Of a DNA stretch of 64,000 nucleotides, positions 1 to 64,000 are shown piece after piece. The translations under genes were made by a program, and so were the position numbers. This DNA comes from Rhodovulum tesquicola (GTDB lineage: Bacteria; Pseudomonadota; Alphaproteobacteria; Rhodobacterales; Rhodobacteraceae): NCBI RefSeq assembly GCF_024128855.1, contig NZ_JAMYDV010000004.1, forward strand, positions 1 to 64,000. The letters run 5' to 3'. Each line of letters begins with the position of its first letter. Position 1 is the stretch's first letter. The notes beneath the pieces were generated by a model, which saw only the letters and a program-made list of their open reading frames with translations, was not told the origin of the DNA and searched no databases.

Positions 1-143
<143 letters not shown>

Positions 144-148
144 TTAGG

Positions 149-164
149 GGGCCGCCAACGGCCC
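149..164 (-). terminator. Small GC hairpin between lipoprotein gene and tuf
   Basis: GGGCCG, loop CCAA, CGGCCC forms a 6-bp stem 23 bp upstream of the tuf start. No U-tract follows in the minus direction, so it is either a weak terminator of the lipoprotein gene or a structure in the tuf leader. Confidence 0.3.
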
Positions 165-243
165 GATTCAACATCGCGCGCTCTCTAGTCGCTGGCTTGC
201 GAGAAATCAAGCACCACTTGCCTTGCAGCCGGGTGCGCAGCGG

Positions 244-864
244 TCACTCGAGGACCGCGGCAGACACCTCGTCGAGCGGGGCGGCGGCAGCTGTGGGCGC
301 CTCGGCGGCCGGGTCGTAGCCGAACCAGGCCTCGCGGTTCTCGACCAGCCAGCGTTCGATCCGCCAGGCGGCGTTCGCGGCCAGAACCTGCATCTGCTGG
401 TCCTTGCTGCGGGTCAGCCCGGAGCCAACGACGGTTTCGCCCGACATGCCCTCGAAGATGGTCATCTGCTCGGCTTCGGCGTTCAGCTTGGCCTTGGCCG
501 CGTCGTCCCAAACATTGGCCGAGATCACCAGCACCGATTTCGGCGCGGCAACCACCGGCACGCCGGGCACGGCCAGCGCATAGCCGTCCACATTGATGCC
601 GAAATGATAGAGCTTGTCGCCCTCGTAGCGCGAGAAGCGCCGTTCCAGCGCCTGTTTCAGCGCGGCCTGCCATTCCTCGGCGGTGGCGGAGCGGCTGGGC
701 GGGACCAGCTTGGCATTGTCGGCCACGACGATGGTGTAGCCGAGACTGAAATCGCCAAGCGGTTCGGCGGGGCTGTCCATCGGATCCTTGGCGGCACAGG
801 CGGCAAGGACCCAAAGCCCACCGATCAGCAGCGCGGGACGGAAAACGGAAGCGGCGCGGAACAT
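244..864 (-). CDS. Hypothetical lipoprotein
   Basis: A 206-residue protein that I do not recognise. The start ATG at 864 is chosen because it gives a lipoprotein signal peptide: MFRAASVFRPALLIGGLWV followed by lipobox LAAC, placing lipid on about Cys18. The mature part is mixed alpha/beta and hydrophilic (VVADNAKLVPPSRSATAEEW, then AWRIERWLVENREAWFGYDP). It is probably anchored in the inner or outer membrane facing the periplasm. It stands alone between tuf and the toxin-like module on the opposite strand. No catalytic motif is visible. Confidence 0.75.
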   Translation of the reverse strand: MFRAASVFRPALLIGGLWVLAACAAKDPMDSPAEPLGDFSLGYTIVVADNAKLVPPSRSATAEEWQAALKQALERRFSRYEGDKLYHFGINVDGYALAVPGVPVVAAPKSVLVISANVWDDAAKAKLNAEAEQMTIFEGMSGETVVGSGLTRSKDQQMQVLAANAAWRIERWLVENREAWFGYDPAAEAPTAAAAPLDEVSAAVLE

Positions 865-994
865 GATCCCCCCAATGTCGCAAACCCCGCCCGGGATAGC
901 GCAGGGGAGAACGGCGCGCAACGCCCCGTCAGATGAAACGGTTGTCGCGCGGGAAGCAAGCCAGCTTACGCCGATGTTGACTTGTGGAGAGAGG

Positions 995-1031
995 GGGTCC
1001 ACATAGGGTCTACATCATATCATGGAGACCC
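995..1031 (+). promoter_or_regulatory. Operator with three half-sites overlapping the ribosome binding site of the toxin-like module
   Basis: Positions 1006-1031 form a 26-bp near-perfect palindrome. The left arm is GGGTCTACATCAT, the right arm reads ATCATGGAGACCC, and only two base-pair positions are mismatched. A further half-site GGGTCCACAT lies at 995-1004, in direct orientation and 11 bp (about one helical turn) upstream. The right arm contains GGAGA, the likely ribosome binding site of the ATG at 1036. Binding by a protein, or folding of the mRNA, would therefore block translation as well as transcription. A TTGACT at 977-982 is a possible -35 element. Autoregulation is inferred. Confidence 0.7.
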
Positions 1032-1035
1032 CATA

Positions 1036-1395
1036 ATGACCCATATCGCACACACCAAAGTCGAAGATGTAACGATGTGGTTCAAGCACGTCGACAGTGC
1101 CGCCCTTCGCGCCCGGCTCGAAGCCCTCGACAGCGAGGAAGAGATCGCGCTCGAAGTCCAAAATGTGGTCGGACGCTGGCGCCGGATGCGGACCGGCCGG
1201 GACGGTCGCAGGGTCAACGGTCTGAGGCCCGTCGGACCAATGAAGGACGTTTGGCTCGGATGGTTCGAGACAGAGAAGGGAAAAGTGGTCACTGTCCGCA
1301 CGGTCACCATGGCGGACGACTTTTCGGGCGCCGCCTCGGCCTTGATGGTCGAGTGGACCAGCCCCGAGGACGAGGCCGCCTTTGCCGGTCTTTGA
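1036..1395 (+). CDS. Unidentified 119-residue protein, putative antitoxin partner of the PemK/MazF-like gene
   Basis: I do not recognise this family. The start ATG at 1036 follows GGAGA by 7 nt and lies just after the operator palindrome; an earlier start would place coding sequence inside the operator. The N-terminal half is charged and helical (SAALRARLEALDSEEEIALE, then VVGRWRRMRTGRDGRR). The C-terminal half looks beta-rich and ends acidic (VEWTSPEDEAAFAGL). Its stop overlaps the TTG start of the downstream toxin-like gene by 14 bp, so the two are translationally coupled, as in toxin-antitoxin pairs. No ribbon-helix-helix, AbrB or Phd motif is evident. The antitoxin role is inferred from position only. 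Confidence 0.6.
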   Translation: MTHIAHTKVEDVTMWFKHVDSAALRARLEALDSEEEIALEVQNVVGRWRRMRTGRDGRRVNGLRPVGPMKDVWLGWFETEKGKVVTVRTVTMADDFSGAASALMVEWTSPEDEAAFAGL

Positions 1396-1720
1396 ACGAT
1401 TCGACACCGCCGTCGTCCCGTTCCCCTTCGCCGAAATCCCGGTCCTGAAACGGCGACCCGTCACTGTGTTGTCCGCCGCCTCGTTCAATGCCGAAAACGG
1501 CGCGACCTTGGTGGCCATGATCACCACCGCGAAGGCGACGGTCTGGCCCTCGGATATCGAGATTTCCGATCTTCAGTCGGCGGGGCTCGACACGCCCTGC
1601 ATCCTCCGCTTCCGCCTCGTCACGATCCCGAACGATCTTTTCGTTCGGCCACTCGGGCGGCTCGCTGCTCTGGACCGGCTCAAGGCGGAGGGTCAGCTTG
1701 CCAGGATGCTGCTCGGCTGA
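1382..1720 (+). CDS. PemK/MazF-family toxin-like protein (probable endoribonuclease)
   Basis: A 112-residue protein with the MazF/PemK pattern: DTAVVPFPFAE near the N-terminus, RRPVTVLSAASF, VAMITTAKATVWPSD in the position of the family's ITS strand, then LRFRLVTIPNDLFVRPLGRL. MazF proteins are small SH3-like barrels that cut RNA at short motifs and are neutralised by a co-encoded antitoxin. The start is TTG at 1382, inside the end of the upstream gene. A weak start and overlap suit lower synthesis of toxin than of antitoxin. Length matches the family (about 110 residues). Family assignment is good; activity is not shown by the sequence. Confidence 0.8.
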   Translation: MPVFERFDTAVVPFPFAEIPVLKRRPVTVLSAASFNAENGATLVAMITTAKATVWPSDIEISDLQSAGLDTPCILRFRLVTIPNDLFVRPLGRLAALDRLKAEGQLARMLLG

Positions 1721-1726
1721 CCGCGC

Positions 1727-4036
<2,310 letters not shown>

Positions 4037-4089
4037 GGATGTTGTGTAAAGCGGCGCATAGGCGTGGTCCAGAGGCGAGTGGTTAACGC

Positions 4090-4920
4090 ATGGCGCAGAG
4101 ATCGGTCCTGATAACGGGATGCTCGTCGGGCATCGGGTATGACGCGGCCCACGCCCTGCACGGGCGCGGCTGGCGGGTCTTTGCCACCTGCCGGGCCGAA
4201 GCCGATTGCGACAGGCTGCGCGCCGAGGGGCTGGAAAGCTTCCGCCTCGACTATGCCGACGAGGCCAGCATCGCCGCCGCGGTGGACGAGGCGCTGGGGC
4301 GCACCGGCGGCACGCTTGACGCGCTGTTCAACAACGGCGCCTTCGCCTGCCCCGGCGCGGTCGAGGATCTGCCGCGCGGCGCGCTGCGAGAGATCTTCGA
4401 GGTGAACCTGTTCGGCGTGCATGACCTGACGCGGCGGGTGATTCCCGCGATGCGGGCGCAAGGCCATGGCCGGATCGTCAATTGTTCCTCGGTGCTGGGC
4501 TTCGTGCCGATGAAATGGCGCGGCGCCTATGTGGCGACGAAATTCGCGCTGGAAGGGCTGACCGACACGCTGCGGCTGGAGATGCGGGATACGGGCGTCA
4601 AGGTGATCCTGATCGAGCCGGGGCCGATCGCGACGCGCATCCGCGCCAATTCCATCCCGCATTTCGAACGCTGGGTGGACTGGCAGGCCAGCGCGCGCGC
4701 CGAGCAGTACCGCGCAACTCTGCTGAAGCGGCTCTACGAGAGACGTCCCCCCGACCGGTTCGAACTGCCGCCCGCAGCGGTCAGCGCCCGCCTGATCCAC
4801 GCACTGGAACACCCCCGCCCCCGCGCGCGCTATTTCGTGACCACGCCGACCTGGATCATGGCCGCGCTGCGCCGGGCGCTGCCCACCGCGGCGCTGGACT
4901 GGATCGTGGCGAAAGGCTGA
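4090..4920 (+). CDS. SDR family oxidoreductase
   Basis: This 276-residue short-chain dehydrogenase/reductase has the cofactor motif TGCSSGIG (residues about 8-15), the NNGAF variant of the NNAG motif, the catalytic Ser in NCSSVLGF, and YVATK (Tyr-x3-Lys). The tail resembles short-chain dehydrogenases acting on lipophilic substrates. A typical SDR reduces a ketone or oxidises an alcohol with NAD(P)H in the cytosol. The substrate cannot be told. It is divergent from parC and 78 bp upstream of the cobalamin adenosyltransferase, possibly in one transcript. Confidence 0.85.
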
Positions 4921-4998
4921 CAGGGCGGGTTCGCTTTGCGGTCGGAACCCGCTATGTCGCGGGGGGCAAGAGACGGATGCATGAAGAAGGGGGCCGCG

Positions 4999-5571
4999 AT
5001 GGTCGTTCTGAACAAGATCTATACCAAGACGGGCGATGACGGGGAAACCGCGCTGGGCGATGGCAGCCGGGTGGCCAAGCACGGGATGCGGGTGACCGCC
5101 TATGGCACCGTGGACGAGGCCAACGCGACCGTCGGTCTGGCGCGGATGCATGCGACAGGCGAGATGGATGCCCGCCTTGCTGCGATCCAGAACGATCTGT
5201 TCGATCTCGGCGCCGATCTCTGCCGGCCCGACCTGCACAAGGACGCCGAAGCCACGCATCCGCCGCTGCGGATGATCGAAAGCCAGGTCGCGCGGCTGGA
5301 AGCCGAGATCGACGCGATGAACGCCGACCTCGCGCCGCTGCGCAGCTTCATCCTGCCCGGCGGTTCGGCGTTGTCGGCGCATCTGCACCTGTGCCGGACG
5401 GTGATCCGGCGCGCGGAGCGCGAGACGGTGGAACTGGCCACGATGGAATCGGTGAACCCGATGGCGGTGAAATACCTCAACCGCCTGTCGGACTGGTTCT
5501 TCGTCGCCGCGCGTGTGGCAAACGACAAGGGAGCCGCGGATGTACTTTGGGTTCCGGGCGCGAACCGCTGA
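4999..5571 (+). CDS. Cob(I)alamin / cobyrinic acid a,c-diamide adenosyltransferase (PduO type)
   Basis: The 190-residue enzyme transfers the 5'-deoxyadenosyl group of ATP to cob(I)alamin, making adenosylcobalamin. It opens MVVLNKIYTKTGDDGETALG, with the ATP-binding TKTGDDG motif, then GTVDEANATVGL, FILPGGSALSAHLHLCRT and the RRAERE helix of PduO-type enzymes. The start at 4999 is chosen over ATGs at 4977 and 4981 because it fits the family N-terminus and has a purine-rich site (AAGAAGGGGG) 7 nt upstream. Adenosylcobalamin is the cofactor of the mutases in the ethylmalonyl-CoA pathway, whose Mcd enzyme is encoded at 17.8 kb. Confidence 0.92.
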   Translation: MVVLNKIYTKTGDDGETALGDGSRVAKHGMRVTAYGTVDEANATVGLARMHATGEMDARLAAIQNDLFDLGADLCRPDLHKDAEATHPPLRMIESQVARLEAEIDAMNADLAPLRSFILPGGSALSAHLHLCRTVIRRAERETVELATMESVNPMAVKYLNRLSDWFFVAARVANDKGAADVLWVPGANR

Positions 5572-5599
5572 ACCGCGTGCAACAATCGAAAAGCCGGGG

Positions 5600-5634
5600 G
5601 ACGCGACGTCGAAACATCATGTCGCGTCGATTTT
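5600..5634 (+). terminator. Hairpin with T-run after the adenosyltransferase gene
   Basis: GACGCGAC (5600-5607) pairs with GTCGCGTC (5621-5628), an 8-bp perfect stem with a 13-nt loop, followed by GATTTT. It lies 29 bp past the stop and about 95 bp before etfB. A Rho-independent terminator is likely, although the loop is long. Confidence 0.55.
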
Positions 5635-5647
5635 GGTCTGTTGTCCC

Positions 5648-5664
5648 GGTTTCAGACTCGCTAA
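5648..5664 (+). promoter_or_regulatory. Element upstream of etfB shared with the hbd-type gene
   Basis: GGTTTC-AG-ACTCGCTAA at 5648-5664 recurs at 8369-8385 as GGTTTC-GA-ACTCGCTAA, 15 of 17 bases identical. The copies lie 65 and 82 bp before the respective ATGs. TAACAC at its end could be a -10 element, with TTGTCC at 5641 as a -35 and 15-16 bp spacing. It is either a shared promoter type or a binding site. Confidence 0.4.
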
Positions 5665-5729
5665 CACGTCCCGAAACGATTGACCTGCCCCGGTTCCGGG
5701 GCCTGCGATAGCCAAGGAGACACACGCCG

Positions 5730-6491
5730 ATGAAGGTACTCGTGCCTGTGAAGCGGGTGATCGACTACAACGTGAAGGTCCGCGTCAAGGCGGATGGCAC
5801 GGGCGTCGATCTCGCCAATGTCAAGATGTCGATGAATCCCTTCGACGAGATTGCCGTCGAAGAGGCGATCCGGCTGAAGGAAAAAGGCCAGGCCGAAGAG
5901 ATCGTGGCGGTCTCGATCGGCGTGAAGCAGGCGCAGGAAACGCTGCGCACGGCGCTGGCGATGGGCGCGGACAGGGCGATCCTGATCGTCGCCTCGGAGG
6001 ATATCCACCAGGACATCGAGCCGCTGGCCGTCGCGAAACTGCTGAAAGCCGTGATCGACGAGGAGCAGCCGGGCCTCGTGCTGGCCGGCAAGCAGGCGAT
6101 CGACAACGACATGAACGCCACCGGCCAGATGCTGGCCGCGCTGCTGGGCTGGGCGCAGGGCACCTTTGCCTCGAAGCTGGAGATCGAGGGCGATCATGCG
6201 GTCGTGACGCGCGAGGTGGACGGCGGCCTGCAGACCATCAAGGTCAGGATGCCCGCCATCGTCACCGTCGACCTGCGCCTGAACGAGCCGCGCTATGCGA
6301 GCCTGCCCAACATCATGAAGGCCAAGAAGAAGCCGCTGGATGAAAAGACACCCGCCGATTACGGCGTGGACATCGCGCCGCGGCTGAAGATCCTCAAGAC
6401 CGTCGAGCCGCGCGAGCGGCAGGCAGGCGTCAAGGTGGGCTCGGTCGACGAGCTGATCGCGAAACTCAAAGACGAAGCGGGGGTGCTTTGA
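5730..6491 (+). CDS. etfB: Electron transfer flavoprotein beta subunit
   Basis: The 253-residue protein opens [20 protein letters not shown], carries [16 protein letters not shown], and has the AMP-binding stretch [23 protein letters not shown] passes electrons from acyl-CoA and related dehydrogenases to ETF:quinone oxidoreductase. The ribosome binding site AAGGAG is 10 nt upstream. The gene is followed after one base by etfA, so the two subunits are made together. The electrons probably come from enzymes such as Mcd (17.8 kb). Confidence 0.96.
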
Positions 6492-6492
6492 C

Positions 6493-7419
6493 ATGGCCGT
6501 ACTTCTTCTTGCCGAAGTGACCAATGGCGAGTTGCAGCGCGACGCGACAGCCAAGGCCGTGACCGCGGTCAAGGGCCTGGGCGAGGTGACCGCGCTGTGC
6601 GTCGGCGCCCATGCGCAGGCTGCCGCCGAGGCCGCCGCGACGATCGACGGCGTTGCCAGGGTTCTGGTCGCCGAGGACGCGCGCTACGGCCACCGGCTGG
6701 CGGAGCCCACGGCCGATCTGATCGTGGCGCTGGCGGACGGGTACGAGCATATCGCCGCCCCCGCGACGACGGATGCCAAGAACGTCATGCCGCGGGTCGC
6801 CGCGCTGCTGGACGCCATGGTCATCACCGATGTGGTGGGCGTGGTCGATGCCGCCACCTTCGAGCGGCCGATCTATGCGGGCAACGCGGTGCAGACCGTG
6901 CAGACCGCGGACAGCAAGAAGGTGCTGACGATCCGCACCTCGACCTTCGAGGCGGCGGGCGACGGCGCGCCCGCACCGGTCGAGGCGGTGGCCGCGGCCG
7001 CCGATCCGGGCCTGTCGTCCTGGGTTGCGGACAGCACGGCGGCCAGCGACAGGCCGGAACTGACCTCGGCCGGCGTGATCGTGTCGGGCGGACGCGGCGT
7101 CGGATCGGAAGAGAATTTCCACATGATCGAAAGCCTCGCCGACAAGCTGGGCGCGGCGGTTGGTGCCTCGCGCGCGGCGGTCGATTCGGGCTATGCGCCG
7201 AACGACTGGCAGGTCGGGCAGACCGGCAAGGTGGTGGCACCCGAGCTTTACATCGCTGTGGGCATCTCGGGCGCGATCCAGCACCTTGCGGGGATGAAGG
7301 ACAGCAAGGTCATCGTCGCGATCAACAAGGACGAGGAGGCGCCGATCTTCCAGGTCGCCGATTACGGTCTCGTCGCCGATCTGTTCGACGCGGTGCCGGA
7401 GCTGATCGAAAAGCTCTGA
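6493..7419 (+). CDS. etfA: Electron transfer flavoprotein alpha subunit
   Basis: The 308-residue subunit holds the FAD. The C-terminal FAD-binding domain is clear: [40 protein letters not shown], then [20 protein letters not shown]. The N-terminal domain (about 1-185) is the usual ETF alpha/beta fold. ATG at 6493 follows the etfB stop by one base. A strong terminator follows at 7441. Confidence 0.96.
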
Positions 7420-7440
7420 GGCGCCCCGCCATCGGAGCGC

Positions 7441-7468
7441 AAAGGCCCGCCCAAGGCGGGCCTTTCGT
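7441..7468 (+). terminator. Rho-independent terminator of etfBA
   Basis: AAAGGCCCGCC, loop CAA, GGCGGGCCTTT, then CGTTT: an 11-bp stem 21 bp past the etfA stop. The A-rich 5' side makes it potentially usable by the opposing gene at 7484 as well. Confidence 0.85.
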
Positions 7469-7483
7469 TTGTCCGGGGGGGGG

Positions 7484-8317
7484 TCAGTCGGCGAGCAGGT
7501 CGCGCAGGACCGGCTGCAGCACCTCGGCAACTTCGTCATGGACGGCGGGACCGGGCAGGACGGCGGCGGCCGGGGCGTCAAGCTCGCCGACCAGCATGCC
7601 CTGGGCGCCGGCGGCACGGGCCTCGGCGCTGTCCGTGACCTCGACCACCTGGTTGAAATAGGGGCGTACCGTGTCCAGCATGTGCCGGGTCACGAAAAGC
7701 GGATCGTCGCCCAGCCCGCAGACATGCTGCTCGCCCTCGGGCGGGCGGGTCGAGAGCCACAGCAGCACCTTGGCCCCGGGAAGCCGCGTCGCCAGCATCC
7801 GCATCCGCGCCTGCCAGGCCATCTGCAATTCGGCCACGACGATCTCGAAGGCGGTGGGGGATTTCTCCCTCAACGCGCCGAGAAGGTGGCGGGTGAAATG
7901 GTATTCGGTGAAGTCGATGCCGGGGTAAAGCGCCTTGAGCATCGCCGAGGCGCGCAGGAAGCGGTCATTGCGGCGGGGATGCACGACATAGAAGCGGTTC
8001 GACATGTTCTGCGCGCCCAGCGCCTGGATCACGGTCACCCGCGCCCCCGCCGCCACCTCCATCACCGCGGAATCGTTCACGAAGACGTCAAGGCCGGCAT
8101 TCACGCAGCCCAGATTGACCACCGGCAGCCCCACCGCCTGTTCCAGAAGGGCGGCAAAGGGCGTGGGGATGAACTTGCCATAGGTTTCCGTGCCGCCAAT
8201 CACCGCGCAATAGGGCTGGTCGAGATCCCGCCTGGGACCGCGGAAAAGCAGCCTCGAACTGCCATATCGGCATGTTTCGGGGGCCATCGGCCCGTTTCCC
8301 GCGTTCTCGAAGCTCAT
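7484..8317 (-). CDS. DUF6473 family protein
   Basis: A 277-residue protein matching from memory the DUF6473 family of Rhodobacterales. Its N-terminus CRYGSSRLLFRGPRRDLDQP and PYCAVIGGTETYGKFIPTPF are characteristic, followed by NLGCVNAGLDVFVND. GGTETYG with a later LWLSTRPP is reminiscent of SGNH/GDSL-like hydrolase folds, but I cannot name a catalytic triad with certainty. No signal peptide or membrane segment is seen. It is divergent from the 3-hydroxybutyryl-CoA dehydrogenase gene and convergent with etfA. Function unknown. Confidence 0.75.
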   Translation of the reverse strand: MSFENAGNGPMAPETCRYGSSRLLFRGPRRDLDQPYCAVIGGTETYGKFIPTPFAALLEQAVGLPVVNLGCVNAGLDVFVNDSAVMEVAAGARVTVIQALGAQNMSNRFYVVHPRRNDRFLRASAMLKALYPGIDFTEYHFTRHLLGALREKSPTAFEIVVAELQMAWQARMRMLATRLPGAKVLLWLSTRPPEGEQHVCGLGDDPLFVTRHMLDTVRPYFNQVVEVTDSAEARAAGAQGMLVGELDAPAAAVLPGPAVHDEVAEVLQPVLRDLLAD

Positions 8318-8368
8318 ATCCGTGCCGCTCGCCTTTCCGACTCACCGGGATCGAGACTGACCGCCCCG

Positions 8369-8385
8369 GGTTTCGAACTCGCTAA
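8369..8385 (+). promoter_or_regulatory. Second copy of the etfB-type upstream element
   Basis: GGTTTC-GA-ACTCGCTAA, 82 bp before the ATG of the 3-hydroxybutyryl-CoA dehydrogenase gene, matches the element at 5648 in 15 of 17 bases. TAATGT at its end may be the -10 hexamer. Sharing between two fatty-acid/acetate genes 2.7 kb apart suggests a common promoter class or regulator. Confidence 0.4.
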
Positions 8386-8467
8386 TGTCTGAATTTTAAG
8401 CATCCCGCGACCTTGCGCGCAGAGGCGGCCGCACCTTAAGGTCGCGCCAGCAGCGCGGGGGTCTTCC

Positions 8468-9343
8468 ATGGACATCAGGACGGTCGGGGTTGTCGGGGCG
8501 GGCCAGATGGGCAGCGGCATCGCCCATGTCTTTGCCCTCGCGGGCTTCGAGGTCACGATCCACGACATCTCGCTGGATGCGCTGGCCCGCGCGCGCGAGA
8601 TGATCGGGCGCAATCTCGACCGCCAGATCGCGCGCGGCAAGATCGCCGGGGCCGACAAGGACGCAGCCCTCGCGCGGATCGCGACGACAACGACGCTGAG
8701 CGAACTCGGCCCCTTGGACCTGATCATCGAGGCCGCGACCGAACGCGAAACCGTCAAGATCGCGATTTTCGAGGATCTGCAACCGCATCTGCGGCCCGAA
8801 ACGATCCTGACCTCCAACACCTCCTCGATCTCGATCACGCGGCTGGCCAGCCGCACCGACCGGCCCGAACGGTTCATGGGCCTGCATTTCATGAACCCGG
8901 TGCCGGTGATGCAGCTGGTGGAACTGATCCGCGGCATCGCCACCGACGAGGCGACCTACACCACGCTTCTGGCCGTGGTCGAACGGCTGGGCAAGACCGC
9001 CGCCCCGGCCGAGGACTTCCCCGCCTTCATCGTCAACCGCATCCTGATGCCGATGATCAACGAGGCGGTCTATACGCTCTACGAGGGCGTGGGCTCGGTC
9101 AAGTCGATCGACCAGTCGATGAAGCTGGGCGCGAACCACCCGATGGGGCCGCTGGAACTGGCCGATTTCATCGGGCTCGACACCTGCCTGGCGATCATGA
9201 ACGTGCTGCATGACGGGCTTGCGGACACGAAATACCGCCCCTGCCCGCTGCTGACCAAATATGTCGAAGCCGGATGGCTGGGCCGCAAGACCCAGCGCGG
9301 CTTCTACGACTATCGCGGCGAAATCCCGGTGCCGACCCGCTGA
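8468..9343 (+). CDS. 3-hydroxybutyryl-CoA dehydrogenase
   Basis: The 291-residue enzyme interconverts acetoacetyl-CoA and 3-hydroxybutyryl-CoA with NAD(P)H. The Rossmann motif is VGVVGAGQMGSGIAHVFALA (residues 7-26). NTSSISITRLA and GLHFMNPVPVMQLVELI hold the catalytic His. The C-terminal domain has FIVNRILMPMINEAVY and HPMGPLELADFIGLD. Its length suits the bacterial single-function HBDH family. It fits with ETF and the C2/C4-CoA metabolism indicated by Mcd. Confidence 0.93.
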   Translation: MDIRTVGVVGAGQMGSGIAHVFALAGFEVTIHDISLDALARAREMIGRNLDRQIARGKIAGADKDAALARIATTTTLSELGPLDLIIEAATERETVKIAIFEDLQPHLRPETILTSNTSSISITRLASRTDRPERFMGLHFMNPVPVMQLVELIRGIATDEATYTTLLAVVERLGKTAAPAEDFPAFIVNRILMPMINEAVYTLYEGVGSVKSIDQSMKLGANHPMGPLELADFIGLDTCLAIMNVLHDGLADTKYRPCPLLTKYVEAGWLGRKTQRGFYDYRGEIPVPTR

Positions 9344-9364
9344 CTGGCCCTCCCGGCACGGCCT

Positions 9365-9388
9365 CTTCTTCTTGGGAAAAATACCCGA
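9365..9388 (+). repeat. Dispersed 24-bp intergenic repeat, copy 1
   Basis: CTTCTTCTTGG followed by GAAAAATACCCGA. It differs at two positions from copies at 20277-20300 (+) and 31891-31914 (-), which are identical to each other. It lies between the convergent 3-hydroxybutyryl-CoA dehydrogenase and acyltransferase genes. The inner TTGGG/CCCGA can form only a short stem, so a classical terminator is unlikely. Confidence 0.8.
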
Positions 9389-9444
9389 AAAACCGCACGA
9401 AGTGCCAGAAGGCGTGCGCCGCAGGCGCTCAACCGGATCACGCC

Positions 9445-10305
9445 TCAGCCCAGCGCCAGCGTGCGCTCCCTGAGCCAGGCCATGAAGCCGCGCGGGTTGT
9501 CCGCCCATGGCTCAATCTCGTCGCGCCCGATGACCGGGCCGATCACCGGCGCCTGCGGCCGGTTCAGCGCATGGCAGACCTCGTGCAGCAAAAGCCCCTG
9601 CCGCAGCGTCGGCGAGATCTGGGCTGCCATCTGGTACCAGCGCGAATTCGCCCCCGGAAAGCGGATCGGCACCACATCCGCACCCGAGCGCTGGATCATC
9701 TTGGCGGTGAAGGGGTTCCACTCGGCCTCGATCACGGGGCCGAACATCGTCTGCGACGAGGCGACCACGCCCGAGGGAAACAGCGCGATCGCACCGCCCC
9801 GGGCCAGATGCGCCATCGCCCGGCGGCGCATGTCGAGGTTGCGCTCCAGCGCATCGGTCTCGTGCGGAAAGGGCACCGGGATCAAGAATTCCGCGACCTC
9901 GCTCACCCCGGTCAGAAGCGAGCGGGTCAGGATCTTGTAATCGGTCCTCACCCGACCGATCAGTTCGGCCAGAACCATGCCGTCGACCAGACCATGCGGG
10001 TGGTTGGCCACGACGACCAGCGGCCCCTCGGGCGGGATGTTGGCGATCTGCGCGGGCGGCGTGCGCAGTTCGATCCCCATCACGTCAAGCGCCTGTTTCC
10101 AGAACAGCTGACCCTCGGGCAGGCCCATCGCCTCGAACCGCCGGATCAGGCGCAGCAGGCGCAGCTTGCCGGTCATGAATTCCATCGTCCGGATCGTGCG
10201 GATCTGCACCGGATTCGTGAAGGAATTGGCATAGGACAGCCGCCGCGACTCGTAGGGGCCGCCGTCAACCGATCGCGCGTCGGCGCCCTGGCCGGCATCA
10301 CGCAT
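9445..10305 (-). CDS. Lysophospholipid acyltransferase family protein (PlsC-like)
   Basis: A 286-residue protein with the acyltransferase core VVVANHPHGLVDGMVLAELI in the place of the family's NHx4D box, followed by IALFPSGVV in the place of the EGT block. Such enzymes acylate lysophospholipids or related lipids at the inner membrane. The His-Asp spacing is variant here (HPHGLVD). The start is set at the ATG at 10305 (MRDAGQGADARSV); a longer frame would overlap the HPr gene upstream. SFTNPVQIRTIRTMEFMTGK may be a membrane-associating helix. Transcribed after HPr with a 71-bp gap. Confidence 0.8.
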   Translation of the reverse strand: MRDAGQGADARSVDGGPYESRRLSYANSFTNPVQIRTIRTMEFMTGKLRLLRLIRRFEAMGLPEGQLFWKQALDVMGIELRTPPAQIANIPPEGPLVVVANHPHGLVDGMVLAELIGRVRTDYKILTRSLLTGVSEVAEFLIPVPFPHETDALERNLDMRRRAMAHLARGGAIALFPSGVVASSQTMFGPVIEAEWNPFTAKMIQRSGADVVPIRFPGANSRWYQMAAQISPTLRQGLLLHEVCHALNRPQAPVIGPVIGRDEIEPWADNPRGFMAWLRERTLALG

Positions 10306-10376
10306 CACGGCCCCGGCGGGACGCGCGGCGGGTGCCGTTCGTCGGGCCGCGGCGGTCTCTTGGGGATTTGGCCGGG

Positions 10377-10655
10377 TCACATGTCTTCGCCGAAGCGATC
10401 CGCAACGAGGCGGGCAAGCGCATCGGCCAGCCGGTCGGCCTCGGGGCCGCTGGTCGTCACCTCGATCGACGTGCCCTTGGAGGCGGCCAGCATCAGAAGA
10501 CCCATGATCGAGTCGCCCGAGGCGCTCATCCCGTCGCGGCGGACCTCGGCCTGGGCATCGTGCTGTTCGACGCATTCGACGAACCGGGCAGAGGCGCGGG
10601 CATGCAGGCCCTTCTCGTTGACGATCTCCAGCCGCCGGCTCACGCTTCCGCCCAT
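10377..10655 (-). CDS. HPr family phosphocarrier protein
   Basis: A 92-residue HPr with the phosphorylated His in NEKGLHARASARFVE and the Ser region SASGDSIMGLLMLAAS targeted by HPr kinase. It accepts phosphate from enzyme I and passes it to EIIA. ATG at 10655 is preferred to an upstream GTG at 10661. No sugar permease is nearby; the partners here are EIIA, RapZ and HprK, so a regulatory PTS is indicated. It follows the EIIA gene by 9 bp. Confidence 0.92.
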   Translation of the reverse strand: MGGSVSRRLEIVNEKGLHARASARFVECVEQHDAQAEVRRDGMSASGDSIMGLLMLAASKGTSIEVTTSGPEADRLADALARLVADRFGEDM

Positions 10656-10664
10656 GTGCACCCC

Positions 10665-11057
10665 TCAGAACCCGCCCGCGTCGAAACTGTCGATATATTT
10701 CCGCCCAGCGGCCAGCGCCGAGGCGGTGGCTTCGCCCACGCTCAGCCGCCGCGACTTCGCCAGCTTGATCAGCATGGGCAGGTTGGCGCCGTAAAGGATG
10801 CGCCGGTCCGAGGGCACGCAGGCGCGGATCGACAGGTTAGAGGGCGAGCCGCCGAACATGTCGGTCACCACCACCACCCCGTCGCCGGTATCGACCTCGT
10901 CGGCGGCACGGCAGATCTCGTCCTGCTTCGAGGCGCGGTCGTCGTCGGGCTCTATCGAGATGGCGCGCATGCCCGGCTGGTGGCCGACGACATGCTCGAC
11001 CGCCGCCAGGTATTCGCGGGCCAGCCCGCCATGCGCGACGATGACGATTCCGATCAC
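10665..11057 (-). CDS. PTS EIIA component, mannose/fructose (ManX-like) type
   Basis: A 130-residue EIIA of the mannose family: MIGIVIVAHGGLAREYLAAV contains the phosphorylated His in AHGGLA, and VTDMFGGSPSNLSI and LPMLIKLAKSR are family blocks. It receives phosphate from HPr. No EIIB, EIIC or EIID is present in the window, so a regulatory rather than transport role is likely. Its start overlaps the end of rapZ by 4 bp (ATGA). Confidence 0.92.
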   Translation of the reverse strand: MIGIVIVAHGGLAREYLAAVEHVVGHQPGMRAISIEPDDDRASKQDEICRAADEVDTGDGVVVVTDMFGGSPSNLSIRACVPSDRRILYGANLPMLIKLAKSRRLSVGEATASALAAGRKYIDSFDAGGF

Positions 11058-11980
11058 GCGCCCCTTCCCGTTGCCTGGGCGGACACGCCCTGCACCCGCC
11101 GCTCCAGCTCTCTATGCCTTATAGACACTTGCCATCCGGTTGCCGCAAGCCTCTTTGCCAGCGCTTCGGCCACCGCGACCGAGCGATGCTGCCCGCCGGT
11201 GCAGCCGAGCCCGATCGAGATATGGCTGCGTCCCTCCTCGCGATGGGCGGGCAGCACGAATCCCGCCAGTTCGGTCAGCCGCTCGACAAAGGGGGTGTAG
11301 CGGGCATCCGTGGCGATATAGGCGCACACCTCCGGGTCGCGGCCGTCTCGGGCACGCAACGCGGCCTCCCAGTAGGGGTTCTTCAGGAAGCGGCAGTCGA
11401 AGGCCATGTCGAGGCCATGCGGCATGCCCCGCTTGTAGGAAAAGGAATGCAGGGACACCGCAAGCGGTGCTGCGCCCCCCACGGCGAACCGTGCGGCCAT
11501 CTCGGCGCGGAACTCGTGGATGGTCAGGTCCGAGGTGTCGATCAGGATCGTCGCAAGGTCGCGGATCGGCCCCAGCAGGTCAAGCTCGCGCGCGACCCCC
11601 TCGGCCGGGCTTTCGGCGGGCGCCATCGGGTGGCGGCGGCGCGTTTCGGAAAAGCGGCGCAGCAGCACGTCGGGGCGGCAGTCGAGATAGACCACATCCG
11701 CCTCGATCGCGGGCGCGGCCGCCAGGTGGCCGATCAGCTCGGCCAGCGCGCGCGCGGAAAAGTCGCGGGTCCGGGTATCCACGCCCAGCGCCAGCGGCGG
11801 GCGCGGCGGCTGTCCTTCCAGCAGCCGCGGGATCAGCGAGATAGGCAGGTTGTCGATCGCCTCGAAGCCCAGATCCTCGAGCACGTTCAGGGCCGTCGAA
11901 CGGCCCGCGCCCGAGGCGCCGGTCACCAGCACGACGCGCTGCACGGCGGGGCCTTGGTCATTCAGGAGGGCATCGGGCAT
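11054..11980 (-). CDS. rapZ: RNase adapter RapZ / YvcJ-type nucleotide-binding protein
   Basis: A 308-residue protein with the P-loop region VVLVTGASGAGRSTALNVLE and the RapZ block EAIDNLPISLIPRLLE. The C-terminal domain has HSFSYKRGMPHGLDMAFDCR, FLKNPYW and IGLGCTGGQHRSVAVAEALA. In enterobacteria RapZ directs RNase E to a small RNA controlling GlmS; the role in this group is less clear. The Walker A Lys is Arg here (GAGRST). The start ATG at 11980 overlaps the hprK stop by one base (TGATG). A partner of HPr/EIIA by context. Confidence 0.92.
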   Translation of the reverse strand: MPDALLNDQGPAVQRVVLVTGASGAGRSTALNVLEDLGFEAIDNLPISLIPRLLEGQPPRPPLALGVDTRTRDFSARALAELIGHLAAAPAIEADVVYLDCRPDVLLRRFSETRRRHPMAPAESPAEGVARELDLLGPIRDLATILIDTSDLTIHEFRAEMAARFAVGGAAPLAVSLHSFSYKRGMPHGLDMAFDCRFLKNPYWEAALRARDGRDPEVCAYIATDARYTPFVERLTELAGFVLPAHREEGRSHISIGLGCTGGQHRSVAVAEALAKRLAATGWQVSIRHRELERRVQGVSAQATGRGA

Positions 11981-12417
11981 CACTCGGCGCGGCCGTGGGT
12001 CAGGTGGATCAGGATCGCTGCAGCGAAATATGGCCAATCGACCCGGTGAAGCAAGGGCACGGGATGTTCAAGAAACCGCGCCTCGCGCCGGGGGGGCAGG
12101 CGCTCGGTCTCGGCCTGGTCCAGATCGACGGCCAGCGCGACGGGGGACGCGTCGCAGGGATCGGCGCGCAGGAGTCCGACGAAGCGCGCCTCGATCAGGC
12201 CGCGGATCGGCTCGGCGGCGCTGGCGATCAACCCCTCGGGCGTGGCGGTCAGGATCGTGCGGTCGTCGGCGACAAGGCGGGCGCCCAGCCCCATCAGTTG
12301 CAGCGCCAGCGCCGACTTGCCCGCGCCCGAACGACCGAGGATGAGCACCGCGCGCGCGCCGACGGCGACGCAGCTTGCGTGCAGGGTGATCGTGGGCGGC
12401 GGGGTCTCCACCGGCAC
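11980..12417 (-). CDS. hprK: HPr kinase/phosphatase, short alphaproteobacterial form
   Basis: At 145 residues it is only the C-terminal kinase core, much shorter than Gram-positive HprK (about 310). The P-loop ILGRSGAGKSALALQLMGLG is intact, followed by ARLVADDRTIL and PIRGLIEARFVGLL, which match the HprK core. It phosphorylates or dephosphorylates a Ser on HPr (gene at 10377). It lies 3 bp after the sensor kinase gene stop and overlaps rapZ, so kinase, adapter, EIIA and HPr form one operon with the two-component system. Confidence 0.9.
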   Translation of the reverse strand: MPVETPPPTITLHASCVAVGARAVLILGRSGAGKSALALQLMGLGARLVADDRTILTATPEGLIASAAEPIRGLIEARFVGLLRADPCDASPVALAVDLDQAETERLPPRREARFLEHPVPLLHRVDWPYFAAAILIHLTHGRAE

Positions 12418-12420
12418 CCC

Positions 12421-14124
12421 CTAGAGCGGCAGGCCGACGACGAAGCGGGCGCCGAGCGGTTCCGAGGTGAGATCGGCGGCGGTGGGGCGGATGTTCTCGG
12501 CCCAGATCACGCCGCCATGGGCCTCGACGATCTGCTTGGAAATCGCAAGGCCGAGGCCGGAATGATTGCCGAACTGACCCGCGGGCCGTTCGGAATAGAA
12601 GCGGTTGAAGATCTTGGCCAGCGCCTGGTCGGGGATGCCCGGGCCGGTATCCTCGACCACCACCAGCACGCGGTTGTCACGGGTGCGTGCCCAGACCCGC
12701 ACCGCATCGCCCGCCTCGCAGAACGAGACCGCGTTCGTGATGAGATTGACGAAGACCTGCGCCAGCCGCCCCTCAAGCCCGTTGATGGTGATCGTGTCGG
12801 CCGGCAGGTCGGCGATGAACTCGACCCCCTTCTCGCGCGCTTCCTTGCCCAGATGGCCGGTCAGCCGGCGCAGCAGGCGCACAAGATCGAAGGTCTCCTC
12901 TTCCTCCTTGACGAGTTCGCTGTCGAGCCGCGACGCGTTCGAGATGTCACTGACCAGCCGGTCGAGACGCCGCACGTCATGCTCGATCACGTCGAGCAGG
13001 CGGGCGCGCTGGTCGTCGCGCTTGGCCAGCCGCATCGTGCCTGTGGCCGAGCGCAGCGAGGCGAGCGGATTCTTGATCTCATGCGCGACATCGGCGGCGA
13101 ACTGTTCGTTCGCGTCGATCCGGTCGTAAAGCGCGGTGATCATGCCGCGCAGCGCGCCCGACAGGCGGCCGATCTCGTCGGGTCGGGCGGTCAGGTCGGG
13201 GATGCGCACGCGCCCTGGGTTCACCTTGCGGGCATTGCGGTCGCGCCCCATCTCGGCCGCGGCAGCAAGCTCGGCCAGCGGGTTGGCGATGGTCGAGGCC
13301 AGCACGAGGCTGAGGCCGATCGAGACCACGATGGCAATCACGAAGACCTGCAGGACCTGCTCGCGCTCGATCCGCAGCAGGCGGTCGATCTCGCCGGAGG
13401 CAGAGGTCAGGGCGACGACCCCGACGGTCAGATCGTCATGGAGGATCGGCATCGTGACGGTAAAGGTGGTGAGGCCGCGCTCGTCCATCCCGGTCTCGAC
13501 CTGGGCGCCCGCCTCAAGGGTCCGGTCGACCTGGGAACGCAGCCGGTCCTGCGGATCGACAAGGCCCGGCGCGGCGCGATCCGACCCGGTGATGTGAGCC
13601 ATCCCCTCCCAGACGATATTGAGGAAATCGGTCAGTCGGGTGATCGGCTGCTTGTCATCGTAAGGTGTGACCGGCCAGCCGGGGCTGAAGGCGCCCCGGG
13701 CATGGCCGAGGAAAGCGGCCGTCGCGTCATAGACGAACACGTCCGCACCGGCGGCGAGATCGAGCGCGGCAAGCGTCGCTGCGACGTCCACCCCGTCACC
13801 CGAGGCAAGGTCGACCGGCGCGCCGGGGGCCATCTGCAGCTCGAACACATCGGCCACCAATGCGGCCTCGGCGACCATGCCGCTTTCGCGCTGGCCAAGC
13901 AGGCTGTCGCGGGCGGGGTTGAGGTAGAGCACACCCGAGACAAGGACGATCTGGGCGATCAGGTTGAACGCGATGATCTTGCGCGCCAGCGGCGAGCGTT
14001 TCAGCAGGACGAAACCGCGGCCCTGGCGCCGGGCGCGGCCTGCACGCTCAGGCCCGACGCCCTGGGCGCTCCATCGCTCGTCGAGCGCGACGTCTCCGTC
14101 GGAAGTTCGACTGGTGTCCCGCAC
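12421..14124 (-). CDS. chvG: Sensor histidine kinase, ChvG/ExoS type
   Basis: A 567-residue membrane kinase. The first segment (about 45-65, LARKIIAFNLIAQIVLVSGV) and a second (about 315-335, VFVIAIVVSIGLSLVLASTI) flank a periplasmic sensor domain. Then come HAMP, the H-box EFAADVAHEIKNPLASLRSA (written VAHEIKNPL) with the phosphorylated His, the N-box NLITNAVSF, and G-boxes DTGPGI and GLGLAI. It partners with the response regulator just upstream. In rhizobia ChvG/ChvI responds to acid or envelope stress; pckA and central metabolism are reported neighbours and targets. It is 29 bp after the chvI stop. Confidence 0.9.
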   Translation of the reverse strand: MRDTSRTSDGDVALDERWSAQGVGPERAGRARRQGRGFVLLKRSPLARKIIAFNLIAQIVLVSGVLYLNPARDSLLGQRESGMVAEAALVADVFELQMAPGAPVDLASGDGVDVAATLAALDLAAGADVFVYDATAAFLGHARGAFSPGWPVTPYDDKQPITRLTDFLNIVWEGMAHITGSDRAAPGLVDPQDRLRSQVDRTLEAGAQVETGMDERGLTTFTVTMPILHDDLTVGVVALTSASGEIDRLLRIEREQVLQVFVIAIVVSIGLSLVLASTIANPLAELAAAAEMGRDRNARKVNPGRVRIPDLTARPDEIGRLSGALRGMITALYDRIDANEQFAADVAHEIKNPLASLRSATGTMRLAKRDDQRARLLDVIEHDVRRLDRLVSDISNASRLDSELVKEEEETFDLVRLLRRLTGHLGKEAREKGVEFIADLPADTITINGLEGRLAQVFVNLITNAVSFCEAGDAVRVWARTRDNRVLVVVEDTGPGIPDQALAKIFNRFYSERPAGQFGNHSGLGLAISKQIVEAHGGVIWAENIRPTAADLTSEPLGARFVVGLPL

Positions 14125-14153
14125 GGCCGCCCCCGGACTATGGGTTTCTCACG

Positions 14154-14855
14154 TCACTCTTCGTTGTAACGATAGCCGATGCCGTAAAGCGTTTCGATGG
14201 CCGAGAAATCCGTATCGACCTGGCGCATCTTCTTGCGCAGCCGCTTGATGTGGCTGTCGATGGTCCGGTCATCGACATAGACCTGATCGTCATAGGCCAC
14301 ATCCATCAACTGGTCGCGGCTCTTGACGAAACCAGGGCGCTGGGCGAGCGCCTGCAGCAGCAGGAATTCGGTCACCGTCAGCGAGACGTTCTGACCCTTC
14401 CACGTCACGGCATGGCGCAGCGGGTCCATGGTCAGCTTGCCGCGCACCAGCACCTTGTTCTCTTCGGGCGAGGGGCCGGAATCCGAGGCGATCACCTCCT
14501 GGCGGCGCAGGAGCGCCCGGATGCGCTCGACCAGAAGGCGCTGGGAAAACGGCTTCTTCACATAGTCGTCCGCGCCCATCCGGAGGCCCAGGACCTCGTC
14601 GATCTCGTCATCCTTGGAGGTCAGGAAGATCACCGGCATGCTGGATTTCTGGCGCACGCGCTGCAGCAGGTCCATCCCGTCCATCCGGGGCATCTTTATG
14701 TCGAACACGGCCATGTCCGGCAGGCGCTTGTTGAACGCATCCAGCGCGGCCTGGCCGTCATTGTAGGTTTCCACCTCGAAGCCCTCGGCCTCGAGCGTCA
14801 TGGAGACGGAGGTCAGGATGTTCCTGTCGTCGTCAACGAGCGCAATCCTTGACAT
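14154..14855 (-). CDS. chvI: Response regulator, ChvI type (OmpR/PhoB family)
   Basis: A 233-residue regulator. The receiver domain opens [20 protein letters not shown], with acidic DDD, the phospho-acceptor Asp in [16 protein letters not shown] and Lys in [11 protein letters not shown]. The winged-helix DNA-binding domain has [17 protein letters not shown] and [16 protein letters not shown]. The start ATG at 14855 is chosen because the receiver begins there; an upstream ATG would add an unrelated tail. It is first in the chvI-chvG-hprK-rapZ-EIIA-HPr run and divergent from pckA. Confidence 0.93.
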
Positions 14856-15062
14856 GGGGGGTTCCTTGTTCTGCGCAACGAAGTATGTGCCCGAATTTGG
14901 CGTCACTCTTTCCAGATCGTCGCCACGATTCGAAACACGGATCCGAATCGCGGCCTTCTCGTGGCACCACTGAACGCGGAAATCCCTGACACATTGCTAA
15001 TCCTCGCCCGCGGGCCGCGATCCGTCGTCCGCCCTCCGGGGACAATTCCGGCGCCACGCAGG

Positions 15063-15109
15063 ATGATTGCGCTAACGGAGCGTCCAAAGTCAGATGATTG
15101 CGCTAACGC
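15063..15109 (+). promoter_or_regulatory. Two direct repeats upstream of pckA, probable LacI-family operators
   Basis: GATGATTGCGCTAACG occurs at 15063-15078 and exactly again at 15094-15109, 31 bp apart (about three turns). Each contains TTGCGCTAA, a near-palindrome around GCGC of the kind bound by LacI-family regulators. In alphaproteobacteria the LacI-type regulators PckR (rhizobia) and CceR (Rhodobacter) control gluconeogenic genes including pckA, so one of these is a plausible binder; that is inference. The repeats end 15 bp before the -35 element. Confidence 0.6.
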
Positions 15110-15123
15110 CTCGCCGCGACCTG

Positions 15124-15151
15124 TTGCTTCATGGAAACGTCATGTTATAGC
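15124..15151 (+). promoter_or_regulatory. Candidate pckA promoter
   Basis: TTGCTT at 15124-15129 and TATAGC at 15146-15151 with 16-bp spacing, 39 bp before the ATG. GGAGG at 15178-15182 is the ribosome binding site. Confidence 0.5.
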
Positions 15152-15189
15152 CGCGCCAGCGACCAACGCGGCGTCTTGGAGGGTGCGAC

Positions 15190-16788
15190 ATGGACATCGG
15201 ACGGGTGAATCCCGCGCAACGTCTTGAGGATCAAGGCATAACCGGGCTTGGAAAGGTCCATTACAACCTGCTGGAACCCGCGCTTGTCGAAGCGGCGCTG
15301 ACCCGCGGCGAGGGGCATCTGGGCCAGGGCGGCGCGTTCCTCGTGACCACCGGCGAACATACCGGCCGCTCGCCCAAGGACAAGCATGTGGTGCGCACCG
15401 CGGATGTCGAAGACACGATCTGGTGGGACAACAACCGGCCCATGGAACCCGAGGCGTTCGACCGCCTGCATGAGGACATGCTGGCGCATCTGAAGGGCCG
15501 CGAGGTCTTCGTCGAGGACCTTTATGCCGGGGCCGACCCGGCCAACCGTCTGGACGTGCGGGTCGTGACGGAGATGGCGTGGCACGGGCTGTTCTCGCGC
15601 CACCTGCTGCGTCGCCCCGCGCTGGAGGAACTCGACGGTTTCGTGCCCGAGTTCACCATCGTCAACTGCCCCAGCTTCAAGGCCGACCCCGAACGCCATG
15701 GCTGCCGCACCCGGACCGTGGTCGCGATGAACTTCGCCAGGAAGCTGATCCTGATCGCCGACACGGAATATGCGGGCGAAATCAAGAAGTCGGTCTTCAC
15801 GCTGCTGAACTACATCCTGCCCGCCAGGGGCATCATGCCGATGCATTGCTCGGCCAACCACGCCACCGGCAACCCGGTCGATACCGCGGTGTTCTTCGGG
15901 CTGTCGGGCACCGGCAAGACCACGCTTTCGGCCGACCCCTCCCGCACGCTGATCGGCGATGACGAGCATGGCTGGTCGGACAAGGGCACCTTCAACTTCG
16001 AGGGCGGCTGCTATGCCAAGACCATCAGCCTGAGCGCCGAGGCCGAGCCCGAGATCTACGCCACCACGACCAAGTTCGCGACCGTGATCGAGAACATGGT
16101 CTTCGATCCGCACACGCTGGCGCTGGATTACGAGGATGACAGCCTGACGGCGAACATGCGCTGCGCCTACCCGCTGCACTACATCTCGAACGCGTCCGAC
16201 ACGGCGCTGGGCGGGCATCCCAAGAACATCATCATGCTGACCTGTGACGCCTTCGGGGTGCTGCCCCCGATCGCCCGGTTGACCCCGGCGCAGGCGATGT
16301 ATCACTTCCTGTCGGGCTTCACCTCGAAAGTGGCGGGGACCGAAAAGGGCGTGACCGAGCCCGAGCCCACCTTCTCGACCTGCTTCGGCGCGCCCTTCAT
16401 GCCGCGTCGGCCCGAGGTTTACGGCCAGCTTCTGCGCGAGAAGATCGCGACCCATGGCGCGACCTGCTGGCTGGTGAATACCGGCTGGACCGGCGGCGCC
16501 TATGGCACCGGCTCGCGCATGCCGATCAAGGCGACGCGCGCCCTGCTGGCGGCCGCGCTCGACGGCACGCTGAACGATGCCGAGTTCCGCAAGGATCCGA
16601 ATTTCGGCTTCGAGGTGCCGCTGTCGGTGCCGGGCGTGGACGACGCGCTTCTGGACCCGCGCCGCACCTGGGCCGATGGCGCGGCCTATGATGCGCAGGC
16701 ACGGAAACTGGTGGGCATGTTCTCGGAAAACTTCGCCAAGTACCTGCCCTTCATCGACCAGGACGTGAAGGAAGCCGCGATCGGCTGA
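15190..16788 (+). CDS. pckA: Phosphoenolpyruvate carboxykinase (ATP)
   Basis: The 532-residue enzyme converts oxaloacetate and ATP to phosphoenolpyruvate, the first committed gluconeogenic step. ATP-type features are [15 protein letters not shown], the kinase-1a P-loop [40 protein letters not shown] and [20 protein letters not shown]. The length is normal for the family. It is divergent from chvI and has its own operators and a terminator, so it is monocistronic. It would be needed for growth on acetate-type carbon sources. Confidence 0.97.
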
Positions 16789-16811
16789 TCCCGGTCCCGC
16801 CGTGGAACCAC

Positions 16812-16841
16812 AAGGCCCGGTCCCCGCGACCGGGCCTTTTT
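16812..16841 (+). terminator. Terminator of pckA
   Basis: AAGGCCCGGTC, loop CCCGC, GACCGGGCCTT, then TTT; an 11-bp stem 23 bp past the stop. The TauE/SafE gene converges from 16855. Confidence 0.9.
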
Positions 16842-16854
16842 CCTGCGCCCTGCC

Positions 16855-17616
16855 TCAGCCAATCAGCGCCTTGCGGATCAGGTTCAGCGCCGCCAGCGTC
16901 AGAACCACCAGCGTCGCCCTGCGGAACTTGTCGGGGTTCAGCCGGTCCTGCAACCGGAACCCCAGCATCGTGCCCAGCATCGCCGGAACCACCAGCGCGG
17001 CCGAGAAGGGCAAGGTCGTGCCGTTCAGCACGCCCGAGCCCAGATGCGCGGCCAGAAGCATCGCCGCGCCCAGCAGATAGACCACCCCCTGCACCCGCAC
17101 CATCTCGGCCTTGGCGGTGTCGAAGCTCAGCAGATAGGCGATCACCGGCGGCCCCCAGACCCCCGAAATCCCGCCGAAGAACCCCCCGGCCAGCCCCGTC
17201 ATCACCTCGGCCCGCGCCCGGTGGCGGGCGGGCAGGATCAGCTGCCGGCCAAGCAGCTGCGAGATCGTGAAGGCCGCAATCGGCACGCCCAGCAGCAGAA
17301 GCATCGCCCGGTCGGGGATCACGTTGACCAGGGGCGCGCTGGCCGCGATCGCAAGCACCACGCAGCCGATCAGCAGCCGGTATTGCACGACCGACGCCCA
17401 TGCCGCCCGCGCCCCCTGCCGGAACGCCTGCGCCACATTCGTCACGAGGGTCGAAAGGATCAGCCCCGCCAGCGCCAGCTCGGTGGTCAGAAAGCTCGAC
17501 AGCCCCGAGATCAGGATCAGCGGCATCGCAAAGCCCAGCGCCCCCTTGACCAGCCCCGCAAAGAGCGCGACGCCGAAAGCGGCGGCGAAAAGATGGGGAT
17601 CGAGACCGAAGACCAT
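16855..17616 (-). CDS. TauE/SafE family membrane protein (anion permease/exporter)
   Basis: A 253-residue polytopic inner-membrane protein with about eight hydrophobic segments. The two TauE/SafE repeat signatures are GLVKGALGFAMPLILISGLS (residues about 20-39) and TGLAGGFFGGISGVWGPPVI (about 137-156). The family exports or imports sulfite, sulfoacetate or related organosulfur anions; the substrate here is unknown. It is divergent from mcd. Confidence 0.88.
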   Translation of the reverse strand: MVFGLDPHLFAAAFGVALFAGLVKGALGFAMPLILISGLSSFLTTELALAGLILSTLVTNVAQAFRQGARAAWASVVQYRLLIGCVVLAIAASAPLVNVIPDRAMLLLLGVPIAAFTISQLLGRQLILPARHRARAEVMTGLAGGFFGGISGVWGPPVIAYLLSFDTAKAEMVRVQGVVYLLGAAMLLAAHLGSGVLNGTTLPFSAALVVPAMLGTMLGFRLQDRLNPDKFRRATLVVLTLAALNLIRKALIG

Positions 17617-17782
17617 GGCATTTCCCTGCCTGTTGTCCGGCCTATATCGTGGATCGCGAGGCGCTGCAGCGGCAAAATCCGGCAGACATTATCCTTCACC
17701 AGACCCATGGAAATTGAATTTTTGTTGCGCTGCACCTGCGAAGGCCCTATGTCACCCCAAGCCCGATTGAAGGAGACGATTC

Positions 17783-19468
17783 ATGCCCCATGACGGACAG
17801 GACATGCCCATGTCGGACAGCGCCATCCTTGCCGATCTGACGATCCTGACCCGCGCAGCGCTTGCCCCGGTCGAGGCCGTGACCGACGCCGCGCGCGCTG
17901 CCCTGTTGGCCCGCGTCACCGAAGGCGGCCGCATCTCGGGCAGCTTGTTCGAGACGCATCAGCACGCCGCCCATGGCCTTGCCTGGCTTGCGACCTACGA
18001 ACAGGCGCTGAAACAGATGCAGGGCTGGGCCGAGCGGCTGGCCGAGCAGGGCCGGTTCGGCGAGGTCGAGCAACTGATCCTTCAGATCGCCTTTGGCGAA
18101 TACCTCGCCCAGATCGCCGGCGGCATCCCGATGAGCCAGGGCGAAATCGTGCGTCTGGGCGATATCGGCGTCTCGGCCGAGGATCGCCATGCCTTCCACA
18201 CGCCCGAGGTGACGGCGCTGATCGAGGGCGCCAACAGCCCCGCCGCCCGCGCGCGGCTGGTCGTGCTGATGCAGGAACAGGCGGCGAATGTGACCGTGGG
18301 GGCCACCGGCCTCGACGAGGAACTGGAAATGATCCGCGAACAGTTCCGCCGCTTTGCCGTCGACCGGGTGGAACCCTTCGCCCATGAATGGCACCTCAAG
18401 GACGAGCTGATCCCGATGGAGATCATCGAGGAGATGGCCGAACTGGGCGTGTTCGGGCTGACCATCCCCGAGGAATTCGGCGGTCTGGGCCTGTCCAAGG
18501 CGTCGATGTGCGTCGTCTCCGAGGAACTCTCGCGCGGCTATATCGGCGTCGGCTCGTTGGGCACCCGCTCGGAAATCGCGGCCGAACTGATCCTGTGCGG
18601 AGGCACCGAGGAACAGAAACAGCACTGGCTGCCGAAACTCGCCAGCGCCGAGATCCTGCCCACCGCCGTCTTCACCGAACCCAATACCGGCTCGGATCTT
18701 GGCTCCCTGCGCACCCGCGCGGTCAAGGTTGGCGCGGATTACGAGATCACCGGCAACAAGACCTGGATCACGCATGCCGCGCGTACCCATGTGATGACGC
18801 TTCTGGCCCGCACCGACCCGGCGACCAGCGACTATCGCGGCTTGTCGATGTTCCTGGCCGAAAAGACCCCGGGCACCGACGAAGCCCCCTTCCCGACCGA
18901 GGGCATGACCGGCGGCGAGATCGAGGTGCTGGGCTATCGCGGCATGAAGGAATACGAGCTCGGCTTTGACCGCTTCAAGGTCAAGGGCGAGAACCTTCTG
19001 GGCGGGGTCGAGGGGCAGGGCTTCAAGCAGCTGATGCAGACCTTCGAATCGGCCCGCATCCAGACCGCCGCCCGCGCCATCGGCGTCGCGCAATCGGCGC
19101 TGGATGTCTCGATGCGCTATGCCCAGGACCGCAAGCAGTTCGGCAAGGCGCTGATCGCCTTCCCGCGGGTGTCCGACAAGCTCGCCATGATGGCGGTCGA
19201 GATCATGGTGGCCCGCCAGCTGACCTATTTCGCGGCATGGGAAAAGGACCACGACCAGCGCTGCGATCTCGAGGCCGGGATGGCGAAGCTGCTGGGGGCC
19301 CGCGTGGCCTGGGCCTGTGCCGATAACGGCTTGCAGATCCATGGCGGCAACGGCTTCGCGCTGGAATACACGATCAGCCGCATCCTGTGCGACGCGCGCA
19401 TCCTGAACATCTTCGAGGGGGCCGCCGAGATCCAGGCACAGGTGATCGCGCGCCGCCTGCTGGGCTGA
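17783..19468 (+). CDS. mcd: (2S)-methylsuccinyl-CoA dehydrogenase
   Basis: A 561-residue flavoprotein of the acyl-CoA dehydrogenase superfamily with an extra N-terminal domain of about 165 residues (LFETHQHAAHGLAWLATYEQ). This extension and the overall length are typical of Mcd, the ethylmalonyl-CoA pathway enzyme that oxidises methylsuccinyl-CoA to mesaconyl-CoA and gives electrons to ETF. The core has FTEPNTGSDLGSLRT, MKEYELGFDRF, RIQTAARAIGVAQ, DRKQFGKAL and QIHGGNGFALEY. AAGGAG precedes the ATG at 17783 by 7 nt. Ordinary acyl-CoA dehydrogenase is the alternative but has about 380 residues. Confidence 0.9.
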   Translation: MPHDGQDMPMSDSAILADLTILTRAALAPVEAVTDAARAALLARVTEGGRISGSLFETHQHAAHGLAWLATYEQALKQMQGWAERLAEQGRFGEVEQLILQIAFGEYLAQIAGGIPMSQGEIVRLGDIGVSAEDRHAFHTPEVTALIEGANSPAARARLVVLMQEQAANVTVGATGLDEELEMIREQFRRFAVDRVEPFAHEWHLKDELIPMEIIEEMAELGVFGLTIPEEFGGLGLSKASMCVVSEELSRGYIGVGSLGTRSEIAAELILCGGTEEQKQHWLPKLASAEILPTAVFTEPNTGSDLGSLRTRAVKVGADYEITGNKTWITHAARTHVMTLLARTDPATSDYRGLSMFLAEKTPGTDEAPFPTEGMTGGEIEVLGYRGMKEYELGFDRFKVKGENLLGGVEGQGFKQLMQTFESARIQTAARAIGVAQSALDVSMRYAQDRKQFGKALIAFPRVSDKLAMMAVEIMVARQLTYFAAWEKDHDQRCDLEAGMAKLLGARVAWACADNGLQIHGGNGFALEYTISRILCDARILNIFEGAAEIQAQVIARRLLG

Positions 19469-19490
19469 CGCCCCGCCGCCCCGAATGACC

Positions 19491-19517
19491 GGCCCCGGCC
19501 ACAGCGCCGGGGCCTTT
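19491..19517 (+). terminator. Terminator between convergent mcd and recO
   Basis: GGCCCCGGC (19491-19499) pairs with GCCGGGGCC (19506-19514), followed by TTTCCTTTT. Confidence 0.8.
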
Positions 19518-19527
19518 CCTTTTCGGG

Positions 19528-20256
19528 CTAAACCTCCCGGCCCAGCATCCCGACCAGCCGCGCCCGGGCGCCGGGCAGGGGCTTGTCGCCCATCGCGGGC
19601 GCCAGCCATTTCTCCAGGAAATGCCCGGTCAGGCGCAGCCCCTCGGCAATCTCATGCGCCCGCACCGGACCCTGCCCCAACAGGCAGGGCGGCAGCGGCA
19701 GCAGACGATCCGCCCATTCGCCCGCCCCCGCGGCACTGACCGCGCGCCCCGTTTTCGGCGAGACATGAACCAGATCGTCGCGATCGCCCGTGACCGCGCA
19801 GCGCGAAAGATCCAGCCCGAAACCCATCTCGTCCAGCAGCGAAAGTTCCCAGCGCAGATAGGCAAGCGGCCAGGCATCGGCATGGCCGAGCAGGTCCAGC
19901 AACGTCACCGAGCGGGCGTAAAGCCCGGGATGCGGCGCCCGTTCGGGCAGGGAAAAGGACAACAGCGCCGTGATCGCGTTCAGCCCCGCCAGCGCGCGCG
20001 CATCCCTCATCACATGCGCCGCACGGCTGCGCACCGGTTCGACCGTGAAGGCGCCGATATGATCCTCAAGCCGCGCCTTCCAGTTCACGGACAGTTGCGT
20101 GCCGGGCTGCAACACGGGCGCCAGCCGCCGCCCCGCACCGCCCCGCACCACGCCCAGATGGCGGCCATGGCGGGCGGTGAACAGCTCCAGGATGGCCGCG
20201 CTTTCGCCATGGGGCCGCACACCCAGAACCGCGCCCTCGTCCCGCCACTCGATCAT
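19528..20256 (-). CDS. recO: DNA repair protein RecO
   Basis: A 242-residue protein. The N-terminal OB fold [20 protein letters not shown], with [20 protein letters not shown], and the alpha-helical C-terminal half are typical of RecO, which with RecR loads RecA on SSB-covered single-stranded DNA. The zinc-site cysteines of some RecO proteins are largely absent. Start ATG at 20256. It follows the DUF1491 gene on the same strand, with repeat copy 2 between them. Confidence 0.9.
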
Positions 20257-20276
20257 CCGCGCGCGCGCCCTTGCCC

Positions 20277-20300
20277 CTTCTTCTTGGAAAAAATACCCAA
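20277..20300 (+). repeat. Dispersed 24-bp repeat, copy 2
   Basis: CTTCTTCTTGG then AAAAAATACCCAA; identical to copy 3 (31891-31914, other strand). It lies in the 57-bp gap between the DUF1491 and recO genes, antisense to their transcription. Confidence 0.8.
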
Positions 20301-20313
20301 ATCCTGCGGCCCG

Positions 20314-20646
20314 TCACGCAAAACCCGGCTCGTCCAGCAAATGCCGGCCGTCCCGATCCTCGACCTCGATCACCCAGATATCGGGATCGAAGCCGCGTTG
20401 GCGGGCCACGGCTGCGTCCACCGCGCGTTCGTCGCCTTCGGCCAGAACGATCCAGACCCGGTCGCCGCTGGACAGATCGAAGGACCGCTGAAACACCCGC
20501 GCCTGGCCGTCCAGCGTGTTCAGCTTGACCAGAACCGCGCCTGCCGTGTCGTCGCCATGGGCCACGACAAAGGCCGGGATGCCCGCCAGCCGCAGCCGGG
20601 CCAGATAGGCATGCACCCAGAACTCGGCGCTCAGGCGGGGTGACAT
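20314..20646 (-). CDS. DUF1491 family protein
   Basis: A 110-residue protein opening MSPRLSAEFWVHAYLARLRL and containing AGAVLVKLNTLDGQARVFQR and GFDPDIWVIEVEDRDGRHLL, as in the DUF1491 family common in alphaproteobacteria. No signal peptide, membrane segment or catalytic motif is evident. Probably cotranscribed with recO. Function unknown. Confidence 0.8.
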   Translation of the reverse strand: MSPRLSAEFWVHAYLARLRLAGIPAFVVAHGDDTAGAVLVKLNTLDGQARVFQRSFDLSSGDRVWIVLAEGDERAVDAAVARQRGFDPDIWVIEVEDRDGRHLLDEPGFA

Positions 20647-20715
20647 GCTGGCCTCTGGCCCCTGCCGCCACGCACGCTAGGTTCGCATTGATACGTCCAT
20701 AGACGAAAGCCCCCC

Positions 20716-20949
20716 ATGCTGGTCCTGCCGCGCTTCTCGAAACCGATCATCGCCGCCGCCATCGTGCTTGACATCATGGTGTTCCCCATGGGCCTGCGCG
20801 CCCTTCCGCTGGTGGTGCTGATGCTACTGGCCAATCTGGCGGTCTGCCTCGTGGTCTACTGGGCGATCCTCGGACATTTCTTCGCGCCAAAGCCGGGGGC
20901 GGATTCGGATCAGTCGCCGTCGCGGAAATCGAGCCCCATTTCCGAGTAG
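20716..20949 (+). CDS. Small two-helix membrane protein, hypothetical
   Basis: A 77-residue frame with one or two hydrophobic helices (IIAAAIVLDIMVFPMG and ALPLVVLMLLANLAVCLVVY) and a polar tail. The hydrophobic pattern is unlike a random shadow frame, which supports a real gene. The ribosome binding site is weak. Its last 40 bp overlap the 3' end of era on the opposite strand. Function unknown. Confidence 0.5.
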   Translation: MLVLPRFSKPIIAAAIVLDIMVFPMGLRALPLVVLMLLANLAVCLVVYWAILGHFFAPKPGADSDQSPSRKSSPISE

Positions 20950-21818
20950 CGCTCCGCCTCGTCCAGCCAGCCGGGCCGGACCTTGACCGTCAGGAACAGA
21001 TGCACGGGCCGACCGAGGAACTCGGCGATCTCGGCGCGGGCGGCCTGGCTGACGGATTTGATCGTCTCGCCCTTGTGGCCCAGCACGATGCCCTTGTGCC
21101 CGTCGCGGGCGACATAGACGATCTGGTCGATCCGGGTCGAACCGTCCTTGCGATCCTCCCAGGCCTCGGTCTCGACGGTCAGTTCGTAGGGCAGTTCCTG
21201 ATGCAGCCGCAGCGTCAGCTTTTCGCGCGTCATCTCGGCCGCGATCATCCGCATCGGCAGATCGGCGATCTGGTCCTCGGGGTAAAGCCACGGACCTTCG
21301 GGCAGGGTTTCGGCCAGCCATTCGCGCAGATCGTCCACGCCATGCCCCCGCTCGGCCGAGATCATGAAGCTGCGCGCAAAGGGATAGGCGTCGTTCAGGT
21401 CGGCCGACAGCGCAAGAAGCGCCTCGGCCTTCACCCGGTCGATCTTGTTGATGGCCAGCGCGACGGTCCGCCCCTCGGCCACCCGCTCGCGCAGCGTTTC
21501 GATTATCGCGTCAACGCCGGCCGTTCGGCCGCGATGCGCCTCGACCAGAAGCACCACGATATCGGCATCCGCGGCCCCGCCCCAGGCGGCGGCCACCATG
21601 GCGCGGTCCAGCCTGCGGCGCGGACGGAACAGACCCGGCGTGTCGACAAAGACGATCTGCGCCTCGCCCTCGATCGCCACGCCGCGGATGCGGGCGCGGG
21701 TGGTCTGAACCTTGTGGGTCACGATCGAGACCTTCGCCCCCACCATCCGGTTCAGAAGCGTGGACTTGCCCGCATTGGGCTCTCCGATCAGGGCAACGAA
21801 ACCCGCGCGCTGGGTCAT
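20910..21818 (-). CDS. era: GTPase Era
   Basis: A 302-residue GTPase that binds the 3' end of 16S rRNA and helps 30S assembly. G1 GEPNAGKSTLLN, G3 DTPGLF, G4 NKID, then the KH domain with VYVARDGHKGIVLGHKGETI. The start ATG at 21818 (MTQRAGFVALIG) gives the family length. It follows rnc with a 199-bp gap in which I see no gene. Confidence 0.95.
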   Translation of the reverse strand: MTQRAGFVALIGEPNAGKSTLLNRMVGAKVSIVTHKVQTTRARIRGVAIEGEAQIVFVDTPGLFRPRRRLDRAMVAAAWGGAADADIVVLLVEAHRGRTAGVDAIIETLRERVAEGRTVALAINKIDRVKAEALLALSADLNDAYPFARSFMISAERGHGVDDLREWLAETLPEGPWLYPEDQIADLPMRMIAAEMTREKLTLRLHQELPYELTVETEAWEDRKDGSTRIDQIVYVARDGHKGIVLGHKGETIKSVSQAARAEIAEFLGRPVHLFLTVKVRPGWLDEAERYSEMGLDFRDGD

Positions 21819-22017
21819 GGGATCCTCTTGACTGTTCCGGTCGCCATAGCGTGTTTCCGCCAGACGGACCATAGGCTTCGCTCGCCGCGCGCGACAGGCG
21901 TCGGCGGGTGGGCGTTCTTTCGCAGCACAGGACCACGCATCGCAGAACGGCCGGGAGCATAAAACGTCCAGCTCAGCCCACCTAGGGATCGCCCTGCCCC
22001 CCGGCCCCGCGCGCGTC

Positions 22018-22707
22018 CTAGCCCTCGTCCCCGCCAATCCGATCGAGCAGCGCCTTGGCGGCGGCCTGTTCCGCCTGGCGCTTGGCGCCCGCAGTGGCCT
22101 GCGCCTCCTCGCCGGTCGAAAGCCGCGCGGCGATGGTGAAGACCGGGGCATGGTCGGGGCCTTCGCGGGCGATCTCGACATAATGCGGCGGGGTCAGGCC
22201 GCGGGCCTGGGCCCATTCCTGCAACGCGGTCTTGGCGTCCCGGGAATCGGTTTCGACCGCGCCGATCCGCGTTCCCCAAAGCCGCAGGACCAGATCGCGC
22301 GCCGCCTCGAATCCGGCATCGCGATAGACCGCTGCGATCACCGCCTCCATCGCATCGGCCAGCAGCGCCTCCTTACGCCGACCGCCCGACATCATCTCGG
22401 AGCGGCCGAGTTTCAGCACCTCGCCCAGGCCGATCTCGCGCGCGACATCGGCGCAGGTCTCGCGCCGGACCAGCGCATTGAACCGCGGCGCAAGCTGGCC
22501 TTCGGTCGCGCCCTTGTCGGCCAGCAACAGCGCCTCGGCCATCACCAGGCCCAGGATCCGGTCGCCCAGGAATTCCAGCCGCTGATTGTCCGGCCGGGTC
22601 GGGCTGGACAGCGAGGAATGGGTCAGCGCGCGCACCAGCAGTTCAGGCCGGGCAAAGCTGTGGCCCAGGCGTCCGCTGAACGCGGCAAGTTCGGCCGACA
22701 GCTTCAC
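22018..22707 (-). CDS. rnc: Ribonuclease III
   Basis: A 229-residue double-strand-specific RNase for rRNA and mRNA processing. The signature [20 protein letters not shown] holds catalytic acidic residues, with [20 protein letters not shown] as the second acidic site, and a C-terminal dsRNA-binding domain from [14 protein letters not shown]. The GTG start at 22707 is chosen because the family N-terminus ([17 protein letters not shown]) begins there and it lies 5 bp after the lepB stop. The lepB-rnc-era order is conserved. Confidence 0.95.
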
Positions 22708-22712
22708 GCGAC

Positions 22713-23504
22713 TCACTCGATCTTCTTGAAGAACCGGTCGGGCCGCCAGGTCCAGACGAAGAACAGCGACCGCCCCGCGGACGAGAACATCACCCGGTCC
22801 GCGCGCCCGATCAGGTTCTCGGCCGGCACGAAGCCGACACCGCCATTGGCGCGCGCATAGCGGCTGTCCTGGCTGTTGTCGCGGTTGTCGCCCATGAAGA
22901 AGTAATGCCCCTCGGGCACGGTAAAGAGCGGCGTGTTGTCCGAGAAAAACCCGTCGCGAAGGTTCAGGATGTTGTGCGACGCCCCGCCGGGCAGCGTTTC
23001 GCGATAGCGCGACTTGGTGCAGGTGCCGCCCTCGCCCACCGGCGCGTTCTCGCATTGCGGATAATAGCCCATTGGCCCCTGGCGGTCATAGACCTCCTCG
23101 AACTGGCCTGCGGGTTTCACATCGACCGGGGCGCCGTTGAGATAGAGCAACCCCTCACGCATCTGCACCGTGTCGCCGGGCATCCCGATCAGCCGCTTGA
23201 TGAAATCCGATCCGTTCACCGGATGGCGGAACACCACGACATCGCCGCGTTCGGGTTCCGAGGAGAGGAGCCGACCCTCGAAGGGGCACATCGAGAACGG
23301 GCAGGAATAGCGCGAATAGCCATAGGCCATCTTGTTGACGAACAGGAAATCGCCGATCAGCAGCGTGTCCTTCATGCTGCCCGAGGGGATCCAGAACGGC
23401 TGGAAGAACAGGGTGCGGAAGATCCCCGCGATCACGAGTGCCCAGAAGATGGTCTTGATCGTCTCGACCAGACCGCCATCCTTCTTTTCGCCCGCCTTCG
23501 CCAT
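22713..23504 (-). CDS. lepB: Signal peptidase I
   Basis: A 263-residue membrane protease that removes signal peptides. A single N-terminal transmembrane helix ([17 protein letters not shown]) precedes [20 protein letters not shown] with the catalytic Ser. [14 protein letters not shown] holds the catalytic Lys, and [15 protein letters not shown] is the conserved box E. It heads the lepB-rnc pair. Confidence 0.95.
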
Positions 23505-23591
23505 CTGCCCGATCCTGCCCCTTGTGTAAGCCCCCGCTTCATGCGCGGGCGGGCCGGGGCTGTCAAGGCGACGGCCCGACCCCGGCCGCCG

Positions 23592-23993
23592 TCACGGGCA
23601 GGGACGCGCCTCGATCACCACGAAAGCCTGCGCCCAGGGGTGATCGTCGGTCAGCGAGACATGCACGACCGCCTCGTGGCCCTCGGGCGTCATCTCGGCC
23701 AGCCGCTCGGCCGCCCAGCCGGTCAACCGCATCACCGGCTGGCCGGTCTGAAGATTGGCCACCGACATGTCCTTCCAGGCGATGCCCATGCGCAGCCCGG
23801 TGCCCAGCGCCTTGGAACAGGCCTCCTTGGCGGCCCAGCGCTTCGCATAGGTGCCCGCCACATCGGCGCGGCGCTCGGCCTTCTGCTGTTCGGCCTCGGT
23901 GAAGACCCGGTTGCGGAAACGGTCGCCGAAGCGCTCCAGCGTCTGCTGGACCCGCTCGATATTGGCCAGATCGGTGCCGATGCCGAGGATCAT
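23592..23993 (-). CDS. acpS: Holo-[acyl-carrier-protein] synthase
   Basis: A 133-residue phosphopantetheinyl transferase that activates ACP with coenzyme [21 protein letters not shown] has the metal-binding Asp, and [20 protein letters not shown] is the second signature. The ATG at 23993 gives the family N-terminus. Between pdxJ and lepB as in many alphaproteobacteria. Confidence 0.94.
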
Positions 23994-24009
23994 CGGGCAG
24001 CGCCTGCGG

Positions 24010-24759
24010 TCACGTCCGCGCCTCGTCCATGCAGCGACGCATCCGTTCGATGGCAGGCCCAAGTCCGAGGAAGATCGCCTCGCCGATCAGGAAATGGCCG
24101 ATATTCAGTTCCCTGACCTGCGGAAAGGCCGCGACCGGTCCGACAGTGTCATAGGTCAGCCCGTGACCGGCATGAACCTCCAGCCCCAGGCCGTCGGCAT
24201 GCGCCGCCATGGCGCGCAGCCGTTCGAGTTCGGCATCGCGCTCGTCGAAGCGGCCTTCGGCATGCAGGTCGCAATAGGCGCCGGTATGCAGTTCGACCAC
24301 CGCCGCGCCGATCCGGGCCGCGGCCTCGACCTGGGCAAGATCGGCGGCAATGAAGATCGACACCCGGCAGCCCGCATCGCGCAGCGGCGCGATGAAATGC
24401 GCGAGCCGGTTCTCGTCCTGCGCAACATCCAGGCCGCCTTCCGTGGTGCGTTCCTCGCGCTTTTCGGGCACAAGGCAGACCGCGTGCGGCCGATGCCGCA
24501 GGGCGATCGCCTGCATCTCGTCGGTGGCGGCCATTTCCAGGTTCAACGGCACCCTCAGCGCGGCCATCAAACCGTCGATATCGGCATCCGAGATATGCCG
24601 GCGATCCTCGCGCAGATGGGCGGTGATGCCGTCGGCGCCCGCCTCCTCGGCCAGAAGCGCCGCCCGGATCGGATCGGGATAGGCCGACCCACGGGCGTTC
24701 CTGACGGTCGCCACGTGGTCGATATTCACGCCCAGCCGAAGATGCGTGCCGTCCGCCAT
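24010..24759 (-). CDS. pdxJ: Pyridoxine 5'-phosphate synthase
   Basis: A 249-residue TIM-barrel enzyme that condenses 1-deoxyxylulose 5-phosphate with 3-amino-1-hydroxyacetone phosphate in vitamin B6 synthesis. It opens [20 protein letters not shown] and carries [42 protein letters not shown] and [13 protein letters not shown], all PdxJ blocks. The stop lies 16 bp before acpS. Confidence 0.96.
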
Positions 24760-24788
24760 GTCCTTGCCCCCTTGTTCCCTGTCCGGCC

Positions 24789-25433
24789 TCAGGGCCGGTC
24801 GTCGGCCTTGCCCGCCTTTTGGCGCAGTTCGGCCAGTTTCTCCTTCAGCCGCCCGCGGCGGCGATTCTGGTATGCGGCGATCACCGGAACGCTGAGGTAG
24901 TAGGCCACCAGCCCCGCGGCAATCCCCGGCGCGATCCCGCCGATCAGATAGGGCAGGAACAGCTCGTGATAGAACTGGCCCAGCTTGGCCCAGTTCGCCT
25001 CGGCCCCGGTGAAGACCGCCACGAGATTGTCCAGAAGATCCTCGCCCGCGCCGCGGAACTTGGCGACCAGCGTGGTCTCGCTGGGTTCGTCGAAGCGGCT
25101 GCCGAGCAGGAAATGCCCGGTCTTCAGAGAGACCATCGCGATCGGCACATAGGTCAGCGGGTTGCCGAAGAGCGTGGACAGCAGCGCGGCCAGGATGTTG
25201 CCGCGCAGCCCCCAGGCGATCAGGGCGGCGAGGAAGAAGTGCAGACCGTAAAGCGGCGTGAAGCTGACGAAGACACCCGCGAAGATGCCCCGCGCGATCT
25301 TTTGCGGCGTGTCCGGAAGGCGGCGCACCCGGTGGGTGATATAGTACAGCGCCCGCCCCCATCCGCCGCGCGGATAGACGCTGTCCAGCATGACCCGGCC
25401 GAACTTTCGCTTGTCGCGGCGCTTGAACACCAA
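24789..25433 (-). CDS. DUF2062 domain membrane protein
   Basis: A 214-residue protein with the DUF2062 core [40 protein letters not shown] and [20 protein letters not shown], plus a later membrane segment and a basic tail ([20 protein letters not shown]). About three hydrophobic segments. The role is unknown. It sits between the stringent-response gene and pdxJ in the same direction. Confidence 0.85.
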
Positions 25434-25461
25434 GCCGGTCGTCCTCGTGTGCGGGCGGCCG

Positions 25462-27582
25462 TCACTCGGCGCGCTCGGGGTTCCGATACCGTTCTATCTC
25501 GGCGACATCGCTTTCCGCCTCAAGGGCGGTCATCACGGTGTGAAGATGTTCGACGTCCCGCAGGTCAACCTGAATCAGCAAACGGTAAAAATCCGGCTTC
25601 TTGTCGACGAATTCCATGTCGGAAATATTGGCCTTCTGTTCTCCGATCAGGGTGCAGATGCGCCCCAGCACGCCCGCATCGTTACGGATCGTGATGTAAA
25701 GCCCGACGCTGTGCACCGCCGGGTGCTTGCCCGAATGCCAGTGCAGGTCGATCCAGCGGTCGGGCTGGTCCTCGAACCTTTCCAGCACCGGGCAGTCGAT
25801 GGCATGCACCACCACCCCGCGCCCGCGCCAGGTGATGCCCACGATCCGCTCACCCGGCACCGGCTGGCAGCAGGGCGCGCGGGCAAAGGTCTCGTCGGGC
25901 GACAGTCCCACGACCGCCCGGCTTGCGTCGATCTCGTCGCCGCGGGCGGTGGCGAGTTCGGGATAAAGCGCCTCGACCACGTCCTGGGCGCGCAATTCGG
26001 CCGAACCGAGCCGGGCCAGCAGTTCGCCCGCGCCACTGAGCCCGAAGCTGCGCGCGGCCGTCCTCAGCGCCTTTTCGGTCGACCGCTTGCCCACATGGTC
26101 GAAGGCCACCCGCGCCAGTTCGCGGCCAAGCTTGATGTAACGCTCGCGATCTTCCTCGCGCAGCGACTTGCGGATCGCGGCCTTGGCCCGTCCCGTCACC
26201 ACGATGTCGATCCAGGTCGCCTGCGGGCGCTGGCCCTCGGCGGTGATGATCTCGACCGATTGCCCGTTCTTCAGCCGCGTCCACAGCGGCACGCGGATGC
26301 CGTCCACCTTGGCGCCGACGCAGGAATCGCCGATCCGCGTGTGGATGGCGTAGGCGTAGTCCAGCGGCGTCGCCCCCCGGGGCAGCTTGATCACATCGCC
26401 CTTGGGCGTGAAGCAGAACACCTGGTCGGTATACATCTCCAGCTTGACATGCTCGAGGAACTCGTCGTGATCCTCGGCATTCTCGAAGCGTTCGGTCAGG
26501 GATGCCAGCCACTTGGCCGGATCGACCGCAAAGGGGTTCTCGGCCCGGACACCGTCGCGATAGGACCAGTGCGCCGCGACGCCCGCCTCGGCCACCTCGT
26601 GCATCTGGCGGGTGCGGATCTGCACCTCGACGCGCTTGCCGTCGCGGCCCGAAACCGTGGTCTGGATCGAGCGGTAGCCGTTCGACTTGGGCTGGCTGAT
26701 ATAGTCCTTGAACCGGCCCGGCACCGCGCGCCAGCGGCGGTGGATCGCGCCCAGCACCCGGTAGCAATCGCCCTCGGTCTCGGTGATGACGCGGAAACCG
26801 TAGATGTCGGACAGCCGCGAGAAGCCCTGCTGCTTCTCTTCCATCTTGCGCCAGATCGAATAGGGCTTCTTGGCGCGGCCGAAGACATCGGCCTCCACCC
26901 CCTCGCGTTCCAGTTCCTTGCGGATGTCCTGGGTGATCTTCTGGATCACGTCGCCCGATTCGCGTTGCAGCGTGATGAAGCGGCGCATGATCGAGTTGCG
27001 CGCCTCGGGGTTCAGCACGCGGAAGGCCAGATCCTCCAGTTCCTCGCGCATCCACTGCATGCCCATCCGGCCGGCAAGCGGCGCGAAGATGTCCATCGTC
27101 TCGTGGCTCTTGCGGACCTGCTTTTCATGCGGCAGCGACTTGATCGTGCGCATGTTGTGCAGCCGGTCGGCGAGTTTCACCAGAATCACCCGCAGATCCT
27201 TGGACATCGCCATGAACAGCTTGCGGAAATTCTCGGCCTGCTTGGTCTCGGAAGAGGACAGCTGCAGGTTGGTCAGCTTGGTCACGCCATCGACCAGTTC
27301 CGCGACCTCGTGGCCGAACAGCCGCTCGACCTCGGAATAGGTGGATTTCGTGTCCTCGATCGTGTCGTGCAGAAGCGCGGTGATGATCGTGGCGTCGTCC
27401 AGGCGTTGTTCGGTCAGGATCGCGGCGACCGAAACAGGGTGGGTGAAATATTCCTCGCCCGAGCGGCGCAGCTGACCGGCATGCATCTCGCGCCCATAGG
27501 CATAGGCACGACGGATCAGATCCTCGTCGGTTCTGGGATTGTAGTTGCGCACCAGCGAGATCAGGTCTTCGACGTCGATCAT
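25462..27582 (-). CDS. Bifunctional (p)ppGpp synthetase/hydrolase, RelA/SpoT family
   Basis: A 706-residue Rel protein controlling the stringent response. The hydrolase domain has HPVSVAAILTEQRLDD and ALLHDTIEDT (the HD pair), so hydrolysis appears intact. The synthetase domain has YGFRVITETEGDCYRVLGAI and QPKSNGYRSIQTTV. Then a TGS domain (CFTPKGDVIKLPRGATPLDY) and a C-terminal ACT domain. It is the only such gene in the window. It follows rpoZ by 46 bp; omega is known to bind ppGpp in RNA polymerase. Confidence 0.95.
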   Translation of the reverse strand: MIDVEDLISLVRNYNPRTDEDLIRRAYAYGREMHAGQLRRSGEEYFTHPVSVAAILTEQRLDDATIITALLHDTIEDTKSTYSEVERLFGHEVAELVDGVTKLTNLQLSSSETKQAENFRKLFMAMSKDLRVILVKLADRLHNMRTIKSLPHEKQVRKSHETMDIFAPLAGRMGMQWMREELEDLAFRVLNPEARNSIMRRFITLQRESGDVIQKITQDIRKELEREGVEADVFGRAKKPYSIWRKMEEKQQGFSRLSDIYGFRVITETEGDCYRVLGAIHRRWRAVPGRFKDYISQPKSNGYRSIQTTVSGRDGKRVEVQIRTRQMHEVAEAGVAAHWSYRDGVRAENPFAVDPAKWLASLTERFENAEDHDEFLEHVKLEMYTDQVFCFTPKGDVIKLPRGATPLDYAYAIHTRIGDSCVGAKVDGIRVPLWTRLKNGQSVEIITAEGQRPQATWIDIVVTGRAKAAIRKSLREEDRERYIKLGRELARVAFDHVGKRSTEKALRTAARSFGLSGAGELLARLGSAELRAQDVVEALYPELATARGDEIDASRAVVGLSPDETFARAPCCQPVPGERIVGITWRGRGVVVHAIDCPVLERFEDQPDRWIDLHWHSGKHPAVHSVGLYITIRNDAGVLGRICTLIGEQKANISDMEFVDKKPDFYRLLIQVDLRDVEHLHTVMTALEAESDVAEIERYRNPERAE

Positions 27583-27628
27583 CCGGCGGCAAATCCAGGG
27601 GGGCGCAGCAAGGGGCGCGCCCCGGGGG

Positions 27629-27985
27629 TCAACGCTGTGCCTGCGCTTCCATCAGGGCGCGCAGCAGCTTCTCTTCCGACATGTCGTCATCCGACGGACG
27701 GTCGGGCATCCCGCCGCCCATGAGCAGCGCCATGGAATCCTCTTCGGGCTCGTCAACCTCGATCTGGGTCTGGTTGGCCTCGATCATCCGCTCGCGCAGC
27801 TCGTCGGCCGACTGGGTTTCCTCGGCGATTTCGCGCAGCGCGACGACGGGGTTCTTGTCGTTGTCGCGGTCGATGGTCAGCGCGCCGCCGGCCGCGATCT
27901 CGCGCGCCCGATGCGACGCGAGCAGAACCAGTTCGAACCGGTTCGGAACCTTGTCAACGCAATCTTCTACCGTCACGCGGGCCAT
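27629..27985 (-). CDS. rpoZ: RNA polymerase omega subunit
   Basis: A 118-residue subunit opening [20 protein letters not shown], with [14 protein letters not shown] and [12 protein letters not shown], the omega core. It stabilises the beta' subunit and forms part of a ppGpp-binding site. The acidic tail is usual in alphaproteobacteria. The ATG at 27985 is preferred to an upstream in-frame ATG because it starts the conserved core. Confidence 0.95.
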
Positions 27986-28022
27986 GGCGCACTCCGATCC
28001 CTGGGAGATTGAAGCCCCCCTT

Positions 28023-28661
28023 CTATTGGGTCTCAAATGACTTGACAAGGGCGGAAAGACTCTCCCACGGCCCCGAAATCGGAACAATCGCGGCCTTCTC
28101 CGCCTCGGGCAGGGCCGCCAGCATCTGGCGCACGGTCCGCCCCAGGATCGGATGGCACCAGTCGGGTGAGATCTCGGCCAGCGGCACCAGCACGAAGGCG
28201 CGGTCCTGCAGGCGGGGATGGGGCAGGATCAGACCGTCGGGGGCCTGCGTCGCCTGCTCCTCGGCGGGAAGGTCGCGCCAGCGGGTCTGGGTCTCCACGT
28301 CGGGCAGCACCAGATCGCCCAGCGCGATAAGGTCAAGATCCAGGGGGCGCGGCCCCCAACGGTCGCGGCGCACGCGCCCAAAGGTCGCCTCGACCGCGTG
28401 CAGGCGCGCGAGGATCGCGTCGGGCGGCAGCGTGGTCTCGATCTCGGCCACCGCATTCACGAAATCGGGACCGCTGCCCGGAGGCCAGCATGGTGTATGA
28501 TAAAATTTACTGATTCTCGTGATCCGAATCGCTTGGCTGTCCAGCGCCGCAAGCGCGCTGGCAAGTGTCTTCTGCAGGGGGTCGGCGCCGACCGCGACGT
28601 TCGTTCCCAGCGCAACCTGTCCTTTTGGACGGGTTTTTGCATGATTTCCCGGTTGCGGCAT
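28023..28661 (-). CDS. folK: 2-amino-4-hydroxy-6-hydroxymethyldihydropteridine diphosphokinase
   Basis: A 212-residue folate enzyme (HPPK) that pyrophosphorylates 6-hydroxymethyl-dihydropterin. [55 protein letters not shown] (active-site Arg and Asp) and [19 protein letters not shown] are the family blocks. The N-terminus is slightly longer than usual. It is upstream of rpoZ and divergent from the NYN gene. Confidence 0.93.
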
Positions 28662-28775
28662 CGGCCTCCATCCTTAGATTTCAGGGGGTGCCCCTCAGCG
28701 CTTTGTATTTCAGTGCGCATTGTTCCAAACCACTCACGACCCCTGGCTGACGGGCATATTACGGAAGGAGCCCGA

Positions 28776-29351
28776 ATGTTTTACAGAGATGAACGGCTGG
28801 CGCTATTCATCGACGGCTCGAATCTCTACGCAGCCGCGAGGGCGCTGGAGTTCGACATCGATTACAAGCTGTTACGCCAGGAATTCATGCGCCGTGGCAA
28901 GTTGCTGCGCGCATTCTACTACACTGCCCTGCTGGACAACGACGACTATTCGCCGATCCGGCCCCTTGTCGACTGGCTGAACTACAACGGCTTCACCATG
29001 GTGACGAAGCCCGCGAAGGAATACACCGACAGCCAGGGCCGCCGGAAGGTCAAGGGCAACATGGATATCGAACTGACGGTCGATGCCATGGAACTGGCGC
29101 CAAGGGTCGATCATATCGTGCTTTTCTCGGGCGATGGCGATTTCAGGCCGCTGGTCGAGAGCCTGCAGAGGCAGGGTGTGCGGGTGTCGGTCGTCTCGAC
29201 GATCCGAAGTTCGCCGCCGATGATCGCGGACGAGCTGCGCCGCCAGGCCGACAACTTCATCGAGCTCGACGAGCTGAAAGAGGTGATCGGCCGCCCGCCG
29301 CGCGAACCGCGCAACTTCGACCAGCGGGCCGAGGCCCAGCAGGACAGCTGA
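28776..29351 (+). CDS. NYN domain protein (LabA/DUF88 type, PIN-like nuclease)
   Basis: A 191-residue protein. LALFIDGSNLYAAARAL with the first Asp, KGNMDIELTVDAMELAP and VLFSGDGDFRPLVESLQRQG match the acidic pocket of NYN/PIN-like RNases. Such proteins are thought to act on RNA; in cyanobacteria LabA affects clock output. A good ribosome binding site (GGAAGGAG) lies 6 nt before the ATG at 28776. The substrate is unknown. Confidence 0.85.
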   Translation: MFYRDERLALFIDGSNLYAAARALEFDIDYKLLRQEFMRRGKLLRAFYYTALLDNDDYSPIRPLVDWLNYNGFTMVTKPAKEYTDSQGRRKVKGNMDIELTVDAMELAPRVDHIVLFSGDGDFRPLVESLQRQGVRVSVVSTIRSSPPMIADELRRQADNFIELDELKEVIGRPPREPRNFDQRAEAQQDS

Positions 29352-29416
29352 GCAGGTGGGCCGGTCTTTCGCCGGCCTGCCCGCGACGCCGGACCGCCAG
29401 CGCATGACCTGACGAG

Positions 29417-29863
29417 ATGCCCGGCCTAGAGACCCTCGCCCAGCTTGGCATACTGTTTCTTGCCGCCTTCGGCGCGGCCACGATCCTGCCGTTTCAGTCC
29501 GAGCTGGTCTTTGTCGCCCTGCAACTGGCCGGCCGGGTCGATCTCGGCTGGCTGCTGCTGGTCGCGAGCGTGGGCAACGTGCTGGGCTCGGTGGTGAACT
29601 ATGTGCTCGGGATATGGATCGAACATTTTCGTGGCCGTCGCTGGTTTCCGGTCAGCGAGAGGCAGCTTGACCGCGCGCAGCACTGGTACAATCGGTGGGG
29701 CGTTTGGACGCTGCTGTTGAGCTGGGCACCGCTGGGCGACGGGTTCACCGTGGTCGCGGGCATGATGCGCACGCCGCTCTGGCTGTTCCTGACCCTCGTC
29801 ACGATCGCCAAGACCGGGCGATATGCCGCGCTTGCCTGGGCCACCGCGGCGGCTGCGGGATAG
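29417..29863 (+). CDS. YqaA family membrane protein (DedA-like)
   Basis: A 148-residue protein with four or so hydrophobic segments. [40 protein letters not shown] and [20 protein letters not shown] are typical of the YqaA/SNARE-associated (DedA-like) family, whose members influence membrane lipid homeostasis. 66 bp after the NYN gene stop; a GC hairpin lies between them near 29354-29382. Confidence 0.82.
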
Positions 29864-29924
29864 GGCCGGGACTGGACGAAAAACGCCTGCGGGGTTACCT
29901 CTTGGACGGACAGGAGAAACGCCC

Positions 29925-30875
29925 ATGACCAAGCCCAAGCTGACCCTTTACCTGGCCGCGCCCCGCGGCTTCTGCGCCGGTGTCGACCGCGCGATCAAGA
30001 TCGTCGAGATGGCGCTGGAGAAATGGGGCCCGCCCGTCTATGTGCGCCACGAGATCGTGCACAACAAGTTCGTCGTGGACGGGCTGCGCGCCAAGGGTGC
30101 GGTTTTCGTCAAGGACCTGGACGAGTGCCCGGTGGATCGCCCGGTCATCTTCTCGGCCCATGGCGTGCCGAAATCGGTGCCCGCCGAGGCCGCGCGGCGC
30201 GAGATGATCTTTGTCGACGCCACCTGCCCGCTGGTCTCCAAGGTGCATCTGGAGGCCGCGCGCCATCACGAGAACGGCAAACAGATCGTGATGATCGGCC
30301 ATGCCGGCCACCCCGAAACCATCGGCACCATGGGCCAACTGCCCGAAGGCGAGGTTCTGCTGGTCGAGACGCCCGAGGATGTGGCGGGGCTGAGCGTGCG
30401 CGATCCCGACAACCTGGCCTTCATCACGCAAACGACGCTGTCGATCGACGACACCGCCGAGGTGGTCAAGGCGCTGGAAGCGCGCTTCCCGGCCATCGAG
30501 GGGCCGCACAAGGAAGACATCTGCTACGCCACGACCAACCGTCAGGGCGCGGTCAAGGCGGTGGCGCCCAAGGTCGAGGCGCTGCTTGTGATCGGCGCGC
30601 CGAACTCGTCGAACTCGAAACGGCTGGTCGAGGTGGGCGCGGCGGCGGGCTGCGGCACGGCGTTTCTGGTCCAGCGCGCGGCCGATATCGACTGGGCGGC
30701 GCTTGAGGGCATGTCGAAAGTGGGGCTGACGGCCGGTGCCTCGGCGCCCGATGTGCTGATCGAGGAAGTAGTGCAGGCCTTCCGCGACCGCTACGACCTG
30801 GAGATCGAACAGGTCGTCACCGCCACCGAGAAGATCGAGTTCCGCCTGCCGCGTATCGTGCGCGAACCCGCATGA
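29925..30875 (+). CDS. ispH: 4-hydroxy-3-methylbut-2-enyl diphosphate reductase
   Basis: A 316-residue [4Fe-4S] enzyme that makes isopentenyl and dimethylallyl diphosphate in the last step of the MEP pathway. Cluster cysteines are in [24 protein letters not shown] and [11 protein letters not shown]-adjacent [20 protein letters not shown] and QTTLSIDDT are family blocks. The ATG at 29925 follows CAGGAGA by 7-8 nt. Confidence 0.96.
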
Positions 30876-30900
30876 GCCGCGCGGCGATTCAGGGGCACCC

Positions 30901-31350
30901 ATGAATGCGATCCCGCGCTCTGCACTGATCCTTGGCCTTGCCGGGCTGATCCCCTTCCTGTGGGGCGCGGCCACGGTCTTCATGCCCGAGCTTGCAGGTT
31001 ACGCGCCGCCCGAGATCGGCCCGCGCTTTCGCGGGGTCGAGGTGCTGACGATCTACGGGACGGTGATCCTGGCCTTCATGTCGGGCGTGTTGTGGGGCTT
31101 TGCCGCCAAGGCCACGGGGGCCAAGGCGGCGCTGGGCTACGGGCTGTCGGTGATCCCGGCGCTCTGGGGTTTTGCGGTGCTGGGCGGCGCGATGGGCAAG
31201 CCCATCCTGCCGCTGATGGCAGGCTTTGCCGGGCTGCTGCTGCTGGACGCGCTGTTCTGGATGATGAACATGGCGCCGCGCTGGTGGATGCGGCTGCGGA
31301 TCATCCTGACAGCGGTGGTTCTGGCCTGCCTCGCGGTGCCGCTGGTCTGA
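30901..31350 (+). CDS. DUF3429 family membrane protein
   Basis: A 149-residue protein with five hydrophobic segments and blocks LGLAGLIPFLWGAATVFM, LTIYGTVILAFMSGVLWGFA and MNMAPRWWMRLRIILTAVVL. It matches DUF3429, small inner-membrane proteins without known function. It lies 25 bp after ispH and 66 bp before rnhA, probably cotranscribed. Confidence 0.82.
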   Translation: MNAIPRSALILGLAGLIPFLWGAATVFMPELAGYAPPEIGPRFRGVEVLTIYGTVILAFMSGVLWGFAAKATGAKAALGYGLSVIPALWGFAVLGGAMGKPILPLMAGFAGLLLLDALFWMMNMAPRWWMRLRIILTAVVLACLAVPLV

Positions 31351-31416
31351 GCCTCGGGCGGTTGACGGCACCGGACCCGCCCCCTAAACCCGCGCCGGAC
31401 CCTTCAGGAAATCGCC

Positions 31417-31869
31417 ATGCCCGACCTGTTCGCCTATACCGACGGTGCCTGTAGCGGCAATCCCGGCCCCGGCGGCTGGGGCGTGCTGTTGCAGGCAAAG
31501 GAGGGCGCGCAGGTGGTGCGCGAGCGCGAGTTGTCGGGTGGCGAGGCGGCGACCACGAACAACCGCATGGAATTGCTGGCCGCGATCAACGCGCTGGAAA
31601 GCCTGACCCGGCCCTCGCAGATCACGGTGGTCACCGACAGCGCCTATGTGAAGAACGGCGTGACCGGCTGGATCCATGGCTGGAAGCGCAATGGCTGGAA
31701 GACCGCCGGCAAGAAACCCGTGAAGAATGTCGAGCTGTGGCAGCGGCTGGACGAGGCGCAGGCCCGCCATCAGGTGCGCTGGGAATGGGTGCGCGGCCAT
31801 GCCGGCCATCCCGAGAACGAGCGCGCGGACGAACTGGCCCGGGCGGGGATGGCCCCCTACAAGCGGTAG
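31417..31869 (+). CDS. rnhA: Ribonuclease HI
   Basis: A 150-residue RNase that removes RNA from RNA-DNA hybrids. Catalytic acids are in [46 protein letters not shown] and [15 protein letters not shown]. The length is typical of type 1 RNase H. Confidence 0.97.
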
Positions 31870-31890
31870 CGCCCGGTGGCGCGGTCGGAT

Positions 31891-31914
31891 TTGGGTATTT
31901 TTTCCAAGAAGAAG
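31891..31914 (-). repeat. Dispersed 24-bp repeat, copy 3
   Basis: On the minus strand it reads CTTCTTCTTGG then AAAAAATACCCAA, identical to copy 2. It begins two bases after the stop codon of the hydratase-like gene, between it and the convergent rnhA. Confidence 0.8.
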
Positions 31915-31915
31915 A

Positions 31916-32734
31916 TCAGAACCGGTCCTGCCCGTGCTCGACCTCGGCCGACATGCAGAGCCGCCCGTCCGGCCCCCGCACCCAGAGCCGGTCGCCCGTC
32001 CGGCAGAGCGTGGCGGTTTCGTGGTCGATCAGCGCCGAGCGGGCGCGGAAGGCGAAGCGGCGCAGCGGGCTGCGCTCCGTGGCCTTCAGCATCAGCAGTT
32101 GCGCCAGAAGCGGGCCGTGGACGACAAGCCCGCCATAGCCTTCGGTGCCGGTGGCATAGTCGCGGTCGTAATGGATGCGGTGGCCTTCGAAGGTAAGCGC
32201 CGAGTAGCGGAACAGAAGCGTGGGCGGGAAATGCGCCTCGGTCTCGTCCTCGGCCGTCTCGGGGGCGGGGGGCGGCGCGGGGCGGGGGGCGTCCGGGCGC
32301 GGATCCTCGCGATAGACGATGTCCTGACGTTCGCTGACCCGCAGCACGCCCGCCTGCACGATGTCATGGCGCAGCGTGACGAAGGCCAGCGGGCCGGTCC
32401 GCCCCTGCTTGCGGGTGATGCCCTCGATGGTGGTGGTCCGCTCGGCCGGGATGCCGGCACGCAGCGGGCCGAAGAAGGCAAGTTCCCCCCCCGCCCACAT
32501 CCGCCGCGGCAGGCCGAGATCGGGCAGGAAGGCGCCGAGCCGGGGATGCCCGTCGCAGCCCAGTTCGGCGGGCGGGCGAGGATCCCAGAAATAGGCCTGA
32601 TGGAAGAAGGGCGGCAGGATGGCCAGATGACCCGGCGGCGGGCCGTCCAGCCCCAGCGTGGCATGCAGCGCCGCGGCCCGGACCGGGTCCATCGCGTCGC
32701 GGAGGATTTGCGTTCTGCCCAGCGCCTCGGTCAT
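31916..32734 (-). CDS. FAS1/HTD2-type hot-dog dehydratase-like protein
   Basis: A 272-residue protein. The N-terminal half (TQILRDAMDPVRAAALHATL, LPPFFHQAYFWD) resembles the MaoC N-terminal domain. The C-terminal half has FPPTLLFRYSALTFEGHRIH, DRDYATGTEGYGGLVVHGPL and LLAQLLML, the hydratase-2 region with its catalytic Asp/His. Relatives act as 3-hydroxyacyl-thioester dehydratases or mesaconyl-C4-CoA hydratases. The substrate is not determined; a link to the CoA metabolism in this window is possible. Start ATG at 32734 follows a 29-bp gap from an unrelated frame. Confidence 0.75.
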   Translation of the reverse strand: MTEALGRTQILRDAMDPVRAAALHATLGLDGPPPGHLAILPPFFHQAYFWDPRPPAELGCDGHPRLGAFLPDLGLPRRMWAGGELAFFGPLRAGIPAERTTTIEGITRKQGRTGPLAFVTLRHDIVQAGVLRVSERQDIVYREDPRPDAPRPAPPPAPETAEDETEAHFPPTLLFRYSALTFEGHRIHYDRDYATGTEGYGGLVVHGPLLAQLLMLKATERSPLRRFAFRARSALIDHETATLCRTGDRLWVRGPDGRLCMSAEVEHGQDRF

Positions 32735-32779
32735 GCGCGGGACGCTAGCCGCAGGCCGCGAGGCGCGCAAGCGGGGTGG

Positions 32780-33322
32780 CTAGCGTCCGATCTCGGCCTT
32801 GAGCGCGGCCATCAGTTCGCTCAGCAGCTTCAGCCCGACCTCGTTGGTCAGCCGCCCCTCGGCGTCGAATTGCTGGGCGGCATTGCCCACCATCACCTCG
32901 GGCCCCTGCAACAGCCGCGGGCGAAAGGCGACAAGGCAATGGCGCAGCGCGAATTGCGCGCGCGGCCCGCCCGCGATCCCGGCGGCGGCCGAGACGATCG
33001 CGACGGGTTTGTCCGCCCAGGGGTTCCCACTGGTCCGGCTGACCCAGTCGAGCGCGTTCTTCAGCACGCCCGAGATCGACTTGTTGTATTCCGGCCCCGA
33101 GATCACCACCGCATCGGCCGCCGCGATCTGGTCGGCAAGGCGCTGGACGGGCGCCGGGATGCCCTCGGCCGCTTCCAGATCGCCATCGTAAAGCGGCAGG
33201 CGCAGGTCGGCCATCTCGAACCCGGCGGGGTCGAAAAGCCGCGCCGCCTCGCGGACCAGCAGGGTGTTGAACGAGCCCGCCCTGAGCGAGCCGGAAATCC
33301 CCAGAAGCCTGTGTTCGGCCAT
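32780..33322 (-). CDS. NADPH-dependent FMN reductase family protein
   Basis: A 180-residue flavodoxin-like protein. LGISGSLRAGSFNTLLVREA is the FMN phosphate loop, and VVISGPEYNKSISGVLKNAL the second signature. Members reduce quinones, azo dyes, chromate or flavins with NAD(P)H. It lies 45 bp before the hydratase-like gene, possibly in the same transcript. Confidence 0.88.
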   Translation of the reverse strand: MAEHRLLGISGSLRAGSFNTLLVREAARLFDPAGFEMADLRLPLYDGDLEAAEGIPAPVQRLADQIAAADAVVISGPEYNKSISGVLKNALDWVSRTSGNPWADKPVAIVSAAAGIAGGPRAQFALRHCLVAFRPRLLQGPEVMVGNAAQQFDAEGRLTNEVGLKLLSELMAALKAEIGR

Positions 33323-33440
33323 GTCGCTGTCTCCGTCTGGTTCAGCCCGAACCTAGGCCGCAAGCACCGGGCTGCAAGCGGGTTGTGCCCTGTGACCGCT
33401 TGGCGCAGGGTGCGACCGAGGCAGGACGGAGGGCAAGCGG

Positions 33441-35102
33441 GTGGAACGGCATGGCGGGCGCATCCTGGCCGATCAACTGGCGCTTCAGGGGGTCAGGCGG
33501 GTCTTCTCGGTGCCGGGCGAGAGCTTTCTGGCGGCGCTTGACGGGCTTTACGATGTCGGCATCCCGAACATCACCTGCCGCCACGAGGGCGGCGCGGCGA
33601 TGATGGCCGAGGCGTACGGCAAGATGACGGGCGCGCCGGGCGTGCTGTTAGTCACGCGCGGGCCGGGGGCGACGAATGCGGCCAGCGGGCTGCATGTCGC
33701 GCGGCAGGATTCGACGCCGATGGTCGTTTTCGTCGGCCAGATCGCGCGGGCCCACCGTGATCGCGAGGCGTTTCAGGAACTGGATTATCGCCGCTTCTTC
33801 GGCCCGCTGGTGAAATGGGTGGCCGAGGTGGACCAGACCGAACGCCTGCCGGAATACATCGCGCGCGCCTTCCACATCGCGGTCTCGGGGCGGCCCGGAC
33901 CGGTGGTACTGGCCCTGCCCGAGGACATGCTGAGCGCGCGGGCCGACGTGCCGGACCTGCCGTCCCCTGCCCGCCTTCTGCCCGAGCCCGGCGCCGCGCA
34001 GGTCGCCGCGGTGGCCGAGGCGCTGGCGCAGGCAGAACGTCCGCTGGTCGTCGTCGGCGGGCCGCATTGGTCGGCACAGGCGGCGGCGGATCTGGCGCGG
34101 TTTGCCGGGGCGTTCGATCTGCCGGTGGCGGTCAGCTTTCGCCGGCAGGGGCATCTGGACAACCGCCATCCCTGCTATGTGGGCGATCTGGGCGTGGGGA
34201 TGAACCCCCGGCTGGGGGCGCGGCTGGCCGCGGCCGATCTGGTGCTGGCGCTGGGCACGCGGCTGGGCGACACGGCAACCAATGGCTACACGCTGCTCGA
34301 TCCCACAAGGCCGGGGCCGCGGATCGTGCATGTTCATGCCGACCCGGACGAGCTGGGCCGGGTCTGGCGGCCCGATCCCGGCATCGCACTGCCCGCCCCC
34401 GCGATGGTCGCGGCGCTGGCGCGGCTGAACGGCCATCCCGGCCCCTGGGCGGCATGGCGGGCCGGGGCGCGGGCCGAGTACGAGGCGTGGACGATACCCC
34501 GGCATACCCCCGGCGCGGTCAGGATGGAACAGGTGATCGCCTGGCTCTCGGCCCATCTGCCCGAGGATGCGATCGTCACGAATGGCGCGGGCAATTATGC
34601 CGCCTTCCTGCACCGCTATTTCGCCTTCAAGGCGCATGGCACCCAGCTTGCGCCCACCTCGGGCTCGATGGGCTATGGCTTTCCCGCCGCGATCTCGGCC
34701 GCGCTGGAACATCCCGGCCGGGCGGTGATATGTCTGGCCGGGGATGGCTGTTTCCAGATGACCCTGAACGAGATGTCGACCGCTATTCAGCATGGGGCGA
34801 AGGTGGTGGTGATCGTCGCGAATAATGGCCGCTATGGCACGATCCGCATGCATCAGGAACGCCGCTTCCCGGGCCGGGTGAGCGGCACCGACCTGGCCAA
34901 TCCTGACTACGCGGCACTGGCACGGGCCTATGGCGGGGACGGGGTATTGGTGACGGATCAGGCCGCGTTTCCGGCCGCGATGGCGCGGGCGCTCGCCGCG
35001 ACTGTGCCCTTCGTGATCGAGTTGCAGCTTGACCCCGAGGCGCTGGCCACGGGCTTCACCCTGTCCGAGGCCCGGGCGATGGGCGAGGCCGGCGCCGGTT
35101 AG
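33441..35102 (+). CDS. ThDP-dependent enzyme, acetolactate synthase large-subunit-like
   Basis: A 553-residue enzyme with the three ThDP domains. RHEGGAAMMAEAYGKMTGAP holds the catalytic Glu. The central domain has VVVGGPHWSAQAAADLA. The C-terminal ThDP motif is CLAGDGCFQMTLNEMSTAIQ ending near VIVANNGRYGTI (GDG-NN). No regulatory small subunit follows, so biosynthetic acetolactate synthase is not assured; benzoylformate decarboxylase-like or catabolic ALS-like activity is possible. The start is GTG at 33441; no ATG fits the conserved N-terminus. Confidence 0.8.
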   Translation: MERHGGRILADQLALQGVRRVFSVPGESFLAALDGLYDVGIPNITCRHEGGAAMMAEAYGKMTGAPGVLLVTRGPGATNAASGLHVARQDSTPMVVFVGQIARAHRDREAFQELDYRRFFGPLVKWVAEVDQTERLPEYIARAFHIAVSGRPGPVVLALPEDMLSARADVPDLPSPARLLPEPGAAQVAAVAEALAQAERPLVVVGGPHWSAQAAADLARFAGAFDLPVAVSFRRQGHLDNRHPCYVGDLGVGMNPRLGARLAAADLVLALGTRLGDTATNGYTLLDPTRPGPRIVHVHADPDELGRVWRPDPGIALPAPAMVAALARLNGHPGPWAAWRAGARAEYEAWTIPRHTPGAVRMEQVIAWLSAHLPEDAIVTNGAGNYAAFLHRYFAFKAHGTQLAPTSGSMGYGFPAAISAALEHPGRAVICLAGDGCFQMTLNEMSTAIQHGAKVVVIVANNGRYGTIRMHQERRFPGRVSGTDLANPDYAALARAYGGDGVLVTDQAAFPAAMARALAATVPFVIELQLDPEALATGFTLSEARAMGEAGAG

Positions 35103-35117
35103 GTGCTGGGCGCGCCG

Positions 35118-35822
35118 CTACTCCGCCGGGGCCAGGTCCAGCGCCATGTCCAGCGCGGCGGCGCAATGCACCTGCACCGTGTCGAAGACCGGCATCGGCA
35201 CATTGCCCGCGTGCAGCAGCATGCCGACCTCGGTGCAGCCAAGGATCAGGCAATCGGCCCCGCGCTTGGCCAGCCGCATCGCGATATCCTCATAGGCGGC
35301 GCGGCTGTCGTCCCGGATCACGTCGCGGCAAAGTTCGTCATAGATGATCCGGTGCGTGGTGGCGCGGTCCTCGGGGCCGGGCAGCATCGGGGAAAGGCCT
35401 GCGGCGCGGAGCCGGTCGGTGTAGAAGCTTTGTTCCATCGTGTAGGCGGTAGCCATCAGGCCTGGCCGGGACAGCCCCGCCGCGCGGATCGCCGCGGCGG
35501 TCGCATCGGCGATGTGCAGGAACGGGATCGAAACGCCCGCCATCATCGGCTCGGCCAGCTTGTGCATGGTGTTGGTGGCCAGCATCAGGAGCGCCGCGCC
35601 ACCCGCCTGCAGCGCGCGCGCCTCGCGGTTCAGAAGACGGCCCGCCGCCTCCCAGTCGCCAGCCGCCTGCATCCGCTCGATTCCCGCGAAATCGAGCGAG
35701 CGGATCAGCAGTTCGGCCGAATGCAGCCCCCCCAGCCTCTCGCGCGCGCCGCGGTTCAGCGCCTCGTAATACAGCGCGGTCGAGGCGGCGGACATGCCGC
35801 CCAGGATGCCGATTGTCTTCAT
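35118..35822 (-). CDS. Aspartate/glutamate racemase family protein
   Basis: A 234-residue protein with MKTIGILGGMSAASTALYYE, the first catalytic Cys position replaced within LLMLATNTMHKL (Thr), and the second Cys present in CLILGCTEVGMLL. In canonical Asp racemases both halves have Cys (C-N-T and G-C-T-E). Here the first site reads ATNTMHK, so racemisation may be altered. The ATG at 35822 is the family start. It converges with the ThDP gene (15 bp). Confidence 0.85.
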   Translation of the reverse strand: MKTIGILGGMSAASTALYYEALNRGARERLGGLHSAELLIRSLDFAGIERMQAAGDWEAAGRLLNREARALQAGGAALLMLATNTMHKLAEPMMAGVSIPFLHIADATAAAIRAAGLSRPGLMATAYTMEQSFYTDRLRAAGLSPMLPGPEDRATTHRIIYDELCRDVIRDDSRAAYEDIAMRLAKRGADCLILGCTEVGMLLHAGNVPMPVFDTVQVHCAAALDMALDLAPAE

Positions 35823-35927
35823 GCGTGTCGCCCCATGTCGGCTTGGTGATGGACCGGCGCGCACGCAGGCACAAGGCGACAAAGCGCGACGGGCGGCAGA
35901 TCGGCCGCCCGCCGCCGATCGGTCGGG

Positions 35928-37142
35928 CTATTCGGCAGGCACCTGTTCGGCGACGCGCGCTGGGCCGAAATGGCGCCGGTTCAGGTAGAAGGTGAAGCCC
36001 AGCGTCCCAAGCTGGACCGCCACGGCCAGCGCCGAGATCGCCCAGTAGCCGACCGAGAACCGGTCAACCAGCCCTGCCCCCACGAGCCCCGCGTTCAGCC
36101 AGAAATGCAGCATCACCGACAGCGCCACGCCCGGGCAGACCAGCGCATAGGCCCCCGCCGACTCGCGCGGGCCAAAGACGAAGTCGCGCCAGTAGTCCAG
36201 CCGCGCCAGCACCATCAACCCAAGCATCAGCACCAGCGCCTGCACCGCCAGAAGCCGCGATAGGAAGACCAGCGTCTCGACCGCGGCGATCTCGGCGTCG
36301 AAGCTGTGGGTCATGCCGTGGTTCTGCCGCAGGAAGGTGATGCCCAGCACCGTCAGGATCGGCACCATGACCATCAGCGTCGGCGCCGCCTCGCGCGCGG
36401 TGCCGTGCTGGAGGATCGCGTTGAAGCCGGTGATCGCGGCGAGCAGGGCATAAAGGATCGCGGCCATCCCGAAGAAGGTCGAGCCGATCAGGCTGATGCC
36501 CGCGATCAGCGGCACGCCGCTCATCGCGGCGGGGGCGGCAAAGCCCACGGCGACCATCGACAGGGCAAAGGCCGGCAGGATCTGCGCGAACGAGTTGTGC
36601 TGCGCCATGTCGAAACTGCCCGCCCGGGTCATCACCCGACCTAGGAACGCACCGATCTGGGCCAGCGCCAGCGCCCCGATCAGGCCAAAGGCGATCAGCG
36701 CCAGCGGGAACAGGAATTCGACCACGCCCCACAATCCCGGCACGAAGACCATGCCGAGGACGAAGCCCACATTCACGCTCATCGCCAGCGCCAGCGGCAG
36801 GGCAAGGCGCTGGGTCTCGGCATTGCCCGAGGTGAAGGTGGACCATGCGGGGCTGGCCTTGAACCGGCGATACTGCGCGATGTTCCAGACCAGAAGGCGG
36901 ATGTTGTGATAGGCCAGCACCGCGATCGCCAGCGCCGCGGTCACGACGAGCGCCTGAAGCGCAGGGCCGCCCGTGGCCAGCGCGCGGGCCAGGTCCTCGA
37001 AGACCGGCACGGGTTGGCCGGGATGGGGCACCCAGAACATCAGGAACATGAAGAACGACACCGCCAACCCGCCCGCACCCAGCGAGGCGAGGAAATAGAG
37101 CGGCGAGTAGCGGTCGGCGGGGCGCGAGGCGGGGGATGGCAT
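35928..37142 (-). CDS. Polytopic membrane protein, TsoY/SLAC1-like
   Basis: A 404-residue protein with about ten hydrophobic segments, opening SPLYFLASLGAGGLAVSFFM. It resembles the family named TsoY in current annotation and, more loosely, tellurite-resistance/SLAC1-type channels; the name is from memory and moderately sure. I find one cysteine only, in YALVCPGVALS near residue 330. Its promoter overlaps an ATTC-N8-GAAT site, the motif of the sulfide/persulfide repressor SqrR, suggesting a role in reactive sulfur handling or transport. Confidence 0.65.
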   Translation of the reverse strand: MPSPASRPADRYSPLYFLASLGAGGLAVSFFMFLMFWVPHPGQPVPVFEDLARALATGGPALQALVVTAALAIAVLAYHNIRLLVWNIAQYRRFKASPAWSTFTSGNAETQRLALPLALAMSVNVGFVLGMVFVPGLWGVVEFLFPLALIAFGLIGALALAQIGAFLGRVMTRAGSFDMAQHNSFAQILPAFALSMVAVGFAAPAAMSGVPLIAGISLIGSTFFGMAAILYALLAAITGFNAILQHGTAREAAPTLMVMVPILTVLGITFLRQNHGMTHSFDAEIAAVETLVFLSRLLAVQALVLMLGLMVLARLDYWRDFVFGPRESAGAYALVCPGVALSVMLHFWLNAGLVGAGLVDRFSVGYWAISALAVAVQLGTLGFTFYLNRRHFGPARVAEQVPAE

Positions 37143-37155
37143 GGAAGGCTCCGAT

Positions 37156-37179
37156 TCATATTCGTGGTTTGGAATATGA
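37156..37179 (-). promoter_or_regulatory. SqrR/BigR-type operator
   Basis: TCATATTC (37156-37163), 8-bp spacer, GAATATGA (37172-37179): a perfect 8-bp inverted repeat containing ATTC-N8-GAAT, reported for SqrR, the persulfide-sensing ArsR-family repressor of Rhodobacter capsulatus. It lies 14 bp upstream of the membrane-protein ATG and overlaps the -10 element by two bases. Confidence 0.7.
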
Positions 37180-37206
37180 TATAAAGCGACATCCCCGATA
37201 TTGCAA
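37178..37206 (-). promoter_or_regulatory. Promoter of the TsoY-like gene
   Basis: On the minus strand, TTGCAA (37206-37201), exactly 17 bp, then TATATC (37183-37178). The transcription start would fall within the inverted repeat. Confidence 0.65.
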
Positions 37207-37265
37207 TTGCTTCGTCGCGCTTGCGCCTTTACCGGCGCTTAACGCGGATCCGGTCCCATGCCGCC

Positions 37266-37559
37266 ATGACGCGGCCTGTTCTCGTTCTTGTTGTCCTGAT
37301 GCTTGCGGGCTGCGATTCGCCCGGCCCCGGTTTTGGCGCATTGCCGGGCACGCGCGTCACGGTCGAGGGGTCGACCTTCGCGGTCCGGCGCAATGGCGGC
37401 ACGGCGCAGGCGATCCGGCTGAATGCCGAACGCCGGGATGGCGGGATGGCACGGGGCGCGCGGGCGATCGAACTGGGCACCGGTTGCCAGATCCGGCCCG
37501 GCACCCTGTCGGGCGATCCGGCGGTGGTCTACGCCCGGCTGAGCTGCGCGAGCCTGTAA
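37266..37559 (+). CDS. Small hypothetical lipoprotein
   Basis: A 97-residue protein with signal peptide MTRPVLVLVVLMLAGC; lipobox LAGC sets Cys16 as the lipidated residue. The remainder is a short beta-rich domain (TRVTVEGSTFAVRRNGGTAQ). Its 3' end overlaps the convergent GNAT gene by 31 bp. Function unknown. Confidence 0.7.
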   Translation: MTRPVLVLVVLMLAGCDSPGPGFGALPGTRVTVEGSTFAVRRNGGTAQAIRLNAERRDGGMARGARAIELGTGCQIRPGTLSGDPAVVYARLSCASL

Positions 37560-38038
37560 TCCTCGCGCAAGAGGATCCCGATCCGCTTTTGCATGAACAG
37601 GTTCGAGGCGATGTCCGGATAGCCGCCAAAGGGCGCACAATCGGCATAGCCCATCCGGCGATAAAGCTGCACCGCCGCCGCCAGCGCCGCCCCGGTTTCC
37701 AGCCGCAGAAGCCCCAGCCCGATATCTCGGGCGGCACCTTCCAGCTCCTCCATCAGCGCCCGGCCGATTCCCCGGCCGCGCTGGCCGGGATCGACATAAA
37801 GCCGCTTGACCTCGCCATATCGGCCCTGATCGACGAGTGCGACACAACCCACGGGCGCCCCGGCGCGGCGGGCGACGAGGAACTGGGTGGATTTCGTCGC
37901 CAGTTCCTCGGCCGAGAAGCTGAAGCATTCCTCGGGCGGATAGACGGCCAGCAGCGCCGCCTCGCTCGCCTCGATCAAGGCCCGTCCGTTGTCGGACAGG
38001 ACGGATTCGGTTGCGATGGTCACAGGCATCCGGGTCAC
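37529..38038 (-). CDS. GNAT family N-acetyltransferase
   Basis: A 169-residue acetyltransferase. GEVKRLYVDPGQRGRGIGRA contains the acetyl-CoA motif RGRGIGRAL; LLRLETGAALAAAVQLYRRM and GYADCAPFGGY complete the fold. The substrate is unknown. Start ATG at 38038. Confidence 0.9.
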   Translation of the reverse strand: MTRMPVTIATESVLSDNGRALIEASEAALLAVYPPEECFSFSAEELATKSTQFLVARRAGAPVGCVALVDQGRYGEVKRLYVDPGQRGRGIGRALMEELEGAARDIGLGLLRLETGAALAAAVQLYRRMGYADCAPFGGYPDIASNLFMQKRIGILLREDYRLAQLSRA

Positions 38039-38255
38039 CCTTTCGCAAAATCTTAACGGTGGTCGCCCGGCGCGCGGGAAAGGTCAAGGGGTGACGCCGC
38101 ACCGCAGCGAAAGCCACCGGCACCGCAGGAATCGTTAGTCAATATCTTGTGGAGAAGTCCCCGAAGGCGCCCAGATGCTGGGGCGAACGCTTGACACCCG
38201 GGGCGACCCGGCAAAGGATCGAACAACCTCGCTGGAATCAGGACAGGACGAATCC

Positions 38256-41200
38256 GTGCGCTTCACCCGACTCAGGCTCAACGGTTTCAAGAGCTTCGTC
38301 GATCCCACCGACCTGGTGATCGCCGAGGGGCTGACCGGCGTTGTCGGGCCGAATGGCTGCGGCAAGTCGAACCTGCTGGAGGCGCTGCGCTGGGTGATGG
38401 GCGAGAACCGCCCGACCGCGATGCGCGGCGGCGGCATGGAAGACGTGATCTTTGCCGGTGCCGCCACAAGGCCCGCCCGCAACTTCGCCGAAGTCAGCCT
38501 GATGATCGACAATTCCGACCGTCTGGCCCCCGCCGAGTTCAACGACAGCGACATCCTCGAGGTCGTGCGCCGGATCACCCGCGATGCGGGCTCGGCCTAC
38601 AAGCTCGGCGGCAAGGAGGTGCGTGCGCGCGATGTGCAGATGCTGTTCGCCGACGCCTCGACCGGCGCGCATTCCCCGGCGCTGGTCCGCCAGGGCCAGA
38701 TCTCGGAACTGATCAACGCCAAGCCGCGCAACCGCCGCCGCGTGCTGGAAGAGGCCGCGGGCATCTCGGGGCTTTACCAGCGTCGGCACGAGGCCGAATT
38801 GCGCCTGAACGCGGCCGAGCAGAACCTGTCTCGGGTCGATGACGTTCTGGACCAGCTTGCCCAGCAGCTTGCGCAACTGGCCCGGCAAGCCAAACAGGCC
38901 GCGCGCTATCGCGAGATCGCCGAGGAATTGCGCCGCGCCGAGGGGCTGTTGCTGTTCCGCCGCTGGCAGGAGGCCGACACCACCCGCGCCACGACCGAGG
39001 CGCAGCTGACCGAACGCACCCGCACCGCCGCCGCCGCCGAGGTCGCGGCGCGCAAGGCGGGCACCGCGCGCGAGGCTGCCGAGACCGCCCTGCCGCCCTT
39101 GCGCGAGGAAGAGGCCATCGCCGCCGCGATCCTGCAACGGCTGGTCGTGCAACGCGACGCGCTGACCGAGCAGGAAACCCGTGCGCGCGCCGCAATCGAG
39201 ACGCTGACAGGCCGGATCGTGCAGCTTGGCCGCGATATCGAGCGCGAGGCGGGGCTCAACCGCGATGCGGGCGAGACGCTGGCGCGGCTGGACGAGGAAC
39301 GCGCCGCGCTCGAGGCGGCACATCACGGGCACAAGGCCGCGATGGAGATTGCCAGCGCGGCCGCGCAGGAGGCCGCGTCGGTGCTGCGCGACCGCGAGGA
39401 TGTGCTGGGCCAGAAGACCGAGGACATGGCCCGTCTGTCGGCCCGCCACCATTCGGCCCAGCGCCTGCGCGAGGATGCGGCCCGGACGCTGGCCCGCAAC
39501 GAGGCCGAGGCCGCCGAGGCCCGCGCCGCGGTGGGCGAGGCCCAGGGCGCGCTGTCGGCGGCACGCGCGGCGGTCGAGGCCGCGACCGAGCGGCAGGACC
39601 ATGCCGCCGAAGCCGCCGAGGCCGCCGAAGCCGCCCTGATCGCCGCGGACGAGGCGCGCGGCGATGCCCAGGCGCGCGAGGCCGAAGCCCGGGCCGACAA
39701 GGCGCAGGCCGAGGGCGAGGCGAATGCCCTGCGCGCCGAGGCGGCCGCCCTTGCCCGGCTGGTCGAGCGCGACGCGGCCGAAGGCGGCCAGGTGCTGGAC
39801 CTTCTGGGCGTCGAGAAGGGCTATGAAAAGGCGCTGGGCGCCGCGCTTGCCGACGATCTGCGCGCGCCCGAGGCGCGGGACCAGGCCGCCTCGGGCTGGG
39901 CAGCCCTGCCCCCCTATGACCGGCCGCAGTCGCTGCCCGAAGGCGCGCTGCCGCTGGCCGATCATGTGAGCGTGCCGCCGGTCCTGCTGCGCCGGATCGG
40001 GCAGATCGGGCTGGTGCCGGATCGGGCGACGGGGATGCGGCTGCACCCCGCGTTGAAACCCGGTCAGCGGCTGGTCAGCGCCGAGGGCGATCTGTGGCGC
40101 TGGGACGGTTTGCGCGCTGGCGCAGGCGATGCCCCCAGCGCCGCCGCGCTGCGCCTGCAACAGCTCAACCGGCTGGCCGATCTGCGCCGCGATCTGGACG
40201 CGGCGACGGCCCGGGCCGAGGCGGCGGCGCGCGCCCATCAGGGAGTGGCCGCGGCGCTGGCCGATGCGACCGAGGCCGACCGCGCCGCGCGCGAGGCCCG
40301 CCGCGCCGCCGACCGCGATCTGGCCGAGGCGGGAAGGGCGCTTTCGCGCGCCGAGGCCGAGCGCGATATCGCGGCAAGCCGACTGGAAACCGCGAAGATG
40401 GCGGTCTCGCGCCACGAGGACGAGGCCACCGCCGCGCGCACCCGCCTGCGCGAGGCCGAGGCGGCGCTGGCCGGGCTGGGCGATCTGGACGCGGCGCGGG
40501 CCGGGCTTGAGGATGTCCGCACCACGGTCGAGGCCGCGCGGATGACGATGATCGCCCGCCGCGCCGCCCATGACGAACTGAAGCGCGACGCCGAGGCACG
40601 GCAGCGCCGTCTGGTCGAGATCGCGCGGGAAGCGGCGACCTGGCGCAAGCGGCTGGACACCGCCGAAACGCGGATCGCGGAACTTGCCGAACGCAAGGCG
40701 GCATCAGAGGCCGATCTGGAGGAAGCCGCCGCCGCGCCCGAGGAAATCGCCGCGAAGCGCGAGGAACTGGACGCCGCGATCGTGCAGGCCGAGGACCGGC
40801 GGCAGCGCGCGGCCGATGCGCTGGCCGAGGCCGAGACCGCCCTGCGCGAGGCCGACCGCGCCGCGCGCGAGGCCGAACGCGCCGCCGGCGAGGCCCGCGA
40901 AGCCCGCGCCGGAACCGAGGCCCGTGCCGAAGCCGCGCGCGAGGCCGCAGCCCAGGCCGCCGCCCGCATCGCCGAGGAAATGGAGGCGACCCCCGCCGCG
41001 CTGCTGGACCGGCTGGGCGCCGATCCCGACCGGATGCCCTCGGCCGAACAGATCGAGCATGACGTCACCCGGCTGAAACGCCAGCGCGAGGCGCTGGGCG
41101 CGGTGAACCTGCGCGCCGAGGAAGATGCCCGCACCGTGCGCGCCGAGCACGAGACACTGGCCACCGAAAAGCGCGATCTGGAGGAGGCGATCCGCGCGCT

Positions 41201-41714
41201 GCGCTCTGGCATTGCCAGCCTCAACCGCGAGGGGCGCGAGCGGCTTCTGACCGCGTTCGAGCAGGTCAATTCCAACTTCGCGATGCTGTTCACACATCTG
41301 TTCGGCGGCGGCGAGGCGCGGCTGGTGCTGGTGGAATCCGACGATCCGCTGGAGGCAGGGCTCGAGATCATGTGCCAGCCGCCGGGCAAGAAACTCTCGA
41401 CCCTGTCGCTTCTGTCGGGGGGCGAGCAGACGTTGACGGCGCTGGCGCTGATCTTCGGCGTGTTCCTTGCAAACCCGGCCCCGATCTGCGTGCTCGACGA
41501 GGTGGACGCGCCGCTGGACGACGCCAACGTCACGCGCTTCTGCGACATGCTCGACGAGATGACGCGCCGCGCCGATACGCGCTTTCTCATCATCACCCAC
41601 CACGCGATCACCATGAGCCGGATGAACCGGCTGTTCGGTGTGACCATGGCCGAGCAGGGCGTCAGCCAGCTTGTTTCCGTCGATCTGAGCCGGGCCGAGG
41701 CGCTGGTCGCCTGA
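38256..41714 (+). CDS. smc: Chromosome segregation protein SMC
   Basis: A 1152-residue ATPase. The N-terminal head has GLTGVVGPNGCGKSNLLEAL (Walker A). Long Ala/Glu/Arg-rich coiled coils flank a hinge near residues 505-620 (LLGVEKGYEKALGAALADDL). The C-terminal head has LSLLSGGEQTLTALALIFGV (signature) and CVLDEVDAPLDDAN (Walker B). With ScpA/ScpB it organises and segregates chromosomes. The GTG start at 38256 gives the family N-terminus RFTRLRLNGFKSF; an upstream ATG at 38175 would add 27 unrelated residues. Confidence 0.95.
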   Translation: MRFTRLRLNGFKSFVDPTDLVIAEGLTGVVGPNGCGKSNLLEALRWVMGENRPTAMRGGGMEDVIFAGAATRPARNFAEVSLMIDNSDRLAPAEFNDSDILEVVRRITRDAGSAYKLGGKEVRARDVQMLFADASTGAHSPALVRQGQISELINAKPRNRRRVLEEAAGISGLYQRRHEAELRLNAAEQNLSRVDDVLDQLAQQLAQLARQAKQAARYREIAEELRRAEGLLLFRRWQEADTTRATTEAQLTERTRTAAAAEVAARKAGTAREAAETALPPLREEEAIAAAILQRLVVQRDALTEQETRARAAIETLTGRIVQLGRDIEREAGLNRDAGETLARLDEERAALEAAHHGHKAAMEIASAAAQEAASVLRDREDVLGQKTEDMARLSARHHSAQRLREDAARTLARNEAEAAEARAAVGEAQGALSAARAAVEAATERQDHAAEAAEAAEAALIAADEARGDAQAREAEARADKAQAEGEANALRAEAAALARLVERDAAEGGQVLDLLGVEKGYEKALGAALADDLRAPEARDQAASGWAALPPYDRPQSLPEGALPLADHVSVPPVLLRRIGQIGLVPDRATGMRLHPALKPGQRLVSAEGDLWRWDGLRAGAGDAPSAAALRLQQLNRLADLRRDLDAATARAEAAARAHQGVAAALADATEADRAAREARRAADRDLAEAGRALSRAEAERDIAASRLETAKMAVSRHEDEATAARTRLREAEAALAGLGDLDAARAGLEDVRTTVEAARMTMIARRAAHDELKRDAEARQRRLVEIAREAATWRKRLDTAETRIAELAERKAASEADLEEAAAAPEEIAAKREELDAAIVQAEDRRQRAADALAEAETALREADRAAREAERAAGEAREARAGTEARAEAAREAAAQAAARIAEEMEATPAALLDRLGADPDRMPSAEQIEHDVTRLKRQREALGAVNLRAEEDARTVRAEHETLATEKRDLEEAIRALRSGIASLNREGRERLLTAFEQVNSNFAMLFTHLFGGGEARLVLVESDDPLEAGLEIMCQPPGKKLSTLSLLSGGEQTLTALALIFGVFLANPAPICVLDEVDAPLDDANVTRFCDMLDEMTRRADTRFLIITHHAITMSRMNRLFGVTMAEQGVSQLVSVDLSRAEALVA

Positions 41715-41720
41715 CCGGCC

Positions 41721-42710
41721 TCACGCGGCTTTCAGCCGGTCCCGGCCATGCGGCGCCAGCCAGTCGATCCGCGGGCCCGTGGGCAGGATCCGGTGCGGAT
41801 TGATGCTGTCATGGCTGTAATGGTAGTGGCGCACGACATGACCGAAATCGGTCGTCGCCGCGACGCCGGGCCACTGGTACAGCTCGCGGGTATAGGCCCA
41901 GAGGTTCGGGAAATCGGCCAGCCGGTTGCGGTTGCACTTGAAATGCCCGTGATAGACCGGATCGAAGCGCACCAGCGTGGTGAACAGCCGCCAATCGGCC
42001 TCGGTGATCCGCGCGCCCGTCAGGTAGCGCCCGCTGGCAAGCCGATCCTCCAGCCAGTCGAGGCTGTCGAACAGCGCCGCAACGGCCTCGTCATAGGCGG
42101 CTTGCGTGGTGGCAAAGCCCGCCTTGTAGACGCCGTTGTTCACGCTGTCATAGATGCGCTCGTTCAGCGTCTCGATCTCGGCGCGCAGGGCCGCGGGCCA
42201 GTAATCGTCGCGGTTGCCGGAGATGCCGTCGAAGGCCGAATTGAACATCCGGATGATCTCGGCCGATTCGTTCGAGACGATGGTGCCGCGCGTCCTGTCC
42301 CACAGGACGGGCACCGTCACCCGGCCCGAAACGTCGGGTTTCGCGCGTGTATAGATGTCGCGCAGAAAGGGCAGTCCGTGCAGGCTGTCGCCTGTCGCGC
42401 CGGGGAAATCGGTGGCAAAGGTCCAGCCATCGTCCAGCATGTCGGGATGCACGACCGAAACGCCGATATGCTCCGTCAACCCCTTGAGCGCGCGGAAGAT
42501 CAGCGTGCGATGCGCCCAGGGACAGGCAAGCGAGACGTAAAGGTGATAGCGCCCGCTTTCGGCCGGAAACCCGCCCTCGCCCGAGGGGCCTGGGGCGCCA
42601 TCGGCCGTGATCCAGTTGCGAAACCCGGCGGTGGAACGCACGAAACGCCCGCCGCTTTCGGCGGTGTCATACCAGCCCGGATGCCATTTTCCGTCGATCA
42701 GTTGACCCAT
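41721..42710 (-). CDS. Glutathionyl-hydroquinone reductase (Xi-class glutathione transferase)
   Basis: A 329-residue protein. YVSLACPWAHRTLIFRALKG holds the catalytic Cys in the CPWAH motif, followed by the helical GST domain (YLTGARITEADWRLFTTLVR). These enzymes reduce glutathionyl-hydroquinones and also dehydroascorbate-type substrates. The ATG at 42710 is chosen; GAGGACGAT lies upstream. It converges with smc, 6 bp between stops. Confidence 0.92.
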   Translation of the reverse strand: MGQLIDGKWHPGWYDTAESGGRFVRSTAGFRNWITADGAPGPSGEGGFPAESGRYHLYVSLACPWAHRTLIFRALKGLTEHIGVSVVHPDMLDDGWTFATDFPGATGDSLHGLPFLRDIYTRAKPDVSGRVTVPVLWDRTRGTIVSNESAEIIRMFNSAFDGISGNRDDYWPAALRAEIETLNERIYDSVNNGVYKAGFATTQAAYDEAVAALFDSLDWLEDRLASGRYLTGARITEADWRLFTTLVRFDPVYHGHFKCNRNRLADFPNLWAYTRELYQWPGVAATTDFGHVVRHYHYSHDSINPHRILPTGPRIDWLAPHGRDRLKAA

Positions 42711-42796
42711 ATCGTCCTCCTTTGCAGGACCGAGATAGGGGCGCGGGCGGCGCGCTGCCTCCCCGCTCGACGCGCAAGAGCCCTGCGCAGACGCAC

Positions 42797-43336
42797 CTAG
42801 GGCAGGATGTCGACCGGGGTTCCCAGCGGCACGACGCGCCAAAGCTCGTCCATTTCGGCATTGCTCAGCGCGATGCAGCCCGCTGTCCAGTCATGGCCAA
42901 GGCGGCGGTCCCGGGGAATGCCGGGTGGCTGGCCGTGGATGAAGATGTCGCCGCCCGGGTTCACGCCCGCCCGCTCGGCATTGGCGCGGTCTTCGGGGCG
43001 GGGATAGTTCAGGCCCAGCGACAGGTGATAGCTGCTTTGCGGATTGCGCCGGTCGATATGAAACCGCCCCTCGGGCGTGCGGCCATCGCCCTGCGCCTGC
43101 TTGTGCCCCTCGGGGTCAAAGCCCAGGGCGATCGCGTAGCTGCGCACCGGCAGGTCGCCGACGAACAGGGTCATGCGGCGATCCGACTTCACCACTTCGA
43201 TCCGGTCGACGGGGCCGGTCAGCGGCGGGGGTGGTGCAGGCATGCGCGGCGCGATCAGGCCCAGCGCCAGGACAACCGCGCCCGCCGCCAGAAGCGCCAG
43301 CGCCAGATGGCTGAAAAGCCCCGCGATCCGTTTCAT
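42797..43336 (-). CDS. L,D-transpeptidase family protein (YkuD domain)
   Basis: A 179-residue protein with an N-terminal membrane or signal segment (LFSHLALALLAAGAVVLALG) and a YkuD domain with FIHGQPPGIPRD and the catalytic Cys in WTAGCIALSNAEMDEL. Such enzymes form 3-3 crosslinks or attach proteins to peptidoglycan in the periplasm. The ATG overlaps the PatB-type gene stop by 4 bp (ATGA). Confidence 0.9.
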   Translation of the reverse strand: MKRIAGLFSHLALALLAAGAVVLALGLIAPRMPAPPPPLTGPVDRIEVVKSDRRMTLFVGDLPVRSYAIALGFDPEGHKQAQGDGRTPEGRFHIDRRNPQSSYHLSLGLNYPRPEDRANAERAGVNPGGDIFIHGQPPGIPRDRRLGHDWTAGCIALSNAEMDELWRVVPLGTPVDILP

Positions 43337-44502
43337 TGCAGGTCGGCAAAGGACGCCTGCAACCGTTCGACCGCCTGCGCGACGCGGGCGCGGGACGTGG
43401 CGATGTTGAACCGCAGGAAGCATTCGCCCCCGGCCCCGAAGGTCGGCCCATGGTTCGCGGCGATCCTGGCGCCCTTCTCGACGCGCGCGGTAAACTCGGC
43501 CGCCGTCATGCCGGTGCCCGCGAAATCGACCCAGGCCAGATAGGTCGCCTCCAGCGGCATGGACGCAAGCCCCGGGATGGCGTTCACGCCCGCGTCGAAC
43601 AGCCGCCGGTTGCCGTCGAGATAGAACATCAGCGCGTCGATCCATTCCGCGCCCTCGGGCGAATAGGCGGCGGTTGCCATCTCGATCCCGAAGGAATTGG
43701 CCGAGATCCCCAGCGCCGCCATGCGCCCGGCGAAGCGGGCGCGCAGCGCCTGATCGGGGATGATGACATTGCCGCTATGGGCGCCCGCGATGTTGAAGCT
43801 CTTGGTGGTGGCGGTCAGCATCACCAGCCGCTCGCGCAGCGTCGGGTCCACCAGATCCATGACGATGTGCTTCTGCCCCGGATAAACCAGGTCGTGATGG
43901 ATCTCGTCCGAGACGAGGATCAGGTCATGCCGCTTGGCGAAATCGGCCACGCCCTGCAATTCGGCGCGGCTCCAGACCCGCCCGCCGGGATTGTGCGGCG
44001 AACACAGGATCACCATGCGCGCGCCCTCGGCCAGCGCGTCACAGGCGTCGAAATCCATCTCGTAGCGGCCATCGCGGTTCACCAGCGGACATTCCACCAC
44101 GCGCCGCCCCGCCGCCCGGATCACCCGCGCAAACGCGTGATAGACCGGCGTGAACAGCACCACGCCATCGCCCGGCGCGGTGAAGGCATCGACGCACATC
44201 GCGGTGCCGTTCACCAGACCATGGGTGGTAAAGATCCAGTCGGGTTCGATCTGCCAGCCGTGGCGGCTGTGCATCCACCAGCCGATTGCCGCACGATAGG
44301 CGCCCTCGTCGCCGTAATAGCCGTAGATCCCGTGATCGACCATGCGTTGCACGGCGGCGCCGACACAGGCGGGCGGGCGGAAATCCATGTCGGCCACCCA
44401 CATCGAAATGCCGTCGGCGGCGGGCACGCCATAGATCGGCTCCATCATGTCCCATTTCATCGAATGGGTGCCGCGGCGGTCGATGATCTCGTCGAAATCC
44501 AT
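43333..44502 (-). CDS. PLP-dependent aminotransferase, MalY/PatB family (cystathionine beta-lyase-like)
   Basis: A 389-residue fold-type I enzyme opening MDFDEIIDRRGTHSMKWDMM. FTTHGLVNGTAMCVDAFTAP, LCSPHNPGGRVWSRAEL, LVSDEIHHDLVYPG and TATTKSFNIAGAHSGNVIIP (PLP Lys) are the family blocks. MalY/PatB proteins cleave C-S bonds of cystathionine and similar. It is first in a two-gene run with the L,D-transpeptidase. Confidence 0.92.
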   Translation of the reverse strand: MDFDEIIDRRGTHSMKWDMMEPIYGVPAADGISMWVADMDFRPPACVGAAVQRMVDHGIYGYYGDEGAYRAAIGWWMHSRHGWQIEPDWIFTTHGLVNGTAMCVDAFTAPGDGVVLFTPVYHAFARVIRAAGRRVVECPLVNRDGRYEMDFDACDALAEGARMVILCSPHNPGGRVWSRAELQGVADFAKRHDLILVSDEIHHDLVYPGQKHIVMDLVDPTLRERLVMLTATTKSFNIAGAHSGNVIIPDQALRARFAGRMAALGISANSFGIEMATAAYSPEGAEWIDALMFYLDGNRRLFDAGVNAIPGLASMPLEATYLAWVDFAGTGMTAAEFTARVEKGARIAANHGPTFGAGGECFLRFNIATSRARVAQAVERLQASFADLQ

Positions 44503-44603
44503 GGGGCCTCCTGCTCGTGCCGCGCCAAGCTAGCGGCTGGCCCCGCAGGCGCAAGCGTTCGTCGCATTGCAAGGCGGCCTCGATTCGCCTAAATCCATGC
44601 GCC

Positions 44604-45125
44604 ATGAGCATCCGACCGATCCTGATCCATCCCGATCCGCGCCTGAAGACGGTGGCCGACCCCGTGTCGGACATCACGGGCGAGTTGCAGCGCCTGGCCG
44701 AGGACATGCTGGCCACCATGTATGACGCGCCGGGCATCGGCCTTGCCGCGCCGCAGGTGGGCATCCTGTCCCGCCTCATCGTGATGGATTGCGCCAAGGA
44801 CGAGGGCACGCGGCCCAAACCCTTTGCCATGTTCAACCCCGAGGTGGTCTGGAAATCGGACGAGCGCAACATCCACGAGGAAGGCTGCCTGTCGGTGCCC
44901 GAGACCTATGCCGAGGTGACGCGCCCCGCCGAGGTCGTCGTGCGCTGGACCGATCCCGCGGGCGACCAGAAGGAGGATCGGTTCTCGGGCCTCTGGGCGA
45001 CCTGCGTCCAGCACGAGATCGACCACCTCGATGGCATCCTGTTCATCGACTACCTCAAGCCGCTGAAACGCCAGCTCATCACGCGCAAGATGCAGAAGAT
45101 CAAGCGCGACCGGGCCAGGGCGTGA
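44604..45125 (+). CDS. def: Peptide deformylase 1
   Basis: A 173-residue metalloenzyme that removes the formyl group from nascent proteins. All three motifs are intact: GIGLAAPQ (motif 1), EEGCLSVPE (motif 2, Cys ligand) and HEIDHLDG (motif 3). Start ATG at 44604 (MSIRPILIHPDPRLK). The stop overlaps the next deformylase start (GTGA). Confidence 0.96.
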   Translation: MSIRPILIHPDPRLKTVADPVSDITGELQRLAEDMLATMYDAPGIGLAAPQVGILSRLIVMDCAKDEGTRPKPFAMFNPEVVWKSDERNIHEEGCLSVPETYAEVTRPAEVVVRWTDPAGDQKEDRFSGLWATCVQHEIDHLDGILFIDYLKPLKRQLITRKMQKIKRDRARA

Positions 45126-45616
45126 GCATCCTGCAGATCCTGCGCTGGCCGGACGAGCGGTTGCGCATGGTCTGCGCCCCGGTGGAAGAGATCACCGACG
45201 AGATCCGCCTGCTGGTCGCGGACATGCTGGACACGATGTACGACGCGCCGGGCCGGGGTCTGGCCGCACCGCAGGTGGGTGTTCTCAAGCGGCTTTTCGT
45301 CATGGATGTGAACGGAAGGGCGGGCCCGCGCGCGCCGCGCATCTTCCTCGACCCGGTGATCGAGGCGTGGTCCGAGGAGACCGCCACCGGCCCCGAAGGC
45401 TGCCTGTCGATCCCCGGCATCGTGGCCGAGATCGAGCGGCCGGTGGAAATCGCGCTGCGCTGGCGCGATATCGACGGGACCGAGCGGCGCGAGACGCTGG
45501 CGGGGTTTCCCGCGATCTGCGCCCAGCACGAGATCGACCACCTGGACGGCATCGTCACCCTGGACCGCATGGCGCCCGCGTTGCGTGCCGGGCTGGAAGA
45601 GGCCTATCGCGCATGA
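45122..45616 (+). CDS. Peptide deformylase 2
   Basis: A 164-residue second deformylase with GRGLAAPQ, PEGCLSIPG and HEIDHLDG, so metal ligands and catalytic Glu are present; the motif-1 Ile/Val is Arg. The start is GTG at 45122, overlapping the first deformylase stop by four bases. The next gene overlaps by ATGA. Tandem arrangement suggests duplication with divergence. Confidence 0.92.
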   Translation: MSILQILRWPDERLRMVCAPVEEITDEIRLLVADMLDTMYDAPGRGLAAPQVGVLKRLFVMDVNGRAGPRAPRIFLDPVIEAWSEETATGPEGCLSIPGIVAEIERPVEIALRWRDIDGTERRETLAGFPAICAQHEIDHLDGIVTLDRMAPALRAGLEEAYRA

Positions 45617-46116
45617 TCCGTCCGATCCTGCAATGGCCCGACCCAAGGCTTTCACGCCCCGCCGCCCCGGTCGAGACGATCACCGACGAGATCCGCGCCC
45701 ATTGGGCGGACATGATCGACACGATGGAGGCGATGCCGGGACAGGGTGTGGGCCTTGCCGCGCCGCAGATCGGGGTCATGCTGCGGCTGGCGGTCGTGGA
45801 TTGCTCGGACAGCCGCGGCCAGGCCGTGCGCATGGCCAATCCCGAGATCGTCGCTTCCTCGTCCGCGCTGAACGCCCATGACGAGGCCAGCCCCTGCCTG
45901 CCGGGCGTATGGGCCGAGATCACGCGCCCCGCGCGGGTGACGGTGCGCTTCCTGAACGACAGCGGCCAACCCGAGGAACGCGCGTTTGCCGAGCTTTGGG
46001 CCACTTCGGTCCAGCACCAGATCGACCATCTGGATGGCCGGATGTATTTCGACAACCTGTCACGCCTGAAACGCGACCGGCTTCTGAAAAAGGCCGCCAA
46101 GCTGGGGCGGGGCTGA
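45613..46116 (+). CDS. Peptide deformylase-like protein 3, degenerate active site
   Basis: A 167-residue third paralogue. Motif 1 is intact ([10 protein letters not shown]) but motif 2 reads EASPCLPG instead of EGCLS-x-PG, and motif 3 is HQIDHLDG, with Gln for the catalytic Glu. The His ligands and a Cys are kept. The frame is intact and coupled to its neighbours by ATGA and TGATG overlaps, so it is not a decaying pseudogene. It may bind metal and substrate without ordinary catalysis, or have another role. Confidence 0.9.
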
Positions 46117-47015
46117 TGCGCGTCGTCTTCATGGGCACGCCCGATTTCTCGGTGCCGGTGCTCGATGCGCTGGTCGCCGCGGGCCACCGGATCGCCGCCG
46201 TCTATTGCCAGCCCCCCCGCCCCGCAGGGCGCGGCAAGAAGGATCGCCCCAGCCCCGTGCAGGCCCGGGCCGAGGCGCTGGGGCTGCCCGTTCGCCATCC
46301 GAAATCGCTGAAGGGCGCCGAGGCGCAGGCCGAATTCGCCGCGCTGGGCGCCGATATCGCGGTCGTGGTCGCCTATGGGCTGATCCTGCCGCAACCGGTG
46401 CTGGACGCGCCCCGGCTGGGCTGTCTGAACATCCATGCCTCGCTGTTGCCGCGCTGGCGGGGGGCGGCGCCGATCCACCGGGCGATCATGGCGGGCGACG
46501 CGGAAACCGGCATCTGCATCATGCGGATGGAGGCGGGGCTGGATACCGGCCCCGTCCTGCTGCGCGAGGCAACACCCATAGGGGCGCAGGAAACCATCGG
46601 CGAGTTGCACGACCGGCTGTCCGCCATGGGCGCGCGGCTGATCGTGCAGGCGCTGGAGCGGCTGCCCGAGTTGACGCCCGAGACCCAGCCCGAGGCGGGC
46701 GTCACCTATGCCGACAAGATCGACAAGGCCGAGGCGCGGGTGGACTGGACCCGCCCGGCCGCCGAAATCGCACGCCAGATCAATGGGCTCTCGCCCTTTC
46801 CCGGCGCATGGTGCATGGCGGGGGACGAACGGCTCAAGCTGTTGCGCGCCCGGGTGGACGAGGGCGACGGCGCGCCCGGCCAGGTGCTGGATCGCCTGAC
46901 CATCGCCTGCGGATCGGGCGCGGTCGCCATCCTCGAAGCCCAGCGCGAGGGCAAGCGGCCCATGTCGGCGGACGAGATCCTGCGCGGATTGACGCTGCCC
47001 GAACGGCTGGATTGA
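46116..47015 (+). CDS. fmt: Methionyl-tRNA formyltransferase
   Basis: A 299-residue enzyme that formylates initiator Met-t[58 protein letters not shown] (SLLP motif with catalytic Asn/His) and the C-terminal OB domain are present. It starts one base into the deformylase 3 stop (TGATG), so formylation and deformylation are co-expressed. Confidence 0.96.
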
Positions 47016-47126
47016 TCGCCCCGCGCCGGGGGCCTTCCGGACAGGGGCGTTTTCGCGACAGTGCCGCCGGGCTATACAGGCAGGGTCAGGTCGAATTAGA
47101 CGCAGGTCGGGCAGGGGAGGCCGGGC

Positions 47127-47654
47127 ATGACCGGAACGGAGGAGGGGACGGCCGAGCCGCGGATCGCCGCTTTTCCCATTGCCGCGGGGGTTTCGGTCGA
47201 TACCCTTCTGGCGGGACTGGTGGCGGCGCTGCAGGCCGAGGGCTGGCGGCTGGCGGGGTTCCGGCAGACCGGGCTTGCGGATGGCGGCATGGCGGTCGTG
47301 GCCCTGTCGGATGGCGCGGTGTTCGGGATTTCGCAGGCCCTGGGGCCGGGCGCGACAGGCTGTCGCCTCGATCCCCGGGGTCTTGCCGAGGCGGCAGGCG
47401 CGGTACTTGTGGCGCTCGATGCCGGGGCCGATCTGGTCGTCCTGCCGCGCTTCGGCAAGGCCGAGGCCGAAGGCGGCGGCTTCCGCACGGTGATCGAGCG
47501 TGCCTGCGCTTGCGGTATCCCCGTGCTGGTCGCGGTGCGCCCCGACTGCGCCACCGCATGGGAGGCATTCACCGGCGGGCTTGCACACAACCTGCCGCCC
47601 GAGCCGCAGGCCCTGCTGGGCTGGTGCCGCGCGGCGCTGCCGGTCCGCGCCTGA
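47127..47654 (+). CDS. DUF2478 family protein
   Basis: A 175-residue protein. AFPIAAGVSVDTLLAGLVAA, WRLAGFRQTG and DLVVLPRFGKAEAEGGGFRT match DUF2478, a family with a P-loop-like fold but no clear Walker A here (AAGVSVDTL). DUF2478 proteins often lie near molybdate or nitrogenase genes; no such gene is here. Function unknown. Confidence 0.75.
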   Translation: MTGTEEGTAEPRIAAFPIAAGVSVDTLLAGLVAALQAEGWRLAGFRQTGLADGGMAVVALSDGAVFGISQALGPGATGCRLDPRGLAEAAGAVLVALDAGADLVVLPRFGKAEAEGGGFRTVIERACACGIPVLVAVRPDCATAWEAFTGGLAHNLPPEPQALLGWCRAALPVRA

Positions 47655-47677
47655 CCGCAAGGGGGCCGCGCGGGGTC

Positions 47678-48418
47678 TCAGGCCGGAAGGGTGGCAAGAA
47701 GGCGTTCCATCGCCCCGATCCGGGCCGCCGGTGCCGGATGGGTCGCCAGGAATTCCGGCGCGCGCGCGCCACCGGCCAGTTCCATCTGCTGCCAGAGCGT
47801 GACCGCCTGCCGCCCCTCGTAGCCCGCGCCGACCATCGCCCGGACGCCGAACTCGTCGGCTTCAAGCTCCTGGTTGCGCGAATAGGGCAACAGCAGCCCG
47901 ACCTGCGCCCCCAGCCCCAGCGCCGCGGTTATCACATCGGCATTGCCCACATTGCTTGCGCCCAGCATCCCGCCGATAAGCCGCAGCCCGGTTTCGGTCG
48001 CAACCTCGGCGCTGATGCGTTCCTCGGGGTGGTTGGCCAGAAGATGCCCGATCTCGTGACCGATCACGGCGGCAAGCTGGTCGGGCGTGCGGGCGACGCG
48101 GAACATGCCTTCGTAGACGCCGATCTTGCGCCCCGGCAGGGCAAAGGCGTTGATCTCGGGCGAGGCAAAGACCTGCACCTCCCACGCGCCTGTCGGCTCG
48201 CCCAGATGGGTCAGCAGCCGCCGCGAGACCTGTTGGGCCGAGGACTGGAACCCGGTATCGCGCGACAGCGGCTGTTGCGCGCGCAGTTCCGACCAGGCGC
48301 GCAGCCCCATCGCCTCGACCTCGGACGAGGACACCAGCGCGGGCGGCACCCCGACGCAGCCCGAAAGCGACAGCACCGATCCGGCGGCGGTGGTGGCAAG
48401 AAAGCGGCGGCGGGTCAT
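47678..48418 (-). CDS. M48 family metalloprotease, lipoprotein
   Basis: A 246-residue zinc protease. AAVIGHEIGHLLANHPEERI contains the HExxH zinc site, and NQELEADEFGVRAMVGAGYE the third ligand. The start ATG at 48418 gives RRRFLATTAAGSVLSLSGC, a twin-Arg-like signal with lipobox LSGC. It probably acts in the periplasm in envelope quality control, like BepA/YfgC-type relatives. Confidence 0.9.
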   Translation of the reverse strand: MTRRRFLATTAAGSVLSLSGCVGVPPALVSSSEVEAMGLRAWSELRAQQPLSRDTGFQSSAQQVSRRLLTHLGEPTGAWEVQVFASPEINAFALPGRKIGVYEGMFRVARTPDQLAAVIGHEIGHLLANHPEERISAEVATETGLRLIGGMLGASNVGNADVITAALGLGAQVGLLLPYSRNQELEADEFGVRAMVGAGYEGRQAVTLWQQMELAGGARAPEFLATHPAPAARIGAMERLLATLPA

Positions 48419-48578
48419 ACAGCAACAGGCCAAGGCGATATCCTCACAGGATGCATGCGCCGGCGGGTGCAGCCTGCGGCCCGCCCGGCATGCACCCTAG
48501 ATAGGCACCGCCCCCCCGGATCGTCCAGTGGGGATCGCTTCGGCGATGCAGCCTTTTGCCGATCCTGCCCGGGATCCC

Positions 48579-49220
48579 TTATCCCGCTCCGGGCTGCCCC
48601 GACGGCACGATCCGGCCTTTGTCCATCACGGCCAGACAATCCGCCTCGGCCGTCGCCTCGTCCCGGTCATGGGTGACGACAAGCATTGTCAGGCCGGTGC
48701 GCTCACGGATCTGCCGCAAGAGCTGCCACAAGGCGCGGCGCGGTTCGGCATCGAGCACCGCAAAGGGTTCGTCGCACAGCAGCAGATCAGGCTCCACCGC
48801 CAGCGCACGCGCCAGCGCCACGCGCTGACGCATGCCCCCCGAAAGCTGGCGGGGGAATTTCCCCGCATCGCCGGGGTCCAGCCCGACCGCCTCCAGCATC
48901 GCCCGGGCGCGCGCGCGCCGCTCTGCCCGGCCAAGGCCCAGCCCGCGCAGCGCGAAGCCGACATTGCCCAGCGCCGTCTTCCAGGGCAGCAGCGCGGGGT
49001 CCTGGAACACGATCCCCAGCCGGGCACAGCGCCGCGCGACCCGGCCCGCATCGGGGGTCAGCAGCCCCGCGGCCAGCGCGATCAGCGTGCTCTTGCCGCA
49101 GCCCGACGGCCCCATCAGCGCGGTGATCGTGCCCGCGCGCAGCGACAGGTCAAGCCCGCGCAGCACCGGCTTGCCGTCATGGGCAAACTCGACACCCTCA
49201 AGGCGCAGCGGCGCGGTCAT
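48579..49220 (-). CDS. ABC transporter ATP-binding protein (nitrate/sulfonate/taurine type)
   Basis: A 213-residue ATPase: Walker A MGPSGCGKSTLIALAAGLLT, Q-loop IVFQDPALLPWKTALGNV, signature RQLSGGMRQRVALARALAVE, Walker B LLLCDEPFAVLD and the H-loop VVTHDRDEA. It partners the permease (4-bp overlap) and the binding protein upstream, last in the hydrogenase operon. Confidence 0.92.
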   Translation of the reverse strand: MTAPLRLEGVEFAHDGKPVLRGLDLSLRAGTITALMGPSGCGKSTLIALAAGLLTPDAGRVARRCARLGIVFQDPALLPWKTALGNVGFALRGLGLGRAERRARARAMLEAVGLDPGDAGKFPRQLSGGMRQRVALARALAVEPDLLLCDEPFAVLDAEPRRALWQLLRQIRERTGLTMLVVTHDRDEATAEADCLAVMDKGRIVPSGQPGAG

Positions 49221-49990
49221 GCCCCCACGCCCCGCCCATCGTCGCGCCAATGGACCATGCGGCGCTGAAGCGGCTGCAACAGCGCCAGATCGACCGCGAC
49301 CAGCACCGCCACCACGACCAGCACCCAGCCCATCATCGCGGCCGTATCGACATGGGCGCGCGCGGTGGCCAGCCCGTCGCCGATGCCGCCCGCACCGGCC
49401 AGCAACTCGGCCATGACCGACACCTTCCAAGACATCGCCAGCGTCGTGGCCAGCGCGGGAAAGACATGGACCAGCATATGCGGCAGGTGCATGTGGGCCA
49501 GCCTTGCGCCAAGGGGCACGCGGAACGCCTGCGCCATCCGGATCAGCCCGCCATCAAGGCTGTGAACCCCGGCCACGGCGGCGGCAAAGACCAGCGGGCC
49601 GGTTGCCACGGCCACGGTGAACACGACCGCCCAGCGCCCGCCGAACCACAGAAGCGCCAGCACCACCCAGGCAATCGCGGGGATCCCCAGCAGCACCACC
49701 GCGACCGGCTGCAACGCCCGCTGCGCCTCGGGACGCAGGCCCGCGAGCGTCCCGGCGATCATTCCCGCCGCCGCGCCCGCGGCCCAGCCCATCCCGGCAT
49801 TCCCGGCGGTCTGGGCCAGCGCGGGGGCAACCATGCCCTCTGCAATCATGCGCCATAGGGTTACGCCCGTCTCGGCCAGACCGGGCAGCACCAGCGGCCC
49901 CCAGATGCGATGCCCGGCCTCCCAAAGGACCAGCAACAGGGCAAGGCCCGCAAGGCTCCAGAGCCGGGAGGGAGGGCGTTTTCGCGCCAT
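49217..49990 (-). CDS. ABC transporter permease (SsuC/TauC-like)
   Basis: A 257-residue membrane protein with about six segments. The EAA loop is LARTMHLPHMLVHVFPA-like (HLPHMLVHVFPALATTLAMS, with a typical ALATT end). WSLAGLALLLVLWEAGHRIW starts the first helix. The imported compound is unknown. It lies 6 bp after the binding-protein gene. Confidence 0.9.
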   Translation of the reverse strand: MARKRPPSRLWSLAGLALLLVLWEAGHRIWGPLVLPGLAETGVTLWRMIAEGMVAPALAQTAGNAGMGWAAGAAAGMIAGTLAGLRPEAQRALQPVAVVLLGIPAIAWVVLALLWFGGRWAVVFTVAVATGPLVFAAAVAGVHSLDGGLIRMAQAFRVPLGARLAHMHLPHMLVHVFPALATTLAMSWKVSVMAELLAGAGGIGDGLATARAHVDTAAMMGWVLVVVAVLVAVDLALLQPLQRRMVHWRDDGRGVGA

Positions 49991-49996
49991 GTGACC

Positions 49997-50977
49997 CTAG
50001 CCCCAGTAGAAATCGGCATCGGGCAGGCGGTTCGCGACGATGCCCGGGGCCAGCGTCATGAGGTGCTGGAAATAGGTCTCGATATCCTGCTGCGCCTGCC
50101 GCGCGCTGGCCACGCCCAGCCGCACGAAGGGCAGCGACCGGGCGACGATCTCGGGCGCAAGACCCAGATGCGGCGCGGCCAGCGCGCCCGCCGCCACCGG
50201 CTCGGCCTGCGCCCAATCGGCGGCCTCGATACAGGCGGCATGGGCGGCGGCGACGACTTCGGGCGCGCTGTCCAGAAACTCGGCGCTGACCGCCAGCCCC
50301 ACCTGCGGAATCCGCGGGCCGCGCCCGGTATGCCGGCCATAGATCTCGGCGATGTCGAGCGCGCGGATCATGGGCAAGCCTTCGCGTTCGGCACGGATCT
50401 GCGCGGTCGTGGCGGCCGGTTCATGCAGCAGCGCCACATCGCCCCGCCCGGCCAGGAACAGCGGCACCGCCTCGCCGGGCGAGCCGACATAGTCGAGCCG
50501 TAGATCGCGGTCGGGGTCCAGCCCGGCCCAGCCCAGCACCATGCGGAACAACAGATCCGGCGCCTCGTTCTTGTTCGACAGCAGCACCCGGCGGCCCGCG
50601 AGATCCGCGATCGAGCGGATGCGGTCATCGCGCGCCATGACATGAAGCACGCCCCAGGTCACGACATTGATCATCCGCGTGCCCGCCCCGCGATTGAAGA
50701 AATTGGCCGCGGCATAGGTGGAACTGGCAAACAGCCGGAACGCGCCCGAGGCGATGCCCGCGCGCAACTGGTCGGTGCTTTTCCAGATCTCGAACCGCGC
50801 GCCGGGCGCGGCCCTCTGGAACCGCTCGGACGCCACCGCCCCGGCAAATACCGCCGAAGGCGTGCCCGGAATACCCCAGAGCGTCAGCGGCTCCGCCCCC
50901 CGCGCCGGGGCCGCAAGGGGCAGCGCGGCCAGTCCGGCCACCACCGCGCGGCGGTCGAAACAGGGCCTCCGGGTCAA
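49997..50977 (-). CDS. ABC transporter substrate-binding protein, NMT1/THI5-like
   Basis: A 326-residue protein. The start is TTG at 50977, overlapping the hydrogenase stop as TTGA. It gives MTRRPCFDRRAVVAGLAALP, a twin-Arg signal peptide ending near PARGAEP. The mature protein has the SRPBCC-unrelated NMT1-like blocks ELWGIPGTPS-type (LTLWGIPGTPSAVFAGAVAS), SIADLAGRRVLLSNKNEAPD and GRGDVALLHEPAATT. The coupling to an [FeFe]-hydrogenase gene is unusual. The ligand cannot be told from sequence. Confidence 0.85.
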   Translation of the reverse strand: MTRRPCFDRRAVVAGLAALPLAAPARGAEPLTLWGIPGTPSAVFAGAVASERFQRAAPGARFEIWKSTDQLRAGIASGAFRLFASSTYAAANFFNRGAGTRMINVVTWGVLHVMARDDRIRSIADLAGRRVLLSNKNEAPDLLFRMVLGWAGLDPDRDLRLDYVGSPGEAVPLFLAGRGDVALLHEPAATTAQIRAEREGLPMIRALDIAEIYGRHTGRGPRIPQVGLAVSAEFLDSAPEVVAAAHAACIEAADWAQAEPVAAGALAAPHLGLAPEIVARSLPFVRLGVASARQAQQDIETYFQHLMTLAPGIVANRLPDADFYWG

Positions 50978-52827
50978 TAGACCATCGTGCTCATGGTGAT
51001 GTCGTCCCAGATCTCCTTGACGGTATGCTTCAGCTCGCGTCGGCGATCCTCGTAGCTCGTATGCAGCAATTGGTGCGCAAGTTCCGAGTTCGGCGCGCCC
51101 AGGAAATCGCGATACAGCGCCTGCACCTGCGGGTTGTTGTGCGACTGGCGCACGCGGGCCGCGCGGTCGACCGAATAGATGGTTTCGCGCCGTTTCTGGG
51201 CCAGCGGCAGATACGCCTTTTTCGAGCGCAGCGACCCGCCCCCATCGACGCAGCCGCCGGGGCAGGCCATCACCTCGATGAAATCGTAATCGGCCCTGCC
51301 TGCCAGCACCGCCTCCACCAGCGCGCGCGTGTCGCCAAGCCCGTGGACCATCGCCACCCTGACCTCGCCCACCTGCCCGCCCAGATCGACGCGGGCCTCG
51401 CGGATGCCCTCGAAGCCGCGCAACTGGGTCAGTTCGATCTGCTCCAGCTCGCGTCCGTTGACGATGGCATAGACGGTGCGCAGCGCGGCCTCCATCACAC
51501 CGCCGGTGGTGCCGAAGATGGCACCCGCGCCGGAATATTCGCGCAAAAAGGGGCTGTCGAAGCCCGAGGGTTCCAGCGTCTTCAGGTCGATCCCCTCGCG
51601 GCGCAGCAGGCGCGCGAATTCGCGGGTGGTCAGCACCAGATCCGTATCGGGCCGCCCGTCCCGCGCCAGTTGCGGGCGCGTCGCCTCCTCTTTCTTGGCG
51701 ACGCAGGGCATGACCGAGATCACGCGGATCCGATCCGGCGCGACGCCCAGTTTTCCGGGCAGCCAGGTCTTGGCAATGGCCGACAGCACCTGTTGCGGCG
51801 ACCGGGTCGAGGACAGAAGCGGCAGCAGCTCGGGGTAATGGATCTCGGCAAAGTCGATCCAGGCCGGGCAGCACGAGGTAAAGGTGGGCCGCCGCCCCGC
51901 CTTGAGCCGGCCCAGCAACTCGGCGCCTTCCTCCATGATGACGACGTCGGCGGCGAAATTGGTGTCCAGCACCACGTCGAAGCCGAGCTTGCGGCAGGCG
52001 GTGGCGATATGGCCCTCGACATTGGTGCCGGGGCGCATGCCGAATTCCTCGCCAAAGGCGACGCGCACGGCGGGGGCGAATTGCACCACCGTCACAAGGT
52101 CGGGGTCGCAGATGTAGTCGATGGCCCGGTCGGTCTCGTCGCGTTCGCCCAAGGCGCCGGTGGGACAGACCAGCACGCATTGCCCGCAGGACACGCAGGC
52201 CGACGAGGGGTAATCCTCGGCGCCCCGCAGCGCCACCAGCCGGTCAAGCCCGGTGCCCTCCATCGCCAGCGCGTCGACCTGCTGGTGATGGCGGCAGATC
52301 GCGACGCAGCGCTGGCAGCGCACGCAGCGGCGCATGTCGCGCACCATCGCGGGCGAGGTCAGGTCGATGGGCCGCGCCTCGGTCCGGGCGCGGTCGAAGA
52401 AGCGGTTTTCCTTGAGACCCACGAACTGCGCCAGATCCTGCAATTCGCAATCGCCATGCCGGATGCAGGTCGCGCAATCCTGCAAATGGTCGGCCATCAG
52501 CAGTTCCACCTGCAAGCGCTGCATGTCGCGCGCGCGCTTGCTGCGGGTCCGCACCTCCATCCCGTCGCGGATGGGCGTGTTGCAGGCGGTCACGATCTGC
52601 GGCGCGTCATGGCCGGCCTGCACGATCTCGACCACGCAGACGCGGCAGGTGCCGGGGGTGTGGTCGATGTCGTCCAGTTCGCACAGCGTCGGGATATAGA
52701 TGTCATGCCGCCGCGCGCAGGACAGGATGGTTTCGTTCGCCCGGCCGGTGCAGGGCGTCCCGTTGAGGATCAGCGCCACGGTCTCGGGCGCGTCGGGGCC
52801 GGGTGTGTCGGGGCCGGAGGTGCACAT
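50974..52827 (-). CDS. hydA: [FeFe]-hydrogenase, group A, M3-type with full accessory clusters
   Basis: A 617-residue enzyme. N-terminal [2Fe-2S] domain (C49, C61, C64, C82), His-ligated [4Fe-4S] (H114, C118, C121, C127), two ferredoxin [4Fe-4S] sites (C168-C178; C211-C221). The H-cluster domain has TSCCPAW (C319 proton relay, C320 ligand), VMPCVAKKEE (C375), and EVMACPGGCVDGGG (C522, C526). The C-terminal small-subunit-like region is at 545-590. All residues for H2 turnover are present; only Gly is Ala in TSCCP(A)W. Maturases HydE, HydF and HydG are not in this window. It is 3 bp after the flavoprotein gene. Confidence 0.93.
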   Translation of the reverse strand: MCTSGPDTPGPDAPETVALILNGTPCTGRANETILSCARRHDIYIPTLCELDDIDHTPGTCRVCVVEIVQAGHDAPQIVTACNTPIRDGMEVRTRSKRARDMQRLQVELLMADHLQDCATCIRHGDCELQDLAQFVGLKENRFFDRARTEARPIDLTSPAMVRDMRRCVRCQRCVAICRHHQQVDALAMEGTGLDRLVALRGAEDYPSSACVSCGQCVLVCPTGALGERDETDRAIDYICDPDLVTVVQFAPAVRVAFGEEFGMRPGTNVEGHIATACRKLGFDVVLDTNFAADVVIMEEGAELLGRLKAGRRPTFTSCCPAWIDFAEIHYPELLPLLSSTRSPQQVLSAIAKTWLPGKLGVAPDRIRVISVMPCVAKKEEATRPQLARDGRPDTDLVLTTREFARLLRREGIDLKTLEPSGFDSPFLREYSGAGAIFGTTGGVMEAALRTVYAIVNGRELEQIELTQLRGFEGIREARVDLGGQVGEVRVAMVHGLGDTRALVEAVLAGRADYDFIEVMACPGGCVDGGGSLRSKKAYLPLAQKRRETIYSVDRAARVRQSHNNPQVQALYRDFLGAPNSELAHQLLHTSYEDRRRELKHTVKEIWDDITMSTMVY

Positions 52828-52830
52828 GGC

Positions 52831-54813
52831 TCAGACCGCTCCTTCGGGGATGGGATGGCCGGTAAGGACCGTGTAGACGCGATAGCAGCGCATGCAACGC
52901 TGCGCCTCGGCATAGGCGGCCCTGGCGCTGATCGTCTGCTCGACCTCCTCGAACATGCGCTTGCGCAATTCGGGGTCGAGTTCGGGATTGTGCACGCGAT
53001 AGGCGTTGCGCACCGGCGTCTCGACCACGTCATTGGCCAGGAAATCGTTGTCGGCGATCAGCTTGCGCATGCGCGCACGCTTGTAGAACCTGACCGAACC
53101 GCGCTGGATCCAGTCGTCGATATTGCGCGCAGCCTTCAGCCCGTCGGCCATCGCCCAGATCAGCGTCGAGGGGCCGGTGACGCAATCGCCCCCCGCAAAG
53201 ACACCGGGCCGCGAGGTGGTGAGCGCATCATCCGCGGCCACGCAGCGCCAGCGGTCCAGCGCGATGCCGTCCGCCTCGATCCGGCTGCCATCCTCGACCT
53301 GCTGGCCGATGGCCGCGATCAGCGTGTCGCAGGGCAATGTCACCTCGCTGCCGGGGATGGGGCGGACCTTGCGCCGGCCGCTGTCGTCAGGCTCGCTCTG
53401 TTCCATCTGCGCGACCACGACGCCGGTGACGCGGCCCGCCTGGGTCAGCACGCGGACCGGGTTGCAAAGCGTGTGAAAGGTCACGCCCTCGGCCTCGGCA
53501 TCCGCGATCTCGCCGGGATCGGCGGGCATGTCCTCGCGGGTGCGGCGGTAAAGGACATGCACGCGCCCCGCCCCCAGCCGGATCGCCGAGCGCACGCAAT
53601 CCATCGCGACATTGCCCCCGCCCACCACCAGCACCTCGCCCGACAAGGACAGCGGCGCAGCCCCCGCAACATGATCGTGAACCCGCAGAAGGAAGTCGAT
53701 GCCGCTGAAATAGCCCGCGCGCGCCTCGTCCTCGCCCGCAACCCCCAGCCGCGAGCCCGCCTGGCAGCCGAGCCCCAGGAACACCGCCCGGTAGCCGCGC
53801 GCGAACAGATCGTCGATATCGAAGTCGCGCCCCAGCTGCTGGCCGAACAGGAAGCGCCCGCCCAGATCGGCGATGATTTCGGTTTCCAGCGCCAGCGTGT
53901 CCTTGGGCAGCCGGTAGGCGGGAATGCCGATCTGCGCCATCCCGCCCGCCTGGCTTGCCTTGTCGAACACATCGACATGATAGCCGCGCAGCAGCAGATG
54001 ATAGGCGCAGGAAATGCCCGCCGGACCCGCACCGACCACCGCCACCCGCATGGCCGGATCCAGCGGCTTGCGGATCATGTCGCGGGTGAATTCCAGCGCG
54101 TTCGGGCCGCTTTGCTGGTCGGCGACAAAGCGTTTCAGGGTCTTGATCCCCACCGCCTCGTCCACGAACTTGCGCCGGCAGGCCTGTTCGCAATAACGCA
54201 CGCAGACCCGCCCGCAGGTCGCCGCCATCGGATATTTCTGCAACAGAACCCCCAGCGAGTTCTCGGGCTTGCCGTCGCGGATATAGTCGATATAGCGCGG
54301 CACGTTGACCTTGGAGGGGCAGGCCTCGATGCAGGGGGCGGTCATGTAGGCCATGCCATGCTGGGCGCGGATCGGCCGCTTCGGGGCCAGTTCCTCCTCG
54401 ATCCGGCCGCGGAAATGGCCCAGCGCGTCCAGCAGCGCCACCGAACAGGTCTGGCCCAGACCGCAAAGCGACGTTTCGCGCATCTGCTCGCCCAGCATCG
54501 CGATCTGATTCAGATCCAGCGGTGCATCCAGCCCGCGCCGCATCGCGTCCAGCGCGTCGCGCACCAGCACCGTGCCCATACGGCAGGGCGTGCAGACGCC
54601 GCAGGATTGTTCGGCCGCCTTGCGCATGTAGTGGTAAAGCGCGTCCACAAGGCTGACGCTTTCATCGAACACGAAGAAACCTCGGTCGCCGAAAAAGGCG
54701 CGGATCGGGTTGCCCTCGTCGAACTCGTCGAAATTGCGGGGCTCAAGGGTGGCTTGCCCCGCCTGCCGGTCATGGACGACCCCGTCCCAGACCCCATAGG
54801 CCACCTGTGTCAT
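52831..54813 (-). CDS. NuoF-type Fe-S domain fused to GltD-like FAD/NAD(P)H oxidoreductase
   Basis: A 660-residue fusion. Residues 55-140 match only the C-terminal [4Fe-4S] part of NuoF: EQSCGVCTPCRMGT (C71, C74, C77) and SLCGLGQTC (C117); the FMN/NADH domain is absent. Residues 155-235 form the GltD [4Fe-4S] domain (C161, C165, C200, C204, C208, C212). FAD binding is at 256-285 (GAGPAG) and NAD(P)H binding at 395-425 (VVGGGNVAMD). It probably passes electrons between NAD(P)H and the hydrogenase, as in NfnB/HydB-like partners. It starts at the ATG at 54813 after GGAAAGGAG. Confidence 0.9.
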   Translation of the reverse strand: MTQVAYGVWDGVVHDRQAGQATLEPRNFDEFDEGNPIRAFFGDRGFFVFDESVSLVDALYHYMRKAAEQSCGVCTPCRMGTVLVRDALDAMRRGLDAPLDLNQIAMLGEQMRETSLCGLGQTCSVALLDALGHFRGRIEEELAPKRPIRAQHGMAYMTAPCIEACPSKVNVPRYIDYIRDGKPENSLGVLLQKYPMAATCGRVCVRYCEQACRRKFVDEAVGIKTLKRFVADQQSGPNALEFTRDMIRKPLDPAMRVAVVGAGPAGISCAYHLLLRGYHVDVFDKASQAGGMAQIGIPAYRLPKDTLALETEIIADLGGRFLFGQQLGRDFDIDDLFARGYRAVFLGLGCQAGSRLGVAGEDEARAGYFSGIDFLLRVHDHVAGAAPLSLSGEVLVVGGGNVAMDCVRSAIRLGAGRVHVLYRRTREDMPADPGEIADAEAEGVTFHTLCNPVRVLTQAGRVTGVVVAQMEQSEPDDSGRRKVRPIPGSEVTLPCDTLIAAIGQQVEDGSRIEADGIALDRWRCVAADDALTTSRPGVFAGGDCVTGPSTLIWAMADGLKAARNIDDWIQRGSVRFYKRARMRKLIADNDFLANDVVETPVRNAYRVHNPELDPELRKRMFEEVEQTISARAAYAEAQRCMRCYRVYTVLTGHPIPEGAV

Positions 54814-54913
54814 GGCGCACTCCTTTCCGGGGACGGCCAGCGACACCGCCCCTGTCGCCCCGAACCTCGCGCGGCGGGACCGGCCCCGCCATGATCCAGC
54901 GCAAGGACAGGGG

Positions 54914-56785
54914 TCAGAGCGGCCAGACCACCAGCAGAAGCGGCAGGCTGACCACGACCACCAGAATCTCCAGCGGCAGGCCAAGCCGCCAGTAATCGCC
55001 AAAGCGAAAGCCGCCGGGACCCAGTATCAGCGTGTTGTTCTGATGCCCGATGGGGGTCAGGAACGCGCAGGAGGCCCCGATCGCCACCGCCATCAGAAAG
55101 CTGTCGGGATTGACACCGAGCGCCGCGGCGATGCCCAGCGCGACCGGGCACAGCACGGCGGCGGTGGCGGCGTTGTTCATCACGTCCGACAGGAACATCG
55201 TCGTCACCAGCACCACCGCCAGCGCTGCGACGGCATTGCCCTGCGCTATGGTCTCGACCAGCACGCGCGCCAGCAGATCGGCCGCACCCGTTGCCTGCAT
55301 CGCACCCGCCACCGGGATCAGCGCGCCCAGCAGCACGATCACCGGCCAGTCGATCGCGGAATATACCTGCCGGGGCGGCACCGTGCGCAGCAGCATCGAG
55401 GCCAGGACCCCGAGCGCAAAGGCCGGGGCCGCGGGCAGAAGACCCAGCGTGACAAGGGCAACGGCGCCCAGCATGATCGCGCCCGCGATGATCGCCATGC
55501 GCTTGTCGGGGATGCGCAGTTCCCGCTCGCGCAGGGGCACGCAGCCGGTATCGTTGACGAAATCGGCCATCACCTCGGCCGGCCCCTGCATCAGCAACAG
55601 ATCACCCGAGCGGATCCGCAGCGACCGCAGCCGGGTCGGCGGCGGCCGCCCCTCGCGCGAGACGGCCAGCAGGTTCAGCCCGAACCGCGTGCGCAGCCGA
55701 AGATCGGTAGCCGATCGTCCCACGATGCTGGACCCCGGCAGAACGGCCAGTTCCCGCAGCACGATATCCTCGTCTCGGTCCGGCTTGTCCTCGGCGCTCT
55801 CCTCGTCATGCTTGCCTGCGCCATCTTCCGCGACGTCCTGCGGTCGCGACCCGGGCGCCGTGTCGCCTGCCTCTTCCGAGGATGGACCCTGCTCCTCCAG
55901 TTCGATGCCGAACAGCGCCAGCGCCTCGGCCAGTCCCTCGACATCGGCATCCAGAACCAAGATGTCGCCCGCGCGGATGCGTCGGCCGCCATGCGGGGCG
56001 GTGATGCGGACCTCGTTGCGCACGAGGCCGACCACCTGCGCGCCGCTCTCCTCGATCTCGCGTTCGAAGCCGCGCAGGGTCAGGTGAACGGCCTTGCTCT
56101 TTTCGGGCACGCGCACCTCGGTCAGATAGGTGCCGGTATCGAACGCCTCGCCCGTGGCCGATTTGCGCGCGGGCACCAGCCGCCAGCCGACCAGCACCAC
56201 GAACAGCACGCCCGCCAAAGCCACCGCAACGCCCACGGGCGCGAAATCGAACATGCCGAAATGCCCCGGCCCCGCCTCGGCGCGAAAGCCCGAGACGATC
56301 AGGTTCGGCGGCGTGCCCACCAGCGTCGTCATGCCGCCCAGGATCGTGCCGAAGGCCAGCGGCATCAGCACCTGCCCCGGCATCAGGTCCAGCCGCCCGG
56401 CAAGCTGCACCGCGACCGGCATCAACAGTGCCATGGCGCCGACATTGTTCATGAACCCCGACAGCGCAGCACCCAGCCCCATCAGCGCGGCCATGCTGGC
56501 CAGTCGCCCGGCCTCGCGCGGCAGAACGCTGCGCGCCAGCCAGTCCACCGCACCGGTGGTCTGCAGCCCGTGGCTCAGCACCAGCACGCAGGCCACCGTG
56601 ATCACCGCCGGATGGCCGAATCCCGCAAAGGCGTCCGTGGCCGGAACGACGCCCGCGACGACGCAGGCCAGAAGTGCCGCCAGCGCCACCACGTCATGGC
56701 GATAGCGCCCCCACAGGAACGCCGCCAGCGTGGCGCCAAGGATTGCGAAGATCAGGAACTGGTCGGCGCTCACGGCCCCCTCCAT
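54914..56785 (-). CDS. SLC13 family permease with RCK_C domains
   Basis: A 623-residue inner-membrane transporter with about twelve segments. It is a CitMHS/SLC13-like carrier: SGFMNNVGAMALLMPVAVQL and MNNAATAAVLCPVALGIAAA are the two inverted halves, each with an N-N motif. Two TrkA-C/RCK_C domains lie between them, separated by an acidic linker of about 40 residues (EEAGDTAPGSRPQDVAEDGA and onward). Substrates in the family are sulfate, dicarboxylates or similar anions. It lies 63 bp after phnE2 and 100 bp before the flavoprotein gene. Confidence 0.88.
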   Translation of the reverse strand: MEGAVSADQFLIFAILGATLAAFLWGRYRHDVVALAALLACVVAGVVPATDAFAGFGHPAVITVACVLVLSHGLQTTGAVDWLARSVLPREAGRLASMAALMGLGAALSGFMNNVGAMALLMPVAVQLAGRLDLMPGQVLMPLAFGTILGGMTTLVGTPPNLIVSGFRAEAGPGHFGMFDFAPVGVAVALAGVLFVVLVGWRLVPARKSATGEAFDTGTYLTEVRVPEKSKAVHLTLRGFEREIEESGAQVVGLVRNEVRITAPHGGRRIRAGDILVLDADVEGLAEALALFGIELEEQGPSSEEAGDTAPGSRPQDVAEDGAGKHDEESAEDKPDRDEDIVLRELAVLPGSSIVGRSATDLRLRTRFGLNLLAVSREGRPPPTRLRSLRIRSGDLLLMQGPAEVMADFVNDTGCVPLRERELRIPDKRMAIIAGAIMLGAVALVTLGLLPAAPAFALGVLASMLLRTVPPRQVYSAIDWPVIVLLGALIPVAGAMQATGAADLLARVLVETIAQGNAVAALAVVLVTTMFLSDVMNNAATAAVLCPVALGIAAALGVNPDSFLMAVAIGASCAFLTPIGHQNNTLILGPGGFRFGDYWRLGLPLEILVVVVSLPLLLVVWPL

Positions 56786-56848
56786 CCGGTCCTTGCCCGA
56801 GGGGACCAGATCGGCGGTCCGGCTGCAATCGTCCTTTCGCCGCGCGCC

Positions 56849-57670
56849 TCAGATGATCGCGTGCCGCACCCGGGCCGAGACCCATTCGCTGACCACGACG
56901 GTCGCCAGGATCACCAGGATGATCAGCGTGACCTGCGGCCAGGCCAGCACGTTCAGGCTGGCCTGAAGCTGCGCCCCGATGCCACCCGCGCCCACCAGCC
57001 CGAGGATCGCGCTTTCGCGGATGTTGATATCCCAGCGGAACACCGAGATGCCGTAGAAACTGGGCAGCACCTGCGGCACGATCCCGTAATTCAGGATCTG
57101 CGCCTTGGTCGCCCCGGTGGCGGTGATCGCCTCGATCTGGGCGATATCCGTCTCCTCGATCGCCTCGTAAAGCAGCTTGCCGATGAAGCCGACCGAGCGG
57201 AAGCCGATGGCAAGGATCCCCGCAAGGATCCCGGGGCCCAGGATCGACACCAGCAGCAGCGCCCAGATCAGCGAGTTGATCGAGCGGCTGGCCACGATGC
57301 AGAACAGCGCGACGGGCCGCAGGATCATCCGCGAGGGCGTGGTGTTCGAGGCCGCCAGGAAGGCCAGCGGAACCGCCAGCACGATGCCCAGCAGCGTGCC
57401 CAGCGTGGCGATGTTGATCGTGTCCCACAACGGCTGCCAAAGCCTGTCCATATAGGACCAGCGCGGCGGCCAGGCGCGGCTGGCCAGATCAGCCGCGGCA
57501 TGGGGCGCGTCATAGACGAAGACCCACATCGTGCGTTCCGTCATGATGTTCCAGCACCAGACGAACAGCGCGACCAGCCCCAGCCAACCGGCATAGATCG
57601 CCAGCCGGCCAAGCGGGGTGCGGTGGTGCCAGACGGGACGTTCGGCGGCGGGAATGTCGATCACGCTCAT
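56849..57670 (-). CDS. phnE: Phosphonate ABC transporter permease (second PhnE)
   Basis: A 273-residue permease. LGIVLAVPLAFLAASNT, SRSINSLIWALLLVSILGPG and [17 protein letters not shown] are PhnE blocks (binding-protein-dependent permease). Start ATG at 57670 overlaps the upstream phnE stop (ATGA). Two PhnE permeases form a heterodimeric channel in this arrangement. Confidence 0.93.
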   Translation of the reverse strand: MSVIDIPAAERPVWHHRTPLGRLAIYAGWLGLVALFVWCWNIMTERTMWVFVYDAPHAAADLASRAWPPRWSYMDRLWQPLWDTINIATLGTLLGIVLAVPLAFLAASNTTPSRMILRPVALFCIVASRSINSLIWALLLVSILGPGILAGILAIGFRSVGFIGKLLYEAIEETDIAQIEAITATGATKAQILNYGIVPQVLPSFYGISVFRWDINIRESAILGLVGAGGIGAQLQASLNVLAWPQVTLIILVILATVVVSEWVSARVRHAII

Positions 57671-58506
57671 TGCACCCACCTGCGCAGATAGCCCGAGGAA
57701 TATTCCGAGATCATCACGATGGCGATGATGATGAGCAGCACCGCCCCCGCGCTGTCATATTCATAGCGGTTCAGCGCGGTGTTCAGCGTCGCCCCGATCC
57801 CGCCCGCGCCGACGATGCCGATCACGGCAGATTCGCGGAAATTGATGTCGAGCCGGTAGAGCGACAGCCCGATCAGTCGCGGCATGACCTGCGGCTGGAT
57901 CGCGTAGTTGATCAACTGGAACCACGAGGCGCCGGTCGCCCGGATCGCCTCGGCCTGGGATTCGTCGATATCCTCGATATCCTCGGCCAGCAGCTTGCCG
58001 ATGAAGCCGATGGTGGCAAAGGTCAGCGTCAGGAACCCCGCAAAGGCGCCAAAGCCGAACAGCGCCACGAAGAAGATCGCGACGATGATTTCCTGCAACG
58101 CGCGGGAAACGGCGATGATCCCGCGGCAGATCGCATAGATCCAGCCCGGGGCGACATTGCGCGCCGCGCCGATGCCGATGGGGATCGAGATCAGGACGCC
58201 GACCACGGTCGAGGTCAGCGTCATCGTCAGGCTCTCGATCAGCCCGGTAGAGATGTCGCGCCAGCGGGTGGTGAAATCGGGCTGAAGGAACCCCGCGATG
58301 AAGCGCTGGCCGCGCTCCATCCCGACCATGACGCGCTGCCAGTTCACCTCGATGGTGCCAAGCGCCAGCACCAGCCAGACCAGCGCCCCGATGGCAAGCG
58401 CATAGCGCCAGAAGCGCGACTTGATCATCTGCGGCGGGCGCTTCCACCGCGTCGGATAGGGGCCCGGGGACACGCCCGGGGACACGGGGGCGGCGGTGTC
58501 GGTCAC
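57667..58506 (-). CDS. phnE: Phosphonate ABC transporter permease (first PhnE)
   Basis: A 279-residue permease. [40 protein letters not shown] and [17 protein letters not shown] mark PhnE. It overlaps phnC by 4 bp at its start and the second phnE at its end, so all three are translationally coupled. Confidence 0.93.
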
Positions 58507-59330
58507 AGCGCCCTCATCATCTTCTTGGCCTCGTCGCGCTGTTCGGCCTCGGCGGCCTCGTCCTCGGCGGCGGCCTGGCGCATCGCGGTCCAGTCCTCCT
58601 CGCCATAGATCTGGGTCAGGACCGCCTCGGTCAGCCCCGTTGCCGGACCGTCGAAGACCACCCGGCCCGCCTGCAACCCGATGATCCGGTCGGCGAATTG
58701 CTGGGCCAGGACCACGTCATGGATGTTGATGATCGCGGGCAGGCCGCTTTCGCGGCAGATCTCGACGATCAGCCGCATGATCTGGCGGCTGGTCTTGGGG
58801 TCGAGGCTCGCGGTGGGTTCATCCACCAGCAGCAGCTCGGGATCCTGTTCCAACGCCCGGGCGATGCCCACCCGCTGGCGCTGCCCGCCCGACAGCGCAT
58901 CGGCGCGCTTGTCGGCATGGGCCGACAGGCCGACGCGATCGAGCAGGCGAAACGCCTTGGCAATGTCCTCGCCCGGGAAGCGGCGGGTGAAGCTGCGCCA
59001 GAACGGCACGTAGCCCAGCCGCCCGGACAGCACGTTCTCCATGACCGTCAGCCGTTCGACGAGGGCGTATTCCTGAAAGATCATCCCGATCCGCCGCCGC
59101 GCCCGGCGCAGTTCGCCCGCGCGCAGGCGCGTGATGTCCAGATCGTTCAGCCGCACCGTCCCCTCGGTCGGCTCCACCAGCCGGTTGACACAGCGGATCA
59201 GCGTGGACTTGCCCGCGCCCGACGGCCCGATCAGCCCCACGACCTGCCCCTTTGGCACGGTAAAGCTGACATCGGTCAGCGCCTTGTCGCCGGTCTTGTA
59301 GACCTTGGTCAGCTTGTCGACGGTCAGCAT
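58503..59330 (-). CDS. phnC: Phosphonate ABC transporter ATP-binding protein
   Basis: A 275-residue ATPase with Walker [22 protein letters not shown]-loop [18 protein letters not shown], signature [20 protein letters not shown] and Walker [29 protein letters not shown] is typical for PhnC. C-terminal extension of about 40 residues is acidic. It powers import of phosphonate or other phosphorus compounds through the two PhnE permeases. Confidence 0.94.
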
Positions 59331-59398
59331 GGGGCCTCCGTTCGGGACAGGGAAAACGGCAGGCGAGGGGCGCCTGCCATGCGCATGTTAACAACGGG

Positions 59399-59575
59399 TC
59401 AGTTGCAGGTGTGACTGATGCCGGTCGCGGCACCGAACTCGCGCAGCACCGACCGGTGTTCCTGAAAGGTGATGGGCATGAACTCGTCCATGTCGAAGGG
59501 TGCGCAAGCAGCCCCATGCGCCACACCGGCATGCATGGCCGGCGCTGCCACCGAGGTGACGCGGGTCTTCATCAT
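59399..59575 (-). CDS. 58-residue ORF repeating the C-terminus of PhnD
   Basis: The frame starts with two ATGs (59575) after GGGAGA, 7 nt upstream. Its last 30 residues align with the last 30 of PhnD, 15 identical by hand: EFMPITFQEHRSVLREFGA against QFIPITFKDNWSVIREIDA, both ending TCN. The first 28 residues have no signal peptide and include a Cys. It lies between phnD and phnC. It is either a remnant of a duplicated phnD or a small translated protein; the good ribosome binding site supports translation. No function known. Confidence 0.55.
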   Translation of the reverse strand: MMKTRVTSVAAPAMHAGVAHGAACAPFDMDEFMPITFQEHRSVLREFGAATGISHTCN

Positions 59576-59594
59576 GGTCGTTCTCCCTGACCGG

Positions 59595-59650
59595 GCCGGC
59601 GGGACAGTCCCGCCGGCACGACGCCTTGGCCGGGGCGCACAGCCCCGGTC
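59595..59650 (-). terminator. Double hairpin after phnD
   Basis: GCCGGCGGGAC, A, GTCCCGCCGGC at 59595-59617 is an 11-bp perfect stem; GGCCGGGGC at 59628-59636 pairs with GCCCCGGTC at 59642-59650. No U-tract follows. Such intercistronic hairpins commonly reduce downstream expression, leaving the binding protein in excess over the transporter. Confidence 0.6.
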
Positions 59651-59666
59651 CGTGACATTCCTGGTG

Positions 59667-60614
59667 TCAGTTACAGGTGTATTGCACGCCCATGGCTGCA
59701 TCAATCTCGCGGATCACCGACCAGTTGTCCTTGAAGGTGATCGGGATGAACTGCGCCTCGCCCGAGCGCTCGAACTCGGCCTGCAGTGTCGTGCCTTCCC
59801 AGTCGAAGCTGAAGAACGCCTCGCGCACCTTTTCCTGCAGGTCGGGATGCAGGTTGTAGACCGTGCCGTAGCCGGTGGTGGGGAAGGTGTCGGACTGGTA
59901 GATCACGACCAGTTGATCCTCGGTAATCACGCCACGGTCAAGCATCCGCGCCTTCACCGAGTTGGCGATGGCGGCGGCATCGTAATCCTTGTTCGCGACG
60001 CCAAGGATCGAGTTGTCATGCGCGCCCGAGAAGGCCGGGGTGAAATCGGCGCCGGCTTCCATGCCATATTGCGCCGCCAGCAGCGCCGAAGGAGCCTTGA
60101 ACCCCGAGTTGGAGGTCTCGGAGGTGAAGGCCATGGTGCGGCCCTTGATGTCCTCGACCTTCTCGATGCCCGAACCGGGATAGGTGATGAACTCCATCTC
60201 GTAGCCGAAGCTGCCATCGGCGGCGGCCATCATGGCAAAGGGACGGAAACCCGCACAGGCCACCGCCAGCGGGTTCGAGCCGGTGTTGAAGCCCGCCACA
60301 TGCAGACGGCCCGCGCGCATCGCCTCGATCTGGGCGGCGTTGGACTGGACCGGGAAGAACTGCACCGGCTTGCCGGTCACGGCCTCCATATGGGTCAGGA
60401 AATCCGACCAGGCTTCGGCATAGACGGACGGGTCCTCGACCGGCGTGTAGGCGAAGATCAGGACCGAGGGGTCAATCCACTGGGCGGCATCCTCGGGGAT
60501 GTCGGCGATCAGGTCGCCATCGGCATCGGAGAAGCGCGCATCAAGCTGGAAGGCGGCGGCGGGCAGCGCCAGCACGGCGGACAGGGCGACGGTCGAGAAG
60601 AGACGTGCGATCAT
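59667..60614 (-). CDS. phnD: Phosphate/phosphite/phosphonate ABC transporter binding protein
   Basis: A 315-residue PhnD-like periplasmic protein. Signal peptide MIARLFSTVALSAVLALPAA with cleavage near AAAFQ. Mature blocks include IFAYTPVEDPSVYAEAWSDF, HVAGFNTGSNPLAVACAGFR and FTSETSNSGFKAPSALLAAQ, the ligand-binding Ser-Thr loop. The C-terminus ends YTCN. It is first in the phn operon, 74 bp downstream of a Pho box. The exact ligand (phosphonate, phosphite or phosphate) is not clear from the sequence. Confidence 0.92.
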   Translation of the reverse strand: MIARLFSTVALSAVLALPAAAFQLDARFSDADGDLIADIPEDAAQWIDPSVLIFAYTPVEDPSVYAEAWSDFLTHMEAVTGKPVQFFPVQSNAAQIEAMRAGRLHVAGFNTGSNPLAVACAGFRPFAMMAAADGSFGYEMEFITYPGSGIEKVEDIKGRTMAFTSETSNSGFKAPSALLAAQYGMEAGADFTPAFSGAHDNSILGVANKDYDAAAIANSVKARMLDRGVITEDQLVVIYQSDTFPTTGYGTVYNLHPDLQEKVREAFFSFDWEGTTLQAEFERSGEAQFIPITFKDNWSVIREIDAAMGVQYTCN

Positions 60615-60687
60615 TGGACGAGACCTCGGAATTGGAAGGGACTGCCCGGCGGGTAGTCTGGCCATATGAAGATCCCCTGACGGTTCT

Positions 60688-60705
60688 GTTAACTTTTTAT
60701 GACAG
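60688..60705 (-). promoter_or_regulatory. Candidate Pho box before phnD
   Basis: On the minus strand CTGTCAT (60705-60699), AAAA, then AGTTAAC, the layout of a PhoB box (two 7-bp repeats with a 4-bp AT spacer). The first repeat is perfect, the second matches poorly. Phosphate-starvation control of the phn operon is likely. Confidence 0.6.
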
Positions 60706-60726
60706 ACGCCACCCGATTCGTCCGGG

Positions 60727-61305
60727 CTATTCGATCGGGGCGATGTCAAGCCGGATGCGCGCATACCAGTCCGCGGCGGCCCGGATTTCCTCGTCGGTCA
60801 TCTCGGCAGCGATTTCGGACATGATCGCATGACGGCGCTTGCCGCTGCGGAACGCCTTGAGCTGGGTGTCGATGTAGATGTTGACCTCGCCCGCAAGGTT
60901 CGGCGCATTCAGCGCGACCGAAATGCCGTCGACCCCGTGGCAGGACACGCAGGCAACCGGCGCATCGGCGGCGCTTACGCCGTCGGGCAGGGTTGCCGTG
61001 GCGACATGCGCGGCATACCAGGCAGCCACGTCGGAAATCTGCTGCGCCGACAGGCTCGTGGATACGACCGACATGATCTCGTGCTCCCGCGCGCCGGTCT
61101 TGAAGGCCATCAGCTGGGCCTCGATATACTCCTTCGGCTCGCCGCCGATATGGGGCGCGATCGGGACCTGCGCGTAGCCGTCCAGCCCATGACAGGTCCG
61201 GCACATGTTCGCGACCTGCCGTCCGGCCTCCGGATCCTCGGCCAAGGCAGGGCCGCCCCCGGCGAGCGCAAGCCCGCCGAGGACGAAAGGCACCGAAAGC
61301 CGCAT
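60727..61305 (-). CDS. Diheme cytochrome c (c4-like), periplasmic
   Basis: A 192-residue protein with signal peptide MRLSVPFVLGGLALAGGGPA and two CxxCH heme sites, NMCRTCHGLDGY (about residue 35) and ACVSCHGVDGI (about 118). Two similar halves indicate a c4-type tandem cytochrome. It overlaps the dehydrogenase stop by one base (TAATG), so it is probably the electron acceptor of that enzyme. Confidence 0.9.
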   Translation of the reverse strand: MRLSVPFVLGGLALAGGGPALAEDPEAGRQVANMCRTCHGLDGYAQVPIAPHIGGEPKEYIEAQLMAFKTGAREHEIMSVVSTSLSAQQISDVAAWYAAHVATATLPDGVSAADAPVACVSCHGVDGISVALNAPNLAGEVNIYIDTQLKAFRSGKRRHAIMSEIAAEMTDEEIRAAADWYARIRLDIAPIE

Positions 61306-62567
61306 TACTCGGCCGGTGCCGGGTTGTAGGCGATGCGCCAGATCGCGCCCGCGAAGTCGTCAGAGATCAGCATCGAACCATCGGGCAGGAAGGCGATGTC
61401 CATCGGACGGCCGCGGTATTCGCCCGTCTCCTCGTTCAGCCAGCCATCGGCAAAGACCTCGGTCCCGGCGGCGTTGCCGTCTTCGTCCAGCGTGGTGAAC
61501 ATCACGCGGGCGCCGACCGGCGTGGTGCGGTTCCACGATCCATGCTGGGCCGAGAAAATGCCGCCGCGATACTTCTCGGGGAAGGAATTGCCCCGGTAGA
61601 AGCTCATGCCCAGATCGGCGGCATGGGCCGGCATCTCGACCTGCGGTTCAATGAACTCGACGCCCTCGGGACGCGGCACGTTCCTGTATTCGGGGATCTC
61701 GACCCGCGCATTGGTCCAGGGGAAGCCGAAATGCTGGCCCGCCGCGGTCTGCCGGTTCAACTCGCCCGGCGGGATGTCGTCGCCCATCCCGTCGACCTGG
61801 TTGTCGGTGAACCACAGATCGCCATTCGCCGGGTTGAAGTCATGGCCGACCGAATTGCGGATGCCGCGGGTATAGACCTCGCGGCCCGATCCGTCGGTAT
61901 TGATCCGGATGATGCCGCCGATGCCGATCTGGTCATACATCTCGTGCTTGTCGACTGGCTGCACGTTGTAGGGCTGACCGAGCGAGATATAGAGCTTGCC
62001 ATCCGGCCCCACGCGACAGACCCGGGCGGTGTGGTTGAAGCTTTCCTCCTCGGGCGGGACCAGTTCGCCCTGCGCCACCACGACGCCCACGGCCGGGTCC
62101 GGACCCTCGAAGAAGAACTCCGCCGCCGGGAAGACGAGAACGCGGTTGCGTTCCGCGATGTACAGGAACCCGTCGCGCGAGAAGCACGGCCCGTTGGGGA
62201 TGTCGAAGGTGATCGAGGGGGCGAAATCCATGACCTGATCGGCCACGCGGTCACGGTCGCGGTCGACCACCGACCAGACCTTGTCCTTGCGCGTGCCGAC
62301 GAAGACGACCGTTCCCTGCGGTGCCACCGCCATCGAGCGGGCATCGGGCACGACTGCGTAAAGGCTGATCTCGAAACCCTCGGGCACGTTGATATGCGGA
62401 ACAATGGCGTTGAGCGCCGCGGCCCTGTCCCCTTCCTGGTCGACGAAGGTAAAGGTCGCATCCGTGCGCTGCATGTTCGTCAGCCTGTCCATGTTGTCCT
62501 GCGCCGCAAGCGGCACGGCCATCACGGTGCCGAGCAACATCCCGGCCAACACGCGTTTCCTGAGCAT
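61305..62567 (-). CDS. PQQ-dependent sugar dehydrogenase-like protein (sorbosone/glucose dehydrogenase family)
   Basis: A 420-residue protein with signal peptide MLRKRVLAGMLLGTVMAVPL, cleaved near AAQ. A six-bladed propeller typical of soluble aldose/glucose/sorbosone dehydrogenases is suggested by VPEGFEISLYAVVPDARSMA, GIRNSVGHDFNPANGDLWFT and LPDGSMLISDDFAGAIWRIA. It probably oxidises a sugar or aldehyde in the periplasm, passing electrons to the cytochrome. PQQ-binding residues were not assigned. Start ATG at 62567, preceded by GAGGAAA. Confidence 0.82.
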   Translation of the reverse strand: MLRKRVLAGMLLGTVMAVPLAAQDNMDRLTNMQRTDATFTFVDQEGDRAAALNAIVPHINVPEGFEISLYAVVPDARSMAVAPQGTVVFVGTRKDKVWSVVDRDRDRVADQVMDFAPSITFDIPNGPCFSRDGFLYIAERNRVLVFPAAEFFFEGPDPAVGVVVAQGELVPPEEESFNHTARVCRVGPDGKLYISLGQPYNVQPVDKHEMYDQIGIGGIIRINTDGSGREVYTRGIRNSVGHDFNPANGDLWFTDNQVDGMGDDIPPGELNRQTAAGQHFGFPWTNARVEIPEYRNVPRPEGVEFIEPQVEMPAHAADLGMSFYRGNSFPEKYRGGIFSAQHGSWNRTTPVGARVMFTTLDEDGNAAGTEVFADGWLNEETGEYRGRPMDIAFLPDGSMLISDDFAGAIWRIAYNPAPAE

Positions 62568-62660
62568 TCGTTTCCTCCCTGTATCGGCGAATCCCGTGCG
62601 ACGGGAACTCTCATGTCGCTCCTCCCGCGACATCCTATCCTTTGGACCCGGCTTGAGTTT

Positions 62661-62687
62661 CTTGTCAATTATTATAATCTAAACAAG
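62661..62687 (-). promoter_or_regulatory. AT-rich inverted repeat with -10-like TATAAT
   Basis: On the minus strand CTTGT, then ATTATAAT core, then ACAAG. TATAAT inside it is the best -10 match in the region and lies about 105 bp before the dehydrogenase ATG. The -35 is weak, as for an activated promoter. Confidence 0.5.
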
Positions 62688-62924
62688 GGCTTGGATGGAT
62701 TTCTGGCACAATAGAAGCGTCGCCGGAAGGCTTGCCCCCGGACGAAACGGCGATGCGCCGCCTGCAATCGAAACCCTGGGCGCATTCAGGATGCGCCGCC
62801 CTCCACCGCACGACACCCCGACACGAGCCTCCCTCGTTCCGCCCCTGTCAGCGGACCAGCCTCGTGCAGTATCTCCGAAAAACGGCCCTCCCGCCTTCGC
62901 CTCCCCTGGACCGACAGGTTAGAT

Positions 62925-62961
62925 CAATGCGGCATTGTCCGTGGTAGTAGCTTGCTACTAC
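62925..62961. repeat. Two adjacent palindromes
   Basis: CAATGC-G-GCATTG at 62925-62937 and GTAGTAGC-TT-GCTACTAC at 62944-62961, the latter a perfect 8-bp stem. They lie 15 bp past the stop of the next gene (minus strand). Without a T-run, terminator function is uncertain. Confidence 0.6.
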
Positions 62962-62975
62962 ATCCGCGCGCGGCA

Positions 62976-64000
62976 TCACTCCGCGAAGTTCAGCGCGGGC
63001 CTGCCGGCCTCCGAGCGGTCGATCCGGTAGCGCGGCCCACCTGCCGGGCGCAGATCGTCGAACGCGACGAAACGCTCGCGCCCATCGGCCCAACGCCGGA
63101 TCCAGCCCAGTTGCCTTCCGTCGAGGTCATGGCGCGCCTCGTCCGACCATGGCGCGGTCCAGAACAGCACGGGATCGAAGCCGACGCCGCGCCCGGCCGC
63201 GTCATAGTCGATGGACAGAAGCCTGGGCTCGCCGCCGGGACCGGGCGGGCCATAGCTGCGCCGCTGATGCGCGGGAAAGGCGACGGTGACGAAGCCGGGC
63301 GCGCTGTCCTGCGCCCCGTTATGGGCAAAGACGCCGATATCCACGCGCGCATGGCGGCGGCTGTCATACTCGTCGCCACCGCCGGGCGCGGGCAGCGTCC
63401 AGGGATCGTGCCAGTCGATGACGATCCGCGCGCGCCGCCCCTCGGGGTCGAGCGGCTCGATCCGCACGCGGCCGGGATCGCCCGCCAGCAGCCGCCAGTC
63501 GAAGCGCAGCGGGCGGCCGTTCGGATCCGCGGTCTCCTCGGCGCTGAGGATCATCTCGCGCTGCCAGTCGAAATCCCGCCAGATCCGGGCAATCGCCGAT
63601 GGCGTGTCGAACAGCCGCTCATCCAGCCCCGCCAGCCCCGCCTCCTGCCGGAATCCCTCGTCGATCACGCGCAGCCGGACCATGGGCGGGATCTCGTCCG
63701 CCCGCATCCCGGCGGCCTGGGCCACCATCCGCCCGATCCGGATCTGGCCGGGTTCGAAGGCGGCGGGATGGGCGCGGCCCGACAGGTACTCCTCGCGACT
63801 GCCGACCGTGGAGAGGTTGCGGCGCAGGATCATCTGGATCACGGGCGCCACAAGCCCGTGATCGCGCAGCGCGGCCATCGTGTCGGCGGGAAAGGCGGCC
63901 AGCGTCATCGCAATGGCGATCAGGAACCGCCGGTCGGATCCGGACGAGCCCTGGCTGGTGATCGTGTAGGGCCAGTTCGCGGGAAACAGATCCTCTGCAT
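62976..64000 (-). CDS. Unidentified protein, 5' part beyond window edge
   Basis: The minus-strand frame stays open to position 64000, so at least 341 residues are visible and the start is outside. The earliest visible part is AEDLFPANWPYTITSQGSSG, then SDRRFLIAIAMTLAAFPADT. Later FDWRLLAGDPGRVRIEPLDP, VIDWHDPWTLPAPGGGDEYD and RRHARVDIGVFAHNGAQDSA. I do not recognise the family. It is Trp/Arg/Asp-rich and beta-like, without CxxC or obvious catalytic motifs. The function is unknown. Confidence 0.6.
   Translation of the reverse strand, partial: AEDLFPANWPYTITSQGSSGSDRRFLIAIAMTLAAFPADTMAALRDHGLVAPVIQMILRRNLSTVGSREEYLSGRAHPAAFEPGQIRIGRMVAQAAGMRADEIPPMVRLRVIDEGFRQEAGLAGLDERLFDTPSAIARIWRDFDWQREMILSAEETADPNGRPLRFDWRLLAGDPGRVRIEPLDPEGRRARIVIDWHDPWTLPAPGGGDEYDSRRHARVDIGVFAHNGAQDSAPGFVTVAFPAHQRRSYGPPGPGGEPRLLSIDYDAAGRGVGFDPVLFWTAPWSDEARHDLDGRQLGWIRRWADGRERFVAFDDLRPAGGPRYRIDRSEAGRPALNFAE

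Follow-up and report, generated by a model that had tools for sequence, protein, structure and literature searches.

A probable A2-type [FeFe]-hydrogenase operon with an unchanged H-cluster pocket in Rhodovulum and relatives whose genomes yield no HydE, HydF or HydG above cut-off

The genome of Rhodovulum tesquicola carries a five-gene [FeFe]-hydrogenase operon whose catalytic subunit, HydA, belongs to a clade spread over several genera. Judging from sequence comparison, the clade HydA is under purifying selection and its H-cluster pocket and proton path are unchanged. HydE, HydF and HydG, to our knowledge the sole makers of the [2Fe] subcluster, were found above cut-off in none of the clade genomes searched. 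We tentatively read the operon as a functional NAD(P)H-linked A2-type hydrogenase that obtains its [2Fe] cofactor by a route other than HydEFG, perhaps by import.

The operon lies in the window, by which we mean the whole stretch of 64,000 nucleotides analysed (positions 1 to 64,000 of contig NZ_JAMYDV010000004.1, assembly GCF_024128855.1). Its genes are:

52831-54813, minus strand: flavoprotein, 660 aa, a NuoF-type 4Fe-4S cap joined to a GltD/NfnB-type unit with two [4Fe-4S], FAD and NAD(P)H
50974-52827, minus strand: HydA, 617 aa, M3-type [FeFe]-hydrogenase catalytic subunit with the small-subunit region at the C-terminus
49997-50977, minus strand: substrate-binding protein with a twin-arginine (Tat-like) N-terminus and an NMT1/SsuA/PqqT-like fold
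49217-49990, minus strand: ABC transporter permease, assigned by Pfam on the relative at locus L016
48579-49220, minus strand: ABC transporter ATPase, assigned by Pfam on the same relative

These five minus-strand genes follow each other head to tail in tight order (flavoprotein, hydA, binding protein, permease, ATPase) and form one operon. The TTG start of the binding-protein gene overlaps the stop codon of hydA. The ATPase presumably starts at an ATG overlapping the stop codon of the permease gene.

HydA has the complete domain set of an M3 enzyme. Pfam finds Fe_hyd_lg_C (286 bits), Fe_hyd_SSU (79 bits), Fer2_4, NADH-G_4Fe-4S_3 and Fer4-type domains, and the protein scores 509.9 bits against TIGR02512, the NCBIfam model of [FeFe] hydrogenase group A (cut-off 405.95). 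Its cysteines C320, C375, C522 and C526 align with C300, C355, C499 and C503 of CpI, and C319 aligns with C299. Hence the initial annotation, which credited HydA with all H-cluster ligands and the accessory-cluster set, is borne out, and its coordinates and residue numbers for HydA and the partner are correct. The closest solved structures are the HydA1 chains of 8a6t (named bifurcating) and 7q4v, and CpI. Group A6 (NADH-dependent, NF040763) is ruled out because the score of 719.2 lies below the curated cut-off of 765. The sensory groups C and D are recognised by a changed pattern of active-site cysteines and methionines or by a PAS domain. In HydA the motifs TSCCP, MPCxAKK and MACPGGC are unaltered, and Pfam gives no PAS match at E 0.001. 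A sensory type, which the initial annotation had named as the finding that would speak against it, is thereby ruled out.

The partner is a trimmed protein. Pfam assigns it NADH_4Fe-4S (the iron-sulphur end of NuoF), Fer4_20 and Pyr_redox_2. The FMN domain Complex1_51K (PF01512) is absent in the same search; the library used does detect it in the NuoF subunit of HydABC from a Pleomorphomonas. This agrees with the earlier description of a NuoF Fe-S end joined to a GltD-like unit that lacks the FMN domain. The cap matches the NuoF model TIGR01959 weakly, at 56.7 bits against a cut-off of 558.65. The predicted structure has a low mean pLDDT of 69.7. A YRR motif is invariant in the flavoprotein and reminiscent of NADPH-binding GltD proteins; we give the cofactor as NAD(P)H. 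The Fer4_20 plus FAD/NAD(P)H unit resembles the flavoproteins of PDB entries 5jca, 8oh5, 9n5u and 9bov, which we take to be NfnB-, StnC- and GltD-type subunits. In contrast to these, the unit here is fused behind a NuoF cap, and the operon has no NfnA or FMN subunits.

Domain content thus supports a putative trimmed NAD(P)H-linked hydrogenase module, as first proposed. The accompanying suggestion of electron bifurcation or confurcation is unlikely, because the partner lacks the FMN domain and none of the five operon genes is NuoE- or NfnA-like. For the same reasons (no PF01512 in the partner, no NuoE-like gene in the operon) a bifurcating HydABC of group A3 is ruled out.

The pairing of a hydrogenase with a GltD-type protein is not new. 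Group A2 of HydDB, "glutamate synthase-linked (putative)", is already defined in the available text of PMC5037454 by a group A catalytic subunit and a GltD-type domain, rather than NuoF, in the gene immediately downstream. Compared with this rule, our locus has the GltD-type unit and no FMN domain, but the flavoprotein gene lies upstream and its NuoF-type 4Fe-4S cap gives a weak NuoF match. It further differs from the group in the ABC importer within the operon and in the maturases, which were not found.

The genome of the window has 3,518,664 bases, is 99.92% complete and contains one HydA, which shares 99% identity with the Rhodovulum steppense enzyme. The initial annotation supposed a probable aerobic alphaproteobacterium. 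The second part stands; "aerobic" is imprecise, since Rhodovulum is a genus of anoxygenic phototrophs according to the available text of PMC9412634. HydA is rare: it occurs in 2 of 394 genomes of the family (393 genera), both of Rhodovulum, and in 24 of 385 genomes of the class.

Scanning the genomes of named species, we obtained 42 HydA loci, hence 43 rows with the window. A like flavoprotein gene precedes HydA in 39 of them, the window included. The exceptions are L033, where the contig ends early, and the distant loci L051, L052 and L053. Forty rows make up the A2 group: a 19-row clade with the window, 19 comparison rows, and L037 and L038. The comparison rows comprise 11 of the Pleomorphomonas group, Roseiarcus, Rhizomicrobium with four relatives, Oleispirillum and one MAG. 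L037 (Verrucomicrobium MAG) and L038 (Eisenbacteria MAG) carry an A2-type HydA outside the clade, look like doubtful bins and were left out of the clade counts. Also left out, as distant, were L051 and L052 (Riflebacteria, with maturases) and L053 (a 0.9 Mb MAG without maturases). One genome listed twice (G004 and G789) was entered once.

In the HydA tree the 19 rows are monophyletic with support 100/100, and the 11 Pleomorphomonas-group rows are their sister. The clade comprises Rhodovulum, Rhodopseudomonas, Cohaesibacter, Tropicimonas, Aliiruegeria and Rhodobium, with HydAs that are mutually 73-99% identical. It spans orders, with Rhodopseudomonas HydA nested among those of Rhodovulum, a pattern indicating that the module was transferred horizontally.

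Maturases were searched across 43 genomes with models of HydG, HydE and HydF, with matches listed at E 1e-3, 1e-20 and 1e-25, respectively. None exceeds any of the three cut-offs in the near-complete window genome, so the earlier statement that the window holds no HydEFG extends to the whole genome for matches above cut-off. There the HydF model picks up only ordinary GTPases below the cut-off (best 69.5 bits), and the HydG model yields no candidate at all; in E. coli the latter also picks up a relative. The same result, zero above cut-off, holds for all 17 clade genomes searched, the window's included (L017 and L050 lie outside the search), as well as for L037 and L038. In the 19 comparison rows HydE is above cut-off in 19, HydF in 19 and HydG in 18. 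Among the neighbours common to the clade loci there is no substitute maturase either, an observation that speaks against the reading we prefer.

The Pleomorphomonas group shows what a close relative with maturases looks like. Its A2 HydA is 70-71% identical to that of the window and is accompanied by the same flavoprotein and an importer of like kind; in the 9 of 11 rows whose flank is long enough, the importer is divergently oriented. These genomes differ in that HydE, HydF and HydG are present and that 10 of 11 have a second HydA match, one of them a contig-end fragment. In Pleomorphomonas L148, the one examined, the second HydA belongs to a HydABC trimer. A table in the available part of PMC4967309 lists Pleomorphomonas oryzae as having maturases and two HydAs of type M3.

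The initial annotation held that absence of the maturases, together with lack of H2 activity, would refute a working hydrogenase. The first half was found, above cut-off, in the window genome and the clade genomes searched, but the invariant pocket disfavours a dead enzyme. We mapped 22 CpI positions, which we take to be H-cluster ligands, [2Fe] contacts and the proton path, onto HydA by alignment. None of the 22 varies among the 19 clade rows, against 163 of 285 constant positions in the H-domain as a whole; 20 of the 22 are also constant across the 19 comparison rows. On the clade tree, of length 2.32, no change is inferred at these positions, while H-domain sites average 1.41 changes; the comparison set has three changes at them. 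For HydA, dN/dS ranges over 0.04-0.25 across 15 clade pairs, and six maturase-bearing comparison pairs give 0.06-0.25. Because the 19 sequences are related and 73-99% identical, this invariance is in part shared descent, and folding alone might suffice to preserve a cavity in the protein core. Clade and comparison groups are split almost cleanly at only four positions (R146, A235, C240 and S349). Two cysteines are clade-specific (C26 in 19 of 19 and C240 in 18 of 19 rows, each in 0 of 19 comparison rows) and two are enriched: C37 in 19 of 19 against 7 of 19, and C278 in 17 of 19 against 2 of 19.

A second case points the same way. A different M3 HydA, with a SnoaL-like domain at its C-terminus, is encoded in two genomes: G588, listed as 100% complete, and G796, an uncultured Tropicimonas that has the clade HydA as well. 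This second type is 41-42% identical to the window HydA, and all 22 pocket and proton-path positions are identical. Neither genome has HydE, HydF or HydG above cut-off. This supports, from two genomes only, the view that a maturase-free, pocket-intact HydA arose more than once.

The importer accompanies HydA throughout the clade. Binding protein and permease adjoin HydA in 19 of 19 rows and the ATPase in 18, the best match of L015 being elsewhere. Binding protein and permease also lie beside HydA in 9 of 11 Pleomorphomonas-group rows (the flanks of L033 and L049 are too short). They have no match in the examined flanks of the other eight comparison rows, and no importer lies beside HydA in three annotated loci of other phyla or classes (H2, H4, H7). 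Importer order and orientation vary across loci, downstream or upstream in either direction; hence the link is not a frozen neighbourhood. Distances of HydA and binding protein correlate with r = 0.80 in 17 of 19 clade rows, a value reached by 0 of 5000 permutations. A midpoint-rooted binding-protein tree of 17 clade rows, 7 Pleomorphomonas-group rows and 7 outside relatives, with long outgroup branches, places the clade as one group (100/98) next to Pleomorphomonas. At E 1e-15 the family occurs in only 5 of 385 class genomes, including the window's.

What the importer carries may be hinted at by its relatives. The twin-arginine motif of the binding protein is present in all 24 aligned rows. 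Its predicted structure (pLDDT 91.9) has as closest folds, in order, 3hn0, the PQQ-binding PqqT and SsuA. The predicted fold thus resembles PqqT/SsuA-type proteins (PDB 9b1v, 2x26; also 3hn0), but sequence identity to them is only 16-22%. One relative, L154, adjoins nar genes; in three others the neighbours are cox genes, identified by Pfam in L155 and by eye in L156 and L157. Sixty plasmid records have a match; in the five examined, NnrS follows the ATPase in all, and a TonB-dependent receptor directly adjoins the binding protein or permease in three. Such importer-NnrS cassettes of distant relatives occur in other alphaproteobacteria. The TonB and NnrS contexts suggest that these importers take up a scarce or bulky ligand. 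In Pleomorphomonas the importer coexists with maturases, and importer relatives occur in hydrogenase-free settings, two observations that speak against import of a cofactor.

Upstream of the operon lies a single candidate regulatory site:

54891-54904, minus strand: candidate FixK/FnrL-type box TTGCGCTGGATCAT, 91 bases before the flavoprotein start, weak, with one mismatch to TTG(A/C)N6(T/G)CAA

This consensus, presumably that of FixK/FnrL, is a relaxed pattern that we picked after a loose hit, following stricter scans. Ahead of the flavoprotein gene, no strict FNR-type pattern occurs in the window or in 25 loci (in L020 and L022 the start was not found), and sigma-54 and NifA patterns are absent in 23 rows. 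Exact relaxed sites number 6 against 0.49 expected but come from only 5 of 25 rows; allowing one mismatch gives 27 against 10.2 expected, in 21 of 25 rows. Across the whole window 4 exact sites against 2.36 expected show no enrichment. We take the FixK/FnrL-type site as suggestive. There is no sigma-70-like promoter in 48400-55200 and no Rfam match in 46000-60000.

An intact, selected pocket without maturases leaves two serious readings: another source of the [2Fe] subcluster, or a changed function that needs the pocket. We narrowly favour the first, because it is hard to see what purpose the proton path and the residues around the CO/CN ligands would serve if the cofactor were gone. The horizontally mobile operon would then encode a non-bifurcating, NAD(P)H-linked A2-type [FeFe]-hydrogenase. 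Hydride would be exchanged between NAD(P)H and FAD in the GltD part of the flavoprotein. Electrons would pass from the flavoprotein [4Fe-4S] clusters to the NuoF-type cap and on to the accessory clusters of HydA, and H2 would be made or used at the H-cluster. The [2Fe] subcluster would still be present, obtained by another route. We infer this electron path, the retained subcluster and its non-HydEFG source.

Looking across the clade at roughly 10 kb around HydA, we noticed one candidate supplier only, the importer. It may take up ready-made [2Fe] subcluster or an H-cluster precursor from neighbouring anaerobes, HydEFG having been given up for that. We consider this specific proposal unlikely. 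Other bacteria scavenge cobalamin and PQQ, and Pleomorphomonas, with importer and maturases, would be an intermediate stage. The contexts of the importer relatives also fit roles unrelated to hydrogenase, which counts against scavenging. An imported cofactor is chemically possible: in the available text of PMC6984386, apo-HydA is activated without maturases in living E. coli or Synechocystis given [2Fe]adt, and activation in E. coli also appears in that of PMC8960641.

Alternatively, the clade has lost the [2Fe] subcluster together with the maturases, and HydA is a [4Fe-4S]-only protein, for example an NAD(P)H-driven reductase of an imported compound or a redox relay. We regard this as quite possible, if less probable than a retained cofactor. 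The maturase count of 0 of 17, the lack of a substitute among shared neighbours, the four clade-specific or enriched cysteines and the constant company of the importer all fit. Yet such a protein should drift at [2Fe] contacts and proton path, and these residues have not changed.

It is very improbable that maturases are present but escaped the search because of gaps in the assemblies, loss of a plasmid or sequences too divergent for the models. In favour of it, the clade assemblies are at contig level, HydE and HydF were listed only at the stringent thresholds given above, and three Cohaesibacter genomes have weak HydG-model matches (23-28 bits, cut-off 312). However, the window genome is nearly complete, three separate genes would have to be missing from all 17 genomes, and in the comparison rows these models reach 264-648 bits. 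Just as improbable is a supply of CO/CN ligands by the [NiFe] Hyp pathway or another host radical-SAM system. HypD occurs in 12 of 17 clade genomes, and by eye Hox/Hyp-like genes adjoin the module in L025, but HypD is missing from five, the window genome among them, on which ground we reject the Hyp route, and that genome offers no HydG-model candidate. Least probable of all is a decaying, functionless relic, which would fit the absent maturases but not the intact frames and a dN/dS resembling that of maturase-bearing relatives.

Parts of this picture are already known, namely GltD-linked HydA (HydDB A2) and an alphaproteobacterial HydA without HydEFG, that of Rhodospirillum rubrum. The available part of PMC4967309 describes the latter, which we liken to ours by description only, as an ancestral M3 derivative with which Nar1 proteins cluster, and cites earlier authors who judged it probably inactive or of a different role. 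Among the literature matches listed, with subscription journals mostly uncovered, we found no paper on a maturase-free HydA clade in these genera and no earlier report of clade-wide maturase absence, pocket conservation or the importer link. The word "hydrogenase" does not occur in the available main text of the R. tesquicola, R. steppense and R. strictum genome paper (PMC9412634).

Either answer can be obtained from one protein, because synthetic [2Fe]adt can mature apo-HydA as a control. If the clade enzymes are active, HydEFG would not be the sole natural path to the H-cluster; views of how the cluster is made would change, as would the rule "no maturases, no hydrogenase" used in annotation. 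If they are inactive, this would be a clade in which selection holds an intact H-cluster pocket for another purpose.

Probable genes for transport continue upstream of the window operon, on the same strand:

54914-56785 (-), the operon's immediate upstream neighbour, a protein resembling anion symporters of the DASS family; its TIGR00785 score of 135 bits falls short of the cut-off
56849-60764 (-), ABC transporter genes (two permeases, an ATPase and a binding protein) that resemble a phosphonate uptake system, judged by eye only

Relatives of the operon's own binding protein occur in other settings. On plasmids of Chelatococcus, Cereibacter, Azospirillum, Agrobacterium and Shinella (loci L162, L163, L164, L165 and L166), the binding protein, permease and ATPase form a cassette that is followed by NnrS, and a TonB-dependent receptor accompanies several of these cassettes. 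The cassette looks like an uncharacterised uptake system. Another relative is encoded at L155:7206-8090 (+), with similar cases at L156 and L157. The L155 protein apparently lacks a signal peptide, and its gene is flanked by CO dehydrogenase accessory genes and an apparent Mrp-type antiporter cluster (the antiporter was named by eye).

In one member of the maturase-free HydA clade, an alphaproteobacterial MAG, Hox/Hyp-like [NiFe]-hydrogenase genes, recognised by eye, lie directly 3' of the HydA module (L025:12295-21812). Lyase genes sit among maturase genes: an aspartase-like one, assigned by eye, between hydF and hydG in a Pleomorphomonas (L147:8604-12678 (-)), and a Lyase_1 gene between hydE and hydF at locus L042.

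Two maturase-free alphaproteobacteria carry a second kind of M3 HydA, at L146:8882-10954 (-) in genome G588 and at L145:1499-3604 (+) in G796, an uncultured Tropicimonas. This type matches window HydA at all 22 pocket positions and has a SnoaL-like domain at its C-terminal end; at these two loci no flavoprotein of the window-operon kind was seen adjoining it.

Window HydA (50974-52827) itself contains four cysteines, C26, C37, C240 and C278, that are specific to or enriched in the maturase-free clade. They fall outside the known cluster ligands of HydA. They may form an extra ligand or redox site.
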